A stretch of DNA of 64,000 nucleotides from Actinomyces timonensis DSM 23838 (GTDB lineage Bacteria; Actinomycetota; Actinomycetes; Actinomycetales; Actinomycetaceae): positions 421,092 to 485,091 of the forward strand of contig NZ_JH806634.1 in assembly GCF_000295095.1 (NCBI RefSeq). Reading direction: 5' to 3'. A program made the translations under genes and the position numbers. The first letter of the stretch is position 1, and every line of letters starts with the position of its first letter. Positions 1 to 64,000 of the stretch are shown here, one piece after another. The notes beneath the pieces were generated by a model. That model saw only the letters and a program-made list of their open reading frames with translations, searched no databases and was not told where the DNA came from.

Positions 1-380
1 ACAAGGCCGAGCTGGTCAGGCCCCATGGGCTGTTCAGGGACCTTCAGGACGTCGAGATCGCCACCGCGCGGTGGGTGCACTGGTACAACACGGCCCGGCC
101 CCACTGGGCGATCTCCATGCAGACGCCCGTTGAGCACGAGGCCGCCTGGGCCCTCCAGGCCCCCACCACCGACACCGACGCCGGCGCCGGACTCGCCGAG
201 GCGGCGCCACCAGACCCCGGACAGCGCCAACCCGCGCTAGCCGGAACCAGACAAACAAGCCTCCACAAAACCCGGGGCTTGACACTACCTCGTGCCAGAC
301 CAAGACACCAACCAGCTCACCACCACCGCCACCTGCCTCCCACCCTTCGACAGCATCCTGAGATGGCGAGCAACCGATGA
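1..380 (+). pseudogene. IS3-family transposase (OrfB) C-terminal fragment
   Basis: The frame is open from the window edge and stops at 378-380. Its first 60 or so residues read like the end of an IS3-type DDE integrase: a short KAELVRPHG stretch, then RWVHWYNTARPHWAI and a TPVEHEAAW motif. This YNxxRPH...PxE arrangement is typical of the C-terminus of IS3-family OrfB, which carries out cut-and-paste or copy-out transposition. The homologous part probably ends near base 285, after SLHKTRG, and the remaining codons look like readthrough into flanking DNA. The 5' part lies outside the window, so whether the element is intact cannot be judged. It marks the left end as a mobile region. Confidence 0.75.
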
Positions 381-465
381 CGTGGAGGGCACGGAGGGAG
401 AGACGAAGGTCATAGGAGGCGCCGAACGCGCTGGGCCAGAGCCCACCACCGACGACGAAGTCGAA

Positions 466-504
466 AGGGGCGACGAAGTCGGAACAACCGACCTCGTCGC
501 CCCT
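466..504. repeat. long hairpin, 17-bp arms
   Basis: Bases 466-482 are the reverse complement of 488-504 with one mismatch, around a 5-base loop (aacaa). An 11-base word (cgacgaagtcg) just upstream at 453-463 recurs inside the left arm at 471-481. The hairpin lies downstream of the transposase tail in a stretch without genes. It could be a terminator without a T-run or part of an element end. Confidence 0.6.
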
Positions 505-591
505 CGACCGGCTCACGTCGCGGCCCGCTCAGCTCGCCGTGGGGTCCCAGATCTGGCCGAAACCAGCCAAAACACCCCGGTTTCCATACAA

Positions 592-626
592 AAACCCACG
601 TCATGGGACGACCATGACGTGGGTTT
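592..626. terminator. perfect 15-bp hairpin, probable bidirectional terminator
   Basis: Bases 592-606 and 612-626 are perfect reverse complements around a 5-base loop (gacga). The arms begin with AAA and end with TTT, so either strand yields a short U-run. It lies between the rightward transposase fragment and the leftward DUF2283 gene, as expected for a bidirectional terminator. Nothing else was recognised between 381 and 821. Confidence 0.7.
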
Positions 627-821
627 GAGTGCTATGCAATTGGTCGGGCTGGCCAGAGGCCTGAGCAGTCACGAAGCGGGGCTCCTTTGCGAGGCCGGCG
701 GGGTGTCCGCCGTGCACTCGTGGGAGTGTATCTCCGTAGCGTGAGAGCCAGGCTGTCTCCTGACCTGGATGGAATCCGCAGAGAGTTGCGATGTGGTCTC
801 AGAGCGCGAGGGGCGGTTGGG

Positions 822-1157
822 TCAGACGAAGACCATTCCTCTATCGACCGCAGTACGTGCCTTCACCTCGGCGTCGGGCGCCGAAGCGGCAGTGAAGCGC
901 AGGGAGTGGCTGAGCGTCGGTAGGAGCGACGCCAGGAACGACTCGTCGCGCGAGTGGATGTGCAGCTTGCTGCGCAGATCGGTCAAGGGGAAGACCGCCG
1001 TCATGCGCAGGATCTCGATGCCGACAGCGACCCCGTACTCGTCAAGGTCGACGAGCACGTCGTCGGAGAACTCGTCGGTCTGAACGATGGGGTTGGTGGA
1101 CAGGGAGATGTAGCACGTGCCGACGGCGGGATCGACCGTGATCTTCCGGTTGGTCAT
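822..1157 (-). CDS. DUF2283 family protein
   Basis: The 111-residue product has the DUF2283 signature in its first half: a short TCYISLS strand, then DDVLVDLDEYGVAVGIEIL, matching the family pattern of an acidic strand-turn-strand ending in GIEIL. The last 55 residues are extra and unrecognised. The ATG at 1155-1157 is preceded by GAGGAGA at good spacing; an upstream in-frame ATG would run into the neighbouring gene. It is the last gene of a leftward run with a DUF4258-like gene and a DUF6941 gene. DUF2283 proteins are often encoded beside DUF4258 proteins, and the pair has been suggested to act like a toxin-antitoxin module. No biochemical role is established. Confidence 0.75.
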   Translation of the reverse strand: MTNRKITVDPAVGTCYISLSTNPIVQTDEFSDDVLVDLDEYGVAVGIEILRMTAVFPLTDLRSKLHIHSRDESFLASLLPTLSHSLRFTAASAPDAEVKARTAVDRGMVFV

Positions 1158-1212
1158 GGTCTCAGTGTCTCCTCGGGTAGGGGGCCACAGTAGCCGATCA
1201 GCCGTTGGCGAT

Positions 1213-1368
1213 TCAGCCCTTGATGAAGCACGTGATGATTGTGACTGTTCCATTGCCGGGCATCGTCAAGGCTGGGTTGTTGAGAGCGGCGCTGATGGCC
1301 TCATCGCTGATGCCGCGCTGACGCGCTCGGCTCGAGCCATGGTGGGACCAGACGAAGGAGATGGCCAC
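1213..1368 (-). CDS. small DUF4258-like protein
   Basis: This 51-codon frame opens with GTG two bases after the stop of the upstream DUF6941 gene, with GAGGA about 8 bases before the GTG. The product contains HHGSSRARQRGISDEAI and AALNNPALTMPG, then a hydrophobic strand. That resembles the core of DUF4258 proteins (a basic Hxx..RxxERGIxxxxI..AL.NP pattern), which are small RNase-fold-like proteins often paired with DUF2283. It is short for the family (usually 70-100 residues) and lacks the usual C-terminal strands, so it may be a minimal or truncated member. The family call rests on motif resemblance only. Confidence 0.5.
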   Translation of the reverse strand: MAISFVWSHHGSSRARQRGISDEAISAALNNPALTMPGNGTVTIITCFIKG

Positions 1369-1370
1369 TT

Positions 1371-1790
1371 TCAGTCCTCAGGTGACGGCTGTGACACGTC
1401 GAAACGCAGCACGCGGTCGATCCCGTCGGTGTCCTCAAGATCGACCTCCACCTGGTAAAGGCCGGGTGTGAGAAGCGGCAAGCTCACCTGCACTGCGAAC
1501 ACGATGCCTCGGCGATGACCTCGGTAAGGGGGATGAGTGCTCTCCGAGGCGTCAAGGATGCTCGTCGCCTCGATGGACGCGCCTTCGTCACCTGGCGCGA
1601 TGATGCGCAGGCTCATGCTGACAGCATCCCTCGTTGGCTCATCGCAGCGCAGGCGGCCCGCGATGGAGAACATCGCCACGGAGGGGAGCGAGTCAACCTC
1701 CAGGCTGGTCAGCGATGCGCCGACCGCAGTCAGGGTGCCGTTCTGGATCGTGGCATAGTCCGCGAGGAAGGCGTAGTCGAGGTCGAGCAT
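1371..1790 (-). CDS. DUF6941 family protein
   Basis: The 139-residue product starts with LDYAFLADYATIQNGTLTAVGAS, the opening of the DUF6941 family (a small beta-sandwich-like protein of unknown function). Regular beta-strands follow, including LRIIAPGD and a C-terminal LYQVEVDLEDTD segment. The ATG at 1788-1790 has only a weak AGGA upstream. It is the first gene of a compact leftward run with the DUF4258-like and DUF2283 genes, and it follows the winged-helix operon by 40 bases, so all six genes could share a transcript. The role is unknown. Confidence 0.6.
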   Translation of the reverse strand: MLDLDYAFLADYATIQNGTLTAVGASLTSLEVDSLPSVAMFSIAGRLRCDEPTRDAVSMSLRIIAPGDEGASIEATSILDASESTHPPYRGHRRGIVFAVQVSLPLLTPGLYQVEVDLEDTDGIDRVLRFDVSQPSPED

Positions 1791-1830
1791 GGCGGAATCC
1801 TATGGGACTGAACCAGGGCTGTCATCGGAC

Positions 1831-2133
1831 TCACTCGCCGGCGATGGCGCGCAGGGCGGCAAGGTGTGCGTTCCATTCCTGGCGGCCGCTCTTGGTCAGT
1901 GACATCCAGGTGCGGGGGCGCTTGCCGACGTAGCCCTTGCGAATACGCACCAGCCCCAGTGATTCCAGCTGCGAGCCCTGGCGGCTCAGCACGGAGTCGG
2001 AGACCTGGAGCATGTCGCGCAGGGTCGGGAAGTCGATCTCCTCGGCGGCCGCGAGCGAGGCCACGAGGGAGAAGCGCACGGGATGCATGAGCGCCTCGTT
2101 GAGCTGATGGCGGGGATGCGGCTCGGCGCTCAT
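1831..2133 (-). CDS. winged-helix transcriptional regulator
   Basis: The 100-residue product is a single winged helix: N-terminal helix with HPVRFSLVASLAAAEEIDF, recognition region VSDSVLSRQGSQLESLGLVRI, then a wing with RPRTWMSLTKSGRQEW. This matches the small ArsR/MarR-like regulators that control a linked membrane protein (HTH_34 type). Its start overlaps the stop of the upstream membrane-protein gene by 4 bases, so the two are translationally coupled. It probably represses its own operon; no ligand-binding part is visible. Confidence 0.8.
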   Translation of the reverse strand: MSAEPHPRHQLNEALMHPVRFSLVASLAAAEEIDFPTLRDMLQVSDSVLSRQGSQLESLGLVRIRKGYVGKRPRTWMSLTKSGRQEWNAHLAALRAIAGE

Positions 2134-2606
2134 TGGCGGGCCTCTCGCCATGCGCCCCACGTGGTCAGCGCGGTCAGCGCGATGATCGAGGTGAGGGTGA
2201 ACCAGAGCTCGCCCTTCCAGATGCTGGTCATGCCGATCATGCTGATCCCCCAGAGGATGGCCCAGGCGATGATCGTCCGCGCCCAGCGCCGGCCAAAGCC
2301 CGCTTTGACGTACCGGACGGAGGAGAACATGGCGACGCTGAGGATGATGATCCAGGCCAAGGAAACCGCGATCACCAACCAGACCAGGTGCTGGTCGGTG
2401 CCGGTGAGCAGGTGCATGGCGACCACGGACATGGAGCACAGGGCGCCGAGGGCCAGGAGGAACGCGCTGGGCGCCTGGCTAGCTCCTGCGCGCGTGGCGC
2501 TATCGGCCTGGTGCGCCTGGCCGAGGAGCTCACGAGCGCGCTCGGCGTCAATGCCCGCCGACGGCGTCGGGTCAGTGGCCTCGGGGTGCTGGGGGCGCAT
2601 GCTCAT
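2130..2606 (-). CDS. four-helix membrane protein, unknown function
   Basis: The 158-residue product has a hydrophilic N-terminus of about 45 residues and then about four hydrophobic segments: around 47-66, 74-97, 110-127 and 136-150. A WARTIIAWAILWG segment is typical of small actinobacterial membrane proteins encoded with winged-helix regulators. The start overlaps the preceding gene by 4 bases and its end overlaps the regulator by 4 bases, so the three form a tight operon. No enzymatic motif is visible. Confidence 0.65.
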   Translation of the reverse strand: MSMRPQHPEATDPTPSAGIDAERARELLGQAHQADSATRAGASQAPSAFLLALGALCSMSVVAMHLLTGTDQHLVWLVIAVSLAWIIILSVAMFSSVRYVKAGFGRRWARTIIAWAILWGISMIGMTSIWKGELWFTLTSIIALTALTTWGAWREARQ

Positions 2607-2824
2607 GCCTCCTCCTTGGGGGCGCGGGTGTGACGCTCGATGATCGCGATCATCGGGAACTGGACGATGCCAATGAGGGGCATGGCGATCATCATGGGGT
2701 CCTCTCGGAACATGCCGATGATGGAGGTGATGAGGAGGGAGATGAGGGCGACGGCGATGAGCACTCGCCCTGCTGGGCCCTCGAAGCGGGTAGTCCAACT
2801 GGGGTTCGGGGTGGCGGTCTGCAT
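2603..2824 (-). CDS. small two-helix membrane protein
   Basis: The 73-residue product has two hydrophobic segments, about residues 20-37 and 42-60, separated by MFREDP. The ATG at 2822-2824 is preceded by GGAGG at about 6 bases, so it is preferred over an upstream ATG at 2884. It is the first gene of the operon with the larger membrane protein and the winged-helix regulator. No family was recognised. Confidence 0.6.
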   Translation of the reverse strand: MQTATPNPSWTTRFEGPAGRVLIAVALISLLITSIIGMFREDPMMIAMPLIGIVQFPMIAIIERHTRAPKEEA

Positions 2825-2975
2825 GGTGGCCTCCGGGGGGATCTGCTGAGCGGGCCGGTTGTCCGCATGGCATGAGAGTAGCAAGTACTTTCCAAACTGA
2901 CAAGTAGTTGTGGTGCGGGGACTTCTTTCGCGTCTTTCGAGGGTGTTGCGCCGCGAGCGCGCGCCTCAGCGGGGC

Positions 2976-2991
2976 GTACACTTTTCTGTAC
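2976..2991. promoter_or_regulatory. candidate YefM operator
   Basis: A GTACA half-site at 2976-2980 faces TGTAC at 2987-2991 across 6 bases, 26 bases before the yefM start. The E. coli YefM operator is built on TGTACA hexamers, so this inverted pair is a reasonable autoregulatory site. It lies between the divergent membrane-protein operon and yefM. The call rests on motif and position only. Confidence 0.4.
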
Positions 2992-3016
2992 TTTCCGCTC
3001 TAGGAGGCCTGTCGCT

Positions 3017-3274
3017 ATGAAGACCATGAGCTACACCGAGTCTCGCGCCCGCTACGCGGAGGTGCTCGATTCCGTCGTCGACGATTGCGAGGAGGTTGTC
3101 ATCACGCGCGCTGGCCGGGAGCCCGCCGTCATCGTCTCCCTCGCCGAGTACCAGTCCCTCAAGGAGACCGACTACCTGCTGCGCAACCCTGCCAATGCCA
3201 AGCGCCTTCTCGCGTCGGTCGCTCGGTCCCGGACTGGCCAGGACACTTACCACGAGCTCATCGAGGACGACTGA
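3017..3274 (+). CDS. yefM: YefM-type antitoxin (Phd/YefM family)
   Basis: The 85-residue product opens with MKTMSYTESRARYAEVLDSV and continues with EEVVITRAGREPAVIVSLAEYQSLKETDYLL, the standard Phd/YefM DNA-binding fold. The acidic C-terminus (ELIEDD) fits the toxin-wrapping tail. AGGAGG sits 9 bases before ATG 3017, so the second ATG nine bases on is less likely. The toxin gene starts one base after its stop. By family knowledge it neutralises YoeB and represses the pair together with the toxin. Confidence 0.92.
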   Translation: MKTMSYTESRARYAEVLDSVVDDCEEVVITRAGREPAVIVSLAEYQSLKETDYLLRNPANAKRLLASVARSRTGQDTYHELIEDD

Positions 3275-3275
3275 C

Positions 3276-3539
3276 GTGGGCCTCGCATGGGACGACTCCG
3301 CGTGGGAGGACTACCTGTGGTGGCAGGCGAACGACCGCAAGGTGCTCAAGCGCATCAATCTCCTCCTGCGCGACATACAGCGGTCGGGGCATGATGGGAT
3401 CGGCAAGCCCGAGCCCCTGAGATTCCAGTTGTCTGGCTACTGGTCGAGACGCATCACTGATGAGCACCGGCTCGTCTACCGCGTCGACGATGCTGGCGAT
3501 ATTCACGTCGTCGCCTGCCGCCACCACTACGGCGAGTGA
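3276..3539 (+). CDS. yoeB: YoeB-type ribosome-dependent mRNA interferase
   Basis: The 87-residue product begins at a GTG one base after the yefM stop and ends in the classic CRHHYGE. Residues E46, R65 and H83 fall at the same positions as the catalytic set of E. coli YoeB, and the preceding DEHRLVYRV strand is conserved. YoeB binds the ribosomal A site and cuts mRNA after the second base of the codon. Nothing in the sequence suggests loss of activity. The pair sits beside other accessory genes and a transposase remnant, which fits horizontal acquisition. Confidence 0.92.
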   Translation: MGLAWDDSAWEDYLWWQANDRKVLKRINLLLRDIQRSGHDGIGKPEPLRFQLSGYWSRRITDEHRLVYRVDDAGDIHVVACRHHYGE

Positions 3540-3629
3540 GACCGCGGCCTGCCGTTCTAGGCGTGTCGCCTCCTCCACCCCGGCCGTTCCTTCCAAGGCG
3601 TGGTCCGCTGCTCCCGCTACTCTCGCCCC

Positions 3630-4028
3630 ATGGCACTGACACTGGGATTCATCGGGATCGTCACCCGCGACATGGCCGCCTCCCTCGCCTTCTACCGCGC
3701 GCTCGGTGTGCCGATCCCCGAGGGGGCTGAGGCCGAGCCGCATGTGGACGCCCGCCTGGATGACGACACCGCGCTCGCCTGGGACACAGTGGATGTCATC
3801 CGCTCCTTCCACCCTGACTACGCCGCGGCCGAGGGCGGGCACCGCATCGCCCTCGCCTTCCGCCAGGAGAGCCCCGAGGAGGTCGACTCCCTCTACTCCA
3901 GGCTCACCGCCGCTGGCTACGAGGGGGCCGTCGAGCCGTGGGACGCCTTCTGGGGCCAGCGCTACGCCACCGTGCTGGACCCCGACGGCAACGCCATCGA
4001 CCTCTTCGCCGTCCTGCCCTCCCACTGA
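3630..4028 (+). CDS. VOC (glyoxalase/bleomycin-resistance) family protein
   Basis: The 132-residue product is a single VOC domain: a first beta-alpha-beta unit with LGFIGIVTRDMAASLAFYRALG, and a second ending in YATVLDPDGNAIDLFAVLP. The DPDGNxIDLF strand usually carries a metal-binding acidic residue. There is no His at the usual first metal position, so a binding or non-canonical role is possible. Start 3630 gives the family's usual N-terminus. The substrate cannot be inferred. Confidence 0.8.
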   Translation: MALTLGFIGIVTRDMAASLAFYRALGVPIPEGAEAEPHVDARLDDDTALAWDTVDVIRSFHPDYAAAEGGHRIALAFRQESPEEVDSLYSRLTAAGYEGAVEPWDAFWGQRYATVLDPDGNAIDLFAVLPSH

Positions 4029-4123
4029 TCCGGGCTCGTGCCCGCCGGACGCTTGGGGACGGGGTCGGGGCGGAGACCTAGTGGATCGGCACGCTCAGCG
4101 CCTCGCGCCAAGACGGAAAGCCG

Positions 4124-4248
4124 CATGATTCCAAGGTTCTGCTCCAGGCCCTCGACGCGCTGAGAATCTCCCATGTGCATCAGCGCCGCCGATGCGCATT
4201 CGAGGACTTGCGAGCACTTCATCGATTCTGGAAAACGTTGGAATCATG
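4124..4248. repeat. 125-bp segment bounded by 11-bp inverted repeats
   Basis: The word catgattccaa at 4124-4134 returns as its exact reverse complement at 4238-4248. The right copy contains the stop codon of the AraC gene. A short segment with perfect terminal inverted repeats could be a MITE-like insertion at the 3' end of that gene, or a long-range stem acting as a terminator. No second copy was noticed in this window. Confidence 0.35.
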
Positions 4249-4957
4249 TGGAAGTGGACGAGGGCAGCGCGTTCTGAGCGTGCCGAACCGCGATCCGCGC
4301 CGGACTCGCGCCCACCAGGCGCGCGAAGTCCCGGCACATATGGGCCTGATCGGCGTAACCCGCGTCTGCCGCCACCCGGCCCAGCCCCATGCCGCCCGCG
4401 ATGAGCGCCCGGGCGCGCTCGGCCCGCCGGATCTGCCGCAGGGTCGCATAGCCATAGCCGAAGGCGCTCAGCATCCGACGGCGCAGAGTCCTCTCCGAGC
4501 ACTCCAATCGCAGAGCGACCTCAGTGGCTCCCAGGCCCGCATCCGCTGCCCTCGATACGAGGACCGTCCACGGCTCAGGGTCTCCCAGCGATGGCGTCAG
4601 GGGAGCGAGCTCGGCGCGCGGCTCCGCTGACTCCCACGCCCTCAGCATGAGATCGCGCAGGGGAGCGGAGCCGCAGAGCGTGGAATCGAGAGAGTCAAGG
4701 TGGACAACCTGGTCCCGCAGCGCTGGCAGGCACTCTGGTAAGAGGCGCAGCCCCGTCCCCGCGGACATCCTCAGCCCGAGCATCCCCTGCGCATCGGTCT
4801 CGGACGAGCGCAACCAACGGGTCTGCGGGCCGCATACCCACACGGCATCGCCATCGGCGATGAGGTCGACGCAGCCATCGGCCGGGACCTCAGCGGGGGC
4901 TCCATTCTGGGAGCGCCACACCACCGCCCCGGGTCCCAGGTAGGCCTCAGTGAACAC
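4244..4957 (-). CDS. AraC-family transcriptional regulator
   Basis: The 237-residue product has an N-terminal cupin-like region (residues 1-120, with the P-x-DGCVDLI motif common in this subgroup) and a C-terminal double HTH. The HTH part shows ECSERTLRRRMLSAFGYGYATLRQIRRAERAR and GRVAADAGYADQAHMCRDFARLVGASPA in separate helices. The start is a GTG at 4955-4957 with AGGA upstream. Its end lies inside an 11-bp inverted repeat, so the last residues may have been altered by insertion. No linked target gene is evident; TfoX-like and AlkD-like genes lie divergently. Confidence 0.82.
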   Translation of the reverse strand: MFTEAYLGPGAVVWRSQNGAPAEVPADGCVDLIADGDAVWVCGPQTRWLRSSETDAQGMLGLRMSAGTGLRLLPECLPALRDQVVHLDSLDSTLCGSAPLRDLMLRAWESAEPRAELAPLTPSLGDPEPWTVLVSRAADAGLGATEVALRLECSERTLRRRMLSAFGYGYATLRQIRRAERARALIAGGMGLGRVAADAGYADQAHMCRDFARLVGASPARIAVRHAQNALPSSTST

Positions 4958-5089
4958 TCGATCATCCTGGCATAGGGGCCGGCTGCCCGCGCGAGGGAGA
5001 CGTCGAGGCTGTCCATTCCATCCAAGATCGCGCGGCTCCGCGCGTCTACTGTGGGAACGCCAAGGAGCGCGCGAGGAAGGAGGGCCGGC

Positions 5090-5515
5090 ATGAGTGCCGA
5101 GCAGGACAAGCGCCGAGGACGCGACGGAGCCGTGAACGGGGGAGCCCCCTCCGGGGCCGGGGCGGCGGAGGCGGCGGCCAAGGAAGCCTCCAAGGCGGCT
5201 GACAGGGCGCTTGTCGAGGAGCTCCTTGAGGCCCTCGAGCCCCTCGAGGCCCGGGCGCGCGCCATGTTCGGCGCGTGGACGGTCTACCTCGACGACAAGC
5301 CGCTGGGGATTGTCGGGGATGGGGGCGTCTATATCAAGCGCTCCAGCGCTGATCGCCTCCTGGCCCGGCTAACCCGTCCCGCCAGCCCGTACCCCGGGGC
5401 CAAGGAGCATTGGCTCCTCCCGCCGAAGCTGCTGCGCGAGAGCCCCGACGATGTGCGCGAGCTGCTCTCCGCGGTTGCCGCCGCGCTCCCCGCGCGCCCC
5501 AAGCGGGGGCGGTGA
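5090..5515 (+). CDS. TfoX N-terminal domain protein
   Basis: The 141-residue product has an Ala-rich charged N-terminus of about 35 residues, then a TfoX/Sxy N-domain with EARARAMFGAWTVYLDDKPLGI and GGVYIKRSSADR. The family's hallmark is RxMFGGxxxYxxGxxFA followed by LYLK. The usual C-terminal TfoX domain is absent, as in most actinobacterial members. AGGAGG precedes ATG 5090. In gamma-proteobacteria the full protein controls competence, but the role of single-domain actinobacterial forms is unknown. Confidence 0.75.
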   Translation: MSAEQDKRRGRDGAVNGGAPSGAGAAEAAAKEASKAADRALVEELLEALEPLEARARAMFGAWTVYLDDKPLGIVGDGGVYIKRSSADRLLARLTRPASPYPGAKEHWLLPPKLLRESPDDVRELLSAVAAALPARPKRGR

Positions 5516-5590
5516 GGGGCCGGCTCGACGCGAGACGCGGTGAGGGAGTAGAGCGCTGCCAGGTTGGGCCGGATCTGGAACACTAGCGCT

Positions 5591-6364
5591 ATGGCTCAAA
5601 CAATGGAGACTGAGGAAGCGATGCGGGCCATGGGCGCGCACCGCATGTGCTCGGAGCAAGGATTGAGACCGGGCGAGACGGGCGCCAGCGCACTCATCCA
5701 TGACCTCCGCGAGGCCCTGGCCGCCGCAGGCGATCCGGCCCGCGCCGAGCAGGAACGCGCCTACCTCAAATCGACGATGCCGATGCACGGGGTCGGCGTG
5801 CCCAAGACCCGCAAGATCGCCCAGAGCTTCGCCGCCGGCTATCCGGATCTCTGGAGAGAGGCCGCCACATGGGAGGCCGCGCTGCGCGAGCTCTGGGACG
5901 GCGCCACCCACCGCGAGGAGCGCAACGCCGCCTTGGCCATCGTCCGCTCCAAGCACTCGGCCCCGCACGCCGCCCGCATGGAATCCCTCGCCCTCTACGA
6001 GCACTTCCTGCGCACGGGCCAGTGGTGGGACCTCGTCGATGAGACCTCCCATGCCGTCGGCCTCGTGGTGCGCGCCCACCCCGCTGCGGCCGCCCGCATG
6101 CGCGCCTGGGCCGTCGACCCCGACCTCTGGGTGCGCCGCAGCTCGATCATCTGCCAGCTCCAGCACAAGGCGGACACCGACCTGGCGCTCCTGACCAGCG
6201 TCATCGAGGCGAATATCGACGACGGCGAGTTCTTCATCCGCAAGGCCATCGGCTGGGCGCTGCGCGACTACGCCCGCACCGACGGTGACTGGGTGCGCGC
6301 CTTCGTCGCCGACCACCCCGGCCTGTCCCCGCTCAGCTGTCGCGAGGCCCTCAAGCACCTGTGA
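5591..6364 (+). CDS. DNA alkylation repair protein (AlkD-like HEAT glycosylase)
   Basis: The 257-residue product is an array of HEAT-like helices of the AlkC/AlkD superfamily: TMPMHGVGVPKTRKIAQSF near the start, then RNAALAIVR, WWDLVDETSH and WVRRSSIICQLQHK. The WDLVD motif carries the aspartate needed for release of alkylated purines, and the WVRR stretch forms the DNA-facing surface. The final helices (IRKAIGWALRDYARTD) are also conserved. It removes bulky or N3/N7-alkylated bases from DNA. The start at 5591 is the first that leaves out low-complexity upstream codons. Confidence 0.85.
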   Translation: MAQTMETEEAMRAMGAHRMCSEQGLRPGETGASALIHDLREALAAAGDPARAEQERAYLKSTMPMHGVGVPKTRKIAQSFAAGYPDLWREAATWEAALRELWDGATHREERNAALAIVRSKHSAPHAARMESLALYEHFLRTGQWWDLVDETSHAVGLVVRAHPAAAARMRAWAVDPDLWVRRSSIICQLQHKADTDLALLTSVIEANIDDGEFFIRKAIGWALRDYARTDGDWVRAFVADHPGLSPLSCREALKHL

Positions 6365-6452
6365 AGCGAACGCTCCCGACCGACGCGTGTGGAAAGCCCG
6401 CTTGGCGGGTCGACGTGGCGGAGGGTGAGTGATCAACCTCTTGAGCGGAAGC

Positions 6453-6468
6453 GCGTAAACGTTTACGC
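6453..6468. promoter_or_regulatory. LacI-family operator palindrome
   Basis: A perfect 16-bp palindrome, gcgtaaac/gtttacgc, with the central CG typical of LacI/GalR-family operators. It lies 51 bases upstream of the damaged dehydrogenase gene. A broken LacI-family gene lies downstream in the same locus and was probably its regulator. Confidence 0.75.
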
Positions 6469-6518
6469 CTCTGTGCGCAGCCACTCGTCGCACGCTCACC
6501 GGAATTCAAGGAGGAATC

Positions 6519-7325
6519 ATGAGCGAGTAGCTCTCCATCGGCATCATCGGCACCGGGGTCATGGGCTCCGACCATGCCCACAACCTCGCCCGGGGCGTGC
6601 GCGGCGCCCGCCTGGCCGCCATCGCCGACGCGGACGTCCCCCGCGCCGAGGCGCTGGCCGCCTCCCTCGGCGGCCCGCGGGTCTTCGGCGACGGCGAGGA
6701 GATGATCTCCTCGGGCGCCGTCGACGCCGTCATCATCGCCGCCCCGGACCCCTTCCACGCCCCTCTCGCCCTCGCCTGCCTCGAAGCGGGCCTGCCCGTC
6801 CTGTGCGAGAAGCCGCTGGTGCCCACGGCCGCCGAGGCCGTCGAGGTGGTGCGCGCCCATGACGCCCTGCCCGCGCCGCTCATGACGGTCGGCTTCATGC
6901 GCCGCTTCGATCCCGGCTACCTCGCCCTGCGCGACGCCGCCGGAGTCCTGCACACCGTTGAGCTCCAGGTCCATGCCCAGTACGGCTACGACGTGCGCTG
7001 CGAGCTCGTCTGCGAGCGCGCCTCCGTCGAACTGCCCCCCGTTCCCGCGCTCGTGGAGGCCGATGAGGTGATCGTCTCCACCGAGCTCGCGCGGCGCTCG
7101 GCCTACCCGGCCGACTGGCGACCGCGCTTCGCCGCCGCCTACCGGGCCGAGCTCGCCGCCTGGGTCGAGGCCAGTCTGGAGCACCGCCCGCCCGAGGGCG
7201 GCGCCACCGCCCGCGACGCCCTGCGCGCCACCGTGCTCGCCGAGTCCGTGGTGCGCTCCATGGAGCAGGACGGCGCCCGCGTGGCCGTGCCCGCGGTCGA
7301 CGACGTTCTCGCCGGGAGGGCCTGA
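6519..7325 (+). pseudogene. Gfo/Idh/MocA oxidoreductase (inositol dehydrogenase-like), nonsense codon plus internal deletion
   Basis: A strong AAGGAGG precedes ATG 6519, but the fourth codon is TAG (6528-6530), followed in frame by LSIGIIGTGVMGSDHAHNL, the intact Rossmann nucleotide-binding start. Translation from the next ATG (6561) would lose the GxGxxG loop. EKPLVPTAAEAVE (the cofactor-side lysine) is present. After GFMRRFDPGYLALRDAA the sequence jumps directly to GVLHTVELQVHAQYGYDVRCELV. In the family about 70-80 residues lie between these two parts, including the HE..D substrate-binding and catalytic region. The frame is 268 codons against about 340 in intact homologues. Both defects would abolish NAD-dependent polyol oxidation. 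Confidence 0.82.
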
Positions 7326-7326
7326 C

Positions 7327-8293
7327 ATGGAACTGGGGATCGTCACCGACTCACTCGCCCACCTGCCCTTCGAGGAGATGCTCGACGCCGTCGCCGGCCT
7401 GGGCATCACAAGCATCGAGCTGCCCACCGGGGGCTGGTCGTCGGCTCCTCACCTCGACCTGGCCGGGCTGACGTCCGACGCCGCCGCGCGCGACCGCTTC
7501 ACCGGGGCCATCGCCGAGCGGGGGCTGCGCATCAGCGCCCTCAACATCAACGGCAACCAGCTCCACCCCGTCATCGGCGAGCGGGTCGATGAGCTCATCC
7601 ACCGCACTGTCGACCTGGCGCAGATGCTGGGCGTGGGAACCGTCGTGCTCATGTCCGGGCTGCCCGGGGGAGCGGCGGGGGACAGCACGCCCAACTGGGT
7701 CACCACATCCTGGCCGCCCGAGACCCAGGCGATCCTGGACTACCAGTGGAACGAGGTCGCCATCCCCTACTGGCGGGAACTGGCCGCGTACGGCCGGGAG
7801 CGCGGGGTGCGCTTCGCCGTCGAGATGCACGGGTCCCAGCTGGTCTACAACGCGGCCACCCTCCTTCGGTTGCGGGACGCCGTGGGGAAGACGGTGGGAG
7901 CGAATCTCGACCCCTCCCACCCCATGTGGATGGGGGGCCGACCCCTGCGCCATGACCAGCGCGCTGGCCGGAGCCATCCACCACGTCCACGCCAAGGACG
8001 CCCGCATCAACGAGCGGATCACCGCCGTCAACGGCCTCCTGGACACCCAGGGAGTCGAGCGCGCCGCCGACCGCGCCTGGAACTATGTGACGCTCGGCCT
8101 GGGGCGCCCCGGCGGGCGCCAGTTCTGGGGGCGCTTCCTGGCCGATCTGCGCGCCGCGGGCTACGACGGCGTGCTGTCCATCGAGCACGAGGACGTCCTG
8201 CTCGACGCCGTCGAGGGCGTCGCCGCCACAGTCGCCCTGCTCCGCGAGGTCATGCCCGTCGCCCCGGCGAGCTGGAAGCCCCAGGACATCTGA
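7327..8293 (+). pseudogene. sugar phosphate isomerase/epimerase (IolE/IolH-like TIM barrel), frameshifted
   Basis: The reading starts 1 base after the dehydrogenase frame with MELGIVTDSLAHLPFEEML and follows a xylose-isomerase-like TIM barrel through FAVEMHGSQLVYN and NLDPSHPMWMG. There a run of six G (7932-7937) shifts the frame. Removing one G restores GADPCAMTSALAGAIHHVHAKDARIN and reads on to SWKPQDI and the stop at 8291-8293, giving a normal 321-residue protein. The second half carries the HHVHAKD and SIEHED metal-site motifs. It could be a fixed mutation, slippage-prone phase variation, or a sequencing error in the homopolymer. Confidence 0.8.
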
Positions 8294-8318
8294 GCCGCGG
8301 TGCCCCAGGCGGGCCAGA

Positions 8319-9059
8319 TCACGGCCGGCCCGGTCCCTGGCGGCCGACCCCCGTGCCCGCCGTCGACTCGCGCACCACGAGCTCGACGGGCAGCACAAGA
8401 TCCCCGGGCTCCTCTCCCTCCAGGAGCCCGGGGACGGCCGCGACCGCCCGCCGACCGAGCTCGCGCGCGGGCTGCGCCACGGAGGTGAGCGCCGGGGAGA
8501 CCAGGGCAGCCCAGGGGATATCGTCGAAACCGCAGACGGCCACATCCTCGGGCACCCTCAGCCCCCGGCGCGCCAGCGCGCCCAGCAGGTGGATGGCCAG
8601 GAGGTCGTCGCCGGCGAAGAAGCAGTCGATACCGGGGTGGGCATCCAGCATGCGCACGGCCTGGTCGACGGCGTCGCCCGTGCGCCGCTCGGCGGTGCCG
8701 ATCGCGGGAACGCCCAGCCCGAGCTCGGTGGCGCGCTGGACGAAGGACTCGATCCGCGCCGACGAGGTGGGCATGCCCTCGGGCGCCCCCAGCACCGCCG
8801 CGCGTCGGCGGCCCAGCGCCGCGAAGTGCTCCGCCACCATGCGCCCGCCACCCCGGTTGTCCACGGACACGCTCATCACTGACGACCCGGCCACCGGCTC
8901 ATCGATGAGCACGAGTGGGGGGCGCGTCCCTGAGCGGCCGTCATCCAGCAGGGTCAGGGCGTCAGGGGTGAACGGGGCGATGAGGACGGCGGCGCAGTCC
9001 GAGGCGAGCGCGTCCTCGAGGTACTAGCGCTCCCTGCCCGCGCGCCGGGTGAGCCGGTC
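8319..9059 (-). pseudogene. LacI-family regulator, N-terminal DNA-binding domain lost and nonsense codon
   Basis: The periplasmic-binding-like part is well preserved: ASDCAAVLIAPF, LVLIDEPV, SVSVDNRGGGRMVAEHF, DCFFAGDDLLAIHLLGAL and the C-terminal CGFDDIPWAALVSPALTSV. Reading upstream, the same frame meets TAG at 9024-9026, where homologues usually have RER(Q/E)YLEDAL, so a CAG to TAG change is likely. Before it only DRLTRRAGRER can be recognised. No helix-turn-helix of about 60 residues is encoded between there and the next gene at 9238, so that end appears deleted. It lies beside its probable operator and targets. Confidence 0.78.
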
Positions 9060-9237
9060 ACCGCTGGGAGGAGCGGTAGTTCCGGGATGCCTCGGTCAGG
9101 CGCGGGAGGAGCGCGAGCAGCGCGCGCCGGGTGACGGATTGGCATCAATGATAGCCGTGGGGGCACGAGTGGTCCGGGGAGGCCGTGGGCGACCGTAGGA
9201 TGCCGACACCTCTATTCCCTGAATCGAAGGTTCCCGA

Positions 9238-9525
9238 ATGAGCGAGCTTCCCCGTCTTGCCGCCGGTGGCGCCGCGGTCGCGCTCTCGCTCGGCCTCGTG
9301 GCCTCGCCTGCTTTCGCCGCGGACCCCAGCAATACCGACAGCGGTTCCGCCAGCGGCACCCAGGCTGCCACGGTCACCGTCACCGCTCCGAAGACCGACG
9401 CCGCCCCCGCCGCCTCCCAGCCCGGCTCCCTGGCGCGCACGGGCGCCTCGACAGTCCTCGGCGTTCTCGCCATCGGCCTCGTGACGGCCGGCATTGTCAT
9501 GCGCGCCGCCTCGCGCGGCATCTGA
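9238..9525 (+). CDS. small LPXTG-like cell-surface protein
   Basis: The 95-residue product has a signal peptide (hydrophobic segment about 9-27 ending SPAFA-AD), a Ser/Thr/Pro/Ala-rich middle of about 40 residues, and a sortase signal: LARTG near residue 65, a hydrophobic helix, and a short basic tail (MRAASRGI). After sortase cleavage only about 40 residues would remain on the wall. Such miniature anchored proteins occur in Actinomyces. No binding domain is present. A strong terminator follows directly. Confidence 0.75.
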   Translation: MSELPRLAAGGAAVALSLGLVASPAFAADPSNTDSGSASGTQAATVTVTAPKTDAAPAASQPGSLARTGASTVLGVLAIGLVTAGIVMRAASRGI

Positions 9526-9536
9526 AAACAGCGACT

Positions 9537-9561
9537 GGGCGGGACCACCACGGTCCCGCCC
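9537..9561 (+). terminator. 10-bp GC-rich hairpin after the surface protein
   Basis: Gggcgggacc (9537-9546) pairs perfectly with 9552-9561 across accac, starting 11 bases after the stop codon. No T-run follows, which is common for actinobacterial terminators. Confidence 0.65.
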
Positions 9562-9681
9562 CCGCCGCGTCGCTGCCAGCGGAGAGAGGGGGCCGGGGCG
9601 CCGAGCGCCGCCACCGCCTCGGGCTGTCGCAGTGGGCGAGCCCGATTCATGTCAGCGCCCTGGCCTAGGCTTGGGCTCACG

Positions 9682-12603
9682 ATGAGCAACGCGATGAACA
9701 CCCTCTTCTCCGGCCTGACCATGCCCGGCGCAGCGGCGGGCTCGGGGGCGGGCGCCGCCCGCCCCCCGGCGGAGGCCGCCCTGCCCTCGCTCGCCCCCAG
9801 CGCCTCCGGCTGGGACGACGACTCCTGGGCCAGCGTCGAGCCCCCGGACGACGGCGCCCCGGAGCCCGAGGAGAGCGCGCCGCCGGAGGATGCCGACGCC
9901 GTCGCCCCCACCTGGGAGGAGCGCCAGGCGGAGGTCTCCGATCTCGTCGCCCGGGCGCAGGCGAATGCTGCCCGCGCCCGCGCCGCTGCCGAGGGGACCG
10001 CCACTGCCGACCCCCGCGGCCACGGCGCCGGAGCCTGGGACTCCCCCGGCGCTCTCCGCCCCGAGGAGCTCGTCACCGGTCTCAACCCGGCCCAGGCCGC
10101 CGCCGTCACCCACGCCGGAGCCCCCCTGCTCATCATCGCCGGCGCCGGGAGCGGCAAGACCCGCGTCCTCACCCACCGCATCGCCCATCTGCGCGCCACC
10201 GGGCGGGCTCGTCCCGGGGAGATCCTGGCGATCACCTTCACCAACAAGGCCGCGGCCGAGATGCGCGAGCGCGTGGCGTCCCTCGTCGGGCCCGCCGGGG
10301 GGCGCATGTGGGTCTCCACCTTCCACTCGGCCTGCGTGCGCATCCTGCGCCGCGAGCACGAGGCCGCCGGCCTGCGCTCCACCTTCTCCATCTACGACGC
10401 CGCCGACTCCACGCGCCTCATCACCCTCATCGTGCGCGAGCTCGGCATCGACCCCAAGCGCTTCACCCCCAAGACCTTCGCCCACCGCATCTCCGACCTC
10501 AAGAACGAGCTCGTCACCCCCGCCGAGTACGCGGAGAAGGCGGTGACCACCAACCCCTTCGAGCGCTACCTCGCCGAGGTCTACACCGCCTACGCCTCAC
10601 GCCTGGCCTCCGCCAACGCCCTGGACTTCGACGATCTCATCATGCGCACGGTCCAGCTCCTCCAGGACAAGCCCGCGGTGGCGGAGATGTACCGGCGCCG
10701 CTTCCGCCACATCCTCGTCGACGAGTACCAGGACACCAACCACGCCCAGTACGTCCTCGTGCGCGAACTCGTCGGCGGCCCCGGCACCTCCGGCGCGGGC
10801 TCGGCCCTGCCCCCGGCCGAGCTCACCGTGGTGGGGGACTCCGACCAGTCCATCTACGCCTTCCGCGGCGCCACCATCCGCAACATCGAGGAGTTCGAGC
10901 AGGACTACCCCTCGGCCCGCACCATCCTGCTGGAGCAGAACTACCGCTCCACCCAGAACATCCTCGACGCCGCCAACGCCGTCATCTCCCGCAACACCGG
11001 GCGCCGCCCCAAGAACCTCTTCACCGACTCCGGCCCCGGCGCCCCCATCACCGGCTACGTGGCCGACTCCGAGCACGACGAGGCCCGCTGGATCTCCTCC
11101 GAGATCGACCGCCTCGCCGATGAGCACGGCGTGCGCCCCCGCGATATCGCCATCTTCTACCGCACCAACGCCCAGTCCCGCGCCCTGGAGGAGGTCTTCA
11201 TCCGCGGTGGCCAGCCCTACAAGGTCATCGGCGGCACCCGCTTCTACGAGCGGCGCGAGATCAAGGACGCCATCGCCTACCTGCGCGCGGTCGACAACCC
11301 GGACGACGACGTCTCCCTGCGCCGCATCCTCAACGTCCCCAAGCGCGGCCTGGGGGAGAAGGCCGAGGCCGCGCTCGCCGAGCACGGCGCGCGCCACCGC
11401 GTCTCCTTCTCCGACGCCATCGCCGACGCCGCCGGGGCGCCCCGCCCGGGCCTGACCGAGGCCGAGGCCGAGGCACAGGGGGCCCCGGAGGTCGAGGGCC
11501 TGGCCACCCGCGCCCGCACACAGGTCACCCGCTTCCACGAGCTCCTCGAGGGCCTGCGCCACCAGCAGGCCGCGGGCGACGGCGTCGCCGACATCCTCGA
11601 CTCCGCCCTCGACGCCTCCGGCTACCTCGCCGAGCTGCGCGCCTCCGACGACCCGCAGGACGCCACCCGCGTGGAGAACCTCGCCGAGCTCCACTCGGTG
11701 GCGGCGGACTTCCAAGCCGCGAACCCCGACGGCACCCTCGCCGACTTCCTCGAGCGCGTCAGCCTCGTCGCCGACTCCGACCAGCTCCCCTCCGCCGAGG
11801 ACGCCGCCGGCGAGGAGGCCGCCGCCCAGGCCCGCGAGGCCGCCGAGCAGGGCCAGATCACCCTCATGACCGTCCACACCGCCAAGGGCCTGGAGTTCCC
11901 GGTCGTCTTCGTCACCGGTATGGAGGACGGCACCTTCCCGCACTCCCGGGCGCTGGCTGAGGACTCCGAGCTCGCCGAGGAGCGGCGCCTGGCCTACGTG
12001 GCCCTCACCCGCGCGCGCGAGCGCCTCTACGTCACCCGCGCCGCCGTGCGCTCCGCCTGGGGGCAGACGAGCGCCATGCCCGCCTCCCGCTTCCTCGACG
12101 ACATCCCGCCCGAGACCATGGACTGGAAGCGCCTGGCCTCCTCCATGGACGCCCTGCGCGGGGGCGGGACCGGCTGGGGGAGCAGCTGGGGCGACGGCGG
12201 CAGCGGCTACAGGGGTTCCCGCTCCCGGGGCTCCTGGCACTCCGACGACGACGATTTCGCGCCCCCGATCGGTGCCCGCCCCGCGCGCACCGGCAAGATC
12301 GGGCGCGTGGAGACCGCCAAGGACCGCGCCGCCAAGCGGGCCGCTGAGAAGAAGGGATCCGCCCCGGTCCGCCTCGACGGCAGCGAGAAGGCCGCCAGCG
12401 GCGGGGGAGAGGAGGAGCTCCCCGCGGCGGTCCAGGGCCTGCGCGTGGGAGACTCCGTGCGCCACGACTCCTACGGCGTCGGCACAGTCGTCGCCCTGGA
12501 GGGGCAGGGCCGATCGAAGGTCGCCCGCGTGGAGTTCACCATCGACGGCGCGCGCGCCGTCAAGCGCCTCATGCTGCGCCTGGCGCCCCTGGCCAAGGCC
12601 TGA
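9682..12603 (+). CDS. pcrA: ATP-dependent DNA helicase PcrA/UvrD
   Basis: The 973-residue product is an SF1A helicase preceded by an acidic, Ala/Pro-rich extension of about 130 residues. Visible motifs are LNPAQAAAV (Q motif), GAGSGKT near residue 153, DEYQDTNH (Walker B), GDSDQSIYAFRGA, QNYRST, TVHTAKGLEFPVVF and VALTRARERLYV. The C-terminus ends in the PcrA Tudor-like segment (GDSVRHDSYGVGTVVALEG). It unwinds DNA 3' to 5' in nucleotide excision repair and in clearing RNA polymerase. ATG 9682 is preferred over 9649 because a TAGGCT -10-like element lies just upstream, suggesting a leaderless message; this is an inference. Confidence 0.93.
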   Translation: MSNAMNTLFSGLTMPGAAAGSGAGAARPPAEAALPSLAPSASGWDDDSWASVEPPDDGAPEPEESAPPEDADAVAPTWEERQAEVSDLVARAQANAARARAAAEGTATADPRGHGAGAWDSPGALRPEELVTGLNPAQAAAVTHAGAPLLIIAGAGSGKTRVLTHRIAHLRATGRARPGEILAITFTNKAAAEMRERVASLVGPAGGRMWVSTFHSACVRILRREHEAAGLRSTFSIYDAADSTRLITLIVRELGIDPKRFTPKTFAHRISDLKNELVTPAEYAEKAVTTNPFERYLAEVYTAYASRLASANALDFDDLIMRTVQLLQDKPAVAEMYRRRFRHILVDEYQDTNHAQYVLVRELVGGPGTSGAGSALPPAELTVVGDSDQSIYAFRGATIRNIEEFEQDYPSARTILLEQNYRSTQNILDAANAVISRNTGRRPKNLFTDSGPGAPITGYVADSEHDEARWISSEIDRLADEHGVRPRDIAIFYRTNAQSRALEEVFIRGGQPYKVIGGTRFYERREIKDAIAYLRAVDNPDDDVSLRRILNVPKRGLGEKAEAALAEHGARHRVSFSDAIADAAGAPRPGLTEAEAEAQGAPEVEGLATRARTQVTRFHELLEGLRHQQAAGDGVADILDSALDASGYLAELRASDDPQDATRVENLAELHSVAADFQAANPDGTLADFLERVSLVADSDQLPSAEDAAGEEAAAQAREAAEQGQITLMTVHTAKGLEFPVVFVTGMEDGTFPHSRALAEDSELAEERRLAYVALTRARERLYVTRAAVRSAWGQTSAMPASRFLDDIPPETMDWKRLASSMDALRGGGTGWGSSWGDGGSGYRGSRSRGSWHSDDDDFAPPIGARPARTGKIGRVETAKDRAAKRAAEKKGSAPVRLDGSEKAASGGGEEELPAAVQGLRVGDSVRHDSYGVGTVVALEGQGRSKVARVEFTIDGARAVKRLMLRLAPLAKA

Positions 12604-12680
12604 CGCCGCGCCCCGTCCTCCGGGGCATCTCCTCCCCACGGACGACTGACGCCCGCCTTGCCCCAGGCCACAATGGCCCT

Positions 12681-13577
12681 ATGAGACGCGCGATGAGACA
12701 GCACTCGTCAACGGATATGCGACTGTGGGGGCTCCAGCTCCTCCTCGGCTTCCTCGCGTACCTTCTGGGCCAGATCGCGCTGCTCCTCACCATGGTGATC
12801 GGCATCGGCGCCACCGGCGGAGGGCGGCTCTCATCCACGTCGCCCACCGAGGTCCTGTCGCACCCGGTCGCCTTCCTGGCCGGCTCTATCGCTGCAGCAC
12901 TGGTCTGCCTGGTGGCCTATCGAGCAGCCATGCAGCGCCTCCGGCGCGACGGCGTCCCCGAGCTCGCGCCCCTCGGCGCCCTGCGCGAGATCGGCAAGGG
13001 GCTCGCACTCGGCGCGGCGGTCGTCGCTATCTCCATGGGCATCCTCGCTCTTCTCGGCGTCTACCAGGCCAGCGATATCCGCTGGGACACCGGGGCCCTG
13101 GGCGGGCTGGGCAGCGGGATCCTCGCCGGTGTGGGCGAGGAGATCCTCGTCCGGGGAACGCTCCAACGGATCCTGACCGGCTTCGTCGGCCCACTATGGG
13201 CACTGGGAATCATCTCCGCGCTTTTCGGCGCCAGCCATATCCTCAACGCCGGCGCCACCACTCTCGGCATCATCGCGATTGCCTTGGAGGCCGGTCTTCT
13301 CCTGGGCGGCGCCTACCTCCTGACGGGGCGCCTGTGGCTGCCGATCGGGATACACATCGCCTGGAACGCCGTCCAGGGAGGGGTCTTCGGCTCCACCATC
13401 TCCGGCATCGACGGCACGAGGGGCCTCGCCCGGGCCTCATGGTCCGGCCCGGAACTCCTCACCGGCGGGACCATGGGCATGGAGGGATCACTCGTGACAG
13501 TCATCGTCGGCCTCATCACCGGGATCACGCTGCTTGTCATGGCTCATCGCCGGGGCCGGCTCACGCGCGCCGAGTGA
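12681..13577 (+). CDS. CPBP family intramembrane glutamic endopeptidase
   Basis: The 298-residue protein has about eight hydrophobic segments and the CPBP (Abi) motifs: GEEILVRG with E153, E154 and R158, FGASHILN with H186, and HIAWNAVQG with H225 and N229. These form the metal-independent active site of Rce1/CPBP proteases. Members process prenylated proteins, bacteriocin precursors or anchors; the substrate here is unknown. It lies between pcrA and a strong bidirectional terminator. Confidence 0.88.
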   Translation: MRRAMRQHSSTDMRLWGLQLLLGFLAYLLGQIALLLTMVIGIGATGGGRLSSTSPTEVLSHPVAFLAGSIAAALVCLVAYRAAMQRLRRDGVPELAPLGALREIGKGLALGAAVVAISMGILALLGVYQASDIRWDTGALGGLGSGILAGVGEEILVRGTLQRILTGFVGPLWALGIISALFGASHILNAGATTLGIIAIALEAGLLLGGAYLLTGRLWLPIGIHIAWNAVQGGVFGSTISGIDGTRGLARASWSGPELLTGGTMGMEGSLVTVIVGLITGITLLVMAHRRGRLTRAE

Positions 13578-13612
13578 GGAGCCCTTCCCCGCCCGCCGGT
13601 GAGGGAAAGAAG

Positions 13613-13646
13613 ACTGCGCCGCGCGCTCGATGGCGCGCGGCGCAGT
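13613..13646. terminator. perfect 14-bp bidirectional terminator hairpin
   Basis: Bases 13613-13626 and 13633-13646 are exact reverse complements around a 6-base loop. It lies 36 bases after the CPBP stop and 34 bases before the end of the convergent CDF gene. Confidence 0.8.
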
Positions 13647-13679
13647 TGAGGCTGGAGTAGGGGCCGGGGGAGGCGCGGC

Positions 13680-14597
13680 TCAGGCCCGGCGGATGTCGGG
13701 CTCCAGGAAGATCGTCGCGGACACCCCCGGCAGCGCCTCGCGCACCCGGGCCTCGGCGGCGTCGATCGACTCGGCGATCGACACGCCCGCCGCCTCGAGA
13801 GGCACAGCCACCTTGGCCGCCACGAGCAGCGTCTCGGGCCCGGTGTGGATCGTGCGCAGGTAGACCACGGACTCCAGCGCCCCGCCCGGGATGGCCGCGA
13901 GGATCGCGTCGCGGTGCTCCGGCGTCGCCGACTCTCCCAGCAGCAGGGAGGACATCTCGAAGGCCAGGAACATGGCGATGACGACGAGCAGCAGGCCGAT
14001 CGCCGCTGAGCCGACGGCGTCCCATCGCCCGTCCCCAGTCAGCAGCGTCATGGACACGCCGCCCAGGGCGAAGACGAGGCCGAGGAGCGCGCCGATGTCC
14101 TCCAGGAGGACCAAGGGGATCTCTGGTGCTCGGGAGTCGCGGATGTAGCCCAGCAGGCCGCGCTGGCCGCGCGCGCCGTGGGCCTCGTGCAGAGCGGTGC
14201 GCAGGCTGAAGCCCTCCAGCCCGATCGACACCGCGAGGACCGCCACAGGCACCCACTTCCATGAGTCGATGGCGTGCGGGTGGCTGAACTTCTCCCAGGC
14301 CTCGTACAGGGCGAACAGGCCGCCCAGGGTGAACAGGACGATCGAGACGATGAAGGCCGCCAGGTAGCGGGAGCGCCCATAGCCGAACTGGTGCTGCTCG
14401 TCCGCCGCTCTCTTGGCCCTCTTGCCGCCGAGGAGCAGGATCGCCTGGTTCCCTGAGTCCGCCAGGGAGTGGACCGACTCGGCGAGCATCGACGACGAGC
14501 CGGTGAGCAGCCAGGCGACGGCCTTGGTGAGGGCGATGCCGACGTTGGCGGACAGCGCGGCGATGATGGCCTTGCCGCCGGAATGGTCGTGGGCCAC
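13680..14597 (-). CDS. cation diffusion facilitator family transporter
   Basis: The 305-residue product has the CDF layout: six hydrophobic segments, with SMLAESVHSLADSGNQ (the HxxxD metal site of TM2) near residue 40, FGYGRSRYLAAF before TM3, and a partner metal site in TM5 (VLLEDIGALLGL, ED instead of the usual HxxxD). The C-terminal cytoplasmic domain of about 80 residues is present (TIHTGPETLLVAAKVAV). It exports divalent cations such as Zn, Mn or Fe against protons. The altered TM5 site places it in a subgroup whose metal cannot be named. The ATG has an AAGGAGGACC leader. Confidence 0.85.
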   Translation of the reverse strand: MAHDHSGGKAIIAALSANVGIALTKAVAWLLTGSSSMLAESVHSLADSGNQAILLLGGKRAKRAADEQHQFGYGRSRYLAAFIVSIVLFTLGGLFALYEAWEKFSHPHAIDSWKWVPVAVLAVSIGLEGFSLRTALHEAHGARGQRGLLGYIRDSRAPEIPLVLLEDIGALLGLVFALGGVSMTLLTGDGRWDAVGSAAIGLLLVVIAMFLAFEMSSLLLGESATPEHRDAILAAIPGGALESVVYLRTIHTGPETLLVAAKVAVPLEAAGVSIAESIDAAEARVREALPGVSATIFLEPDIRRA

Positions 14598-14761
14598 GAG
14601 TGGTCCTCCTTGAGTTGAGCGGCCGCGCGTCCAGGAGCGCGCGTCATGGCGAGGCTACCGCGAGCGGGCGCTGAGACCGCCGTCATCTCACCCGTATGGG
14701 CCACCACCAGCATAAACGTCAGATGTCTGTTGAGGTGAAGATCACAAAAGGGTGAAGCTGG

Positions 14762-14777
14762 AGCGACTGAAGTCGCT
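14762..14777. promoter_or_regulatory. candidate operator of the alpha-glucoside ABC operon
   Basis: Agcgact (14762-14768) faces its exact complement agtcgct (14771-14777) across two bases, about 105 bases before the binding-protein gene and 165 bases from the divergent CDF gene. It is the only clear short palindrome in this 283-base intergenic region. No repressor gene is linked to the operon. Confidence 0.4.
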
Positions 14778-14881
14778 AGCAGCCCGGTCTAGTGTTGCGT
14801 AGGTCATAGTCGTCACTGTCTGTGAACGATGCGCGGGCGCTCGCCGCCCCGCCACCGATGAGGTTCAAGGAGGAGACTCAT

Positions 14882-16162
14882 ATGACGAGCTCGCTACCCC
14901 GCCGTCGATTCATCCAGGGGTCAGCCCTGGCGGCGGCCGGCGCCGCCGTGGCGGCCTGCAGTGGAGGGGCCGGCGCCAGCACTGAGATCACCGGGACGGG
15001 GCCGATCACCTGGGTCCAGGGCAAGGACAACTCCGGTGGCATGGTCAAGAAGAGGATCGAGCAGTGGAACGCTGAGAACCCGGGCGAGGAGGTCACGCTC
15101 ATCGAGCTCTCCTCCGAGGCGGACCAGCAGCGCCAGTCCATGATCAACAACGCCCAGACGAAGTCCGACGCCTACGACGTCATCTCGGTGGACCTCGTGT
15201 GGGTCGCTGAGTTCGCCGCGCACCGCTGGATCATCGAGCTCCCCCAGGAGAAGCTCACCAGCCCTGACGTCATCGAATCGGTCTGGGACACCGGCATCTA
15301 CCGCGACAAGCTCTTCGCGATGCCCTTCTCCACCGACTCCTCGATGATGTACTACCGCAAGGACCTCCTCGCCGAGGCGGGCATCAATGAGCCCCCCAAG
15401 GACTGGGAGGGCATCAAGAAGGCGATCGACGCCGTGCGCGCCCTGCCGGGGCACTCCGACATCGGCGGCTTCGGCGGGCAGTACTCCAAGTACGAGGGGC
15501 TGACCTGCTGCTCGTCGGAGTTCATCAACACCGCCGGTGGTTCCTTCTACGACGAGCAGGGTGAGGTCACGATCAACTCCCCGGAGTCCATCGCCGGGCT
15601 CCAGAACCTCATGGACGCCTTCTCGGGCGGCTACATCCCGAGTGAGGCCCTGGAGTGGAAGGAGGAGGACGGCCGCAACGCCTTCGAGTCCGGCAAACTG
15701 CTCTTCTACCGCCAGTGGGCCTACCAGTACAAGAACGATACGGAGTCCCTGGGCCCGGACAAATTCGCCGTCGCCCCCCTGCCGACGATCGACGGGAAGA
15801 ATTTCGTCCCCACTCTCGGCGGCCACAACTGCGCGATCTCCGCCTACTCGAAGAACAAGGCCACGGCGCTGCGGTTCATCCAGTGGTTCACTTCCCTGGA
15901 CTCCGAGCGCTACGCCCTGGAAACGCAGACGCTGGCCCCGATCGTCTCCTCCCTGTACGAGGACCCGGAACAGCTCAAGACGTTCCCCTTCCTGCCGACC
16001 CTGCGGGAGTCCCTCGACTCGGCCAGGAGCCGTCCCAAGGCCGTCTACTACGGCGATGTCACCGCCGCGATCCAGGACGCCTTCTACCCGGCGATCAAGG
16101 GACAGACCACCGCCGAGGCGGCGATCACCGGTTTGGAGGCGACGCTCAAGAGCATGTCCTGA
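14882..16162 (+). CDS. ABC transporter sugar-binding lipoprotein (CUT1, LpqY-like)
   Basis: The 426-residue product begins with a twin-arginine-like signal (PRRRFIQG, then an Ala-rich helix) and a lipobox AVAAC with Cys at about 23. It should therefore be a membrane-tethered extracytoplasmic receptor. The body is a family 1 solute-binding protein: ITWVQGKDNSGGMVKKRIEQW, DVISVDLVWVAEFAAHRWI, FAMPFSTDSSMMYYRKDLL and GGHNCAISAYSKNK. This is the pattern of trehalose/maltose-type receptors. AAGGAGGA precedes ATG 14882. It heads an operon with two permease genes. The sugar is inferred from family and from the nearby alpha-glucosidase. Confidence 0.85.
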   Translation: MTSSLPRRRFIQGSALAAAGAAVAACSGGAGASTEITGTGPITWVQGKDNSGGMVKKRIEQWNAENPGEEVTLIELSSEADQQRQSMINNAQTKSDAYDVISVDLVWVAEFAAHRWIIELPQEKLTSPDVIESVWDTGIYRDKLFAMPFSTDSSMMYYRKDLLAEAGINEPPKDWEGIKKAIDAVRALPGHSDIGGFGGQYSKYEGLTCCSSEFINTAGGSFYDEQGEVTINSPESIAGLQNLMDAFSGGYIPSEALEWKEEDGRNAFESGKLLFYRQWAYQYKNDTESLGPDKFAVAPLPTIDGKNFVPTLGGHNCAISAYSKNKATALRFIQWFTSLDSERYALETQTLAPIVSSLYEDPEQLKTFPFLPTLRESLDSARSRPKAVYYGDVTAAIQDAFYPAIKGQTTAEAAITGLEATLKSMS

Positions 16163-16219
16163 GCGCCCAGCGCGATCCAGCAGTCGTACCAAGTACTCAG
16201 AAGGAAACGAGAAGAGCCT

Positions 16220-17248
16220 ATGAGCACGGATTTGCAGGCGGCGCTCAAGCACCGCTCCAAGGCGAGCCGGGCGCAATCGCGCCTCGCCTGGTTCCTCATC
16301 GCCCCGACGATCCTCGTCCTGGGAATCGTCATCGTCATCCCCGTCATCCAGTCCCTCTACCAGTCCTTCTTCGCTCCGCCCGAACTGGACAAGTCGACGG
16401 GATTCTTCGGCGACGCCGAGCGCTTCGTCGGATTAGAGAACTACACGAAGATCTTCACCGGCTCCGGTGACCGCTTCTGGAACGCGGTCTACAACACCAC
16501 GCTCTTCGGCGTCGTCACCGTGGTCCTCGAGACGCTCCTGGGCGTCGCTATGGCGATCATCATGCACAGGGCCATGAAGGGGCGCGGCATCGTGCGCGCC
16601 TCGATCCTCGTGCCCTGGGCCATCCCGACCGCCGTGTCCTCCATCCTGTGGGCCTGGATCTTCAACCAGAACGGCGTCGCCAACGCCATCCTCGGCCACC
16701 ACATCATGTGGGCCTCCGGCGACCTGACGGCGAAGATGGCCATCATCATCACCGACGTGTGGAAGACCGCCCCCTATATCGGGCTGCTCACCCTGGCCGG
16801 CCTGCAGGTCATTCCCGACGAGGTCTACGAGGCGGCCAAGATCGACGGCGCCACCACATGGCAGCGCTTCACCCGGATCACGCTTCCCCTGGTCAAGCCG
16901 GCCCTCGCCGTCGCCGTCCTCTTCCGCGCCCTGGACGCGCTCAGGATGTTCGACCTCCCCTACATCCTCATCGGGCCCCGCAAGGACAGCGTCGAGACCA
17001 TCTCCATGCTCGTCCAGGACGAGGCCTCCAACCTGCGCTACGGCTCTGGCGCTGTCTACGCGCTCATCCTCTTCCTCTACGTGTTCGCCTTCGCCCTGGC
17101 CTTCACCAAGATCACCCACGCGGACCTGGGCACGGGGCCTGAGAAGAAACGCAAGAAGAAGAGGAGCGACGGGAAACTGCCGGCCTCGGCCTTCCTGCCC
17201 AAGCGCACCGCACCGGCGTCGGCCGCCGCAGAGAGGAGCGACTCATGA
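16220..17248 (+). CDS. ABC sugar permease, SugA/MalF type
   Basis: The 342-residue product has about six membrane segments and the permease EAA loop EVYEAAKIDGATTWQRFTRI near residues 200-220. An N-terminal segment (RLAWFLIAPTILVLGIVIVI) and a first periplasmic loop with FVGLENYTKIF are typical of the SugA/MalF subunit. The C-terminus is extended by about 45 basic residues (KKRKKKRSDGK and beyond). Its stop overlaps the start of the second permease by 4 bases. No ATPase gene is in the operon; actinobacterial CUT1 systems commonly share one (MsiK/SugC-like) encoded elsewhere. Confidence 0.88.
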   Translation: MSTDLQAALKHRSKASRAQSRLAWFLIAPTILVLGIVIVIPVIQSLYQSFFAPPELDKSTGFFGDAERFVGLENYTKIFTGSGDRFWNAVYNTTLFGVVTVVLETLLGVAMAIIMHRAMKGRGIVRASILVPWAIPTAVSSILWAWIFNQNGVANAILGHHIMWASGDLTAKMAIIITDVWKTAPYIGLLTLAGLQVIPDEVYEAAKIDGATTWQRFTRITLPLVKPALAVAVLFRALDALRMFDLPYILIGPRKDSVETISMLVQDEASNLRYGSGAVYALILFLYVFAFALAFTKITHADLGTGPEKKRKKKRSDGKLPASAFLPKRTAPASAAAERSDS

Positions 17249-18120
17249 GCGCCACCGCATCGACCACGCCCGCGATCGAGCGGCCGAGCAAGAAGCACTC
17301 CTGGGGCGAGATCGCCTCGACCTTCGGGATCGTCCTCATCGTCATCTACTGCCTGGCGCCGTTCTACTGGATGCTCGTGTCCTCCCTGCGCCCGGACACG
17401 GAGATCTTCGACAACTCCTGGTGGCCCGCCCACCCCTCGCTGGAGAACTACAAATCGGTCTTCTCCTCGGGGAACTACTTCGGGCAGGGCCTCATCAACT
17501 CCCTCATCGTGTCGATCGTCGTCACGATCGTCGCCCTGGCCGTGGCCACCTTCACCTCCTACGCCCTGGCCCGCCTCGACTTCCGGGGCAAGGGGATCCT
17601 CCTCATCGTCGTGCTGGCGACCTCCATGTTCCCCCTCGTGGCGATCATGGTGCCGCTGCTGAAGAACTTCACCGACTGGGGCTGGATCAACACCTACCAG
17701 GCGATGATCGTCCCCGACCTGTCCTTCTCACTGCCCCTGGCGGTGTGGAACCTGACGAGCTTCTTCCGCCAGATGCCCCAGGAGCTCGAGCAGTCCGCCA
17801 TGGTCGACGGCTGCACCCCCGGGCAGGCCTTCCGCAGGGTCATCCTGCCGATTGCCGCGCCGGGCATCTTCACCACCGCGATCATCATCTTCATCGGCGC
17901 TTGGAACGAGTTCCTCGTGGCCGTCACGATGATCAACAAGCCGACGATGCAGCCCGCCACGGTGCTGCTGTCGAAGTTCACCGGCGACTCGCAGTTCAAC
18001 ACCCCGTTCGGCTCCCAGATGGCCGCCGGTGTCATCATGACGATCCCGCTGATCATCATGGTGCTGCTCTTCCAGCGCCGGATCGTCGCCGGGCTCGCCG
18101 CGGGCGGGCTCAAGCAGTGA
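17245..18120 (+). CDS. ABC sugar permease, SugB/MalG type
   Basis: The 291-residue protein has six hydrophobic segments and the EAA motif ELEQSAMVDGCTPGQAFRRV at about 180-200. The opening FYWMLVSSLRPDTEIFDNSWWP and the final GLAAGGLKQ are hallmarks of the MalG/SugB half of CUT1 importers. The start codon overlaps the SugA-type stop (ATGA), so the two subunits are translationally coupled. A very strong terminator hairpin follows. Confidence 0.88.
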   Translation: MSATASTTPAIERPSKKHSWGEIASTFGIVLIVIYCLAPFYWMLVSSLRPDTEIFDNSWWPAHPSLENYKSVFSSGNYFGQGLINSLIVSIVVTIVALAVATFTSYALARLDFRGKGILLIVVLATSMFPLVAIMVPLLKNFTDWGWINTYQAMIVPDLSFSLPLAVWNLTSFFRQMPQELEQSAMVDGCTPGQAFRRVILPIAAPGIFTTAIIIFIGAWNEFLVAVTMINKPTMQPATVLLSKFTGDSQFNTPFGSQMAAGVIMTIPLIIMVLLFQRRIVAGLAAGGLKQ

Positions 18121-18144
18121 GCGCCTGATCCCCGGCTCAGACGG

Positions 18145-18184
18145 CGTCCGGCCCGCCTCCCCGACATGGGAGGCGGGCCGGACG
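18145..18184. terminator. perfect 17-bp hairpin terminator
   Basis: Bases 18145-18161 and 18168-18184 are exact complements around cgacat. It lies between the rightward permease and the leftward acetyltransferase, so it probably serves both. It is one of the strongest hairpins in the window. Confidence 0.85.
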
Positions 18185-18203
18185 GCTGCTCACGGCATGT
18201 GCC

Positions 18204-18863
18204 TCAGTGGCGCGGCGCGAACGTGGAGTCGTCGAGGGAGCGGATGACGCGGGCGGGGTTGCCGACCGCCAGCGAGTAGGCCGGCAGGTCCTTGACGACG
18301 ACGGCGCCCGCGCCCACCACGCAGCCCTCGCCGATCGTCACCCCCGGGCAGACGATGACGCCGCCGCCCAGCCACACGTTGTCCCCGATGGTGATCGGGT
18401 CGGCCGCCTCCAGGCCCGCCTTGCGCGCGGTGGGCTCCAGCGGGTGGACTGGGGTGAGCAACTGGACGCCCGGCCCGATCTGGCAGTGCGCGCCGATGCG
18501 GATCTCGGCGACGTCGAGGGCCACGAGCCCGTAATTCGCGAAGGTCCCGTCCCCCACCGTGATCCGGTCCCCGTAGTCCACGCGCACCGGCGGCAGCAGC
18601 TTGCAGCCGCGGCCCAGGCCCGGGATGGCGGCGCGCAGGTGCTCCTCGGCTCCCGGCTCGCCGAGGTTGAAGGCCTCCTCGTAGAGGTGGAGGGCGCGGC
18701 GCGCGGCCGAGGAGATGCGGGAGTTCTCCGGGTCGTCGGCCACGTACCAGTCGCCTGCGATCATGCGCTCGCGGTTGGTGCGCTCGTCGCCGACGAAGAA
18801 AAGGGCGGCCTCGGGGAAGCGCTCGGAGGCGCCGGCTGGCTGGGTGCTCTGGGTGTCTGCCAT
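18204..18863 (-). CDS. maltose/galactoside-type sugar O-acetyltransferase
   Basis: The 219-residue product has the N-terminal helical maltose-acetyltransferase domain (TNRERMIAGDWYVADDPE, residues 28-45). A left-handed parallel beta-helix of hexapeptide repeats follows: NYGLVALDVAEIRIGAHCQIGPGVQL, then DNVWLGGGVIVCPGVTIGEGCVVGAGAVVVKDLP. The catalytic His is in LLTPVHPLEPTARK. It transfers acetyl from acetyl-CoA to sugars, perhaps detoxifying non-metabolised glucosides. An N-terminal extension of about 25 residues precedes the usual start. It lies next to an alpha-glucoside importer. Confidence 0.85.
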   Translation of the reverse strand: MADTQSTQPAGASERFPEAALFFVGDERTNRERMIAGDWYVADDPENSRISSAARRALHLYEEAFNLGEPGAEEHLRAAIPGLGRGCKLLPPVRVDYGDRITVGDGTFANYGLVALDVAEIRIGAHCQIGPGVQLLTPVHPLEPTARKAGLEAADPITIGDNVWLGGGVIVCPGVTIGEGCVVGAGAVVVKDLPAYSLAVGNPARVIRSLDDSTFAPRH

Positions 18864-18959
18864 GGGAGCGAGCCTAGCCAGTGGCGGCCCGATCCCTGGT
18901 GGGACCGGGCCGCCACTCGTGCGATGAGCCGCCGCGGCTACTGGAGGGCAACTGCTGGC

Positions 18960-19646
18960 CTACTGCTGCCAGGTGAGCACCACCCTGCGGTTGGCCGCCT
19001 TGCCCTCCTCGGACACAGAGCCGTCCTCCTTCGTCTCCGAGGCGGCCGGCTCGGTCTCGCCCTTGCCGGAGGCCGTCACCTTGAGCCCGGGGGACTTCGA
19101 GGTGAGGTAGTCGGCCACGGCCTGGGCCCGCTGCTCGGAGAGGGTCTGGTTATGGGCGTCATCGGCCACCGAGTCCGTGTGGCCCACGACGGTGACTTCG
19201 GATGGGGGAGTACCGCCCCAGCCGGAGACGATCGAGTCGAGCACCTGGGTGGCGCGCGGGGTGAGTGTCGCGGAGTCGACGTCGAAGGTGACGTCGTTGG
19301 ACAGCGTCGCCGTCGTCGTGTTGCCGACCTTGCTCGTGCTCACCGCGCCATCGGCGCTGTCCACCGGTGCGACGAAGTCGAGGACCGGCGGGGCGAAGTC
19401 GAGCACCGGGGCCGCGGTATTCGTGACGGTGGACGCGGCCTCCGGGGGAGCCGCCTGGGTGAGCGAGGGAAGGGTGGACGCCTGGGGCGAGTACTTCGAG
19501 GAGTCGTCGGCGCTCGGGGTGGGGGTGGCCGCGCTCGCGGCGCCCCCGAGGGCGAGAGCGCCAGCGAGCGCGAGAGCCCCGGCGAGGGCGACGACGAGGG
19601 CCGCCATGCGAGCCGGCCTTAGGTGGGCTGTGGCGATGGCGCTCAT
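18960..19646 (-). CDS. OmpA-domain exported protein
   Basis: The 228-residue product has a signal peptide (hydrophobic 17-36, cleavage near ASA-AT), a low-complexity Ser/Thr/Pro region, and a C-terminal OmpA-like domain with VTVVGHTDSVADD, LSEQRAQAVADYL and the closing NRRVVL. OmpA domains bind peptidoglycan meso-DAP-type stems through the conserved Asp and Arg. Its start overlaps the stop of the upstream lipoprotein gene by 4 bases, so the two products probably act together in the envelope. In a Gram-positive this is presumably a wall-bound protein, not an outer-membrane one. Confidence 0.85.
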   Translation of the reverse strand: MSAIATAHLRPARMAALVVALAGALALAGALALGGAASAATPTPSADDSSKYSPQASTLPSLTQAAPPEAASTVTNTAAPVLDFAPPVLDFVAPVDSADGAVSTSKVGNTTTATLSNDVTFDVDSATLTPRATQVLDSIVSGWGGTPPSEVTVVGHTDSVADDAHNQTLSEQRAQAVADYLTSKSPGLKVTASGKGETEPAASETKEDGSVSEEGKAANRRVVLTWQQ

Positions 19647-20359
19647 CGTGTCACCGTCACATTGCTGAAGGTCCCCGCGCCCGGAATCGCGACATCCACG
19701 GTGGTGACGCCGTCGGGCAGGGCCGCGAAGGAGGTCTGGAGGACCATCGTCCGCCCGTCGTCGACGAACGCGCTGTTGAGATTGCCGGAGCACAGGCAGC
19801 CGCCGGCGGTGTCATAGGCGGCGCGGTAGACCTTCTGGTTCGTGGTGTCGGTGAGGTAGACGCCGTCGGTGTTGTCGCCGTTCACGCTGTCCTCGGACTT
19901 ATGGCCGGAGGAGTCGACGGGGTACTTGTACTCGCCGTCGGAGAAGAAATCGCCGACCTGCCAGTTGCTGCTCCCTCCATTGCCGGTATTCGTCGCCGAG
20001 AAGACCACTGTGGTGACGGATCCGCTCACGGTCACGGCGTTGAGCGTGACGGTCAACGGGGTTTTGCCATCCGTGGTGGTGCGTGAGTCGATGCTCGGGA
20101 GCTCGGTGGAGACGTCGATCGGCTTATCCGCGCCGGCATTGGCGGCGGTCAGCTCGAGGACCTGGGCGACGGCGGGATCGGCGGCCGGTGCCTGGGCAGT
20201 GGTGCTGGTGGCTTCGTCCTTGCCACCGATATTGCAGGCCCCCAGGCTCGCCGCGCTGAGCGCGGTGATGACCGCGACGCCCATGAGTGCGTGGCGGCGG
20301 CGCGCGGGGCGCGACGGAATGGGCTGGCTGCTGCGCTCATCGACAGCGGTGCGGTTCAT
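19643..20359 (-). CDS. lipoprotein with beta-sandwich domain, partner of the OmpA protein
   Basis: The 238-residue product has a basic N-terminus, a hydrophobic helix (ALMGVAVITALSAASLGAC) and a lipobox Cys near residue 42. The mature part contains TVTLNAVTVSGSVTTVVFSA and SSNWQVGDFFSDG strands, then AAYDTAGGCLCSGNLN with a CLC pair that may form a disulphide. AAGGAGGATCCC precedes ATG 20357-20359. Lipoprotein plus OmpA-domain pairs are common in actinobacteria, but their function is not established. Confidence 0.7.
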   Translation of the reverse strand: MNRTAVDERSSQPIPSRPARRRHALMGVAVITALSAASLGACNIGGKDEATSTTAQAPAADPAVAQVLELTAANAGADKPIDVSTELPSIDSRTTTDGKTPLTVTLNAVTVSGSVTTVVFSATNTGNGGSSNWQVGDFFSDGEYKYPVDSSGHKSEDSVNGDNTDGVYLTDTTNQKVYRAAYDTAGGCLCSGNLNSAFVDDGRTMVLQTSFAALPDGVTTVDVAIPGAGTFSNVTVTR

Positions 20360-20471
20360 GGGATCCTCCTTAAGAGATGGGCACGCGAGGGCCTTCGATT
20401 CCCTGGCGCGGTGCGGATGCCTCGAGGCTAGGAAGAATCGTGGCCTGGCTGAATGGGAAGGATGCTCCGAT

Positions 20472-20523
20472 TCCACGGGGACTCCCCAACTCCACGGGGA
20501 CTACCCATCAACTCCCCGTGGAG
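20472..20523. repeat. repeat cluster in the divergent lipoprotein/alpha-glucosidase promoter region
   Basis: The word tccacggggact occurs at 20472-20483 and again at 20491-20502, 19 bases apart. The second copy can also pair with 20513-20523 (ctccacgggga against tccccgtggag, 11 bp, perfect, 12-base loop). Three near-identical sites in about 50 bases between divergent genes suggest cooperative regulator binding, with a hairpin as the alternative. Nothing else was recognised between 20360 and 20643. Confidence 0.5.
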
Positions 20524-20643
20524 TCGCCCGGGCGTCGCCGCGGCGCCTCACGCGGAGGCCTCCTCGCGGCCCTCCGCTCATCCGCTCGCGCGCTGCTGCT
20601 CGAAACGCTGCGCTTCTGCCCTGATCGCGGCAGAATCGCCTCT

Positions 20644-22497
20644 ATGAGCTTCCCCCCGATCGTCACCTCGCCCCAGCATGTCGGCACCGACGCCGACTGG
20701 TGGCGCCACGCCGTCGTCTACCAGATCTACCCCCGCTCCTTCCAGGACACCAACGGCGACGGCGTCGGGGACATCCCCGGCATCACCTCCCGGCTGGACT
20801 ACCTCGATTCCCTGGGGGTCGACGTCGTCTGGCTCAGCCCCGTCTACCGCTCCCCGCAGGACGACAACGGCTACGACATCTCCGACTACCACGACATCGA
20901 CCCCGCCTTCGGCACGCTGGCCGACCTCGACGCCCTTATTGCCGGGCTGCACGCCCGCGGCATGAGGCTCGTCATGGACCTCGTCGTCAACCACACGAGC
21001 GACGAGCACCCCTGGTTCGCCGAGTCGCGCGCGGGCAAGGACAGTCCCAAGCGCGACTGGTACATCTGGCGGCCCGCCCGCGAGGTCCCGAGCCTGGAGC
21101 CCGGCCAGCCCGGCACCGAGCCCACCAACTGGGGCTCGTTCTTCTCCGGGCCCGCCTGGCAGTGGGACGAGGAGACCGGTGAGTTCTACCTCCACCTGTT
21201 CTCCCGCAAGCAGCCGGACCTCAACTGGGAGAACCCCGAGGCGCGCCGCGCCGTCTACGACATGATGACCTGGTGGCTGGACCGCGGCGTCGACGGCTTC
21301 CGCATGGACGTCATCAACCTCATCTCCAAGACCTACCCACTCGCTGACGGCGCCCAGGGGCCGGGGGACCTCTTCGGGGACGGCTTCCACGCCGTGGCCA
21401 ATGGGCCGAGGATCCACGAGTTCCTGGCGGAGATGAACCGGGAGGTCCTCGCCCCCCGCCCCGGGCACATCATCACCGTGGGGGAGACCCCCGGGGTGCG
21501 CCTGTCCGACGCGCCCCTCTACACGGGCTCCGATCGAGGCGAGCTCGACATGGTCTTCCAGTTCGAGCACGTGGGGCTCGCTGACGGGCCTGGCGGCAAG
21601 TTCGACCCCATTCCCGTGGACCACGTGGCGCTCAAGGAGAACCTCGCCTCCTGGCAGGGAGCCCTCGCGCCGGAGGAGGGGCCGGACGGCTCGCTCACGG
21701 AGCGCGGCTGGAACTCGAACTACTGGGACAACCACGACCAGCCCCGCGCGGTCTCCCGCTTCGGGGATAACGCTCCCGAGCTGCGGGCGATGAGCGCCAA
21801 GACCCTCGCCTCCGTCCTCCACATGCACCGCGGCACGCCCTACGTCTACCAGGGCGAGGAGCTGGGCATGACGAACACGGTCTTCTCCTCCCTGGCCTCC
21901 TACCGGGACCTGGAGTCCCTCAACCACTACCACGAGCGCGTGGCCGTGGGCGATGACCCCGCCGCCGTCTTCGACAGCCTGCGCACCAACTCCCGCGACA
22001 ACGCCCGCACCCCCGTGCAGTGGGAGCCGCTCCCCGGCGCCGGCTTCACCACGGGGGAGCCCTGGATCCCCATCGCCCCCAATGCCGACGAGGTCAACGC
22101 GGCCACTCAGGTGGGGGTGCCGGGCAGCGTCTTCGAGCACCACCGCGCGCTGATCGCCCTGCGGCACGCCGAGCCCGCGATGGCCCTGGGGACCTTCCGG
22201 CTCCTCGACGCCGCCAGCCCCGGCACCTGGGTGATCCTGCGCTCCTGGAAGGGCGCCGACGGCGCCACGCGCCAGCTCCTCCTCCTGGCCGCCTACGGCC
22301 GCACGCCCCTTGATCTTGCCGAGGGAGGCCCGCTGCGGGCACGGCTCGCGGCCGAGGGCCTGGACCTCTCCGAGTGGGCCGACGCCGAGCGCGTGCTCTT
22401 CGCCTCCCTGCCCGCGGACAAGGCGGGCGTCCTCGGCCGGGGCGCCCCCGACCGCTTGGAGGCCTGGGACTCCCTCATCCTGCGCCGGACCCTGTGA
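20644..22497 (+). CDS. GH13 alpha-glucosidase (oligo-1,6-/maltase type)
   Basis: The 617-residue enzyme shows the GH13 conserved regions in order: WWRHAVVYQIYPRSFQDTNG at the start, DLVVNHTSDEH, DGFRMDVINLI (nucleophile Asp), IITVGETPGV (acid/base Glu) and YWDNHDQPRAVSRFG (transition-state Asp). The QIYPRSFxDxNGDGxGD loop binds calcium. It hydrolyses terminal alpha-1,4 or alpha-1,6 glucose from short oligosaccharides, maltose or trehalose-derived sugars in the cytoplasm. It lacks a signal peptide. Together with the ABC importer 2.5 kb upstream it would complete an alpha-glucoside pathway. ATG 20644 gives the family's usual N-terminus. Confidence 0.9.
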   Translation: MSFPPIVTSPQHVGTDADWWRHAVVYQIYPRSFQDTNGDGVGDIPGITSRLDYLDSLGVDVVWLSPVYRSPQDDNGYDISDYHDIDPAFGTLADLDALIAGLHARGMRLVMDLVVNHTSDEHPWFAESRAGKDSPKRDWYIWRPAREVPSLEPGQPGTEPTNWGSFFSGPAWQWDEETGEFYLHLFSRKQPDLNWENPEARRAVYDMMTWWLDRGVDGFRMDVINLISKTYPLADGAQGPGDLFGDGFHAVANGPRIHEFLAEMNREVLAPRPGHIITVGETPGVRLSDAPLYTGSDRGELDMVFQFEHVGLADGPGGKFDPIPVDHVALKENLASWQGALAPEEGPDGSLTERGWNSNYWDNHDQPRAVSRFGDNAPELRAMSAKTLASVLHMHRGTPYVYQGEELGMTNTVFSSLASYRDLESLNHYHERVAVGDDPAAVFDSLRTNSRDNARTPVQWEPLPGAGFTTGEPWIPIAPNADEVNAATQVGVPGSVFEHHRALIALRHAEPAMALGTFRLLDAASPGTWVILRSWKGADGATRQLLLLAAYGRTPLDLAEGGPLRARLAAEGLDLSEWADAERVLFASLPADKAGVLGRGAPDRLEAWDSLILRRTL

Positions 22498-22526
22498 GGG
22501 GAAAGAGTCGCACGTAGCATGGGTGC

Positions 22527-23564
22527 ATGGAGACAGCGCGCCTGACTGAGCTGCGGCTCACCCGCTTCAAGTCCTTCCGGAATGCCGTCGTGCCCCTGGG
22601 GGAAATGACCCTGCTCACCGGCAGGAACTCTAGTGGTAAGTCGAATGTCCTCGACGCGCTGGACGTCCTGTCGCGCCTGGCCACGCCCGAGCGTCTGCGC
22701 GATAGCCTCGATGGCCGCCGTCGCGAGGGAGGACCGGTGCGGGGCGGATCGCGAGGTCTGGCACCGCATGGTGAGAGTTCCTTCGCCCTCGGGTGCACGG
22801 TGCGCGTGAACGGTGAGGCTGGCGCCGTCGACTACCTCTACGACATCGAGGTTGAGGTCGAGCCGGAACCGAGGGTTTCGGGTGAGACGCTCCGACTCTG
22901 CGACACCGACCAGCAGGGCGCGGCCTCCCTGTTCACAGCTCGACCCAGTGATGACCCGGAGAAGTTGATCCTCGCGGTTGGGCCTTTGCAAGCGCTCACG
23001 TTGCCGAGATCCAGCACTGCGCTGTCTTTCCTGGGCGGAGTTGAGTTCATCTCCCGTGATCCTCGGAGCGCCAAGGCCGCCGACGTCGTTGTTCAAACGC
23101 TCCGGAGCGCGGTGATCCTGAATGCGGACGCGACCAGTATGCGTGACTATGTCTCGCAGGGCCGCAGGGAGATCGAGCCGGATATGGCCAACCTGTCGGC
23201 CCTGGCGCATCTCATGAAAACCGAATTCCCAATTCTTTTCGGCAGGATGGAGATGCTCGCCCGGGAAGTCGCAGGGTGCCCTGTCCAATCACTCGACTTC
23301 GTCACGGCGGATGACGGCCGTGATGTCCTGCTCGCGCTCAAGGAGTCCGAGACCGCTCGCACAGATGCCCGGTCGATGAGCGATGGTCTCTTGAGATTCC
23401 TCGCCATCGCCGCTGCCCTCCTCTTCGCCCCCCAGAGCGCTCAGGGAGAGTTGGGGGGGAATGGGCAATCTCCTGCAGTCCGCGTCCTCGCCATTGAGGA
23501 GATTGAGAATGGCCTCCATCCCTCGCACGCCGCTCGCCTGTTCGAACTCATTGTCGAAGGATAG
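22527..23564 (+). CDS. AAA family ATPase, C-terminally truncated
   Basis: The 345-residue product starts LTELRLTRFKSFRNAVVPLGEMTLLTGRNSSGKSNVLDAL in consecutive parts, an SMC/OLD-like ATPase head with Walker A GRNSSGKS near residue 33. Near the end SMSDGLLRFLAIAAALL (signature) and VLAIEEIENGLHPSHAARLFELIVEG (Walker B) are present. The frame then stops at 23562. Homologues go on for 60-80 residues with a THSP-type switch and C-terminal strand, so the end is missing. A PIN-like frame without its start follows at once. Such ATPase plus nuclease pairs are typical of defence modules; here the pair looks inactivated by a deletion. Confidence 0.7.
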   Translation: METARLTELRLTRFKSFRNAVVPLGEMTLLTGRNSSGKSNVLDALDVLSRLATPERLRDSLDGRRREGGPVRGGSRGLAPHGESSFALGCTVRVNGEAGAVDYLYDIEVEVEPEPRVSGETLRLCDTDQQGAASLFTARPSDDPEKLILAVGPLQALTLPRSSTALSFLGGVEFISRDPRSAKAADVVVQTLRSAVILNADATSMRDYVSQGRREIEPDMANLSALAHLMKTEFPILFGRMEMLAREVAGCPVQSLDFVTADDGRDVLLALKESETARTDARSMSDGLLRFLAIAAALLFAPQSAQGELGGNGQSPAVRVLAIEEIENGLHPSHAARLFELIVEG

Positions 23565-23970
23565 CGAGGAGAGACGCGAGATACTGCAAGACCTCGCGGC
23601 GCGGACGAAGGCCGGGCATCTCTTCCTCCTGTCCATCACCGCGGTCGTCGAGGCGGGGAACCACATCTGCCAGTCCAGCGGCGACCGTCGAGCGGCTGCG
23701 GAACGATTCGCGAGCATCCTCGAGATGGTTATTGGGGGCAAGAGCCCATGGGCGCTCGACGAGGTCCAGTGGGACGGGGCCTTCCTCCAGGCCTTCCTGA
23801 ATGGTGACGGCACAGGGGCGTCGTGGATCGACCTCGCGGGGAACAGGACCATGGGCGGCGGCGACCTCAGCATCCTCATCGAGCGTCAGCAGTACTGCGA
23901 GCGGACCGGGAGGCCCGTGTCCGCCGTCGGCATCTGGACTACGGACAAGCAACTGCGGCCATACGCCTGA
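23461..23970 (+). pseudogene. PIN-like nuclease, N-terminally truncated
   Basis: From about 23550 this frame reads SEERREILQDLAARTKAGHLFLL, then ITAVVEAGNHICQSSGDRRAAAERF, and ends GVRIW-like as SAVGIWTTDKQLRPYA. This resembles the second and third acidic blocks of PIN-domain proteins (a central E in VVEAGNHI and a terminal TTDKxL). The first strand with the N-terminal Asp is absent. The codons from ATG 23461 to about 23550 are only a shadow of the ATPase gene in another frame. The likely story is a deletion that fused the two genes out of frame. Confidence 0.55.
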
Positions 23971-23974
23971 GGGT

Positions 23975-25114
23975 TTATCTCGCCGACAGGGCGAGGGGGA
24001 CGGTCTGCCAGCCGCCGAGCGGCCATTGCTCGCGCACGGGCGCCTCGGGCCCCGGGGCGAGGGCGAAGCGCTCCAGGAGCGCGCGCAGAAGGACCCGCAG
24101 CTCCAGCGTCGCCAGAGGCCGGCCCGGGCAGACGTGCGGGCCGACGCCGTAGACGAGGTTGCTGGCGGCATTCCGCTCAGGCTCGAAGGCATCCGGGTCC
24201 TTGAAGACCCCCGGGTCTCGGTTCGCGCTCGTCCAGTCGAGCACGACCTGGTCCCCGGTCTCCAGGCGGTGCCCCGCCACCTCCACCGGGCAGGTGGCGG
24301 CGCGGCGGTTGAAGGTGAAGGGGTCGTCGATGCGCAGGACCTCGTCGATCGCGGCGTCCAGGGCGCCGTTGTCGAGGGGGCGCCAGGCATCCTGCTGCTC
24401 GGGGCGCTCTGCGAGCCACTGGCACAGGACCCCCGCGCACAGGGCGAGCGAGCCCAGATCCCCGCCTGTCACGTTGCGCAGGATCGAGACGACCTCCGCC
24501 TCCTTGAGGCCGCGCCCATCGCCCGAGCGCAGTCCCAGCAGCCGGGCCGTCACCGTCGGGGCGATGGACTGGCGCGCCGCCCGGATCTGCCGGCGCACGA
24601 TGCCCTCGAAACGGGAGGCGACCTCCGCGGTGCGGGCGAGCTCGCCCGAGCGCGTCGCCTCATGGTTGTCCCGCATCCACTCCAGCAACTCGCCCTCGAT
24701 GCCCGGATCCCATCCCAACCAGGCGCACTGGGCGCGCACCGCGTAGACCGATCCCAGATCCTCCACCGCGCACAGCCGCGCGCCAGGGGTGAGCTCGCTG
24801 ACCAGATCCGCGGCGACGCGCTCCAGGACCGGGCGCAGGCGCTCCATCTCCGCGGGTGAGAAGAGCGGGTCCAGTAGGGCACGGACGCGGCGGTGCTCCT
24901 CGCCGTCGAGGCCGTTGGGGACTTGGAGGAAGCGCGAGACGTGACTGGAGTAGGTCTCAGTGTCCGCCGCGATGCGCCTGACCTCCTCATGGGAGCGCAC
25001 GACGAGCCTGCCCCGGGGATCGAGCCCGGCAGTGTCGATGGGGTCGGCGGGCTGGGCGGGGGAGGAATGAGGACCGGCAGGGACACGATGTGAGTCCATG
25101 GTCACAGTATTCAC
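23975..25114 (-). CDS. cytochrome P450
   Basis: The 379-residue protein has the haem loop YGVGPHVCPGRPLA near residue 330 (F to Y change at the first position of FGxGxHxCxG), the ExxR motif in AAIDEVLRIDDPF, and FEPERN. The I-helix acid-alcohol pair is unusual: NVTGGDLGSLAL has Asp-Leu where most P450s have Glu/Asp-Thr. Monooxygenase chemistry may therefore differ, for example peroxygenase or desaturase use. The start is GTG 25112-25114; ATG 25099 is an alternative. It follows a ClC gene by 12 bases. No ferredoxin or reductase gene lies nearby, so the substrate and partner are unknown. Confidence 0.87.
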   Translation of the reverse strand: MNTVTMDSHRVPAGPHSSPAQPADPIDTAGLDPRGRLVVRSHEEVRRIAADTETYSSHVSRFLQVPNGLDGEEHRRVRALLDPLFSPAEMERLRPVLERVAADLVSELTPGARLCAVEDLGSVYAVRAQCAWLGWDPGIEGELLEWMRDNHEATRSGELARTAEVASRFEGIVRRQIRAARQSIAPTVTARLLGLRSGDGRGLKEAEVVSILRNVTGGDLGSLALCAGVLCQWLAERPEQQDAWRPLDNGALDAAIDEVLRIDDPFTFNRRAATCPVEVAGHRLETGDQVVLDWTSANRDPGVFKDPDAFEPERNAASNLVYGVGPHVCPGRPLATLELRVLLRALLERFALAPGPEAPVREQWPLGGWQTVPLALSAR

Positions 25115-25126
25115 CGGTGGCGGCCT

Positions 25127-26422
25127 CTACGCGCGGCTTCGACCGATCATCCTCACCGCGGCCCAGCAGGCCACGAGCAGGAGCGGCAGTACCCACAGGG
25201 GCCCGTGGGTGAGCTCCCAGACGAACACCGCCCCGAAGACGGGCGCGCGCTGGGTGACCGCGAGGGCCACCCCGGCTCCCACGAGGGCCGCCGCCGGAAT
25301 GCTCGGGGACATCCCTGCCAGTCCCAGCGCGACGGCGACCGCCGCCCCTCCACTCGCCCCCAGGCTGAACGACGGCGCCAGCAGGCCGCCGGTGGCTCCC
25401 GCACCGAGCGTCGCCCCGGTGAGGAGCGGCTTGAGCACGACGACGCCGAGCAGCGCCACCAGCGCCGCCCGGCCACCGGGAGCGTCGAGCGCTCCCTGGA
25501 AGGCGTCGCGGCCATTGCCGGGAAGGACGGCCAGCCACAGGGAGGCCGTGCCCGTGAGCAGGCCGGCGCCGCCGATCGCCAGCGGCAGGCTCCAGGTGTC
25601 CGGCAGGCGGCGCGCCTTGCACCACGCCCAGGCCCGTGACGCAAACCAGCCGAGGAGCGCCGCGACGGGCGCCGCCAGGAGGCAGGCCAGGAGCGTCTGC
25701 GCGCTCAGCGGGGCCGCGGGCATCGCCAGACTCGCCCGGCCTCCCGAGTGCCACCAGGAGACCACCGTGGCCAGGACGCTCAGCGGCACCGCGAGGAGGA
25801 CGCCGCGGCGTCGCATCCCAGTCAGCATGACGATCTCGACGGCGTAGGCCGCCCCGCCCAGCGGCGCGTTGTACATGGCGGCTAGCCCCGCGCCCGCCGC
25901 GGAGGCGACGAGGGGCGGAACCCAGGAGCGGTCGACCCGCAGCATCGTCGCCAGGCGCAGGGCGACCGCCCCGGCCGCGAGCCGCGGGGCCCCCTCGCGT
26001 CCCACCGAGTTGCCCGCGCCGACGGTGAGGACCTGCAGGACGGCGTCGCTGAAGGGGCGCAGCACGCCCATGCGGCCCGATGGCGAGGCAGGGCCGGGCG
26101 CGCCGCCGTCGGCGACGACCTGCTCGACGCTCACGACGCCGCCGGTGGAGCGCTCCCGCCACCACAGCGCGCCCGCGAGCAGGCCACCGGCAGCGGGCGC
26201 GGCGACCCGGCGCCAGGCGGGCGCGGTGGCGACGCGCTCGGGCAGAGAGCCCTCAGCGACTCCGTAGAACAGCCACTCGAAGCCCTCGAGCAGGTAGGCC
26301 ATGGCGATGCCGATGAGGCCCGCGGCCACACCGGCCAGGGCAAGCGCGACGGCAAGCCTCGCAGCGGTCGGCAGGTGGGAATGACGAGCGGCCTCAGGGG
26401 GAGTCGTACAGGCGGGGGGCAT
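25127..26422 (-). CDS. ClC-type chloride channel/antiporter
   Basis: The 431-residue membrane protein has the ClC filter motifs: GNSVGREGAPRLAAG near residue 140, GAGLAAMYNAPLGGAAYAVE, and GAGATGGLLAPSFSLGASGG in the second half. Ten or more hydrophobic segments are visible. The Glu of GREGP is the proton-coupled gating glutamate, which suggests an exchanger. There is no CBS domain. ATG 26422 was chosen because upstream codons are low-complexity. It forms a leftward pair with the P450 gene. Confidence 0.87.
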   Translation of the reverse strand: MPPACTTPPEAARHSHLPTAARLAVALALAGVAAGLIGIAMAYLLEGFEWLFYGVAEGSLPERVATAPAWRRVAAPAAGGLLAGALWWRERSTGGVVSVEQVVADGGAPGPASPSGRMGVLRPFSDAVLQVLTVGAGNSVGREGAPRLAAGAVALRLATMLRVDRSWVPPLVASAAGAGLAAMYNAPLGGAAYAVEIVMLTGMRRRGVLLAVPLSVLATVVSWWHSGGRASLAMPAAPLSAQTLLACLLAAPVAALLGWFASRAWAWCKARRLPDTWSLPLAIGGAGLLTGTASLWLAVLPGNGRDAFQGALDAPGGRAALVALLGVVVLKPLLTGATLGAGATGGLLAPSFSLGASGGAAVAVALGLAGMSPSIPAAALVGAGVALAVTQRAPVFGAVFVWELTHGPLWVLPLLLVACWAAVRMIGRSRA

Positions 26423-26508
26423 CACCGTGAGGATAGCGCCCGCCGACGCGCGGCCCCGGCCGGGGCGCATACGCGGTGGCACGGGCCAGGGCCGGCGATC
26501 GGGGCGCG

Positions 26509-28908
26509 TCAGTCCTCGGCGGTGGCGGCGGCGTCCACGGCCTCGCCGAAGTCGGGGACGTCGGCGATGGCGAGCGGGCCCAGATCCGAGGAGACGAGGT
26601 CCAGGGCGGGGCGCATCCCCAGCCACCACTGATGGCGGGGGCGGCGGTTGGCCATGTCCAGGTCGTCCTCCATGTGCTCCAGGCGGTGGTGGGTGATCCG
26701 GCCGCCGGTGAGGCCCACGTAGCTGGAGTGGTCCGTGCCGCGCTCGAGCTGATCGGCGAGCAGGCCGAGGGCGTGCGCGACGAGCTTGGTGGCCATGAGC
26801 CGGTCGAAGGCCGTCGGGTCCCCGCCCTGCTGGAGGTGCCCGATGACGGCCTCGCGCACGTCGTACAGGCCCACGCCCTCAGCGGCGAAGATCTTCGCCA
26901 GCACATCCGTGGTGTAGTACTCGCTGGCCCGCTCGTTGCGGATGAGCAGGTGGAGCTTCCGCCCGTTCTTGAACGCCTCCACCATCCGCCGGGAGTCCTC
27001 GGCCAGGCGGGCCAACCGGATGCCGCCCTCGTGGAGGTAGACGCCCTCGGCGCCCGTGGCCAGTCCGCTCATGAAGGACAGGTACCCGCACTTGCGGCCC
27101 ATCACCTCGGCCACGAAGCAGCGGTGCGAGGCCGCCGCCGACTGCTTGATCGAGTCCAGGGCGCTGATCGTCGCGTTGAGCGCCGTGTCCGTGCCGATCG
27201 ACAGCTCGGAGCCGGGCAGGTTGTTGTCGATTGACGCCGGGACGCACAGGATCGGGATCTGGAACGCGGGGTACCGGCCCTTCTCCGTCACCAGGCGGTG
27301 CGCCGCCAGGTAGGCGTTGTAGCCGCCGATGACGAGCAGGGCGTCGATCTCGTGCTTCTCGATGGCCCGGCCCAGGGCGTAGAGCTGCTCGACCTCGGGG
27401 ACCTCCCGCCGCGTGCCGAGCTCGGCACCGCCGTCGCCGACCCAGCCCTCGACGTCGTCCCAGCTGAGCTCGCGGACCTCGCCGTCGAGCAGGCCCGGGA
27501 AGCCTCCCGCCACGCCCAGCATGGTGAAGCCGTGGTCGAGGCCGAGGCGCACAGCGGCGCGGGCCGCCGTGTTCATGCCCGGGGCGAGGCCTCCGGCATG
27601 GATGATCGCCACCCTCTTGGAGGGGGCGGCCCCAGCATCGGCGGGCTCGGGGGGAGTCGACATCGTCTCGAAGATCCGCAGCATCTCCCCGAAACTGCGG
27701 CCGCGGGCCTCGACGGCGCCCTCCCAGTCGCCCGCGGCCACCAGGTCCTTGACCTTCCGCGTGGCCTCGACCTGCTCCATCATCGGCACGGAGCGGATGC
27801 GGTTGTGGCGCTCGACGACGATCACCGGCACCGTCTCCGGGGAGGCCAGGAGGACCTCGCGGGCCGCCTGGCATCCCAGCAGGGTGGACATCCAGCGGTC
27901 GTAGGCGCTGGGCTTGCCGCCCCGCTGGACGTGCCCGAGGATCGTCACCCGGGCGTCCTCGCCGAGGCGCCCGGACAGGACGCGCTTGACGTCGTCGGCG
28001 GTGATCGGGTTCCCGGAGCGGTCGGTGGCGCCCTCGGCGACGATGACCATCGACTCGCGGCGCCCCGCCCGGCGGCCCTTGGAGAGCTTGGCGCACATGT
28101 CCTCCTCCCAGCCCTCGGCGGGCGGGATCTCGGGGACGAGCACGTAGTCGCAGCCGCCCGCCACGGCCGCCATGAGCGCGAGGTAGCCGCAGTGGCGGCC
28201 CATGACCTCCACGACGAAGGTGCGCTGGTGGGAGGCCGCGGTGGAGGAGATGTCGTCGATGGCCTCCAGGATGCGGTGCAGGGCGGAGTCGGTGCCGATC
28301 GTCATATCCGCGCCGACGAGGTCGTTGTCGATCGAGCCGACGATCCCGGCGACCATGAGCGCCGGATGAGCCTGGGCGGTCTGCTTGCTGATGCGCCCGG
28401 TCTCGGCGAGCTCGGCCACCAGGTCCGGCCAGTTCTTCCGGAACTCGTTGGTGCCGGTGAGAGAGCCGTCGCCGCCGATGACGATGAGCCGGTCGATGCC
28501 GTGCTCCAGGAGGTTGGCGGCGGCGTCGAGCTGCCCGGAGCGCTTGCGGAAGTCCGCGGAGCGGGCGGTGCCGATGATCGTGCCTCCCCGGTGGAGGATC
28601 GCGCCCACCGAGTCCCATTCCAGGGGCCGGATGCCCTCACCGCCGGCGACGGCCCCTGCCCACCCCTCCATGACGGCGAAGGGCTGGGCGCCCAGGCGCA
28701 GTAGCGTGCGCACGGCGGCGCGCACGGCGGCGTTCATGCCCTGGGCGTCGCCCCCCGAGGTGAGCACCCCGACCCTGATCGGCTCCTCGGCGGGGCTCGT
28801 GGCCGCGGCGCCGTCGCTCCCCCCGGTCACGGAGACGACGGCGTCGACCACCTCATCCTCGGAGGCAGGGGTCAACTGGTGCGGGGCGGCGTTGCCTGCG
28901 GCGGTCAT
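26509..28908 (-). CDS. pfkA: tandem (eukaryote-like) 6-phosphofructokinase
   Basis: The 799-residue protein contains two PFK halves. The N-half (about 45-390) has [51 protein letters not shown] and GHVQRGG, so the ATP and fructose-6-phosphate sites look complete. The C-half (about 430-770) has [14 protein letters not shown] but GGYNAYLA in place of GGDGS and SIDNN in place of TIDND. It is therefore probably regulatory. This is the layout of fungal and animal PFK subunits and is rare in bacteria, though known in some actinobacteria. It commits fructose-6-phosphate to glycolysis. ATG 28908 follows a GAGGGAG leader. Confidence 0.88.
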
Positions 28909-29004
28909 GGGACTCCCTCTCATGCGGTCCGGCTGCGACCCGGTCCTGTCCGGCCCAGTCCGGTCGAGCCCTATTGTGTCCCGCGGCAGGGGTCTGCGTC
29001 ACAC

Positions 29005-29026
29005 CGATGACGCGGCGTCGTCATCG
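29005..29026. promoter_or_regulatory. inverted repeat between pfk and sucC
   Basis: Cgatgacg (29005-29012) and cgtcatcg (29019-29026) are exact complements across 6 bases. The site lies in the 277-base divergent region between the phosphofructokinase and succinyl-CoA synthetase genes. It may be an operator shared by both; no regulator is linked. Confidence 0.35.
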
Positions 29027-29185
29027 TTGGGGCGGCGCCCCCCTCCGCGCGCGGCGTCTGAAGGACTCGCGGGCGATCCTCGGCCCCAGCGCCCCGCCCC
29101 GCGATACCCTCAGGCCAGGGCCCAGGTGGGCCCGGGACAGGCGCGCCCGACGAGAGCCGACACCCGCGCGAAAGGACACCGCCTC

Positions 29186-30460
29186 ATGGACCTCTACGAG
29201 TACCAGGCCCGGGACCTCTTCCGCCGCCACGGCGTCCCCGTCCTGCCCGGCATCGTCGCCACCACCACCGAGGAGGCGCGCGCCGCGGCGCAGGACCTCC
29301 TGGGCGGCGGCGCGGAGCTCCTCGTCGTCAAAGCCCAGGTCAAGACCGGTGGGCGCGGCAAGGCCGGAGGTGTCAAGCTCGCCCGCAGCGCCGAGGAGGC
29401 CGCCGAGCGGGCCGAGACGATCCTCGGCATGGACATCAAGGGCCACACCGTGCGCTCCGTCCTCATCTCCGAGGGGACCGACATCGCCGAGGAGTACTAC
29501 TTCTCGATCCTCCTGGACCGCGCCGAGCGCGGGTACCTGGCCATGTGCTCGCGCGAGGGCGGCATGGACATCGAGACCCTCGCCGCCGAGCGCCCCGAGG
29601 CCCTGGCGCGCGTCCCCATCGACCCCGTGGACGGCCTCACCGAGCAGACCGCGCGCCAGATCGTCTCCGCCGCCGGCTTCGAGCCCGGGCGGATGGCCGA
29701 CGGCGTCGCCGCCGTCATCGAGCGCCTCTGGGAGGTGATGGTCGCCGAGGACGCCACCCTCGTGGAGGTCAACCCCCTCGTCCTGGCCGACGACGGGCGG
29801 ATCATCGCCCTGGACGGCAAGGTCACCCTCGACGACAACGCCCGCTTCCGCCACCCCGAGCACGAGGCCCTCGTCGACGCCGCCAGTGTCGACCCCCTCG
29901 AGGCCCGGGCCAAGGAGGCCGGGCTCAACTACGTGCGCCTGAGCGGCGAGGTCGGCGTCCTCGGCAACGGCGCGGGCCTGGTCATGTCCACGCTCGACGT
30001 CGTCGCCGGGGCGGGGGAGCGGCACGGGGGCATGCGCCCCGCGAACTTCCTCGACCTGGGCGGCGGCTCGTCGGCCGAGGCCATGGCCGCCGCCCTGGGC
30101 ATCGTGGCCTCCGATGAGCAGGTGCGGGCCATCCTCGTCAACGTCTTCGGCGGTATCACCTCCTGCGACACCGTCGCCGAGGGCATCGTGACCGCGATGG
30201 GCGCCCTCACCGGCCCCGCCAAGCCCATCGTCGTGCGCCTGGACGGCAACAACGCCGAGCTCGGCCGTCGCATCCTCCGGCAGGCCTCCCTGCCCGGCGT
30301 CACCATCGTGGAGACCATGGACGGCGCCGCCGACGCCGTCACCGACATCGCCGAGCAGGTCTCCCGCGGCGCCCTGGCGGGTCAAGCAGTGCCGCCCGAC
30401 GCCGCCGCGCCCACAGCGCCCGCTGTGCCCGCCGCTGCCCCGACCACTCAGGAGGCCTGA
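29186..30460 (+). CDS. sucC: succinyl-CoA synthetase beta subunit
   Basis: The 424-residue product begins [22 protein letters not shown], the standard ATP-grasp start, and has [49 protein letters not shown] and [10 protein letters not shown]. With SucD it makes ATP or GTP from succinyl-CoA in the TCA cycle. The last 40 residues are an Ala/Pro-rich tail beyond the usual end. AAAGGACACC precedes the ATG. sucD follows after 3 bases. Confidence 0.95.
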
Positions 30461-30463
30461 GCC

Positions 30464-31402
30464 ATGAGCGTCTTCCTCACCGAGTCCGACAGCGTCATCG
30501 TCCAGGGGATGACCGGCTCCGAGGGCCGCAAGCACACCCGCCGCATGCTCTGCGCCGGCACGCGGGTGGCCGCCGGAGTCAACCCCCGCAAGGCCGGCAC
30601 CACCGTCGCCTTCGAGGTCGAGCCCATCGGGCCGGGGGCCGCCGCCGTGCCCACCGGCACCGTCGAGGTCCCCGTCCACGGCGGCGTCGCCGAGGCCAAA
30701 GCGGCCACCGGCGCCGAGGTCTCCGTGGTCTTCGTGCCCCCCGCCTTCGCCAAGGACGCCGTCATCGAGGCCGTCGACGCCGGGATGCGCCTCGTCGTCG
30801 TCATCACCGAGGGGATCCCCGTGGCGGACGCCGTCGCGTTTCGCGCCCACGCCGCTGCCCACGGGACGCGCGTCATCGGCCCCAACTGCCCCGGCATCAT
30901 CTCGCCCGGCCGCTCCAACGTGGGCATCACGCCGCCGGACATCACGGGCCCCGGCCCGATCGGCCTGGTCTCGAAGTCCGGGACCCTCACCTACCAGCTC
31001 ATGCATGAGCTGCGCCACCTCGGCTTCACCACCTGCATCGGCATCGGCGGGGACCCCGTCATCGGCACCACCCATATCGACGCCCTCGCCGCCTTCGAGG
31101 CCGACCCCGACACCGAGCTCATCGTCATGATCGGGGAGATCGGGGGCGACGCCGAGGAGCGCGCCGCCGCCTACATCGCCGAGCGCGTCACGAAGCCGGT
31201 CGTCGCCTACGTCGCCGGCTTCACCGCCCCCGAGGGCAAGACGATGGGCCACGCCGGCGCCATCGTCTCGGGATCGGCGGGCACCGCCGCCGCCAAGAAG
31301 GAAGCTCTCGAGGCCGCCGGTGTCGCCGTGGGGCGAACCCCGAGCCAGACCGCCGAGCTCGCGCGCCGCATCCACCACGAGCGCTCGGGCGCGCGCGCGT
31401 GA
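30464..31402 (+). CDS. sucD: succinyl-CoA synthetase alpha subunit
   Basis: The 312-residue product has the CoA-binding fold ([19 protein letters not shown]), the [11 protein letters not shown] loop, and [19 protein letters not shown] with the phosphorylated His at 263. It forms the heterotetramer with SucC. Its stop overlaps the start of the downstream membrane-PurN fusion gene by 4 bases, coupling the TCA enzyme to a purine gene. Confidence 0.95.
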
Positions 31403-33375
31403 GCGGGTCCGCCCAGCGCCGGCCGACGCCGCGCCGCAGCGCCGCCCTGCCCGACGACTGGCCCTTCGCGCTGCGCGCAGGGATCGAGGCCGTCCTCCTG
31501 GCCTGGTTCGTCGTCGTGGGCGCCACCACCGCCGTCATGATGACCTCACGCCCCCTCGACGCGGCGGCCGCTCTGTCACTGGGCTCCACGATCCGCACCG
31601 GTACGGGCCTGTGGGCCCTGGGAATGGGCGGGCACCTCGGCGACGCGGGCTCACCCGGCGGCGCCCTGGGCCTGCCACTCCTGGGCGTCACCGTCCTCCA
31701 GGCGTTGCTCCTGCGCTCCTCCGCCCGGCGGGCCAGTCTGTCGGGCCCGGCCGCCGGGGGCGTGGCCATCGCCTCGGCCGGTCTCACCGCGACGATCCTC
31801 CTGGCCCTGGCGGCCCCCAGTGGCGGGGCATGGCCCGCGCTGCCGGGCCTCCTCGTCCTAGCGACGGTGGTGATCGGCTCCCGGCTCCACTCCCAGGGGC
31901 GTGGCATCCCCGCCCTGGAGCGCTGGTGGCGCGAGCGCCCCGACTGGGCGGGCCCATCCCTGGGCATGGCGCGCGACTGCGCGCTCGGGCTGCTCGGGCT
32001 CTCCCTCGCGGCGGTGCTGGCGGCCGTCGTCGCCGGGGCGGGGCGGATCTCCCTCCTCCACGACGCCATCGCCGGTGGCGGCATCATCTCCTCGGCCGGG
32101 CTCATCCTCTTCCAGGCGGCCTGGATCCCCACCGGCCTCATCTGGGCGCTCGCCTGGATCCTCGGCCCCGGGTTCAGCGTGGGGAGCGGAACGGTCTTCG
32201 CCCCCAGCACGATCATCGCCGACACGGTCCCCTCCCTCCCCATCCTCGGGGCGCTTCCCGTCGGCACCTGGGGGCCGGCTCGATTCCTGCCGTTCCTCAT
32301 CGTCCTCGGCGCGATCGCCATCGGCTGGCGCCACCGGCGCGAACTGACCGCTTTGAGCCTGGGGCGCGCCCTCGCCGCCGCTGCCGGCGCGGCGCTCCTC
32401 CTTGCCGCCGGGATGGCGATCCTGTGCCTGGGCGCCTCCGGCCCCATTGGGCCCGGCCGCATGGCGCACGCCGGCCCGCAGGCCTCCTCCGTCGTTATCC
32501 TGTGCCTCGTCGAGATCGGGCTCGGCCTGCTCGCTGCCGCCCTCGTCCTCCACCCCTGGACCCGCCGGATGACGCAGCGCGGCGTGAGCGCCGCCAGCCA
32601 GGCCGCCGGGAGCACCACGCAGGCCCTGCGCGAGCGCCGGGCCGCCCACGACTCCGGTGACGAGGCCGACGACGCCCCGGCAGATCCATGGGATGACCAG
32701 GCGGAGGATGGCGCCGAGCCGGAGGCCTGGCGCGATGACGCTCCGCCCGCCCCAGCCGCGCAGGCGGCGCCGGGGGAGGACGACGCCGATTCCGCTGGTG
32801 CCGAGCCCGCGGCCCTCGTCGTTCTCGTGTCGGGGACCGGCTCGAATCTCGCCGCCCTCATCGAGGCCTGCGAGGACCCCTCCTACGGGGCGGACATCGT
32901 CGGCGTCGTCGCGGACAAGGAGTGCGCGGGGCTCCAGCGCGCCCGCGCCGCCGGCATCCCTGCCGAGGTCGTGGCCCTGGCCGACTACCCTGACCGCGCT
33001 TCCTGGGATGAGGCCCTGGCCCGGTCGGTCAGCGGCTACGTGCCGGATCTCGTCGTGTGCGCCGGTTTCATGCGCCTGCTGGGCGACGCCTTCCTCGCCC
33101 GCTTCGGCGGCCGCGTCCTCAACACCCACCCCTCGCTGCTGCCCGACTTCCCCGGCGCCCACGCCGTGCGCGACGCCCTTCAGGCGGGGGCCACGCGGGC
33201 CGGCGCCACCCTGTTCTGGGTGGATGCCGGCGTGGACACCGGCGAGATCATCGCCCAGGTGGAGGTCCCAGTCCTGGCCGGCGACGACGAGGCCGCGCTC
33301 ACCGAGCGCATCAAGGCCGCCGAGACCCCTCAGCTCATCGAGCAGATCCACCTGCTCATCGCCCCCGGGCGCTGA
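31399..33375 (+). CDS. purN: fusion of DUF6350 membrane protein and phosphoribosylglycinamide formyltransferase (PurN)
   Basis: This is one uninterrupted frame of 658 residues. Residues 1-400 are a polytopic membrane protein of the DUF6350 family, with about ten hydrophobic segments and the [21 protein letters not shown] motif. Residues 400-470 form an Ala/Asp/Glu-rich linker. From about 473 there is a complete Pur[35 protein letters not shown] with the catalytic Asn and His, and [12 protein letters not shown] with the catalytic Asp. PurN transfers a formyl group from 10-formyl-THF to GAR. No ATG or well-placed GTG lies before the PurN part, so a separate start is unlikely. In relatives the two are adjacent separate genes, with purH following; purH is absent here. 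Confidence 0.87.
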
Positions 33376-33571
33376 GGCGCCGTCGGCCCGGGCCGACCCC
33401 AGCCGCCCGATGGCCGCCCGCGTGCGCGGAGTCATGCGCCGCGCCGTCGCCGATGGGCGGGGACTGCTCTAGGCTGGGCCGCGGCGCGCGCCGTCGGCCC
33501 CGGTGGACCACCGGCAGGCCCGGCCTGCGCGCGAAGACCTCTCCCGCATTCGACGAAAGGCGCACCGCACA

Positions 33572-35254
<1,683 letters not shown>

Positions 35255-35349
35255 GCCGAGCGACGCCGAGCTTGCTCGAGCGTCCGAGGCGATCGAGCGT
35301 GTTGGTGGCCGCAGGCCGAACACACGCGACTGAGCCGAGGCTGGAGACC

Positions 35350-35382
35350 GTCTGAAGCACCCCGTGGCGGGGTGCTTCAGAC
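35350..35382. terminator. 14-bp hairpin terminator after ettA
   Basis: Bases 35350-35363 and 35369-35382 are exact complements around gtggc. It lies about 95 bases after the ettA stop. A 15-bp direct repeat (35246-35260 and 35325-35339) lies between; the first copy covers the ettA stop codon. Beyond the hairpin, up to 35625, nothing was recognised. Confidence 0.8.
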
Positions 35383-35625
35383 GCTCTGGGGGTGCTCTGG
35401 TGGGGTTGGAGGCGCTGTCGACGCGGCGCGAACCAGGAGCGCTGCTACTTGGAGGCCTCCGTGCGCCTCCTCGTCCACGCGCTCACCAACGGCGTCACCG
35501 ACGCCCGCTTCATCTCGCGGACTGCAACCGTAACGATGCCGTTCCTGAGCGGTCTCTAGGCACCCGCGCCATAGGCTCTCCCCGGCCCCGCGCAGCGATG
35601 AGGGCCTTGAAGCGGGAGGGAACAG

Positions 35626-36234
35626 ATGTCGTCCTATGAACAGTCGGCCGCTGTATGGATGAGGGCGCACGGTTTCCCGGACGCTACGATCCAGGACCCG
35701 ATGACGGACATCGGCATCGATGTCCTCTCGGTGACAGCGGTCGCCCAGGTTCGCTCGGGGATTGCGCCCGCCACCTTGGAGGACATCGCGCGCTTCCTCA
35801 CGATCTCGTCGCCTATGACGGGCAAGCGCCGCATCGTCTTCTCCCGCGCTGGCTTCGCGCCCGATGCCGTGGCGCATGCAGATGCCCAGGGAGTCGCCTT
35901 GTTCATCAGTCGTGATGACTCGCACATGGTGCCAGTGAACGCGGCTGCTCAGGGAATGCTCTTATCGGCATCCACCATGATGCTTGCCCCGCGCAACGTC
36001 GACTGCCCTAGGAGGGCATCGTTCTGGAGTCGTCCTGGCGTGTGGTACGTCATCATGGTCATGCTCGCCGGTGCTGGCGCCATGGGGCTCCTCGATCCGC
36101 AGACGGGGGCTCAGAGCAACCCCGATGGCGAGCCTGACTCGTTGGGCGTGCGCGTGGTGGTCGCAGGGGTGCTCTTCGCCCTGGCGTATCTCTCGTGGAG
36201 GCGCGCCAAGAGGATGGAGCGCCGCAGGAAATGA
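35626..36234 (+). CDS. Mrr-like restriction-endonuclease-fold protein with membrane anchor
   Basis: The 202-residue product has a PD-(D/E)XK-like core: SAAVWMRAHGFPDATI, DIGIDVLSVTAVAQVRSGIA (a D followed by QVR in place of the usual ExK), VFSRAGFAPDAVAHADAQGVALF. This matches Mrr-cat domains, which cleave modified or stressed DNA. Two hydrophobic segments follow (about 139-157 and 175-190), so the protein should be membrane-tethered. The replacement of Lys by Arg at the last catalytic position makes activity uncertain. GGGAGGG precedes the ATG. There is no methylase nearby. Confidence 0.6.
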   Translation: MSSYEQSAAVWMRAHGFPDATIQDPMTDIGIDVLSVTAVAQVRSGIAPATLEDIARFLTISSPMTGKRRIVFSRAGFAPDAVAHADAQGVALFISRDDSHMVPVNAAAQGMLLSASTMMLAPRNVDCPRRASFWSRPGVWYVIMVMLAGAGAMGLLDPQTGAQSNPDGEPDSLGVRVVVAGVLFALAYLSWRRAKRMERRRK

Positions 36235-36247
36235 GAGGGGCTGCGAC

Positions 36248-37204
36248 TCAGGCGTCGAAGCGGACGGCCCAGTCTCCGCTGCCGCGCGAGGTGGCTGTGG
36301 GCATGCGGATCATGCCCTCCTGGGCGATCGTGGAGACGAGGCGGCCAGCGGAGTCGAAGACCTCTGCCCGTGCCCCCGCGCGCCCGCCCTGCGAGGTGGG
36401 GGAGTCCTGGACGAACAGCAGCCAGTCCGAGGCGTCGACGTGCCGGTGGAACCACTGGGCGTGGTCGAGCGTGGCCAGGCTCATCCCCTCGCTGCGCCAG
36501 CTCAGTCCCTGGCTGCGCAGCGCGGGCTCCAGCATCACCTGGTCGCACACGTAGGTCAGCAGCGCCCGGTGCACCGTCTGGGAGGCCTCTGCCGGGATGC
36601 GCCCGCGCGAGCGCAGCCACAGGCACTGCCGGTTGGTGATCTCCGGGCCAGGGCTGAGGTAGATATTGCCCTCGACATGGCGGATATCGAAGGGGGCTGT
36701 CCGCCCGAGGAACTTGGCGGCGGGGTCGTCCACCGTCCGGAAGATCTCCAGGGCGCTCACCAATTCGTCCGGGCCGGGCACCGACGGCGCGGCGACCTGG
36801 GTCTGCGCGCCCTCCTGATCGATCTGGAAGGAGGAGATCATCGCCAGGATCGCGCGGCCCCCCTGGAGGGCGGTGGTGCGGCGCTGGGAGAAGGAGCGCC
36901 CGTCGTGAAGGCGCTCCACCTCGTAGACGACGGGCTGCTTGGGGTCCCCGCCGCGGATGAAGTAGGCGTGGAGCGAGTGCGGCAGGCGCACCGGCAGGCT
37001 CTCATCGGCCGCCTCGGGAAGAGTCGCGGCAGCCGCCAGGAGCCCCTGGGCGATGACCTGGCCGCCGTAGATGCGCCCTGAGAGATGGGGCAGCGAGTCC
37101 CCGAGGAACGAGTCGATCCCGTCGCCCTCCGCCAGTGCCAGGATGCGGGTGAGTGAGCCGAGCGGCTCCTCGCTGGCGGAGGGGACGGGATACGGCGTCG
37201 TCAC
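36248..37204 (-). CDS. tesB: acyl-CoA thioesterase II (TesB-like)
   Basis: The 318-residue protein is a double hot-dog thioesterase: RIYGGQVIAQGLLAAAATLP, HSLHAYFIRGGDPKQPVVYEV and SFSQRRTTALQGGRAI in the first half, then LDHAQWFHRHVDASDWLLF and GRAGARAEVFDSAGRLV in the second. The second-half Asp and the Thr/Gln positions form the catalytic set. It hydrolyses acyl-CoA to free acid. The start is a GTG overlapping the ptsI stop by 3 bases (GTGA), so it is translationally coupled to ptsI. Confidence 0.88.
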   Translation of the reverse strand: MTTPYPVPSASEEPLGSLTRILALAEGDGIDSFLGDSLPHLSGRIYGGQVIAQGLLAAAATLPEAADESLPVRLPHSLHAYFIRGGDPKQPVVYEVERLHDGRSFSQRRTTALQGGRAILAMISSFQIDQEGAQTQVAAPSVPGPDELVSALEIFRTVDDPAAKFLGRTAPFDIRHVEGNIYLSPGPEITNRQCLWLRSRGRIPAEASQTVHRALLTYVCDQVMLEPALRSQGLSWRSEGMSLATLDHAQWFHRHVDASDWLLFVQDSPTSQGGRAGARAEVFDSAGRLVSTIAQEGMIRMPTATSRGSGDWAVRFDA

Positions 37205-38898
37205 AGGCCGAGCTCCTCCAGGATCGGCAGCTTGGCGCGCACAGCCGTGCGCGCGTCCTCGGCGGTGGCCGAGTCGATGGCGATGCGCGCCAGCTCCTGG
37301 CACTCCTCGAAGGTCACGGACTTCATGACGGCGTCGACATCCGGCAGGGCGCGGGCCGTCATCGACAGGCTAGCCACGCCGAGGCCCACGAGGACGGTGG
37401 CCAGGGCCGGGTCGGCCGCGGCCTCGCCGCACACGCCCACCGGGCGGCCGCGCGGGGCCGCGCCGTCGCAGGCCTGCTTGATGAGGCGCAGCACGGCCGG
37501 CTGCCATGCCGTGGACAGGTCCGCCAGGGAGGACAGGAGGCGGTCTGCCGCCATGACGTACTGGGTGAGGTCGTTGGTGCCCACCGACGCGAAGTCGGCG
37601 TGCTCGAAGAGCTTATCCGCCATGAGGGCGGCCGAGGGGACCTCGATCATCATGCCCGCGGTCTTGAGACCGTAGGAGCGGGCCTTGTCCGTGAAGGCCT
37701 TGGCCTCGTCCGCCGTGGAGATCATGGGGGCCATGACCCACACCTTGGCGTCCGTGGCGGCCTCCGCCTTGGCCAGCGCCTCGAGCTGGTGCTCCAGGAC
37801 GTCGGGGTCACGGCGGGTGGTCCTGTAGGCGCGCACACCGAGGGCGGGGTTGGCCTCAGTGGCGTCGGTGAGGAACGGCAGGGGCTTGTCCGCGCCGGCG
37901 TCCAGGGTCCGCACGACGACCTTCTTGCCGGGGAACGCGGCGAGGACCCCGGTGTAGGCCTCGACCTGCGCGTCGACGGTGGGCTCCTCGGGCTGGTCGA
38001 GGAAGCAGAACTCCGTGCGGAACAGGCCCACGCCCATGGCGCCCGCCTCCGCGGCGCTGCGGGCGCCCGCGGCGTCGCCCACGTTGGCGAGCAGCTGGAC
38101 CTCGCGGCCGTCCTTCGTCGCGCCGTCGCCGTTGAAGACGCGCACGCGGCTGGCGAGCTCCTTGGCGCGGCGCAGCGCGTCCTCGTCGGGGTTGAGCGTG
38201 ATGACGCCCTTGGTGCCGTCCACCAGGACGATGTCCCCGTCGTGGAGCGCGTCGACGACCTCGGCGCCGGTGCCCACGATGGCGGGCATGCCCAGGGCAC
38301 GGGCGAGGATCGCGGTGTGCGAGGTGGGGCCGCCCTCGGAGGTGATGAAGGCGATGACCTTCTCAGGGTCGAGCAGCGCGGTGTCCGCCGGGGCCAGGTC
38401 CTCGGCCACGAGGATGAAGGGCTCGGGCAGCATGGGGATGCCGGGCATGGGGGAGTCGGTGAGGACGGCGACGATCCGGTCTCGCACGTCGGCGACGTCG
38501 CGCGTGCGCTCGGCCATGTAGCCGCCGAGTGACTCGAGCATCGAGGACAGGGTACCGGCGGCCTCCCAGACGGCGCGCTCGGGCACGAGCTTGCGCTCGC
38601 GGACCATGGCCTGCGCGGAGGAGGTGAGGGTGGGGTCGGCGGCCATCTGCGCCGTCGTCTCCAGGAGCGTGCGCCCCTCGCCCTTGGCCTGCGCCGCGGA
38701 CAGCTCCAGGCCCTTCTTGACGGTCTGGGCCGCGGCCTCGATCCGCTCGCATTCCTTGTCGAGGTCGCGGGCGGCGTCGAGGACCGCGACCTCGGGCTCG
38801 GGGATACCCGGTGCCATGCGGGCGACTGGCCCGGCGACGAGACCGGGGCTCACGCCGATACCGGCCAGGGAAGTGGGAGATGCGTCGGACAGCGCCAT
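37201..38898 (-). CDS. ptsI: PTS enzyme I (phosphoenolpyruvate-protein phosphotransferase)
   Basis: The 565-residue protein opens with GIGVSPGLVAGPVARM and has SEGGPTSHTAILARALGMPAIVG with the phosphorylated His194, GVGLFRTEFCFLDQ, VRTLDAGADKPLPF, and the catalytic GVCGEAAADP near the C-terminus. It passes phosphate from PEP to HPr for all PTS sugars. No HPr gene is in the window. It is divergent from a free EIIB gene and cotranscribed with tesB. Confidence 0.95.
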   Translation of the reverse strand: MALSDASPTSLAGIGVSPGLVAGPVARMAPGIPEPEVAVLDAARDLDKECERIEAAAQTVKKGLELSAAQAKGEGRTLLETTAQMAADPTLTSSAQAMVRERKLVPERAVWEAAGTLSSMLESLGGYMAERTRDVADVRDRIVAVLTDSPMPGIPMLPEPFILVAEDLAPADTALLDPEKVIAFITSEGGPTSHTAILARALGMPAIVGTGAEVVDALHDGDIVLVDGTKGVITLNPDEDALRRAKELASRVRVFNGDGATKDGREVQLLANVGDAAGARSAAEAGAMGVGLFRTEFCFLDQPEEPTVDAQVEAYTGVLAAFPGKKVVVRTLDAGADKPLPFLTDATEANPALGVRAYRTTRRDPDVLEHQLEALAKAEAATDAKVWVMAPMISTADEAKAFTDKARSYGLKTAGMMIEVPSAALMADKLFEHADFASVGTNDLTQYVMAADRLLSSLADLSTAWQPAVLRLIKQACDGAAPRGRPVGVCGEAAADPALATVLVGLGVASLSMTARALPDVDAVMKSVTFEECQELARIAIDSATAEDARTAVRAKLPILEELGL

Positions 38899-39087
38899 GA
38901 GTGCTCCTCGTCAGTGATGGAGGCGGTCGTAGGGCCCATTGTGCACGCCTGGCCGCGTTCGCGGGAGGGGAACCGGAGCATGAATCACGATTGGCAGGAG
39001 TCTTCGCCCATGGAGGAGACACAGTCCCCGAGAAAGTGATGGAGGTCACATGGTGGCGAGCCGTGCTCGGTGGGGTCGGGGGAGTCT

Positions 39088-39127
39088 GATAATAGGTATC
39101 GGTCACTCCCGCACGGCGACGTGCGGG
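39088..39127 (+). promoter_or_regulatory. -10 element and leader hairpin upstream of EIIB
   Basis: Gataat at 39088-39093 is a good -10 element; the -35 region is poor. The transcript would start near 39100. A 7-bp hairpin (39108-39114 with 39121-39127, loop ggcgac) would then form just before the GAAGGAG ribosome site of the EIIB gene. The rest of the ptsI/EIIB divergent region (38899-39158) shows no further clear motif. Confidence 0.4.
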
Positions 39128-39158
39128 CCGCGCATGAAGGTCGAGTGAAGGAGTAGCG

Positions 39159-39389
39159 ATGAGCGCGACAGCGAAGAGCATTGTCGCTGGCCTCGGTGGC
39201 AGCGAGAACATCACGGTCCTCGAGCCGTGCATCACCCGGCTCCGGGTCGAGGTGGTCGACCAGGACAAGGTCGACGAGGAGGCGCTGAGGGCCACAGGGG
39301 CCTTCGGCGTGGTCCGCTCCGGCACTGTTGTGCAGGTCGTCGTCGGCCCGACGGCGGACGCCCTCGCCGACGAGATCGCGTCGCTCTGA
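39159..39389 (+). CDS. PTS glucose/GlcNAc-family EIIB protein (stand-alone), copy 1
   Basis: The 76-residue product is a single EIIB domain: AKSIVAGLGGSENITVLEPCITRLRVEV, with the phosphorylated Cys24 in EPCITRLR, and a closing VVQVVVGPTADAL. It passes phosphate from EIIA to the sugar bound by EIIC. GAAGGAG precedes the ATG. It stands alone, divergent from ptsI, and is the closest EIIB gene to EI. Two other EIIB genes lie 3-4 kb downstream. Confidence 0.9.
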   Translation: MSATAKSIVAGLGGSENITVLEPCITRLRVEVVDQDKVDEEALRATGAFGVVRSGTVVQVVVGPTADALADEIASL

Positions 39390-39659
39390 GCTGCCAGCGG
39401 CCGTCGCAGGGCCGCCCCGGCGCGGCGGTCCGGGCCGCTTCCCCATCGCCGTCCCCGTCCGTGGCTTTCCCGGGCCCTCGCGGGCGCGACGCGCCGGTGG
39501 GCGGCTTTGGCACTCCGGCGCCGACTGTGAAAGGCTTGCCGCAACACGCGGGGCCCATCCTGTTCCTACGACCGCGACTGACTACGGCGTCACCTCGGCG
39601 GGAGGGTCCGCACCCGATCCATCCAGAGCGCGACGGCATCGCACGAGCGCTCCCGGCGT

Positions 39660-39671
39660 GAGAGCGCTCTC
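39660..39671. promoter_or_regulatory. candidate malQ operator
   Basis: Gagagcgctctc is a perfect 12-bp palindrome with a central GC, 20 bases upstream of the malQ start. A related half (gagcgctc) sits at 39645-39652. This resembles LacI/MalR-type operators, though no regulator gene is linked. The EIIB-malQ gap (39390-39691) holds no gene. Confidence 0.45.
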
Positions 39672-39691
39672 GAGAACAGGCGGCACTGCCC

Positions 39692-41878
39692 ATGACTGAG
39701 TCGACCCCCGTTGGAACCTCCTCTGACGAGCCCGCGGGCGAGGACCTCAAGCGCCTCGCGGAGATGCACGGCGTCTCCACCGAGTACTGGGACTACCACG
39801 GCAACCGCGCCGCCCCCACCCGCGCCACCCTCGTGGCGGTGCTCGCCGCCCTCGGTGTCGCCGCGGCGACCGACGCCCAGATCAAGGACTCGCTGGCCGA
39901 TGCCGAGCTGGCCCCCTGGAGGCGCATCCTCCCGCCGACGGTCGTGCGCCGGCAGGGCTGGGCGGCCCCTGTGGCCGTCCACGTCCCCGACGGCGCCGCG
40001 GTCAAGGCGCGCGTCGAACTGGAGTCCGGGGGGTCGGTGGAGCTGGAGCAGGCCGAGGACTGGGAGCGACCGCGGGAGGTCGACGGCGTTCTGACCGGCC
40101 GCGCCTCGTTCCGCATCCCCGGGGACCTCCCGCTGGGCTGGCACACCCTCGTGGCCGAGATCGACGCCGCTGAGGGCCGCCCCGCCACCACCGCCACGGC
40201 CGCGCTGGCGATGACCCCTGACCGTCTTGAGCTCCCCGAGAGCCTGGGGGAGCGCGGCTGGGGCGTCATGGCGCAGCTCTACTCCGCGCGCTCGGCCGAC
40301 TCCTGGGGCATGGGGGATGCCGACGACCTCACCGAGCTCGCCTCCTTCTTCGGCGACGAGGGCGCGGACTTCCTGCTCATCAACCCCCTGCACGCGGCCG
40401 AGCCCTCGGGGGAGATGACGCCGTCGCCCTACCTCCCGGTCACCCGGCGCTTCGTCAACCCGATCTACATCCGCCCCGAGGCCATCCCGGAGATGACCCG
40501 CCTGTCCGGGCCGCGCCGCTCGCTCATCCAGTGGTCCCTGGAGGAGCTCGCCGCGACCAACCGCACCGTCGACCCGATCGACCGGGACACCATCTGGAAG
40601 CTCAAGCGCGATGCCCTCGAGGTCGTCTTCTCCGCCGGGCGCTCGCGCTCCCGGCGCCGGGACTTCGAGCGCTTCCGCGCCGAGGCGGGCGAGGGCCTGG
40701 AGCGCTTCGCCCTGTGGTGCGCGCTCACCGAGAAGCACGGCAAGATGGCCGACTGGCCCGAGAACCTCAAGGACCCGTCCTCGGCCTTCGTGGCCAACGA
40801 GGCCCGCGCCCTGACCGACCGCATCGACTTCTACGCCTGGCTCCAGTGGATCGTCGACGAGCAGCTCGCGCGGGCCCAGGAGCAGGCCAAGGCCTCCGGC
40901 ATGGCGCTGGGGATCATGGACGACCTGGCCGTGGGCGTCCACGCCCAGGGCGCCGATGTCTGGTCCGAGCCCGAGGCCTTCGCCTCCGGCATCGAGGTGG
41001 GCGCCCCGCCGGACATGTACAACCAGCTGGGGCAGAACTGGTCCCAGCCGCCGTGGAGCCCCGTCTACATGGCTGAGACCGCCTACCAGCCCCTGCGGGA
41101 CGTGGTCCGCACCGTCCTGCGCCACGCCGGCGCGCTGCGCGTCGACCACGTCATCGGGCTCTTCCGCCTGTGGTGGATCCCCAAGGGCATGGGCGCGGCC
41201 TCCGGCGCGTACGTGCGCTACGACCACGAGGCGATGGTCGGCGTGGTGCTGCTGGAGGCCTACCGCGCCGGCGCCGTCATCATCGGCGAGGACCTGGGGA
41301 CCGTGGAGCCCTGGGCGCGCGACTACCTGGCCAGCCGCGGGGTGCTGGGAACCTCCGTCCTCTGGTTCGAGAAGCAGGGCGACGGCTGGCCGCTGCAGCC
41401 GCAGGACTACCGGCGCCTCGCCCTGTCCACGGTCAACACCCACGACCTTCCCCCCACCGCGGGGTACCTCGCCGACGAGCATGTGGCCCTGCGCGAGCGC
41501 CTCGGGCTCCTGGCGGACCCGGTCGAGCAGGTGCGCGCCGAGGCGGACCTGGAGCGCAACCGGATGATCGAGCGTCTGCGCGAGCACAGGCTGCTGGGAG
41601 CCAACCCCTCCGAGCGCGAGATCGTCGAGGCGCTCCACCGCTACATCGTGCGCACCCCCTCGGCGCTCATCGGCGTCGCCCTCGTGGACTGCGTCGGCGA
41701 GCGCAGGACGCAGAACCAGCCGGGGACGGACCAGGAGTACCCGAACTGGAGGATCCCCCTGGCGGACAGCTCGGGCGAGCCGGTCCTCATCGAGGACCTC
41801 CCGGGCAACGCGAGGCTGGCGAGCCTCTTCCAGGCGATCCGCCAGGAGATGGGGCAGCGGCGCACGCCCCGGGACTGA
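39692..41878 (+). CDS. malQ: 4-alpha-glucanotransferase (amylomaltase, GH77)
   Basis: The 728-residue protein has the long N-terminal extension usual in actinobacterial MalQ (about 200 residues, immunoglobulin-like), then the GH77 barrel: GVMAQLYSARSADSWGMGDADDL, YLPVTRRFVNPIYI, ALRVDHVIGLFRLWWIP with the nucleophile Asp, IIGEDLGTVEPWARDYL with the acid/base Glu, and VNTHDLPPTAGYL with the third Asp. It transfers maltodextrin segments and releases glucose. Its neighbours are PTS genes, which suggests that liberated glucose enters phosphorylated metabolism. The ribosome site is weak (GGCGG). Confidence 0.93.
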   Translation: MTESTPVGTSSDEPAGEDLKRLAEMHGVSTEYWDYHGNRAAPTRATLVAVLAALGVAAATDAQIKDSLADAELAPWRRILPPTVVRRQGWAAPVAVHVPDGAAVKARVELESGGSVELEQAEDWERPREVDGVLTGRASFRIPGDLPLGWHTLVAEIDAAEGRPATTATAALAMTPDRLELPESLGERGWGVMAQLYSARSADSWGMGDADDLTELASFFGDEGADFLLINPLHAAEPSGEMTPSPYLPVTRRFVNPIYIRPEAIPEMTRLSGPRRSLIQWSLEELAATNRTVDPIDRDTIWKLKRDALEVVFSAGRSRSRRRDFERFRAEAGEGLERFALWCALTEKHGKMADWPENLKDPSSAFVANEARALTDRIDFYAWLQWIVDEQLARAQEQAKASGMALGIMDDLAVGVHAQGADVWSEPEAFASGIEVGAPPDMYNQLGQNWSQPPWSPVYMAETAYQPLRDVVRTVLRHAGALRVDHVIGLFRLWWIPKGMGAASGAYVRYDHEAMVGVVLLEAYRAGAVIIGEDLGTVEPWARDYLASRGVLGTSVLWFEKQGDGWPLQPQDYRRLALSTVNTHDLPPTAGYLADEHVALRERLGLLADPVEQVRAEADLERNRMIERLREHRLLGANPSEREIVEALHRYIVRTPSALIGVALVDCVGERRTQNQPGTDQEYPNWRIPLADSSGEPVLIEDLPGNARLASLFQAIRQEMGQRRTPRD

Positions 41879-41887
41879 CTGACGCGA

Positions 41888-41925
41888 ATGGGGCGGGCCC
41901 AGCCGATCGGCTGGGCCCGCCCCAT
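41888..41925. terminator. 38-bp perfect palindrome, bidirectional terminator
   Basis: The segment is a perfect palindrome of two 19-base arms centred on gatc. It lies 9 bases after the malQ stop and 41 bases before the end of the convergent EIIA gene. It should terminate both transcripts. Confidence 0.85.
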
Positions 41926-41966
41926 GGTGTTCCCGAGGCCATTCCTCCCCGGGGCTGCGAGCCTGC

Positions 41967-42434
41967 TTAGGACCAGGTGATGAGCGCGTCCCCGGGAGCC
42001 GCTGCGGTGCCCGGGGCGGTGAGTGCCAGGGCGGCCTCATCGGCCTCGAGGGCGATGATCGGGACGATCGGGTTGAGCCCGCCCGCCTCGATGCCAGCCG
42101 GGTTCCACGTCACGACGGGATCCCCGGCGGATACGCGCGCCCCCTCGGCGCAGTGCACGGTGAAGCCCGCGCCTCCCAGGCCGACGGTGTCCAGCCCCAG
42201 GTGGACGAGCACGCCCCGCCCGTCATCGGCGGTGATGACGAAGGCGTGCGGGTGGATCTTCGCCACGCGCCCGGTGATCGGCGCCGCAGCGGTCACCTCG
42301 GCGGGGGAGGCGGGGTCGCGGGCCGGATCGACGGCGAGCCCGGGCCCGACCAGCCGGCCGGAGAAGACCGGGTCCGGGACGTCATCGAGGGAGACGACGC
42401 TCCCGGCCAGCGGGGAGAGGACGTCCAGTGTCAT
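41967..42434 (-). CDS. crr: PTS glucose-type EIIA protein
   Basis: The 155-residue protein is an EIIA(Glc) domain: SPLAGSVVSLDDVPDPVFSG at the start, AKIHPHAFVITADDGRGVLVHLGLDTVGL with the phosphorylated His78, and GFTVHCAEGARVSAGDPVV. It takes phosphate from HPr and passes it to EIIB. Its start overlaps the stop of the EIIB gene by 4 bases. It may also act in regulation of sugar uptake, as EIIA(Glc) does elsewhere. Confidence 0.92.
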   Translation of the reverse strand: MTLDVLSPLAGSVVSLDDVPDPVFSGRLVGPGLAVDPARDPASPAEVTAAAPITGRVAKIHPHAFVITADDGRGVLVHLGLDTVGLGGAGFTVHCAEGARVSAGDPVVTWNPAGIEAGGLNPIVPIIALEADEAALALTAPGTAAAPGDALITWS

Positions 42435-42661
42435 CGGAGGTCCTCGATCTCCTCGCAGATGGTGTCAGCGTTGGGGCCGACGACGACCTGCACGACGTCG
42501 CCGACGGTGACGACGCCGTGCGCGCCGGCGGCCTTGAGCGCGGCCTCGTCGACGACGGACGCGTTCTCCAGCTCGCAGCGCAGCCGGGTGATGCAGGGCT
42601 CGATCTCGACGATGTTGTCGAAACCGCCGAGGGCGTCAAGGATCTGCTGTGCCTGGGACAT
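42431..42661 (-). CDS. PTS glucose/GlcNAc-family EIIB protein, copy 2
   Basis: The 76-residue product is a single EIIB domain with the phosphorylated Cys23 in IEPCITRLRCEL and the closing VVQVVVGPNADTI. It is translationally coupled to the EIIA gene. A HutC/DasR-type operator lies about 110 bases upstream, so it is probably under GntR control. It is clearly paralogous to copies 1 and 3. Confidence 0.92.
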   Translation of the reverse strand: MSQAQQILDALGGFDNIVEIEPCITRLRCELENASVVDEAALKAAGAHGVVTVGDVVQVVVGPNADTICEEIEDLR

Positions 42662-42771
42662 GGTGTGCTCCTCCTGGATCGGTGGGCGCGGCTGCGGTGG
42701 GCGGCCGGAGATCATGGGGTGTGGTGGAACGATACCGTTGATCGGGAGCGCCATCACTCCGGCCTCAGCGG

Positions 42772-42783
42772 TGGTCCATACCA
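42772..42783. promoter_or_regulatory. HutC/DasR-type operator upstream of EIIB copy 2
   Basis: Tggtccatacca is an inverted TGGT/ACCA pair matching 10 of 12 positions of the TGGTCTAGACCA core bound by DasR/NagR-type GntR proteins. A second inverted pair (ccatac 42776-42781, gtatgg 42787-42792) overlaps it. A GntR-HutC gene is 350 bases away. Confidence 0.55.
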
Positions 42784-42872
42784 ATCGTATGGTGGCATCG
42801 GGGGCCGGGCGCTGTCCACTCCCGCTGCCCCGCGCGGCGCGGCGGGGGAGGGGGATGGGCGCTGCGGCGGGG

Positions 42873-43133
42873 TCAGTCGCCGTCGTCGGGCCAGAGCTTC
42901 TCGGAGGCCTCCGTGGCGAGCGTGTCGGCATTGGGGCCCACGACCACCTGGACGACCCTGCCCGCGGAGGTCGCCCCGTGCGCGCCCACGGCCCGAAGAG
43001 CGGCGCGGTCCACCGCCGCCGGATCATGGACCTCGATCCGCAGCCGGGTGATGCACGGCTCCAGGCTGTCGATGTTGTCGGCGCCGCCGAGGGCGGCGAT
43101 GAGGGTGTCCAGATCAAGGGGGCGCGGGCTCAT
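42873..43133 (-). CDS. PTS glucose/GlcNAc-family EIIB protein, copy 3
   Basis: The 86-residue product has the EIIB signature with Cys27 in LEPCITRLRIEV and VVQVVVGPNADTL. It carries an acidic C-terminal tail of about 10 residues. Its start overlaps the stop of the GntR gene by 4 bases (ATGA), which ties its expression to the regulator rather than to EIIA. Confidence 0.9.
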   Translation of the reverse strand: MSPRPLDLDTLIAALGGADNIDSLEPCITRLRIEVHDPAAVDRAALRAVGAHGATSAGRVVQVVVGPNADTLATEASEKLWPDDGD

Positions 43134-43921
43134 GAGGCACTCCTGGTTCGCAGGGCGGAGGGGCGGGACGCCGCGGGCTGGGGGGCGGACACCGGCACCC
43201 ACAGGGTATAGCGGTCCGCTCGGTAGAGCGAGCGGGAGTAGTCCACTGCGACGTCGTCATGGAAGGCTCGGCGGGTGATGTCGAGGGCCGGGGAGCCCTC
43301 GGGCACGCCCAGCAGGATCGCCTCCTCGGCGGAGGCGACGTGCCCCTGGATGACGTCCTCGCCCCACTGCGGGGCGAGATCCACCTCGCCCAGGCGCTGG
43401 TAGAGGGAGAAGTCGAGCGGACCCTCGAGCAGCCCTGGCAGGAGGGAGGGGGACAGCCAGTTCTCCTCGATCGCCATCGGCGTCGAGTCCGCCGTGCGCA
43501 ATCGGCGCAGGTGGTAGACGTCGTCGCCGGGGGAGATCTCCAGGGCCTGGGCCACCTGGGGGGTGGCGCGCGTTGTCTCGGCCGCCAGGAAGACGACCCC
43601 CGGCTCCATGCCCCGCCGGCGCATCTCATCGGTGAAAGAGGTCAGGCGCAGCTGGAGGTCGAGCTTGGGCTGGGAGACAAAGGTGCCCCGGCCCTGGTGG
43701 CGCTCCAGCGCGCCGTCGACGACGAGGGTGTCGATCGCCTGGCGCACCGTCATCCGGGATACGGAGAAGGTCTCGCACAGCTCCCTCTCGGAGGGGATGG
43801 GCGAGCCCGGCTCGAGGCCGTCGGCGATGAGCGCGAGGAGGTGGTCCCTCACGACGACGTACTTGGCGGGCGCGCGGGCCGAGCGGGAGCGGCGGCTCGA
43901 TGAGGCTGATGAGGAGGTCAT
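43130..43921 (-). CDS. GntR/HutC-family regulator (NagR/DasR-like)
   Basis: The 263-residue protein has an N-terminal winged helix (KYVVVRDHLLALI, IPSERELCETFSVSRMTVRQAIDTL, LERHQGRGTFVSQPK) and a C-terminal UTRA effector domain (SFTDEMRRRGMEPG, PMAIEENWLSPSLL, VPEGSPALDITRRAF). HutC-type members such as DasR sense glucosamine-6-phosphate or GlcNAc-6-phosphate. Two matching operators lie upstream of the EIIC gene and of EIIB copy 2. It probably represses this split PTS and responds to aminosugar phosphates. Confidence 0.88.
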   Translation of the reverse strand: MTSSSASSSRRSRSARAPAKYVVVRDHLLALIADGLEPGSPIPSERELCETFSVSRMTVRQAIDTLVVDGALERHQGRGTFVSQPKLDLQLRLTSFTDEMRRRGMEPGVVFLAAETTRATPQVAQALEISPGDDVYHLRRLRTADSTPMAIEENWLSPSLLPGLLEGPLDFSLYQRLGEVDLAPQWGEDVIQGHVASAEEAILLGVPEGSPALDITRRAFHDDVAVDYSRSLYRADRYTLWVPVSAPQPAASRPSALRTRSAS

Positions 43922-44024
43922 GGCGTTCTCGGGAAGGGGGCCAGGGGCGGAGTGCCGGTGCCGTCCCATTCTGCCCCGCGTCTCCGGGACAATGTGCGGT
44001 CTTGGGGCAGCGCGGCGAGCCCAT

Positions 44025-44053
44025 TTGACATCAGACCTCCCGTGCGGTTCAGT
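44025..44053 (+). promoter_or_regulatory. promoter of the EIIC gene
   Basis: Ttgaca at 44025-44030 is a consensus -35 box, followed after 17 bases by ttcagt (44048-44053) as a modest -10. Transcription would start around 44060, within the adjacent operator, so a bound GntR protein would block it. The gap 43922-44173 holds no gene. Confidence 0.55.
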
Positions 44054-44062
44054 GGAGCCAAG

Positions 44063-44074
44063 TGGTCCAGACGT
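44063..44074. promoter_or_regulatory. HutC/DasR-type operator at the EIIC promoter
   Basis: Tggtccagacgt matches 9 of 12 positions of TGGTCTAGACCA; the left half TGGTCcAGAC is near perfect and the right half degenerate. It overlaps the predicted transcription start. A further half-site (ggtccac) is at 44094-44100. Confidence 0.5.
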
Positions 44075-44173
44075 GTTCGTCGCGGAACCGTCCGGTCCAC
44101 CTCCGCCCGTCCCTGGGCGGCCCCCCCGATCGCGGCACCGCTGCCGCGTCGCTGAGAACCTGCGGAGGTCACC

Positions 44174-45520
<1,347 letters not shown>

Positions 45521-45619
45521 GAGGCGGCCACTGGCTCTCCTTCACCGCACAGGAAGGAGGGAGGGCGGCGCGCGGGAGCGAGCAGCAGCCCTGAGCCCGC
45601 GCGGCCGCGCCTCCACGGC

Positions 45620-45659
45620 AGCGCGCTCCGGCGGATTTCCTGATCCGTCGGAGCGCGCT
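45620..45659. terminator. 17-bp hairpin terminator, one mismatch
   Basis: Bases 45620-45636 pair with 45643-45659 across ttcctg with a single G-T position. It lies 100 bases after the EIIC stop and 17 bases before the end of the convergent pepN gene. Confidence 0.75.
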
Positions 45660-45676
45660 CGTCGTTCCCGGTCCCC

Positions 45677-48253
45677 CTACGCGCCCTGGGCCGCGTGGGC
45701 GCGGGCCACCCGTCGCGCGTCGTCGAGGTTCTCCGCCACGATCCGGCGCAGGGCCGCGGGGGCATCGCCATGGGCATCCAGCCAGGCCTGGAGCGCCCCG
45801 ATCGGGTCGGCGCCCGGCAGGCCGACGGTCGCGCAGGACCACAGGCCCTCCAGGAGGGCCTCGGCCATGTGGAAGGTCCGAGACGACCAGACGCCCTCGA
45901 CGGCGGCCGCGTACTCCTCGATGAAGGGCACCATGAGCTCGGGCGCGCGCTCGACGCGCCCGAAGCCGGCCAGCGCCTGGCGCTGCGTCTCATTGGGCAT
46001 CGAGGAGTCCTCCACGAGCGCCCGCCAGGCGCGCTCCTTCGCCTCGGCGGTGGGGATCGAGGCCCGGGCCCCCGCCGCGCGCTCGCGGCCCGTGGTCGTG
46101 CGGTCGCGCGCCTCCTCGGCGGCGATCTCCGCCTCGCCCGCCCGGCCTGAGGCCACGAGCCCCGTGAGGAGCTCCCAGCGCATATCCGCGTCCACCGCCA
46201 GGCCCGGCAGGGGCGCGCTGCCATCGAGCCATCCGGCGACGGCGTCGATCTGCTCCTCGCTGACCGCGTGGGCCGCGACGGCGCGCACCAGCTGGAGCTG
46301 GCGGTCGCTGCCCGGCTCAGCGCAGCGGGCCAGCGCCAGCAGCGCCTCGACCGTCCCCGGGGCGGCCGTCCGGCGCGCCGCGGGGGGCAGGTAGAGGGCG
46401 AGGCAGGTGCCGATCCGGGCGAGGAGCCCCTGGACCACGCTCGAGTGGGACTCGACCGTCAGCGCCTCCAGGGCGGCGGCGAGGTAGTGGGAGGCCGCCA
46501 GCTCGCCGTCGCGCACCATGTCCCAGGCCGAGGCCAGGACGAGCGAGCGCGCCAGGGAGTCGCTGAAATCGCTGATCCCGTCCAGGCCGGCGGCGAGCGA
46601 GGCGCTATCGAGGCGGTGCTTGGCGTAGGTGAGGTCGTCGTCGTTGACCAGGAGCACCTCGGGGCGCGCCAGGCCGACCAGGCCCGGCACCTCTGTCCGC
46701 TCGCCGTCGACGTCCAGCTCCACGCGCTCCACGCGCACCAGGGCACCGGCGTCGTCGTGGCTGTAGGCGCCGATGGCGAGGCGGTGCGGGCGGAGCGTGG
46801 CCGGGGAGCCGGCGGGGATCTCCTGGATGACGGCGGCCGACGCGATGCGCCCGCCGTCATCGGTGGTGGTCTCCAGGCGCAGCGTGGTCACGCCGGCCTC
46901 CTGGAGCCACACCCGCGTCCAGGCGCCCAGGTCCCGCCCGGAGACCGCCTCGAGCTCGCGAAGCAGGTCCGCCAGGGTGGCGTTGCCGAAGGCGTGCGCC
47001 TCCAGGTAGCGGGCGATCCCGGCGAAGAAGCGCTCGCGGCCCACATAGGCGACGAGGGCCGTGAGCACCGAGGCGCCCTTGGCGTAGGTGATGCCGTCGA
47101 AGTTGACCTCGACGTCGTGCAGGTCCCTGATCTCGGCGGCGATCGGGTGGGTGGAGGAGAGCTGGTCCTGGTTGTAGGCCCAGCCCTTCTCGATCGTCTG
47201 GAAGGTGGTCCACGCGTCCGTGAAGCGCGTGGTCTCAGCCGTGGCCAGGGTGGAGGTGTACTCGGCGAAGGACTCGTTGAGCCACAGGTCGTTCCACCAC
47301 TCCATGGTCACCAGGTCCCCGAACCACATGTGGGCCAGCTCGTGGAGGATCGTCACCGCGCGCCGCTCCACGCGCGCCGCCACCGGGCGGGAGCGGAAGA
47401 CGTAGTCGTCGCGGTGGGTGACGATCCCCGCGTTCTCCATGGCGCCCGCGTTGAACTCGGGGACGAAGACCTGGTCGTACTTGGGGAAGGCGTAGGGCGT
47501 GCCGAACAGCTCCTCGTAGAAGGCGAAGCCGCCCTTCGTCATCGCCAGGATCTCATCGGCGTCGAGGTGCTCGGCCAGCGAGGCGCGGCAGTACACGCCC
47601 AGCGGCACCACGCGGCCGTCGTCGGCGCGGTACTCATCGGTCGCCCCCACGTACGGCCCGGCGACGATCGCCGTGATGTAGGAGCTCATGCGCTCGCTCG
47701 GCGCGAAGGCGAAGACCCGCGCGCCGCCCTCCGTGGGCGAGGGCTCGGGGGTGGGGGAGTTGGAGAAGACGGTCCAGCCGTCGGGCACGGTCACCGTGAA
47801 GGTGAAGGAGGCCTTGAGATCGGGCTGCTCGAAGACGGCGAAGACCCGCCGGGAGTCGGGCACCTCGAACTGCGTGTAGAGGTAGGTCTGGTCATCGGCC
47901 GGATCGGTGAAGCGGTGCAGGCCCTCCCCGGTGCGCATATAGGCGCAGTCGGCGGCGACGACGAGCTCATTGGACTCCGCCAGCCCCTCCAGGGCGATCC
48001 GGGAGTCCGCGACCACCTCCGCCGGGTCGAGGCTCGCCCCGTTGAGGCGCACCTCGCGCACAGTCGGGGCGATGAGGTCGATGAAGGTCGAGGCGCCGGG
48101 CGTGGCGGAGAACCGGGCGGTGGTCACCGACCGGAAGGTGGGCTGCTCGGGGTCCGCCGCGCCGGACAGGTCCAGGACGACGTCGTAGCTCTCGGTGGTC
48201 ACGAGCGAGGCGCGCTCGCGGGCCTCGTCACGGGTCAGGTTGATTCCGGGCAT
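45677..48253 (-). CDS. pepN: aminopeptidase N (M1 family)
   Basis: The 858-residue enzyme has the M1 exopeptidase motif FNAGAMENAGIVTHRDDYVF near residue 260, HELAHMWFGDLVTMEWWNDL with the zinc-binding HExxH near 305, and the downstream Glu in LNESFAEY. The opening PGINLTRDEARERASLV is the actinobacterial PepN start, with AGGAG before ATG 48253. The C-terminal ERAP1-like helical domain is complete. It removes N-terminal residues from peptides in the cytosol. Confidence 0.95.
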   Translation of the reverse strand: MPGINLTRDEARERASLVTTESYDVVLDLSGAADPEQPTFRSVTTARFSATPGASTFIDLIAPTVREVRLNGASLDPAEVVADSRIALEGLAESNELVVAADCAYMRTGEGLHRFTDPADDQTYLYTQFEVPDSRRVFAVFEQPDLKASFTFTVTVPDGWTVFSNSPTPEPSPTEGGARVFAFAPSERMSSYITAIVAGPYVGATDEYRADDGRVVPLGVYCRASLAEHLDADEILAMTKGGFAFYEELFGTPYAFPKYDQVFVPEFNAGAMENAGIVTHRDDYVFRSRPVAARVERRAVTILHELAHMWFGDLVTMEWWNDLWLNESFAEYTSTLATAETTRFTDAWTTFQTIEKGWAYNQDQLSSTHPIAAEIRDLHDVEVNFDGITYAKGASVLTALVAYVGRERFFAGIARYLEAHAFGNATLADLLRELEAVSGRDLGAWTRVWLQEAGVTTLRLETTTDDGGRIASAAVIQEIPAGSPATLRPHRLAIGAYSHDDAGALVRVERVELDVDGERTEVPGLVGLARPEVLLVNDDDLTYAKHRLDSASLAAGLDGISDFSDSLARSLVLASAWDMVRDGELAASHYLAAALEALTVESHSSVVQGLLARIGTCLALYLPPAARRTAAPGTVEALLALARCAEPGSDRQLQLVRAVAAHAVSEEQIDAVAGWLDGSAPLPGLAVDADMRWELLTGLVASGRAGEAEIAAEEARDRTTTGRERAAGARASIPTAEAKERAWRALVEDSSMPNETQRQALAGFGRVERAPELMVPFIEEYAAAVEGVWSSRTFHMAEALLEGLWSCATVGLPGADPIGALQAWLDAHGDAPAALRRIVAENLDDARRVARAHAAQGA

Positions 48254-48433
48254 CTGCGCTCCTGTCATCATGGGCGGGGCTCGCGCGCCCCGCGGGACAC
48301 GGCCCGATCCTCTCACCGCCGCGCCGGGCGCGGACCGAGGTGCGCGGGTCGTGAACAGCGCGGGGCGCGCCGGAGAGGAGCGGCTGGGGCGGGGCAGGCG
48401 CGGCAGGCGCGGCGCTGGCGGCCGGGGAGGGCA

Positions 48434-49528
48434 TCAGCGGGCGCAGGTGCCGGGGGCGTAGCCCCGGTGAGAGAGCGCGGAGTAGGTCTCCTGCGTGGGC
48501 AGCGCGATGAAGCTGTCCCCCTGGGTGGGAGCCGGGACGGTCATGACATCGAGGCCGGAGGCGCCCTGGGAATCCTGGGAGTCCTCGCCGTCGCCGGCCA
48601 GGCCCCAGCCGAGACGGGAGAGGTCGACCAGCCCAGTGCCCTCGTCGGTGGTGAGGCGCCCGGCCACGGTGTGGGCCAGCGAGTGCGCGCCCCACGGCGT
48701 GCTCGCCCGCTCGGCCAGAGCTTTCATGAGGGCGCTCATGACGAGGCCGGTGGACTCGCTGCGCCGCTGCGCCCCCTCGGCCTCGCCCAGCGCGGTCCAC
48801 TGGCCGTCGCGCAGGATCTGGGGGTGGCGGGAGCGCACGAGCGCCAGCGCGTCGATCCCGCTGAGGGTGCGGGTGCCCGCGGTGGGGATGTCGAGCCCGG
48901 AGAGCTCATCGCGGATGGGCTCGGGGATGTCGAGCGTGAGCCCGCCGACGGCGTCGACGATGCTCGCGAAGCCGGCCATGTCGATGGTGACCAGGTGCGT
49001 GGTGGTCACGCCCAGGGAGGAGCACAGCAGGTCGACGGTGCTCTGCGGGCCCTTGAGGTAGGAGGTGGCCAGGCGCTCGCGCTGGAGCCCGCCGGTGGAC
49101 AGTGTGAGATCGCGGGGCAGAACGGTGGCGCGCGGGGCCCCGGGCCCCGGCTGGAGGAGGACGACGACGTCGGCGCGCTCGCCGGCCCGGTCCTCGGAGG
49201 CGTCCCCGTAGCGGTCCGGCCCGCCGGGCACGCTCAGCCGGGAATCGGTGCCGATGATGAGCCAGGTCTCGCCGTCATAGGGGACGGTGGTGTCGCCCTC
49301 GGCCAGGGCGCTGGCGTGATGGGGCATCGCCACGGGCACATGCCGGATGCGGTGCGCGAGAACGCCCAGGTCCCCGAGCGCCAGGGCGAGGATGAGCACG
49401 AGGGACGCGATCACGGCGGTCAGGATCCGGTGCCCGCGCGCGAAACGGCCCGCCCGGGTCCCCAGCGCGATGAGCGCGCTTCGGGCCCGGGCGGGCGCGT
49501 GGTCAGGGGCCGGAGGTGAGTGAGTCAC
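48434..49528 (-). CDS. LytR-CpsA-Psr (LCP) family protein
   Basis: The 364-residue protein has a cytoplasmic N-terminus, one membrane helix (about 36-58) and an LCP domain: LIIGTDSRLSVPG, RADVVVLLQ, LPRDLTL, KGPQSTVDLLCSSLGV, GFASIVDAVGGLTLDIPEPI, GIDALALVRSRHPQI. The conserved Asp and Arg of the pyrophosphate-lipid site are present. LCP enzymes attach teichoic acids or polysaccharides to peptidoglycan on the outer face of the membrane. A late Cys near the C-terminus (GTCAR) is unusual. Confidence 0.88.
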   Translation of the reverse strand: MTHSPPAPDHAPARARSALIALGTRAGRFARGHRILTAVIASLVLILALALGDLGVLAHRIRHVPVAMPHHASALAEGDTTVPYDGETWLIIGTDSRLSVPGGPDRYGDASEDRAGERADVVVLLQPGPGAPRATVLPRDLTLSTGGLQRERLATSYLKGPQSTVDLLCSSLGVTTTHLVTIDMAGFASIVDAVGGLTLDIPEPIRDELSGLDIPTAGTRTLSGIDALALVRSRHPQILRDGQWTALGEAEGAQRRSESTGLVMSALMKALAERASTPWGAHSLAHTVAGRLTTDEGTGLVDLSRLGWGLAGDGEDSQDSQGASGLDVMTVPAPTQGDSFIALPTQETYSALSHRGYAPGTCAR

Positions 49529-49548
49529 TCGACTGGCCCGGTGGGGCG

Positions 49549-50505
49549 TCAGGCGCGACGGCGACGGGCCGCCAGGAGCAGGCCGCCGGCGGTGGCGAGG
49601 CTGCCGCCGATGATGATGAAGGTCATGGCGTCGGCACCGGTGTTGGCCAGGCCCTCCTTGGCGGGCGCGGCGGCAGCGGCGTTGCCGGCCGGAGCGGCGG
49701 CCGGCTCGGCAGCAGCCGGGTCGGCCGGGGCGGGAGCGTCAGTGGCGTCAGTGAGGTCGCTGCCGCCCTTGCCCTCGTAGGAGAACACGCCGCCGGAGAC
49801 CTTCACCTTGGACTCGAGCGTGCCGCCCTCGCCGTAGCGGGAGCCCTCGACGACGGCGTCGTAGGAGCCGTCGGCGATGCCGGAGGGAGCGGCGAAGGTG
49901 GCGGTGACGTTGCCGTTGGCGTCAGCGGTCATGGTGGCCAGGGTGGCCACGACGGTGCCGTTGCCGTCCTTGAGGGTCAGCGTGACGGTCTCACCGGGGG
50001 TGAAGCCGGAGCCGGTGAACTCGAAGGTCTGGTTGCCAGCGCCGTCGTCGGACAGCTTCAGCGTGCCCTCGGCCTGGGTGGCGTCGAGGATGAGGCGCTG
50101 GGTGATGGTCGTGCCCTCGCCCTTGCCGTACTGGACGCACTGGGCCGCGAGGCCCCAGGGCTCGGTGGTCGGGTCAACGCCGACCTCCTTGACGGCGGCA
50201 GCCAGGTCGATGGTGCCGGACCAGTCGGAGGAGCCGGGGGCGACCTTGATGGTGGTGGGCGTCGCGGCCTTGACGTTGTCGGCCGAGTCGCCCTGGGCGA
50301 GGGTCACCAGCACGGTGGCGGGGTTGTCAGCGGTGCTCTCGCAGCCGGTGCCGCTCACGGGGAAGGCGGTGTTGGCGGGGTCGGCGATGCTCGCGACGTC
50401 GCCGCCGAAAGCGAAGCCGGACTCGTCAGCGGTCGCGGTGGTGGTGACGGCGCCAGCGGCGAGCATGGCCGCGGCGGTGATGGCAAAGGGGCGTCCGAGA
50501 CGCAT
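49549..50505 (-). CDS. LPXTG-like surface protein with Ig-like domain
   Basis: The 318-residue product has a signal peptide (about 8-25, ending TATA-DE), a region rich in Thr and Asp, and an Ig-like segment with FEFTGSGFTPGETVTLTLKDGNG and ITADANGNVTATFAAP-type strands. An Ala/Pro/Glu-rich wall spanner follows, then a sortase signal ANTG (LANTGADAMTF), a hydrophobic helix and RRRRA. GTGFTPGE-type repeats are common in Actinomyces surface proteins. It lies 20 bases upstream of the LCP gene, so the two may be coexpressed. The 269-base stretch upstream (50506-50774) shows only a weak 7-bp inverted repeat. Confidence 0.78.
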   Translation of the reverse strand: MRLGRPFAITAAAMLAAGAVTTTATADESGFAFGGDVASIADPANTAFPVSGTGCESTADNPATVLVTLAQGDSADNVKAATPTTIKVAPGSSDWSGTIDLAAAVKEVGVDPTTEPWGLAAQCVQYGKGEGTTITQRLILDATQAEGTLKLSDDGAGNQTFEFTGSGFTPGETVTLTLKDGNGTVVATLATMTADANGNVTATFAAPSGIADGSYDAVVEGSRYGEGGTLESKVKVSGGVFSYEGKGGSDLTDATDAPAPADPAAAEPAAAPAGNAAAAAPAKEGLANTGADAMTFIIIGGSLATAGGLLLAARRRRA

Positions 50506-50774
50506 CGGTCCTCCTTGAGGTCGGGGCGCACCATGGGGTGCCTGGGGACGGTCACGATCCTGCACCGATCTGGTTGCAGTTGCAAGGGCGCATTGCCCAT
50601 GTGACGAGCCTGTCTTCGACCTCAGGAGGCTCGCGAGTCACAGCCATCCCATCCGTCTCGGTTGGCGCCTCGCTCGGAGGGGCGTGGGGCCGGTTGTGCC
50701 CCCCGGCGCGGAATCCCGCTCACTGCCAGCGCTCGGCCCACTCCCAGGAAGCGTGGAGCCCTGTGGGATGGCCG

Positions 50775-50806
50775 AGGGGCGGCGGGGAGTCCTCCCCGCC
50801 GCCCCT
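50775..50806 (-). terminator. 14-bp GC-rich hairpin after pepO
   Basis: Bases 50775-50788 and 50793-50806 are exact complements around gtcc, 18 bases beyond the end of the peptidase gene. Confidence 0.75.
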
Positions 50807-50823
50807 CCCACCGCGCCCAGGTC

Positions 50824-52935
50824 TTACCAAATGGACACGCGCTGCTCCGGGTCGAGCCACATCCCGTCACCGGGCTGGACATCGAAGGCCTCGTAGAACG
50901 CCCCGACATTGCTGGCGATCCCGTTGCACCGGAACTCGGCCGGCGAGTGCGGGTCGATCGTCAGCAGCAGCTCGGCGTAGTCATCGCGGTTCTTCGTCCG
51001 CCAGATACGCGCCCAGGAGTAGAAGAAGCGCTGCAGGGCCGTCAGCCCATCGATGACCGGCGCGGCGTCGAAGCCCTCGATGCCCTCGCGCGCCAGTGCC
51101 AGGCGGTAGGCCTTGAGCGCGATGCCCACGCCCCCGAGGTCGCCGATGTTCTCCCCGATCGTCAGCGCGCCGTTGACGTGCGGGACGTCGTCGGAGGGAG
51201 TGCCGGCCTCCTCGTGCTTGGCGGCGACGGCGGCCGGGGTGAGCGCGTCGTACTGGGAGATGAGCGCGGAGGTGCGCGCGGTGAAAGCCTCCCGGTCCTC
51301 GGGCGTCCACCAGTCGGAGACCTTCCCGGTGCCGTCGAAGGTCGAGCCCTGGTCGTCGAAGCCGTGGCCGATCTCGTGGCCGATGACGGCCCCGATGCCC
51401 GCGTAGTTGACGGCGTCGTCGGCCTGCGGGTCGAAGAACGGGGGCTGGAGGATCGCGGCGGGGAAGACGATCTCGTTCATCGCCGGGTTGTAGTAGGCGT
51501 TGACCGTCTGCGGCGTCATATGCCACTCGGCGCGGTCGATCGGCTCGCCGAGCTTGCGCAGGGCTCGGGCGTTCTCGTAGTCCTCCACCGAGCGGATGGA
51601 GGCCAGCAGGTCCCCGGGGGTGATGACGACGGCGGAGTAGTCGCGCCACGTCTCCGGGTAGCCGATCTTGGGGGTGAACTGGTCGAGCTTGGCCAGGGCG
51701 CGCTCGCGGGTGGCCGGGCTCATCCAGTCCAGGGTGGAGATCGAGGCGCGGTAGGCCTCGATGAGGTCGGCCACGAGCCGCTCCATGGCGGCCTTGTGCT
51801 CGGGCGGGAAGTGCTCGGCCACATAGATCTCGCCCAGGGCCTCCCCGAGGTTCGACTCGACGAGCCCCACGCCGCGCTTCCAGCGCGGCCGCAGCTCGTC
51901 AGTGCCCTGGAGGGTCTTGCCGTAGAAGTCGAAGCTGGCGGACACGAAGTCACTGGACAGCAGCGTGGCCCGGCTCTGGGCGATATGCCAGCAGGCCCAG
52001 GCCCGCAGGTCCTCCAAGGAGGCGGAGGCCCAGCAGCCGGCCATATGGGCGAGGTAGTCGGGCTGGTTGACGATCGTCTTGTCCAGGTAGCTGGTCTGCT
52101 CGACCCCCGCCGCCGCGGCGGCCGCGCGCACGCCCTCGCGCCAGGCCTCCCAGGGGAAGGCGGGGGAGGAGTCCACGATCTGCTCCCAGGTCATCGGGTT
52201 GTTCGTCTTCTCGATGTCCCGGCAGGCCACGCGGTCCCAGTGGCCCTTGGCCAGGGCAGTCTCCAGGGCCATGATCCGTTCGGCCAGCTCCTGCGCGTCA
52301 GCGCCGAGGCGCTCGGGCAGCCCCGCGAGCCCGAGCATCGTGGCCACATGCGCGACATAGGCGGTCCGCAGGGCCTCACGGCTCTCCTCGCGGTAGTACG
52401 ACTCGTCGGGCAGGCCGAGGCCGGCCTGGTCCATCCAGGTGGTGTAGCGGTCCGGGTCATTGATGTCGTTGTAGACGCCCGCGTCGATGGGCCCGGTGAA
52501 GCGCGCTCCCGCGCCGAGGGCCCTGGCGAGGGCCTCCTTGCTGCTCGCCTCCAGGACGGGGGAGAGCTCGGGGGCCAGGGGCTCGGCTCCCAGGGCCTCG
52601 ATGCGGTCCTCGTCCATGAAGGTCGAGAACAGCGCGCCGATCTTGCCCAGTGGCGTGGTCGGGTGGGCCTGGGCCGCCTCCTGGCTGGCGGCGGCGTCGC
52701 GCAGGATCGCGTGGCAGGCCTCCTCGGCGGCGTCGCGCAGCACCGTGAAGGAACCCGTTCCGGGGCGGTCGGCGGGGATCTCGGCGGCGTCGATCCAGGA
52801 GCCGTTGGCGTATCGGAAGAGGTCGTCCTGCGGGCGCAGGCCGGCGTCGACGGCGTCGAGCTCGAGGACTCCCGCCAGGACACGGCCGGCGTCGGGCGAG
52901 GCAGGGGTTGCGGCAGTGCTGTCTGTGGTGGTCAT
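50824..52935 (-). CDS. pepO: M13 family metallopeptidase (PepO/neprilysin-like)
   Basis: The 703-residue enzyme has the M13 features in order: DDLFRYANGSWID, NAYYNPAMNEIVFPAAIL (substrate-binding NAYY), VIGHEIGHGFDDQGSTFDG with HExxH near residue 520, GENIGDLGG with the third zinc ligand, and RCNGIASNVGAFYEAFDV at the end with the closing W. There is no signal peptide, so it is probably cytosolic like other bacterial PepO proteins. It hydrolyses oligopeptides. Confidence 0.94.
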   Translation of the reverse strand: MTTTDSTAATPASPDAGRVLAGVLELDAVDAGLRPQDDLFRYANGSWIDAAEIPADRPGTGSFTVLRDAAEEACHAILRDAAASQEAAQAHPTTPLGKIGALFSTFMDEDRIEALGAEPLAPELSPVLEASSKEALARALGAGARFTGPIDAGVYNDINDPDRYTTWMDQAGLGLPDESYYREESREALRTAYVAHVATMLGLAGLPERLGADAQELAERIMALETALAKGHWDRVACRDIEKTNNPMTWEQIVDSSPAFPWEAWREGVRAAAAAAGVEQTSYLDKTIVNQPDYLAHMAGCWASASLEDLRAWACWHIAQSRATLLSSDFVSASFDFYGKTLQGTDELRPRWKRGVGLVESNLGEALGEIYVAEHFPPEHKAAMERLVADLIEAYRASISTLDWMSPATRERALAKLDQFTPKIGYPETWRDYSAVVITPGDLLASIRSVEDYENARALRKLGEPIDRAEWHMTPQTVNAYYNPAMNEIVFPAAILQPPFFDPQADDAVNYAGIGAVIGHEIGHGFDDQGSTFDGTGKVSDWWTPEDREAFTARTSALISQYDALTPAAVAAKHEEAGTPSDDVPHVNGALTIGENIGDLGGVGIALKAYRLALAREGIEGFDAAPVIDGLTALQRFFYSWARIWRTKNRDDYAELLLTIDPHSPAEFRCNGIASNVGAFYEAFDVQPGDGMWLDPEQRVSIW

Positions 52936-53027
52936 GCGCCCAACCTAACCCTGCGCCCGCCGAGGCCCGCACATCTGCGCGCCCGGGCGGGTGGGCGCCG
53001 GGCCCCGCCCTGGGGCAGAATCGGCCT

Positions 53028-53504
53028 ATGCGCATCCATGTCGCCACGGACCATGCCGCCTACGAGCTCAAAGACGCCCTCGTCGCACACCTGAAGGACG
53101 CTGGCCACGAGGTGGTCGACCACGGCGCCTACTCCTACGACCCCGACGACGACTACCCCGCCTTCTGCCTGGCGGCGGCCCAGGCCGTCGCCGACGAGCC
53201 CGGCAGCCTCGGCGTCGTGCTGGGCGGCAGCGGGAACGGCGAGCAGATGGCCGCCAACCTCGTCGACGGCGTGCGCTGCGCCCTGGCCTGGAACCTGGAG
53301 ACCGCGCGCCTGACCCGCGCCCACAACGACGCGAACATGGTGAGCGTGGGCGGGCGCATGCACCCGATCGACGAGGCCCTGGCGATCATCGACGCCTTCA
53401 TCGCCGAGCCCTTCAGCGGCGCGGAGCGCCACCAGCGCCGCATCGATCAGCTGAGCGCCTACGAGGCGGCGCGCTGCGAGCAGGCGCCCCTCGGGCGCGC
53501 CTGA
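53028..53504 (+). CDS. rpiB: ribose-5-phosphate isomerase B
   Basis: The 158-residue enzyme has the LacAB/RpiB fold: MRIHVATDHAAYELKDAL, HEVVDHGAYSYDPDDDYP, LGGSGNGEQMAANLVDGVRCALAWN and NDANMVSVGGRM. The usual catalytic Cys (GTGxG) position is replaced by GGSGNGE with Ser/Glu, as in mycobacterial-type RpiB. It interconverts ribose-5- and ribulose-5-phosphate. The downstream glycosylase gene begins 2 bases after its stop. Confidence 0.92.
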   Translation: MRIHVATDHAAYELKDALVAHLKDAGHEVVDHGAYSYDPDDDYPAFCLAAAQAVADEPGSLGVVLGGSGNGEQMAANLVDGVRCALAWNLETARLTRAHNDANMVSVGGRMHPIDEALAIIDAFIAEPFSGAERHQRRIDQLSAYEAARCEQAPLGRA

Positions 53505-53506
53505 CC

Positions 53507-54562
53507 GTGCCCGAGGGACATACCGTCCACCGGCTCGCCGCCGCCCTCGACGAGCTCTTCGGCGGGCAGCGCCTGCGCGCGGCCTCCCCGCAGGGGCGCT
53601 TCGAGCGCGGCGCGGCGCTGCTCGACGGCAGGGTGCTCCTGGGCGCCCATGCCCACGGCAAGCACCTCTTCCTCCCCTTCGGCGAGGACGGCTCGATACG
53701 GGCCGCGCTCCCAGCGGGCGCCGCGAGCCTGGCGGGCGGGGCGCTGGAGGCTGATCCCTCCATCCACTGGCTGCGCATCCACCTGGGGCTGTACGGCTCG
53801 TGGACCTTCGACGGCGACTCGGCCTTCACCGCGCCGCACTCCATCGGCGCCCCGCGCCGCAAGGTGGGGGAGCGCGGCGAGCACGCGCTGCGCGGCGGCG
53901 GGGGCTCGGCCCTGGCTGGGCTCAAGGGAGGCGACGCGGGTCCCGGCGATTCTGGTGATGCGGCGGGGGGTGCTGGCGCGCCCGCTCCGGGGGAGTGGGA
54001 GCCGCCGGAGCCCCGGGGCGCCGTCAGGCTGCGCCTGGAGGGCGAGCACGGGGTGGCCGACCTTACGGGCCCGGCCGCCTGCGAGGTGCTCGACGCCGAG
54101 GGCGTGGCGGCGGTGCGCCGTCGTCTTGGCCCCGACCCGCTGCGCGCCGACGGGGACAAGGCGGTGTTCGTGGCCTCGGCCAAGGCGCGCCGCAAGGCGA
54201 TCGGCGAGCTCCTCATGGACCAGTCGGTCCTGGCCGGGGTGGGCAATATCTACCGCGCGGAGACCCTGTTCCGCTGCGGCATCAGCCCCTTCCGGGCGGG
54301 GGCGCGGGTGAGCGAGGCGCGGCTGGGCTCTGTGTGGGACGATCTCGTCCCCCTCATGGAGTACGGCGTGGCCACCGGCTTCATCACCACCGTCGATGCT
54401 GACGACGTCCCGGTCCCGCTGCCCGAGGATGATCCTGAGGCGGGGCGCTGGTACGTCTACCACCGCACGGGCCGCCCCTGTCTGCGCTGCGGGACGCCGA
54501 TCGCGGAACGGGAGGTCGCCGGCCGGCGCCTCTTCTGGTGCCCGCGCTGCCAGCGCGCCTGA
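53507..54562 (+). CDS. nei: Fpg/Nei-type DNA glycosylase (endonuclease VIII-like)
   Basis: The 351-residue protein starts with GTG then PEGHTVHRLAAAL, giving the catalytic Pro2-Glu3 of Nei. HAHGKHLFLPF carries the conserved Lys. The helix-two-turn-helix segment FVASAKARRKAIGELLMDQSVLAGVGNIYRAETLF is intact, and the zinc finger CLRCGTPIAEREV...CPRCQ closes it. It excises oxidised bases. It is about 80 residues longer than typical, owing to a Gly/Ala/Pro-rich insertion at about 120-170 in place of the usual loop. Confidence 0.9.
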   Translation: MPEGHTVHRLAAALDELFGGQRLRAASPQGRFERGAALLDGRVLLGAHAHGKHLFLPFGEDGSIRAALPAGAASLAGGALEADPSIHWLRIHLGLYGSWTFDGDSAFTAPHSIGAPRRKVGERGEHALRGGGGSALAGLKGGDAGPGDSGDAAGGAGAPAPGEWEPPEPRGAVRLRLEGEHGVADLTGPAACEVLDAEGVAAVRRRLGPDPLRADGDKAVFVASAKARRKAIGELLMDQSVLAGVGNIYRAETLFRCGISPFRAGARVSEARLGSVWDDLVPLMEYGVATGFITTVDADDVPVPLPEDDPEAGRWYVYHRTGRPCLRCGTPIAEREVAGRRLFWCPRCQRA

Positions 54563-54617
54563 GCGAATCGATCAAGGCCAGCAGGCGCGCTGGCGCCGCT
54601 TGCGGGGCGGGCCGCGA

Positions 54618-55193
54618 TCAGATGTAGATGGTCGGGTCGATCATGAGCTCGGGATCGACCTTGGGGTCGCGCACGCGGCTGGGCACGCCGACGGCGACAT
54701 GCCCCTGCGGGACGTTCTTGATGAGCACGGCGTTGGCGCCGATCTTCGCTCCGTCCTCCACAGTCACCGGGCCCAGCACCTTCGCGCCGGCGCCGATCTG
54801 CACGTTGTTGCCGATCGTGGGGTGGCGCTTGCCGGGATTCATGGAGACTCCGCCGAGCGTGACCCCGTGGAACATGAGGACGTCGTCGCCGACCTCCGCG
54901 GTCTCGCCGATGACGACGCCCATGCCGTGGTCGATGAAGAAGCGCTCGCCGATCTCGGCGGCGGGGTGGATCTCGATGCCGGTGAGGCCCCGGGCCGCCT
55001 GGGACAGGGCGCGGGCGGCGAAGCGGTGCCCGCCGTTCCACAGTCGGTGCGCCGCCCGGTAGGCCCACACGGCGTGGACGCCCGGGTAGAGGAGGGCGAC
55101 CTCGGCGTTTGTGCGGGCGGCCGGGTCCCGGCGCCGCGCGGTGGCGAGGTCCTCCTTGGCCTGCGCCAGCAGGGAGCGGTGGCTGTGGGACAT
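54618..55193 (-). CDS. cysE: serine O-acetyltransferase
   Basis: The 191-residue enzyme has the short CysE form: [76 protein letters not shown] and the closing VGVPSRVRD. The His of DHGMGVV is catalytic. It makes O-acetylserine for CysK. GAGGAGAGTC precedes the ATG. It lies 172 bases downstream of cysK on the same strand, beyond a hairpin. Confidence 0.94.
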
Positions 55194-55267
55194 GACTCTC
55201 CTCGATCGGTGGGGCGCGCCGGTCGGGCGCGGATTGGCGGCGCGCTTGGCCGCCTCATGCCCCAACG

Positions 55268-55307
55268 CCGACGGCGGCGATCCTGTTCCCGGGACCACCG
55301 CCGTCGG
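55268..55307 (-). terminator. hairpin between cysK and cysE
   Basis: Ccgacggcgg (55268-55277) pairs perfectly with 55298-55307; the 20-base loop holds a further cccggg. It lies 58 bases after the cysK stop and about 75 bases before the cysE start, so it could be a partial terminator. Confidence 0.55.
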
Positions 55308-55365
55308 TGCAGGGCAGAGCGCTCAGTGCCCTCATGCTCTCAGGCGACGCGGAGCGAGGGCCGGC

Positions 55366-56304
55366 TCAGTTGAGGTACTCGGCGTACAGCGGCGTGGAGA
55401 GGTAGCGCTCGCCGGTGTCCGGAAGGACCGTGACGATCGTCTTGCCCTCGAGCTCCGGGCGCTGGGAGAGCTGGTCGGCCGCCGCGAGGGCGGCGCCGGA
55501 GGAGATGCCCACGAGCAGGCCCTCCTCGCGCGCGGCGCGGCGGGCGTAGGCCAGGGCGTCGTCGGAGGAGACGTGCAGCAACTCGTCCCAGATGCCCTGG
55601 TCGAGGACCTCCGGGACGATGTTGGCGCCCAGGCCCTGGATCTTGTGCGGGTTCCAGTTGCCCTCCTGAAGGAAGGGGGACTCGGCCGGCTCGATGCCGA
55701 AGACCTTGACGCCCGGCACCTCCTCGCGCAGCACCGTGCCCACGCCCGTGAGCGTGCCGCCGGTGCCGATGCCCGCGACGAAGGCGTCGATCGCGCCACC
55801 GGTGGCCTCGATGATCTCCCGGGCGGTGGTCTCGCGGTGGACCTTCGGGTTGGCCGGGTTGGTGAACTGGGAGGCCAGGATCGAGTTCGGGGTGGCGGCC
55901 TGGATCTCGGCGGCGCGCTTGGCGGCACCGGCGACCCCGCCCTCGCTGGTGAGGACCAACTCGGCGCCGAAGGCGCGCATGAGGGCGCGGCGCTCCTTGG
56001 AGAAGGTCTCCGGCATCGTGATGATGACCTTGTACCCCAGGGCGGCTCCGACCATCGACAGGCCGACGCCCGTGTTGCCGCTCGTCGCCTCGATGATCGT
56101 CCCGCCCGGCTTGAGCTCGCCGGAGGCCTCCGCGGCGCGCACGATCGACAGGGCGATGCGGTCCTTGACACTGCTGGCGGGCTCGAAGGCCTCGACCTTG
56201 GCCAGGACCGTGGCGGGGCCGGAGGTGACGCGGTTGATTCGGACCAGTGGGGTGGAGCCGACGAGGTCGGTGACGTTCGCGGCGATCGTGGAAGCGTGGG
56301 ACAT
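55366..56304 (-). CDS. cysK: cysteine synthase A (O-acetylserine sulfhydrylase)
   Basis: The 312-residue enzyme has NVTDLVGSTPLVRINRV, EPASSVKDRIAL with the PLP-binding Lys47, IIEATSGNTGVGLSMV, GIGTGGTLTGVG and GISSGAALAAA. It joins sulfide with O-acetylserine to form cysteine. The C-terminus ends in AEYLN, which may matter for CysE binding (which usually contributes its own C-terminal Ile; CysE here ends in Ile). The gene is preceded by a cysteine-rich leader peptide and a hairpin (see findings). Confidence 0.95.
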   Translation of the reverse strand: MSHASTIAANVTDLVGSTPLVRINRVTSGPATVLAKVEAFEPASSVKDRIALSIVRAAEASGELKPGGTIIEATSGNTGVGLSMVGAALGYKVIITMPETFSKERRALMRAFGAELVLTSEGGVAGAAKRAAEIQAATPNSILASQFTNPANPKVHRETTAREIIEATGGAIDAFVAGIGTGGTLTGVGTVLREEVPGVKVFGIEPAESPFLQEGNWNPHKIQGLGANIVPEVLDQGIWDELLHVSSDDALAYARRAAREEGLLVGISSGAALAAADQLSQRPELEGKTIVTVLPDTGERYLSTPLYAEYLN

Positions 56305-56456
56305 GGGTTCTCCTCGAGGAATGAATGGTGGGCGCTCCGGCCCGGCCGCGCTGGCGCGGGTGCCGGGTGGCGCTCAAGCGATGGCGTGAGATGGATGAAG
56401 GAAGTGAGCGGTTCGCGGCCGCGATGATGCAGGGCTGTGAGGGGCCTGCGGTCCCG

Positions 56457-56510
56457 GAGCGCCGGGCATGCGCGCGGCGACGCGCGCACGTCTTGAGGAG
56501 CCTGGCGCTC
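56457..56510 (-). promoter_or_regulatory. predicted attenuator hairpin in the cysK leader
   Basis: In the cysK transcript the segment 56510-56500 can pair with 56467-56457 (11 bp, one mismatch), enclosing a perfect 8-bp hairpin (56488-56481 with 56476-56469, GNRA-like tetraloop). The outer 5' arm begins at the last base of the leader-peptide stop codon, so a ribosome at the stop or at the Cys codons would prevent pairing. This is the geometry of a ribosome-mediated attenuator. Confidence 0.5.
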
Positions 56511-56575
56511 TACCGACACCGGCAGCAGGAGAGGGACATCTCGCGCATGAGACACGTGGCCGACACGGGCATCAT
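56510..56575 (-). CDS. cysteine-rich leader peptide of cysK
   Basis: A 21-codon open frame starts ATG-ATG and ends in SCCRCR followed by TAG. Four of its codons are Cys (codon 8, 17, 18 and 20), three of them in the last five codons. GGAGAGGAGGA lies about 5 bases before the first ATG, one of the best ribosome sites in the region. It lies 205 bases upstream of cysK on the same strand. Cysteine-responsive leader peptides of this kind have been described upstream of sulfur genes in mycobacteria. The peptide itself probably has no function beyond sensing Cys-tRNA. Confidence 0.6.
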   Translation of the reverse strand: MMPVSATCLMREMSLSCCRCR

Positions 56576-56761
56576 GGGGGTCCTCCTCTCCGTGGCTGAC
56601 TCTTCTGGCTGGCGCCGCGATCAGGATTGTGCGGGCGGCGCTGTGGGAGCGACTTTAGTGCGGCCGGAGTGGGTGGCGTCAAGCGGTTCGTATGGTGAGC
56701 GGGCCTGATCCGCCCACAGCGGAGCGGGGAAGTAGAGGTGCGGGAAGAGCCCGCTGCCCGC

Positions 56762-57508
56762 TCAGGTGGGCGGCCGGAGGGGCGACTCGACGAGCCTCGT
56801 GCCCGCCGGGGTCGGCGTCGCTCCTCCCGCGGTGAGCTGGGCGATGAGCTCGGCGGGGGAGGGGGCGCCCGCGGGCGTGGACAGGAGGACGACGGCGTCG
56901 CTCGCGCCCCAGGTCGTCTCCTCCACGGCCAGGGCGCCACTGGCAGCCCCCGAGGCGCGCAGCTCGGCCTCCAGGCGGCCCGCCCGCGCCACTGGGACCC
57001 GCACCTCCCACAGGGCCCGCTCGCTGATGCTCACGCGCGCGGCGGCGTCGAGAGCCTGGGCGGCGGCCTCGGAGTAGGCGCGCACGAGCCCACCGGTTCC
57101 CAGCAGCGTGCCGCCGAAGTAGCGGGTGACGACGACGGCGACCCCGGTGAGCCCGCTGCCGCGCAGGACTTCCAGGATCGGCTGGCCGGCCGTGCCGGAG
57201 GGCTCGCCGTCGTCGCTGGAGCGCTCGACGGCGGGGGCGCCGGGTGCGGTGCCCGGCTGGGGGACGATGAAGGCAGAGCAGTGGTGGCGGGCGTCGGGGT
57301 AGCGCGAGCGGATGCGCGTGATGAAGGCGCGGGCGGCGTCCTCGTCGTCGGCGCGCTCGGCGCGAGCCAGGAAGTGGGAGCGCTTGACCTCCAGGTCCGT
57401 CTCGGGCTGCTCGCCCGGCGCGAGGGTGAGGCGGGCGGGCGCGTCGACGCCGGCGGGCTCGGCGGGGGCGGAGTCGGAGGAGACGGGCGTGGGGCGCTCA
57501 GCGGGCAT
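56762..57508 (-). CDS. yigZ: YigZ/IMPACT family protein
   Basis: The 248-residue protein has an N-terminal Ala/Pro-rich stretch of about 25 residues, then the UPF0029 domain with KRSHFLARAERADDEDAARAF, HHCSAFIV, DDGEPSGTAGQPILEVL and VVVTRYFGGTLLGTGGLVRAY. A C-terminal DUF1949-like ferredoxin fold follows. Homologues affect translation control (IMPACT) or are of unknown bacterial function. Confidence 0.88.
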   Translation of the reverse strand: MPAERPTPVSSDSAPAEPAGVDAPARLTLAPGEQPETDLEVKRSHFLARAERADDEDAARAFITRIRSRYPDARHHCSAFIVPQPGTAPGAPAVERSSDDGEPSGTAGQPILEVLRGSGLTGVAVVVTRYFGGTLLGTGGLVRAYSEAAAQALDAAARVSISERALWEVRVPVARAGRLEAELRASGAASGALAVEETTWGASDAVVLLSTPAGAPSPAELIAQLTAGGATPTPAGTRLVESPLRPPT

Positions 57509-57678
57509 GGCGGTATGGTCCCACGAGTGCCGCGGAGCCTGGTGGGCGCCAGCGGGGGTGGGGCGACGGACCGTTGGGGAAGGGGACCTGACGGGACCGA
57601 TGTCACAGGCCCTGCCGCCCTCGCCGACTGGAAGCGGCTCGCGCCGACTGGCTATGGTGTCCCCTGGTCCTGTTTGCC

Positions 57679-57694
57679 GGGATCGGACGATCCC
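57679..57694 (+). promoter_or_regulatory. leader hairpin of rpmF
   Basis: Gggatc (57679-57684) pairs with gatccc (57689-57694) across ggac, 16 bases before the ribosome site of rpmF. It could tune translation. A Zur-type box, expected for zinc-controlled L32 paralogues, was not seen in 57509-57720. Confidence 0.35.
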
Positions 57695-57720
57695 AATGAG
57701 ACTTTGAGAGGAGCGGGCCC

Positions 57721-57885
57721 ATGGCAGTGCCGAAGCGGAAGATGTCCCGCAGCAACACCCGCAACCGCCGCTCGCAGTGGAAGGCCGAGCTCCCCCAGCT
57801 CGACACCATCCGCGTCAACGGCCGTGAGATCAGCGTGCCCCGTCGTCTGGTGAAGGCCTACAAGACCGGTCTTCTCGAGCACTGA
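57721..57885 (+). CDS. rpmF: 50S ribosomal protein L32, zinc-independent form
   Basis: The 54-residue product starts [20 protein letters not shown], the universal L32 beginning, and ends [16 protein letters not shown], as in the mycobacterial RpmF that lacks zinc ligands. No Cys is present, so it is the C-minus type. AGAGGAG precedes the ATG at 57721. Two tRNA genes follow immediately. Confidence 0.93.
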
Positions 57886-57921
57886 CGTGCGCGGAGCGGG
57901 CGGCAGCGCCGTCCGCCTTCT

Positions 57922-57992
57922 GCGGGTGTAGCTCAATGGTAGAGCCTCTGCCTTCCAAGCAGATTGCGCGGGTTCGATTCCCGTCACCCGCT
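57922..57992 (+). tRNA. tRNA-Gly (anticodon TCC)
   Basis: The 71-base cloverleaf has acceptor arms gcgggtg/cacccgc, the anticodon stem tctgc/gcaga with loop cttccaa (anticodon TCC), and T-loop ttcgatt. The CCA end is not encoded. It follows rpmF by 36 bases. Confidence 0.95.
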
Positions 57993-58045
57993 CGATGAGG
58001 CCAGCGGGGCGCCCTCCACGGAGGGCCGCCCCGCTGCCGCATCCT

Positions 58046-58119
58046 CGGGCTGTAGCGCAGCTTGGTAGCGCGCCTGCTTTGGGAGCAGGAGATCGCGGGT
58101 TCAAATCCCGCCAGCCCGA
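58046..58119 (+). tRNA. tRNA-Pro (anticodon TGG)
   Basis: The 74-base cloverleaf has acceptor arms cgggctg/cagcccg, the anticodon stem cctgc/gcagg with loop tttggga (anticodon TGG), and T-arm gcggg/cccgc with loop ttcaaat. The CCA end is not encoded. tRNA genes are common integration sites and this one borders the accessory 3' region. Confidence 0.95.
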
Positions 58120-58253
58120 CTCCTCGGCGGCCGCGCCGCGCATGGCGAGTCGTCACCGCGATCATCGAGGCGTGAGCGGGCTCCGCCAACCGCCGGTCGG
58201 TGCTAGGTTGAGCAGACAGTTTGTGCCGTTCTACCCCTGTCAGGAGTCCCGTC

Positions 58254-58919
58254 ATGGCCACTGAGACCGAGCGTCAGTCCATCCTCGCCACCGCCAACCG
58301 CCGTTACGCCACCAAGGCCTTCGATCCTTCCCATCAGGTCTCGGAGGAGGACCTGCGCACGATCCTGGAGGCCGGGCGGCTGGCTCCCTCCTCCTTCGGC
58401 TACGAGCCGTGGAAGTTCCTGGTGGTGCGCGACGAGGAGCTGCGCGCCGAGCTGGCTCCGCTGTCCGTCGGCGCCGGCGCCGTCCTGACCGGTGGGGCCG
58501 AGCTCGTCATCATCCTGTTCAAGAGGGGCGTGGTCCACGACAGCCCCTACGCCGCCCACATCGTCACCGACGTGCTTGGCGCCGACTACGATCCCGACTC
58601 CGAGCTGTCGCAGATGTTCAAGGGCTTCCAGGAGCAGATGCTCGGCCTGTCCTCGCCCGAGGATGTCGACCGCTGGGCCCAGAGGCAGACCTACATCGCG
58701 CTGGCCAACATGCTTATCGCCGCCGCCAGCCTCGACATCGACTCCGTGCCCATCGAGGGCTTCGTCGTCGACGCCGTCGCCGACCTGCTCGCGGCCCATG
58801 GGATCATCGACCCCGCCGAGTGGGGAGTGTCGGTCATGGCGGGCTTCGGATACCGGGCCGAGGAGATCCACCCCAAGCTCCGCCGCGAGTACGACGAGGT
58901 CGTCCAGGTCATCGGCTGA
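58254..58919 (+). CDS. nitroreductase family protein (NfsB-like)
   Basis: The 221-residue flavoenzyme has [39 protein letters not shown] (FMN-binding), QTYIALANMLIAAASLDIDSVPIEG and GFGYRAEE with the C-terminal FMN-phosphate contact region. It reduces nitro-aromatics or quinones with NAD(P)H. CAGGAG precedes the ATG. It separates the tRNA pair from the helicase gene. Confidence 0.9.
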   Translation: MATETERQSILATANRRYATKAFDPSHQVSEEDLRTILEAGRLAPSSFGYEPWKFLVVRDEELRAELAPLSVGAGAVLTGGAELVIILFKRGVVHDSPYAAHIVTDVLGADYDPDSELSQMFKGFQEQMLGLSSPEDVDRWAQRQTYIALANMLIAAASLDIDSVPIEGFVVDAVADLLAAHGIIDPAEWGVSVMAGFGYRAEEIHPKLRREYDEVVQVIG

Positions 58920-58993
58920 GCCGCGGGTCTGGACGGTGAGATGAGCGGCGGGGGTCGGTGCGTGGCGCGGGCTCGTCAGCGCGGGCTGCGGGC

Positions 58994-61900
58994 ATGACTC
59001 CGAGTCCCTCGACCGCGCATCGCCTGCGGCTGCTCGACTACTGGTGGCTGCTGGAGCTGTTCAGCCCGCAGAAGGTTCCCAAGCGCACCAGGCCCGCGGC
59101 AACGGGGGACCGGTACCAGGTCATCGAGTGGATGCCGGGGCAGCCGTTGCCCTGGGAGACGCTCTTCCCCGTGGTGAGCCCCGATGGCACGCGGTTCGTG
59201 TGGCGGCACACCCTCTACCTCGGGGTCTACGACCTGGAGAACGCCTACCAGTACCTGCACCGCGCCTTCACCGACGACCTCGATGCCTTCGACGAGCGGC
59301 GCGGCGGTCGCAGCGCCTGCGCGGGCGTGCAGGTCGACGGCGACGGGTGCCTCGTACCGGGCTCGGGGGTGCTGTCCTCCTCCCTGTGGGCTGTCGCCAG
59401 GCTCGCCGTGCAACCGCAGAGGCCGAACCCGTCATGGGTCACCGAGTTCGACGCCACTCAGCAGAGCTTCGCCGAGATGGCTGACCGTAGTGATGTCGCA
59501 CCGTCCGTGCTCACCACTCTCGCGCACCGCGTCTCGGGGATCGATGCCGTAGCCGAGCTGGCGAGCCGGCGCGTGGTGATCGAATCCGTCCGCGTGCGCG
59601 AGACTGACGCTGGGGACGTGGATATCGACTTCCTCAACAGCTTCTTCCTCAAGGACCTTGCCGCCGTCCGCGCGGACGTCGCGACCGGGCGGTGCCCGAC
59701 GGCATTGGCCTCATACCTCGCCGACTCCGGGCATCGCCGCCCGGAATCGCCCAGCGACGCGAGGATCGACGTCATGAAGGATGACGACGTCGTCAACGCA
59801 GGGGCGGGAGCGGACAGGATTCCCGCGGGCCGATGGCCCTCGGCACCGCAGCACACGCTTGCTCTCAGGCAGCAGTTCGCCGTCAACCGGGCCCTACTCG
59901 ACCTCGGCCCGACGCACGGCCTCATGGGTGTCAACGGCCCTCCCGGGACGGGTAAGACGACCATGCTGCGCGACATCGTGGCGGGCAACGTCGTTGAGCG
60001 GGCCCGGCGCCTGGCTGCGCTGGAACGCGCAGAGGACGCCTTCGTCGGGGAGCCGCTGCGGTGGATCTCGGGCAGCTACCCGCGCATCGTGCACAGGCTG
60101 CGTGAGGAGCTGACCGGTTTCGAGATGGTGGTGGCGTCGGCGAACAACATGGCCGTGGAGAACGTCAGTACCGAGATTCCCGGTGCCAGCGCGATCGACG
60201 AGCGGTGGCGGGGCCGAGCCGACTACTTCTCGGATATCGCGTCAGCGCTACTCGCGGCGTCCGCGCCGCGGCGCGAGGACGATGACGAGGGACCGGAGAA
60301 CCCTGGTGCCGACTGGGGCGGAGTCAGGCGACACCTGGATGACGAAGGACGAGACGACGAGGGTGCTCGTAGCCGGTCAGGTGGTAACCCTGCCTGGGGG
60401 CTCGTGGCCGCGCGCCTGGGCAGTAAGAGGAACCGGGCGGCGTTCCGTAGCGAGTTCTGGTTCGACAAGATCGACCGGCGAACCGGGCAGCGCCGATTCG
60501 GCACCGTGCCGCGCATGCAGTCACGGCTCAGGGACTGGAGGGGAGGAGCGGCGCACCCGACCTGGCAGCAGGCGTGCGCCTCGTTCCGGTGGGCCGAGCA
60601 GCGCGTGGCCGACCTCGTGGACGTGCGGCGCGAGGCCCAAGCCTGCCGTGAACGCCTCGAGCAGCTCCGCGATGAGCAGGTTCGGGCCGATGACGAGATG
60701 CACCGCCTGAGCGGTCTCCTGGCGGAGACCGCCGAGGGGCTGCGCAGATGCGAGCAGGCCCTCAGTGAGGCCCGGGCGCAGCGCGACACGGCCGCGCAGG
60801 CCCGCAACCGGCACGTGGAAACCCGTCCCGGTCTCCTCGAGATGCTGCTGACCCTGGGGCGTTCGACCCGCGAGTGGAGGAGTGCCCTGGTCCCGCTCGA
60901 GCAGCGTTTACGGGCCGCGGAGGAGGCCGAGCAGGGCCTTCGGGAACAGGCGGCGCACTTGAGCCGGCAGGAGGAGGCTCTGCGGCGCGAGATGCTGGGC
61001 GCCCAGGACGTCGCCGAGCGGGTCCGTTGCGAGGAGAGGGAGCTGCGCGCCCGATTGGCTGACCTGCGTGAGCGACTGGGACAGGCGTACCCCGGCCCGG
61101 AGTGGGAGGGGGAGCAGCGTGAGCTGCGCGCTCCCTGGCTCAACGTCGAGATCGACGAGGCCAGGTCGGAGCTGTTCCTCGCAGCGTTGCGGTTGCACGA
61201 GGACTTCCTGGCGAACGCTGCCGGGAAGATGCTGGAGGGGCTGCGTGCTGCGATGGACGTCGTGAGTGGTGAGGCCCCGAGAGAGCTGCCTCGGGAGGTG
61301 GTCCGTGCCGCCTGGCAGACCCTCTTCCTCGTCGTCCCGGTGGTGTCCACGACTTTCGCCTCTTACGGTCGTATGTTCGCGGCGCTCGGCCCGGAGGACC
61401 TCGGGTGGCTGCTGATCGACGAGGCGGGCCAGGCCGCCCCGCAGTACGCCGTTGGAGCGATCTGGCGCTCGAAGCGTGTGGTGGCCGTCGGCGACCCCCT
61501 TCAGCTCGAGCCGGTCGTGACGATGCCGCGCAAGGCCATGCTCGACATCGCTGCCGCCTACGGTGTTGATCCGCTGTGGATCCCGCCACGGGCGTCGGTG
61601 CAGACCCTCACCGACCGGGTCTCCCCCTTCGGGACAACCCTTCACCAGGCCGAGCGCCCCGTATGGGTCAGCTCCCCGTTGACGGTGCACCGGCGGTGCG
61701 ATGAGCCCATGTTCGGGCTGTGCAACAGCATCGCCTACGACGGCATCATGATCAGCGGGGTCGGGTTACGTGCGAGCCGGAACGACCTCTTCGACGGCCC
61801 TGACGGCCCTCGCGTTCCGTGCAGCCAGTGGGTCGATGTCCCTGCCGACAAGCCCGGATCACACGCCCAGCCCAACCAGGTCAGGAACCTGCGCGCGCTC

Positions 61901-62251
61901 ATCGCCGACCTCGGGCGCCGGGAGGTGGTCCCGTCCCGAATCATCGCGATATCCCCATTCCGGGAGATGGCCGGTGAGCTGGAGGCCCTGAAGCACGAGT
62001 ACCCGGGGCTCCGCGGCGGCACGATCCACACTGCGCAGGGGCGGGAGGCCGACGTCGTCTTCCTCATCCTGGGAGGCGACCCCGATCGACCGGGGGCGAA
62101 GGCGTGGGCGGCGCAGACGGTCAACCTCGTCAACGTCGCCGCGAGTCGCGCGAAGCGACGGCTGTACGTCATCGGGGACCGGGCCGCGTGGGCGCAGCAC
62201 AACTACTTCTCCCAGCTGTCGGCTGTGCTCTCAGAGGGAGGGGAGGGCTGA
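58994..62251 (+). CDS. large SF1 (UPF1-like) helicase with coiled-coil insertion
   Basis: The 1085-residue protein has an N-terminal region of about 300 residues without a recognised domain. GVNGPPGTGKTTMLRDI (Walker A) lies near 316, ASANNMAVENVSTEIPG follows, and a long charged coiled coil runs from about 535 to 700 (EAQACRERLEQLRDEQVRADDEM and similar heptads). LLIDEAGQAAPQYAV (Walker B) lies near 807, VGDPLQLEPV follows, and helicase motifs V/VI (GTIHTAQGREADVVF, VNVAASRAKRRLYVIGD) close it. This is the AAA_11/AAA_12 order of the UPF1/SEN1 group. The insertion between the motor halves and the size point to a defence or RNA/DNA surveillance role. ATG 58994 has no clear ribosome site. Confidence 0.82.
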   Translation: MTPSPSTAHRLRLLDYWWLLELFSPQKVPKRTRPAATGDRYQVIEWMPGQPLPWETLFPVVSPDGTRFVWRHTLYLGVYDLENAYQYLHRAFTDDLDAFDERRGGRSACAGVQVDGDGCLVPGSGVLSSSLWAVARLAVQPQRPNPSWVTEFDATQQSFAEMADRSDVAPSVLTTLAHRVSGIDAVAELASRRVVIESVRVRETDAGDVDIDFLNSFFLKDLAAVRADVATGRCPTALASYLADSGHRRPESPSDARIDVMKDDDVVNAGAGADRIPAGRWPSAPQHTLALRQQFAVNRALLDLGPTHGLMGVNGPPGTGKTTMLRDIVAGNVVERARRLAALERAEDAFVGEPLRWISGSYPRIVHRLREELTGFEMVVASANNMAVENVSTEIPGASAIDERWRGRADYFSDIASALLAASAPRREDDDEGPENPGADWGGVRRHLDDEGRDDEGARSRSGGNPAWGLVAARLGSKRNRAAFRSEFWFDKIDRRTGQRRFGTVPRMQSRLRDWRGGAAHPTWQQACASFRWAEQRVADLVDVRREAQACRERLEQLRDEQVRADDEMHRLSGLLAETAEGLRRCEQALSEARAQRDTAAQARNRHVETRPGLLEMLLTLGRSTREWRSALVPLEQRLRAAEEAEQGLREQAAHLSRQEEALRREMLGAQDVAERVRCEERELRARLADLRERLGQAYPGPEWEGEQRELRAPWLNVEIDEARSELFLAALRLHEDFLANAAGKMLEGLRAAMDVVSGEAPRELPREVVRAAWQTLFLVVPVVSTTFASYGRMFAALGPEDLGWLLIDEAGQAAPQYAVGAIWRSKRVVAVGDPLQLEPVVTMPRKAMLDIAAAYGVDPLWIPPRASVQTLTDRVSPFGTTLHQAERPVWVSSPLTVHRRCDEPMFGLCNSIAYDGIMISGVGLRASRNDLFDGPDGPRVPCSQWVDVPADKPGSHAQPNQVRNLRALIADLGRREVVPSRIIAISPFREMAGELEALKHEYPGLRGGTIHTAQGREADVVFLILGGDPDRPGAKAWAAQTVNLVNVAASRAKRRLYVIGDRAAWAQHNYFSQLSAVLSEGGEG

Positions 62252-62498
62252 GAACGTGTGGGTTGTCGGGCCTGCTCGCGACGCCGATGGTCAGGTGGAC
62301 GGTGGTGTCGCCAGCGAGCCAGGGAACTACGTGGTGGAATGCAACCAGCTGGCTGGACGAGCTGCGCGCGCAGTACCGCCGTCGGCCCACGCTGTGAGAG
62401 GAGGTCGCCTGGACAGGACTGTGTCCCGGCGGTCGTTCCAAGGGGAAGTAGGAATGAACCCGTATCTTGATCCGCTCTCAACATTATCCGCGGTTGAT
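62252..62498. other. gene-free stretch between helicase and RloB gene
   Basis: About 245 bases separate the convergent helicase and RloB genes. Short open frames run through it on the plus strand, but none has a ribosome site or a recognised product. One of them ends in WLDELRAQYRRRPTL and might be the remnant of a third gene. No terminator hairpin is obvious. The DNA from about 62450 on is visibly richer in A and T than its neighbours. Confidence 0.4.
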
Positions 62499-63101
62499 TC
62501 AGTCTCCCATTATGCCGAGACGACGGAGAAGATGAGGCAGCGCTGTTGAGGGATTGGGTCCCTGGGTATTGATGTTGGGCATTGGGTCGCCGACGACGAG
62601 GCATCGTTGTTCGGCTTCCTTGCTCCGGTCGAAGGGGAAGTCCTTAGGCAGCCCCTTGGCGTGACGTCTGTCCTGACCGGTCAGCCGACGGTAGTGGCGT
62701 TGCGCGTCGGCCTGATCCTGATAACGACGGACCCGCTCATAGTGCGCATTGAGCCAGACCTCGAAGCATGGGGTCGAGATGACACCGAACACCTTGCTCG
62801 TCTTGACTGCGGCACAGTCCCTGAGGAAGCGTGTGCGGTCAGTCCCGTCATGGTCGACGACGATCCAGACCTCGTCGAAGTCCTTGAGTCCTCCGCGTTC
62901 GCCCTTGAGGTCCTTGAGGATCGTCTCGGGCTCCTTGCCGTCCTCGGGGCGTAAGGTGATCGCCAGTCCAGCGTCGCGGGGGACCTTGCGCTTGATGACT
63001 TCTAGGTACTCCTTCTCCGTTCTCGCTCCGTTCGTGATGATGAGGATAGTGGTCCGGGTCGGGCGGGAGTTTCTCCGGTTGCGCTGCAGCTTCCTGCCCA
63101 T
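62499..63101 (-). CDS. rloB: RloB-family TOPRIM-like protein (AbiLii-like)
   Basis: The 200-residue product shows the RloB pattern: ITNGARTEKEYLEVIK with the first acidic residue, VWIVVDHDGTDRTRFL with the DxD-type motif, and ISTPCFEVWLNAHYERVR. In RloB proteins these form a TOPRIM-like metal site and act with an AAA ATPase in abortive phage defence (RloAB, AbiL). The basic N-terminus (GRKLQRNRRNSRPTRT) is typical. It starts 3 bases after the ATPase stop, so both are one operon. Confidence 0.85.
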   Translation of the reverse strand: MGRKLQRNRRNSRPTRTTILIITNGARTEKEYLEVIKRKVPRDAGLAITLRPEDGKEPETILKDLKGERGGLKDFDEVWIVVDHDGTDRTRFLRDCAAVKTSKVFGVISTPCFEVWLNAHYERVRRYQDQADAQRHYRRLTGQDRRHAKGLPKDFPFDRSKEAEQRCLVVGDPMPNINTQGPNPSTALPHLLRRLGIMGD

Positions 63102-63104
63102 GGC

Positions 63105-64000
63105 TCAGCTCGTTGTCTGCGGGGAGCGGGCGATGTCGAGTGCTCCCATGACCTGTGAGAAGTCGACGTCCGGCAGTGCGCCGAATCGTCCGGTGAGGTA
63201 GCGCTTCTGCTCGTTGTTGCTGGCGCGAGTATCGAACTCCGCCAAGGAGAAGACCTCAGCGGATGCCCCACGCTTCTCGCAGAACCACACCTCACCGGGA
63301 TCGAGCGCCTTGCCTGGAGTGTTGCCGAGGAGGGACGTGTCATGGGTGGAGAAGAGGAGCTGGGCGCCCGTGGTATTGATATCCGGATCCTTGAACATCC
63401 TCACCATTGCCGCGGCGAGCGTCGGGTGCAGGCTCGCATCGAGCTCGTCGACGATAAGGAGGTTGCCGCGAGCGATGGCGTTGACGGCAGGGCCGGCAGT
63501 GGTCAACCAGGTCAGTGTGCCGGTGCTCTGAGCGCCCAGACCAAGTTGGAAACTCGTGCCGTCATCATCCGAGTGAGTGAACACGAGTGAGCGGATGACG
63601 CTAGGTAGTGCGTCGTCGGGGATCTGAGCCGAGGAGTCGTCGCTACCGGCCGCCAGGAATGCGCGCATGCGTTCCAGGGCCTCGGGGGGAATCTGTTCCT
63701 CCTGGACTTGGACATCGGTGATGCCCAGATCCGCCATGTTGGCTAGCGCCTTGATGATGGCCCGCCAGCGCTCTGGGTTCTCGATCAAGCGGGAGATAAT
63801 CCACTGGACCCATGTCTCGATGTTCTGGCCGCTGCGGTCGACGTAGGCAATGCTGCTGTTGGCTCTTAATCCCAGTGACACCGGGGCAAGTGTCTTGTGC
63901 TGGTAGCGTACGGCTACTGCGAGCAGGAGGTCCGTGGCGGTGACGAGCTGCTTGACAGCGGCGGTCGGGCCCGTGAGGCTCGGGCCGGACTTGACTTCGA
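63105..64000 (-). CDS. AAA family ATPase (RloA/AbiLi-like), partial
   Basis: The frame runs past the right edge of the window. About 298 residues are visible, with DLLLAVAVRYQHKTLAPVSLGLR near the edge, NLLIVDELDASLHPTLAAAMV (Walker B), LLFSTHDTSLLGN (H-loop) and EVWFCEKRGASAEVFSLAEF. This matches the C-terminal half of the AAA_15/AAA_21 ATPases paired with RloB. The Walker A part should lie beyond 64000. An internal GTG at 63881 is not the real start, because homologous sequence continues upstream. It probably senses infection and activates RloB. Confidence 0.85.
   Translation of the reverse strand, partial: EVKSGPSLTGPTAAVKQLVTATDLLLAVAVRYQHKTLAPVSLGLRANSSIAYVDRSGQNIETWVQWIISRLIENPERWRAIIKALANMADLGITDVQVQEEQIPPEALERMRAFLAAGSDDSSAQIPDDALPSVIRSLVFTHSDDDGTSFQLGLGAQSTGTLTWLTTAGPAVNAIARGNLLIVDELDASLHPTLAAAMVRMFKDPDINTTGAQLLFSTHDTSLLGNTPGKALDPGEVWFCEKRGASAEVFSLAEFDTRASNNEQKRYLTGRFGALPDVDFSQVMGALDIARSPQTTS

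Follow-up and report, generated by a model that had tools for sequence, protein, structure and literature searches.

The cysK leader region

The region described here is situated on the minus strand of a 64,000-nt stretch of the genome of Actinomyces timonensis DSM 23838 (contig NZ_JH806634.1), the whole of which is referred to below as the window. It contains the genes cysK and cysE, preceded by a gene of the YigZ family. A short cysteine-rich reading frame and a hairpin are placed between a promoter-like pair of sequence boxes and cysK. The positions of the features are summarized in Table 1.

Table 1. Features of the cysK locus in the window, in order of their position on the minus strand
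Feature	Position	Strand	Basis or remark
YigZ-family gene	57508..56762	-	457-nt gap separates it from cysK
Promoter-like pair: TTGACG (56682..56677), 19 nt, TAAAGT (56657..56652); 5' of leader frame	56652..56682	-	sequence pattern
Leader-frame Shine-Dalgarno (SD) sequence, AGGAGG	56582..56587	-	sequence; GGAGGACCC-type site in most genus relatives
Leader frame (uORF), 21 codons, MMPVSATCLMREMSLSCCRCR; stop TAG 56512..56510	56510..56575	-	Cys-rich frame in 47/48 genus loci
Region A, CATGCGCG, in leader codons; complement of inner-hairpin 3' strand; candidate alternative pairing only	56542..56549	-	codon shuffles
Last Cys codon, TGT, at -2 from stop; the only universally conserved Cys codon	56516..56518	-	47/47 genus and 67/67 other leaders
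Outer-stem 5' arm, GAGCGCCAGGC; first base is last base of stop codon	56500..56510	-	sequence, RNAalifold, covariation
Inner hairpin, 8 bp, TGCGCGCG/CGCGCGCA, loop TCGC; basal G.U pair 56489/56468	56469..56488	-	RNAalifold, covariation
Outer-stem 3' arm, GCCCGGCGCTC	56457..56467	-	sequence, RNAalifold, covariation
Spacer from hairpin to cysK, rich in C and poor in G; Rho may load here	56316..56456	-	base composition
cysK Shine-Dalgarno sequence, GAGGAG	56310..56315	-	sequence
cysK, cysteine synthase A, 312 aa	55366..56304	-	TIGR01139, 405.7 bits (cut-off 350.95)
cysE, serine O-acetyltransferase; next same-strand gene after cysK	54618..55298	-	TIGR01172, 232.8 bits (cut-off 210.65)

An earlier note on this DNA had described the leader as a 21-codon frame with a strong ribosome-binding site, ending 205 nt upstream of cysK. 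Both statements were reproduced by our analysis: the frame starts with ATG, contains four Cys codons and is preceded by AGGAGG located 6 nt before the start codon, and the recomputed distance between the leader stop and the ATG of cysK is the same. It is probable, from the SD sequence and the conservation of the frame, that the leader is translated. Its predicted product has no match in NCBIfam. At the Rfam 15 gathering score the only matches of the window are two tRNAs, and at E ≤ 10 the sole match within positions 56280..56780 is a sub-threshold microRNA at 56710..56769.

The hairpin consists of two helices. The outer stem, which had been given as 11 bp, is present (G56510-C56500 with G56467-C56457), with 10 of the 11 positions paired and one A.C mismatch, so that the original length was slightly generous. 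That it starts at 56510, the G completing the UAG stop codon, agrees with the earlier description, as does the inner hairpin of 8 bp (56488..56481 with 56476..56469), to which a G.U pair may be added. Neither the folding energy nor the Cys codons would have drawn attention to this region: the 301-nt leader folds with an unremarkable energy (z = -1.0), and the Cys-codon run (TGYTGYNNNTGYNNNTAG) occurs twice in the genome, compared with five matches of a reversed control pattern. Since these properties are not striking alone, conservation decides, and it goes beyond chance, as documented below.

Conservation of the leader frame and the hairpin

We searched for the leader in genomes of the same genus, of which 48 out of 49 carry a cysK homolog. 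As the earlier note had proposed that conservation in close relatives be examined, both parts were inspected: a short Cys-rich frame is present upstream of cysK in 47 of the 48 loci, and the hairpin follows the frame directly in 47 of 47. The exceptional genome (G047, locus L062) has a cysK gene with neither leader frame nor hairpin. In 35 loci aligned by clade, the hairpin varies far less than its flanks and the spacer. RNAalifold, applied to the 47 relatives, returned the same two helices (17 pairs) unprompted. In the genus alignment (44 distinct rows) 99.2% of the cells pair and six pairs have changed on both sides; none of 500 shuffles was as good.

This analysis was extended to an alignment of 86 loci (82 distinct rows), which was fitted to the covariance model and therefore leans towards it; in this alignment 97.6% of the cells are paired, compared with 90.8% after shuffling, and at most 66.9% are paired in slid controls. 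Compensatory changes, i.e. changes on both sides, were observed at 14 of the 17 base pairs, and the covariation score was 0.246 versus 0.132 for shuffled alignments (0/500 shuffles as high). Judged by this covariation, the RNA hairpin behind the leader is real. Two further alignments, A4 (which contained spurious rows) and A5, were not used for any model.

Within the genome of A. timonensis the covariance model yielded one significant match (E = 2e-15; next best, E = 0.34). The idea that the element forms a regulon was rejected, as there is a single significant copy, and second weak matches in six genus genomes (E from 0.013 to 0.1) were taken as chance. In genome G037, a second match of the leader peptide was detected away from cysK (L036; G037:C11:273068-273127), with 65% identity and E = 0.003; this genome gave no second match of the model.

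The element is also present outside the genus. Covariance model R1 matched 95 of 213 genomes of the family (E ≤ 0.1), representing 17 of 36 genera. Among its out-of-genus matches 40 of 48 loci were examined, and 39 of these 40 lie upstream of cysK genes with 54 to 65% identity; the remaining one (L136), which is not near cysK, was judged false. Model R2 matched 111 of the 213 genomes (E ≤ 0.001; 18 of 36 genera), leaving 102 model-negative genomes in a family where 206 of 213 carry cysK. In a search of the order, R2 matched 81 of 396 genomes (E ≤ 0.05), and 28 of the 32 loci checked, five of them from the family of the window, sit before cysK. There are 58 matched genomes outside this family; loci from 27 of them were checked, of which 23 were true and four (L174, L177, L179 and L182), none near cysK, were judged false.

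An exact sequence pattern of the element was used in parallel. In GTDB genomes it retrieved 94 stretches; among the 80 of these that were listed (the wider set, which includes six Actinomyces loci), 76 have cysK 37 to 213 nt downstream, and in the other four the sequence ends about 24 to 198 nt past the element. The 80 listed stretches come from Actinomyces, Actinobaculum, Georgenia, Cellulomonas, Cellulosimicrobium, Actinotalea, Demequina and some metagenome bins, and the genus, family, order and GTDB locus sets overlap in part. In the order sample, counting pattern matches alone, 60 of 396 genomes were matched, compared with 12 for a control pattern. Among 396 genomes sampled from the phylum it was found in five, including that of A. 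timonensis, compared with 10 for the reversed control, which is only weak evidence of absence because many true cases escape the pattern. One contig (L256; JAKBFW010000092.1), which bears the title of a Proteobacteria metagenome bin, contains the element with cysK at 77 nt, and is probably a mis-binned actinobacterial sequence.

We also inspected, among the places listed, 20 hand-chosen cysK upstream regions of model-negative family members. In eight of them a frame closes with TGT-NNN-TAG, and a stem whose sequence is unrelated starts at the G of its UAG. One (L333) has only a Cys-rich frame, and in 11 the scan found no combination of a TGT-NNN-stop frame with a stem (in L339, one of the 11, there is only a frame, 405 nt upstream). 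Judging from these loci and from the 102 of 213 genomes lacking a model match, many relatives seem to regulate cysK otherwise, or by an unrecognised form of the leader.

Most leaders of the genus start with GGAGGACCC-ATG(ATG); directly before the stop codon they encode C-x-C-R or C-x-C-L, and their middle residues vary. To compare the codons, we aligned 114 leaders on the stem: 47 from the genus, located through cysK, and 67 others found with models that include the columns of codon -2, so that the latter are partly pre-selected. Codon -2 from the stop encodes Cys, and is TGT, in 114 of 114 (i.e. also in the 67 pre-selected ones). The base that follows it is C in 44/47 genus and 63/67 other leaders, and various residues (R, L, Q, P and others) occupy that place. 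Among the Cys codons at -3 to -7, TGC prevails (194 TGC versus 59 TGT). The Cys codons are few and often interrupted, with 2 to 5 among codons -2 to -8 in 112 of the 114 leaders. The distance from UGU through 5 nt to the foot of the stem is fixed, including in the eight loci whose stem is of unrelated sequence. A fixed UGU among UGC codons points to a constraint at the level of the RNA or of decoding.

Two variants of the general arrangement were observed. In L054, L099, L109, L126, L135, L152 and L153 the UAG at the foot of the stem is replaced by a sense codon, and in all seven the frame continues through the 5' arm and stops within the hairpin. Loci of the Demequina type (L221, L226, L241, L247 and L273) contain, after the outer stem, a second short hairpin of the type GGCAUCG/CGAUGCC, located behind the motif GCUCGCCCCGG and before cysK; its covariation is apparent by eye.

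Upstream of the frame, a TTGAC-N20-TAnnnT sequence was found in 29 of 47 genus loci, at a distance of 40 to 136 nt, and in none of 47 control stretches inside cysK; of the gaps from 10 to 26, only 20 occurs. In the window the pair ends 76 nt before the leader frame, and a promoter consensus scan with 16-18 nt spacing did not list it. The earlier note had made its reading dependent on the absence of a transcription start downstream of 56510; in the sequence the promoter-like pair is found upstream of 56575, and transcription is therefore likely to start upstream of this position; from the pair, a start near 56645 would be expected.

Possible outputs of the leader

The spacer between the hairpin and cysK has an unusual composition. 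An excess of C over G of more than 0.05 is seen in 45 of 45 spacers of the genus and 73 of 74 of the wider set (excluding L055 and L067 of the genus and wider-set loci with a gap of less than 45 nt), compared with 30% of 162 control stretches, which are intergenic DNA and not proven 5' untranslated regions. In the stretches upstream of the frame the same excess was found in 22 of 45 genus and 21 of 74 wider-set loci. The mean difference C minus G is 0.198 in the spacers (sd 0.060, n = 73) and -0.002 in the control intergenic stretches (sd 0.103, n = 162). Thus, by composition, the C-rich, G-poor stretch known behind the frame in Rho-dependent attenuators is present. The shortest spacer of the wider set is about 37 nt, which leaves little room for Rho before cysK. 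No intrinsic (U-tract) terminator was detected before cysK by a terminator scan of the window, and TTTT occurs in only 5 of 46 spacers of the genus and 2 of 76 of the wider set.

The anatomy of leader-peptide attenuators sensing aminoacyl-tRNA is established for leaders of the trp and his types. The sequences directly show the parts of the cysK leader and their fixed register, the covarying hairpin, the biased composition of the spacer and the association with cysK. The same arrangement, kept in many related bacteria, is probably a switch reading the cell's cysteine supply, and it is very probable that it constitutes a cis-acting, cysteine-responsive leader-peptide attenuator of cysK. The downstream gene cysE is probably also controlled by it.

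On this reading, transcription would begin upstream of the leader frame and a ribosome would translate the frame, its speed over the Cys codons, above all over the invariant -2 UGU, reporting the supply of Cys-tRNA. A ribosome covers about 15 nt counted from the first base of its P-site codon. With the -2 UGU in the A site, it would reach 4 or 5 nt into the stem; at UAG it would cover the whole 5' arm, and at codons -4 or -5 none of it. As the foot of the hairpin is the last base of UAG, closure of the hairpin would depend on the position of the ribosome, and we consider it fairly probable that the mutual exclusion of the two is the functional step. When cysteine is plentiful, the ribosome would finish the frame and leave and the hairpin would close; the naked C-rich spacer would be open to Rho, which would terminate transcription upstream of cysK or within its first part. 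Under cysteine scarcity, the ribosome would remain where the frame ends, delaying both the closing of the hairpin and the loading of Rho, and cysK would be made. Rho-dependent termination, which we infer from the composition of the spacer, is a plausible output, though one we advance with reserve.

The earlier note had proposed that a ribosome stalled on the run of Cys codons keeps the stem open, and that formation of the stem reduces cysK expression. The -2 UGU is the only universal Cys codon and a stall there would reach the foot of the stem, which favours this polarity; ribosomes stalled on the Cys codons further upstream (-4, -5) would not reach the stem and fit it poorly, and the polarity is not established. 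Similarly, the attenuator claim is upheld as far as a cis-acting leader of cysK with constrained Cys codons and a covarying hairpin is concerned, and a lowering of cysK expression by the stem is not established, given the lack of a U-tract and the results on the cysK ribosome-binding site that follow.

The role of this site was analyzed by computing the accessibility of the SD sequence with no ribosome on the leader, or with a ribosome at the stop codon, the first Cys codon of the tail, or the last Cys codon (44 genus loci, excluding L054, L055 and L067, and those 72 of the 80 wider loci that have cysK with a clear start). Accessibility of the cysK SD/AUG with a stalled as opposed to a terminating ribosome was higher in 14 and lower in 17 of the 44 genus loci, and higher in 24 and lower in 21 of the 72 wider loci. 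Sequestration of the SD sequence as a general output was rejected, there being no consistent shift and no enrichment of anti-SD words. A general downstream partner of the 3' arm was rejected as well (mean z of -0.01 for 46 genus and 0.43 for 76 wider loci); the loci in which this arm pairs conspicuously with the spacer all belong to the clade of the window (L005, L001 and L003). These findings bear on translational attenuation of the kind described for mycobacterial polycysteine frames, in which the hairpin state would hide the ribosome site of cysK and a stalled ribosome would free it. The closest experimentally studied relatives are described in these terms, as far as the consulted parts of the reports go (PMC13236596, PMC9031893), and the window itself would suit such a switch: in its unconstrained minimum-energy fold the CUCCUC past the leader stop (56500..56495) pairs with the GAGGAG of cysK (56315..56310), and the 3' arm has a 10-nt complement ending 26 nt before cysK. 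With no consistent shift of the computed accessibility with the position of the ribosome, anti-SD words unenriched and the 3' arm pairing conspicuous in one clade only, we regard this mechanism as rather unlikely.

The search for a strand competing with the hairpin gave a similar picture. In most genus members a pairing between region A and the inner 3' strand is possible, and the alternation of Arg and Cys codons there keeps the pairing, as would be expected of a trp-type attenuator in which region A (CAUGYGYG) is the competing strand of an intrinsic terminator and antiterminator. Such a device is improbable, as there is no U-tract or terminator-like site and the codon-shuffle p is ≤ 0.05 in only 14 of 47 genus loci. 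Changes of region A in L009 and L012 that seemed compensatory were discarded, the duplex energies being not significant (p = 0.25 and 0.265). Partners of UGUC were also counted: GACA is slightly more frequent than in shuffles (36/47 versus 28.5 in the genus, 36/76 versus 29.8 in the wider set), and GGCA is in excess in the wider set (60/76 versus 41.3) and not in the genus (33/47 versus 36.3), so that no partner clearly holds in both.

No general competing structure was found that would account for the step from the hairpin to the output. The hairpin could instead be a pausing device: it would be positioned at the mRNA entry channel while the A site holds the -2 UGU, and would slow the decoding of this codon, which is read by wobble. 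Small decreases in Cys-tRNA would in this way be turned into long stalls; the pause itself would be the signal and no alternative partner would be needed. The spacing of UGU, 5 nt and stem foot, fixed despite unrelated stem sequences, the use of UGU in place of UGC in every aligned leader and the failure to find a general partner of the stem all speak for this idea. Nevertheless, UGU plus C may be fixed for another reason at the RNA level, as the excess of GGCA in the wider set (absent from the genus) may indicate, and an output step would still be needed; as a full explanation we hold it to be doubtful. Sensing of a metal or thiol by the Cys-rich peptide, and not of Cys-tRNA, would have parallels in CutF and CruR, which sense copper, and leader products of that kind are on record (PMC9973294, consulted in part). 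In the cysK leaders, only the -2 Cys is universal, so that no Cys pair of fixed spacing is kept, and almost all loci checked have cysK as the gene behind the leader; this makes such sensing very improbable indeed.

Taken as a whole, a cysteine-responsive attenuator with Rho as its likeliest output is the best explanation and, in our opinion, a reasonably probable one, in which the stalling, the polarity and the involvement of Rho are what we infer. With considerable caution it may be suggested that the leaders represent an order-wide class of attenuators, in which the stop codon is the foot of the hairpin, the sequence of the stem is free and the register is fixed to the -2 UGU; the hairpin would act on the ribosome as a gate for pausing and release, in place of a switch between two competing folds, and through the C-rich spacer the result would be passed on to Rho. 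A conserved, single-copy leader offers a defined target for experiments, and a covarying stop-codon hairpin lacking a terminator or a general sequestor makes a Rho, translational or ribosome-gate output directly testable.

Relation to known cysteine leaders

Leader peptides containing Cys codons, without conserved hairpins, have been predicted in Mycobacterium, P. acnes and B. longum, and Rho was proposed for these hairpin-less actinobacterial leaders (PMC1262725, consulted in part). They resemble the leader of A. timonensis in many respects: a short upstream frame with Cys codons near its stop, a position before cysteine or sulfur genes, an actinobacterial host and the lack of a terminator hairpin. 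The parts of that study which we consulted report no conserved hairpin. The leaders analyzed here have a covarying hairpin that starts at the stop codon, precede cysK and come from other families.

Attenuation by polycysteine leaderless short ORFs has been demonstrated experimentally in mycobacteria (Canestrari et al. 2020, as cited in the consulted parts of PMC13236596, PMC9031893 and PMC9094748). As described in those sources, the principle, cysteine-responsive control of sulfur genes through translation of upstream Cys codons, is probably shared, whereas the frames differ: the mycobacterial ones are leaderless with contiguous Cys codons, and those studied here have a strong SD sequence, few and interrupted Cys codons, an invariant -2 UGU and a hairpin at the stop codon. 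The frame in the window appears not to belong to the leaderless, contiguous type, having an SD sequence and a promoter-like pair 76 nt upstream.

The leader of the E. coli tna operon is Rho-dependent; its peptide, TnaC, undergoes arrest when the nascent chain senses free tryptophan. The tna leader, also mentioned in PMC1262725 (consulted in part), has in common with the proposed cysK attenuator that a ribosome at the end of the leader frame would decide on the loading of Rho behind the stop codon. In the cysK leaders, unlike in tna, the sensing is likely to be done by hungry Cys codons, and a hairpin lies between the stop codon and the C-rich stretch.

The leader of the window had been said to appear undescribed. 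For the hairpin form this agrees with the literature searched, in whose consulted parts neither the leader nor the hairpin was recognised (including PMC4833913, PMC8079986, PMC2965389 and PMC9973294); Cys leaders without hairpins, by contrast, are in print for other Actinobacteria (PMC1262725, seen in part). The same literature contained nothing on RNA-level switching of cysteine synthesis in Actinomyces, Cellulomonas or Demequina. A prediction paper on sulfur genes, Lyubetsky 2014, reportedly exists and could hold part of the present finding. As far as our searches reach, Cys leaders as such are known, and what is new is the form whose stop codon serves as the anchor of a covarying hairpin.
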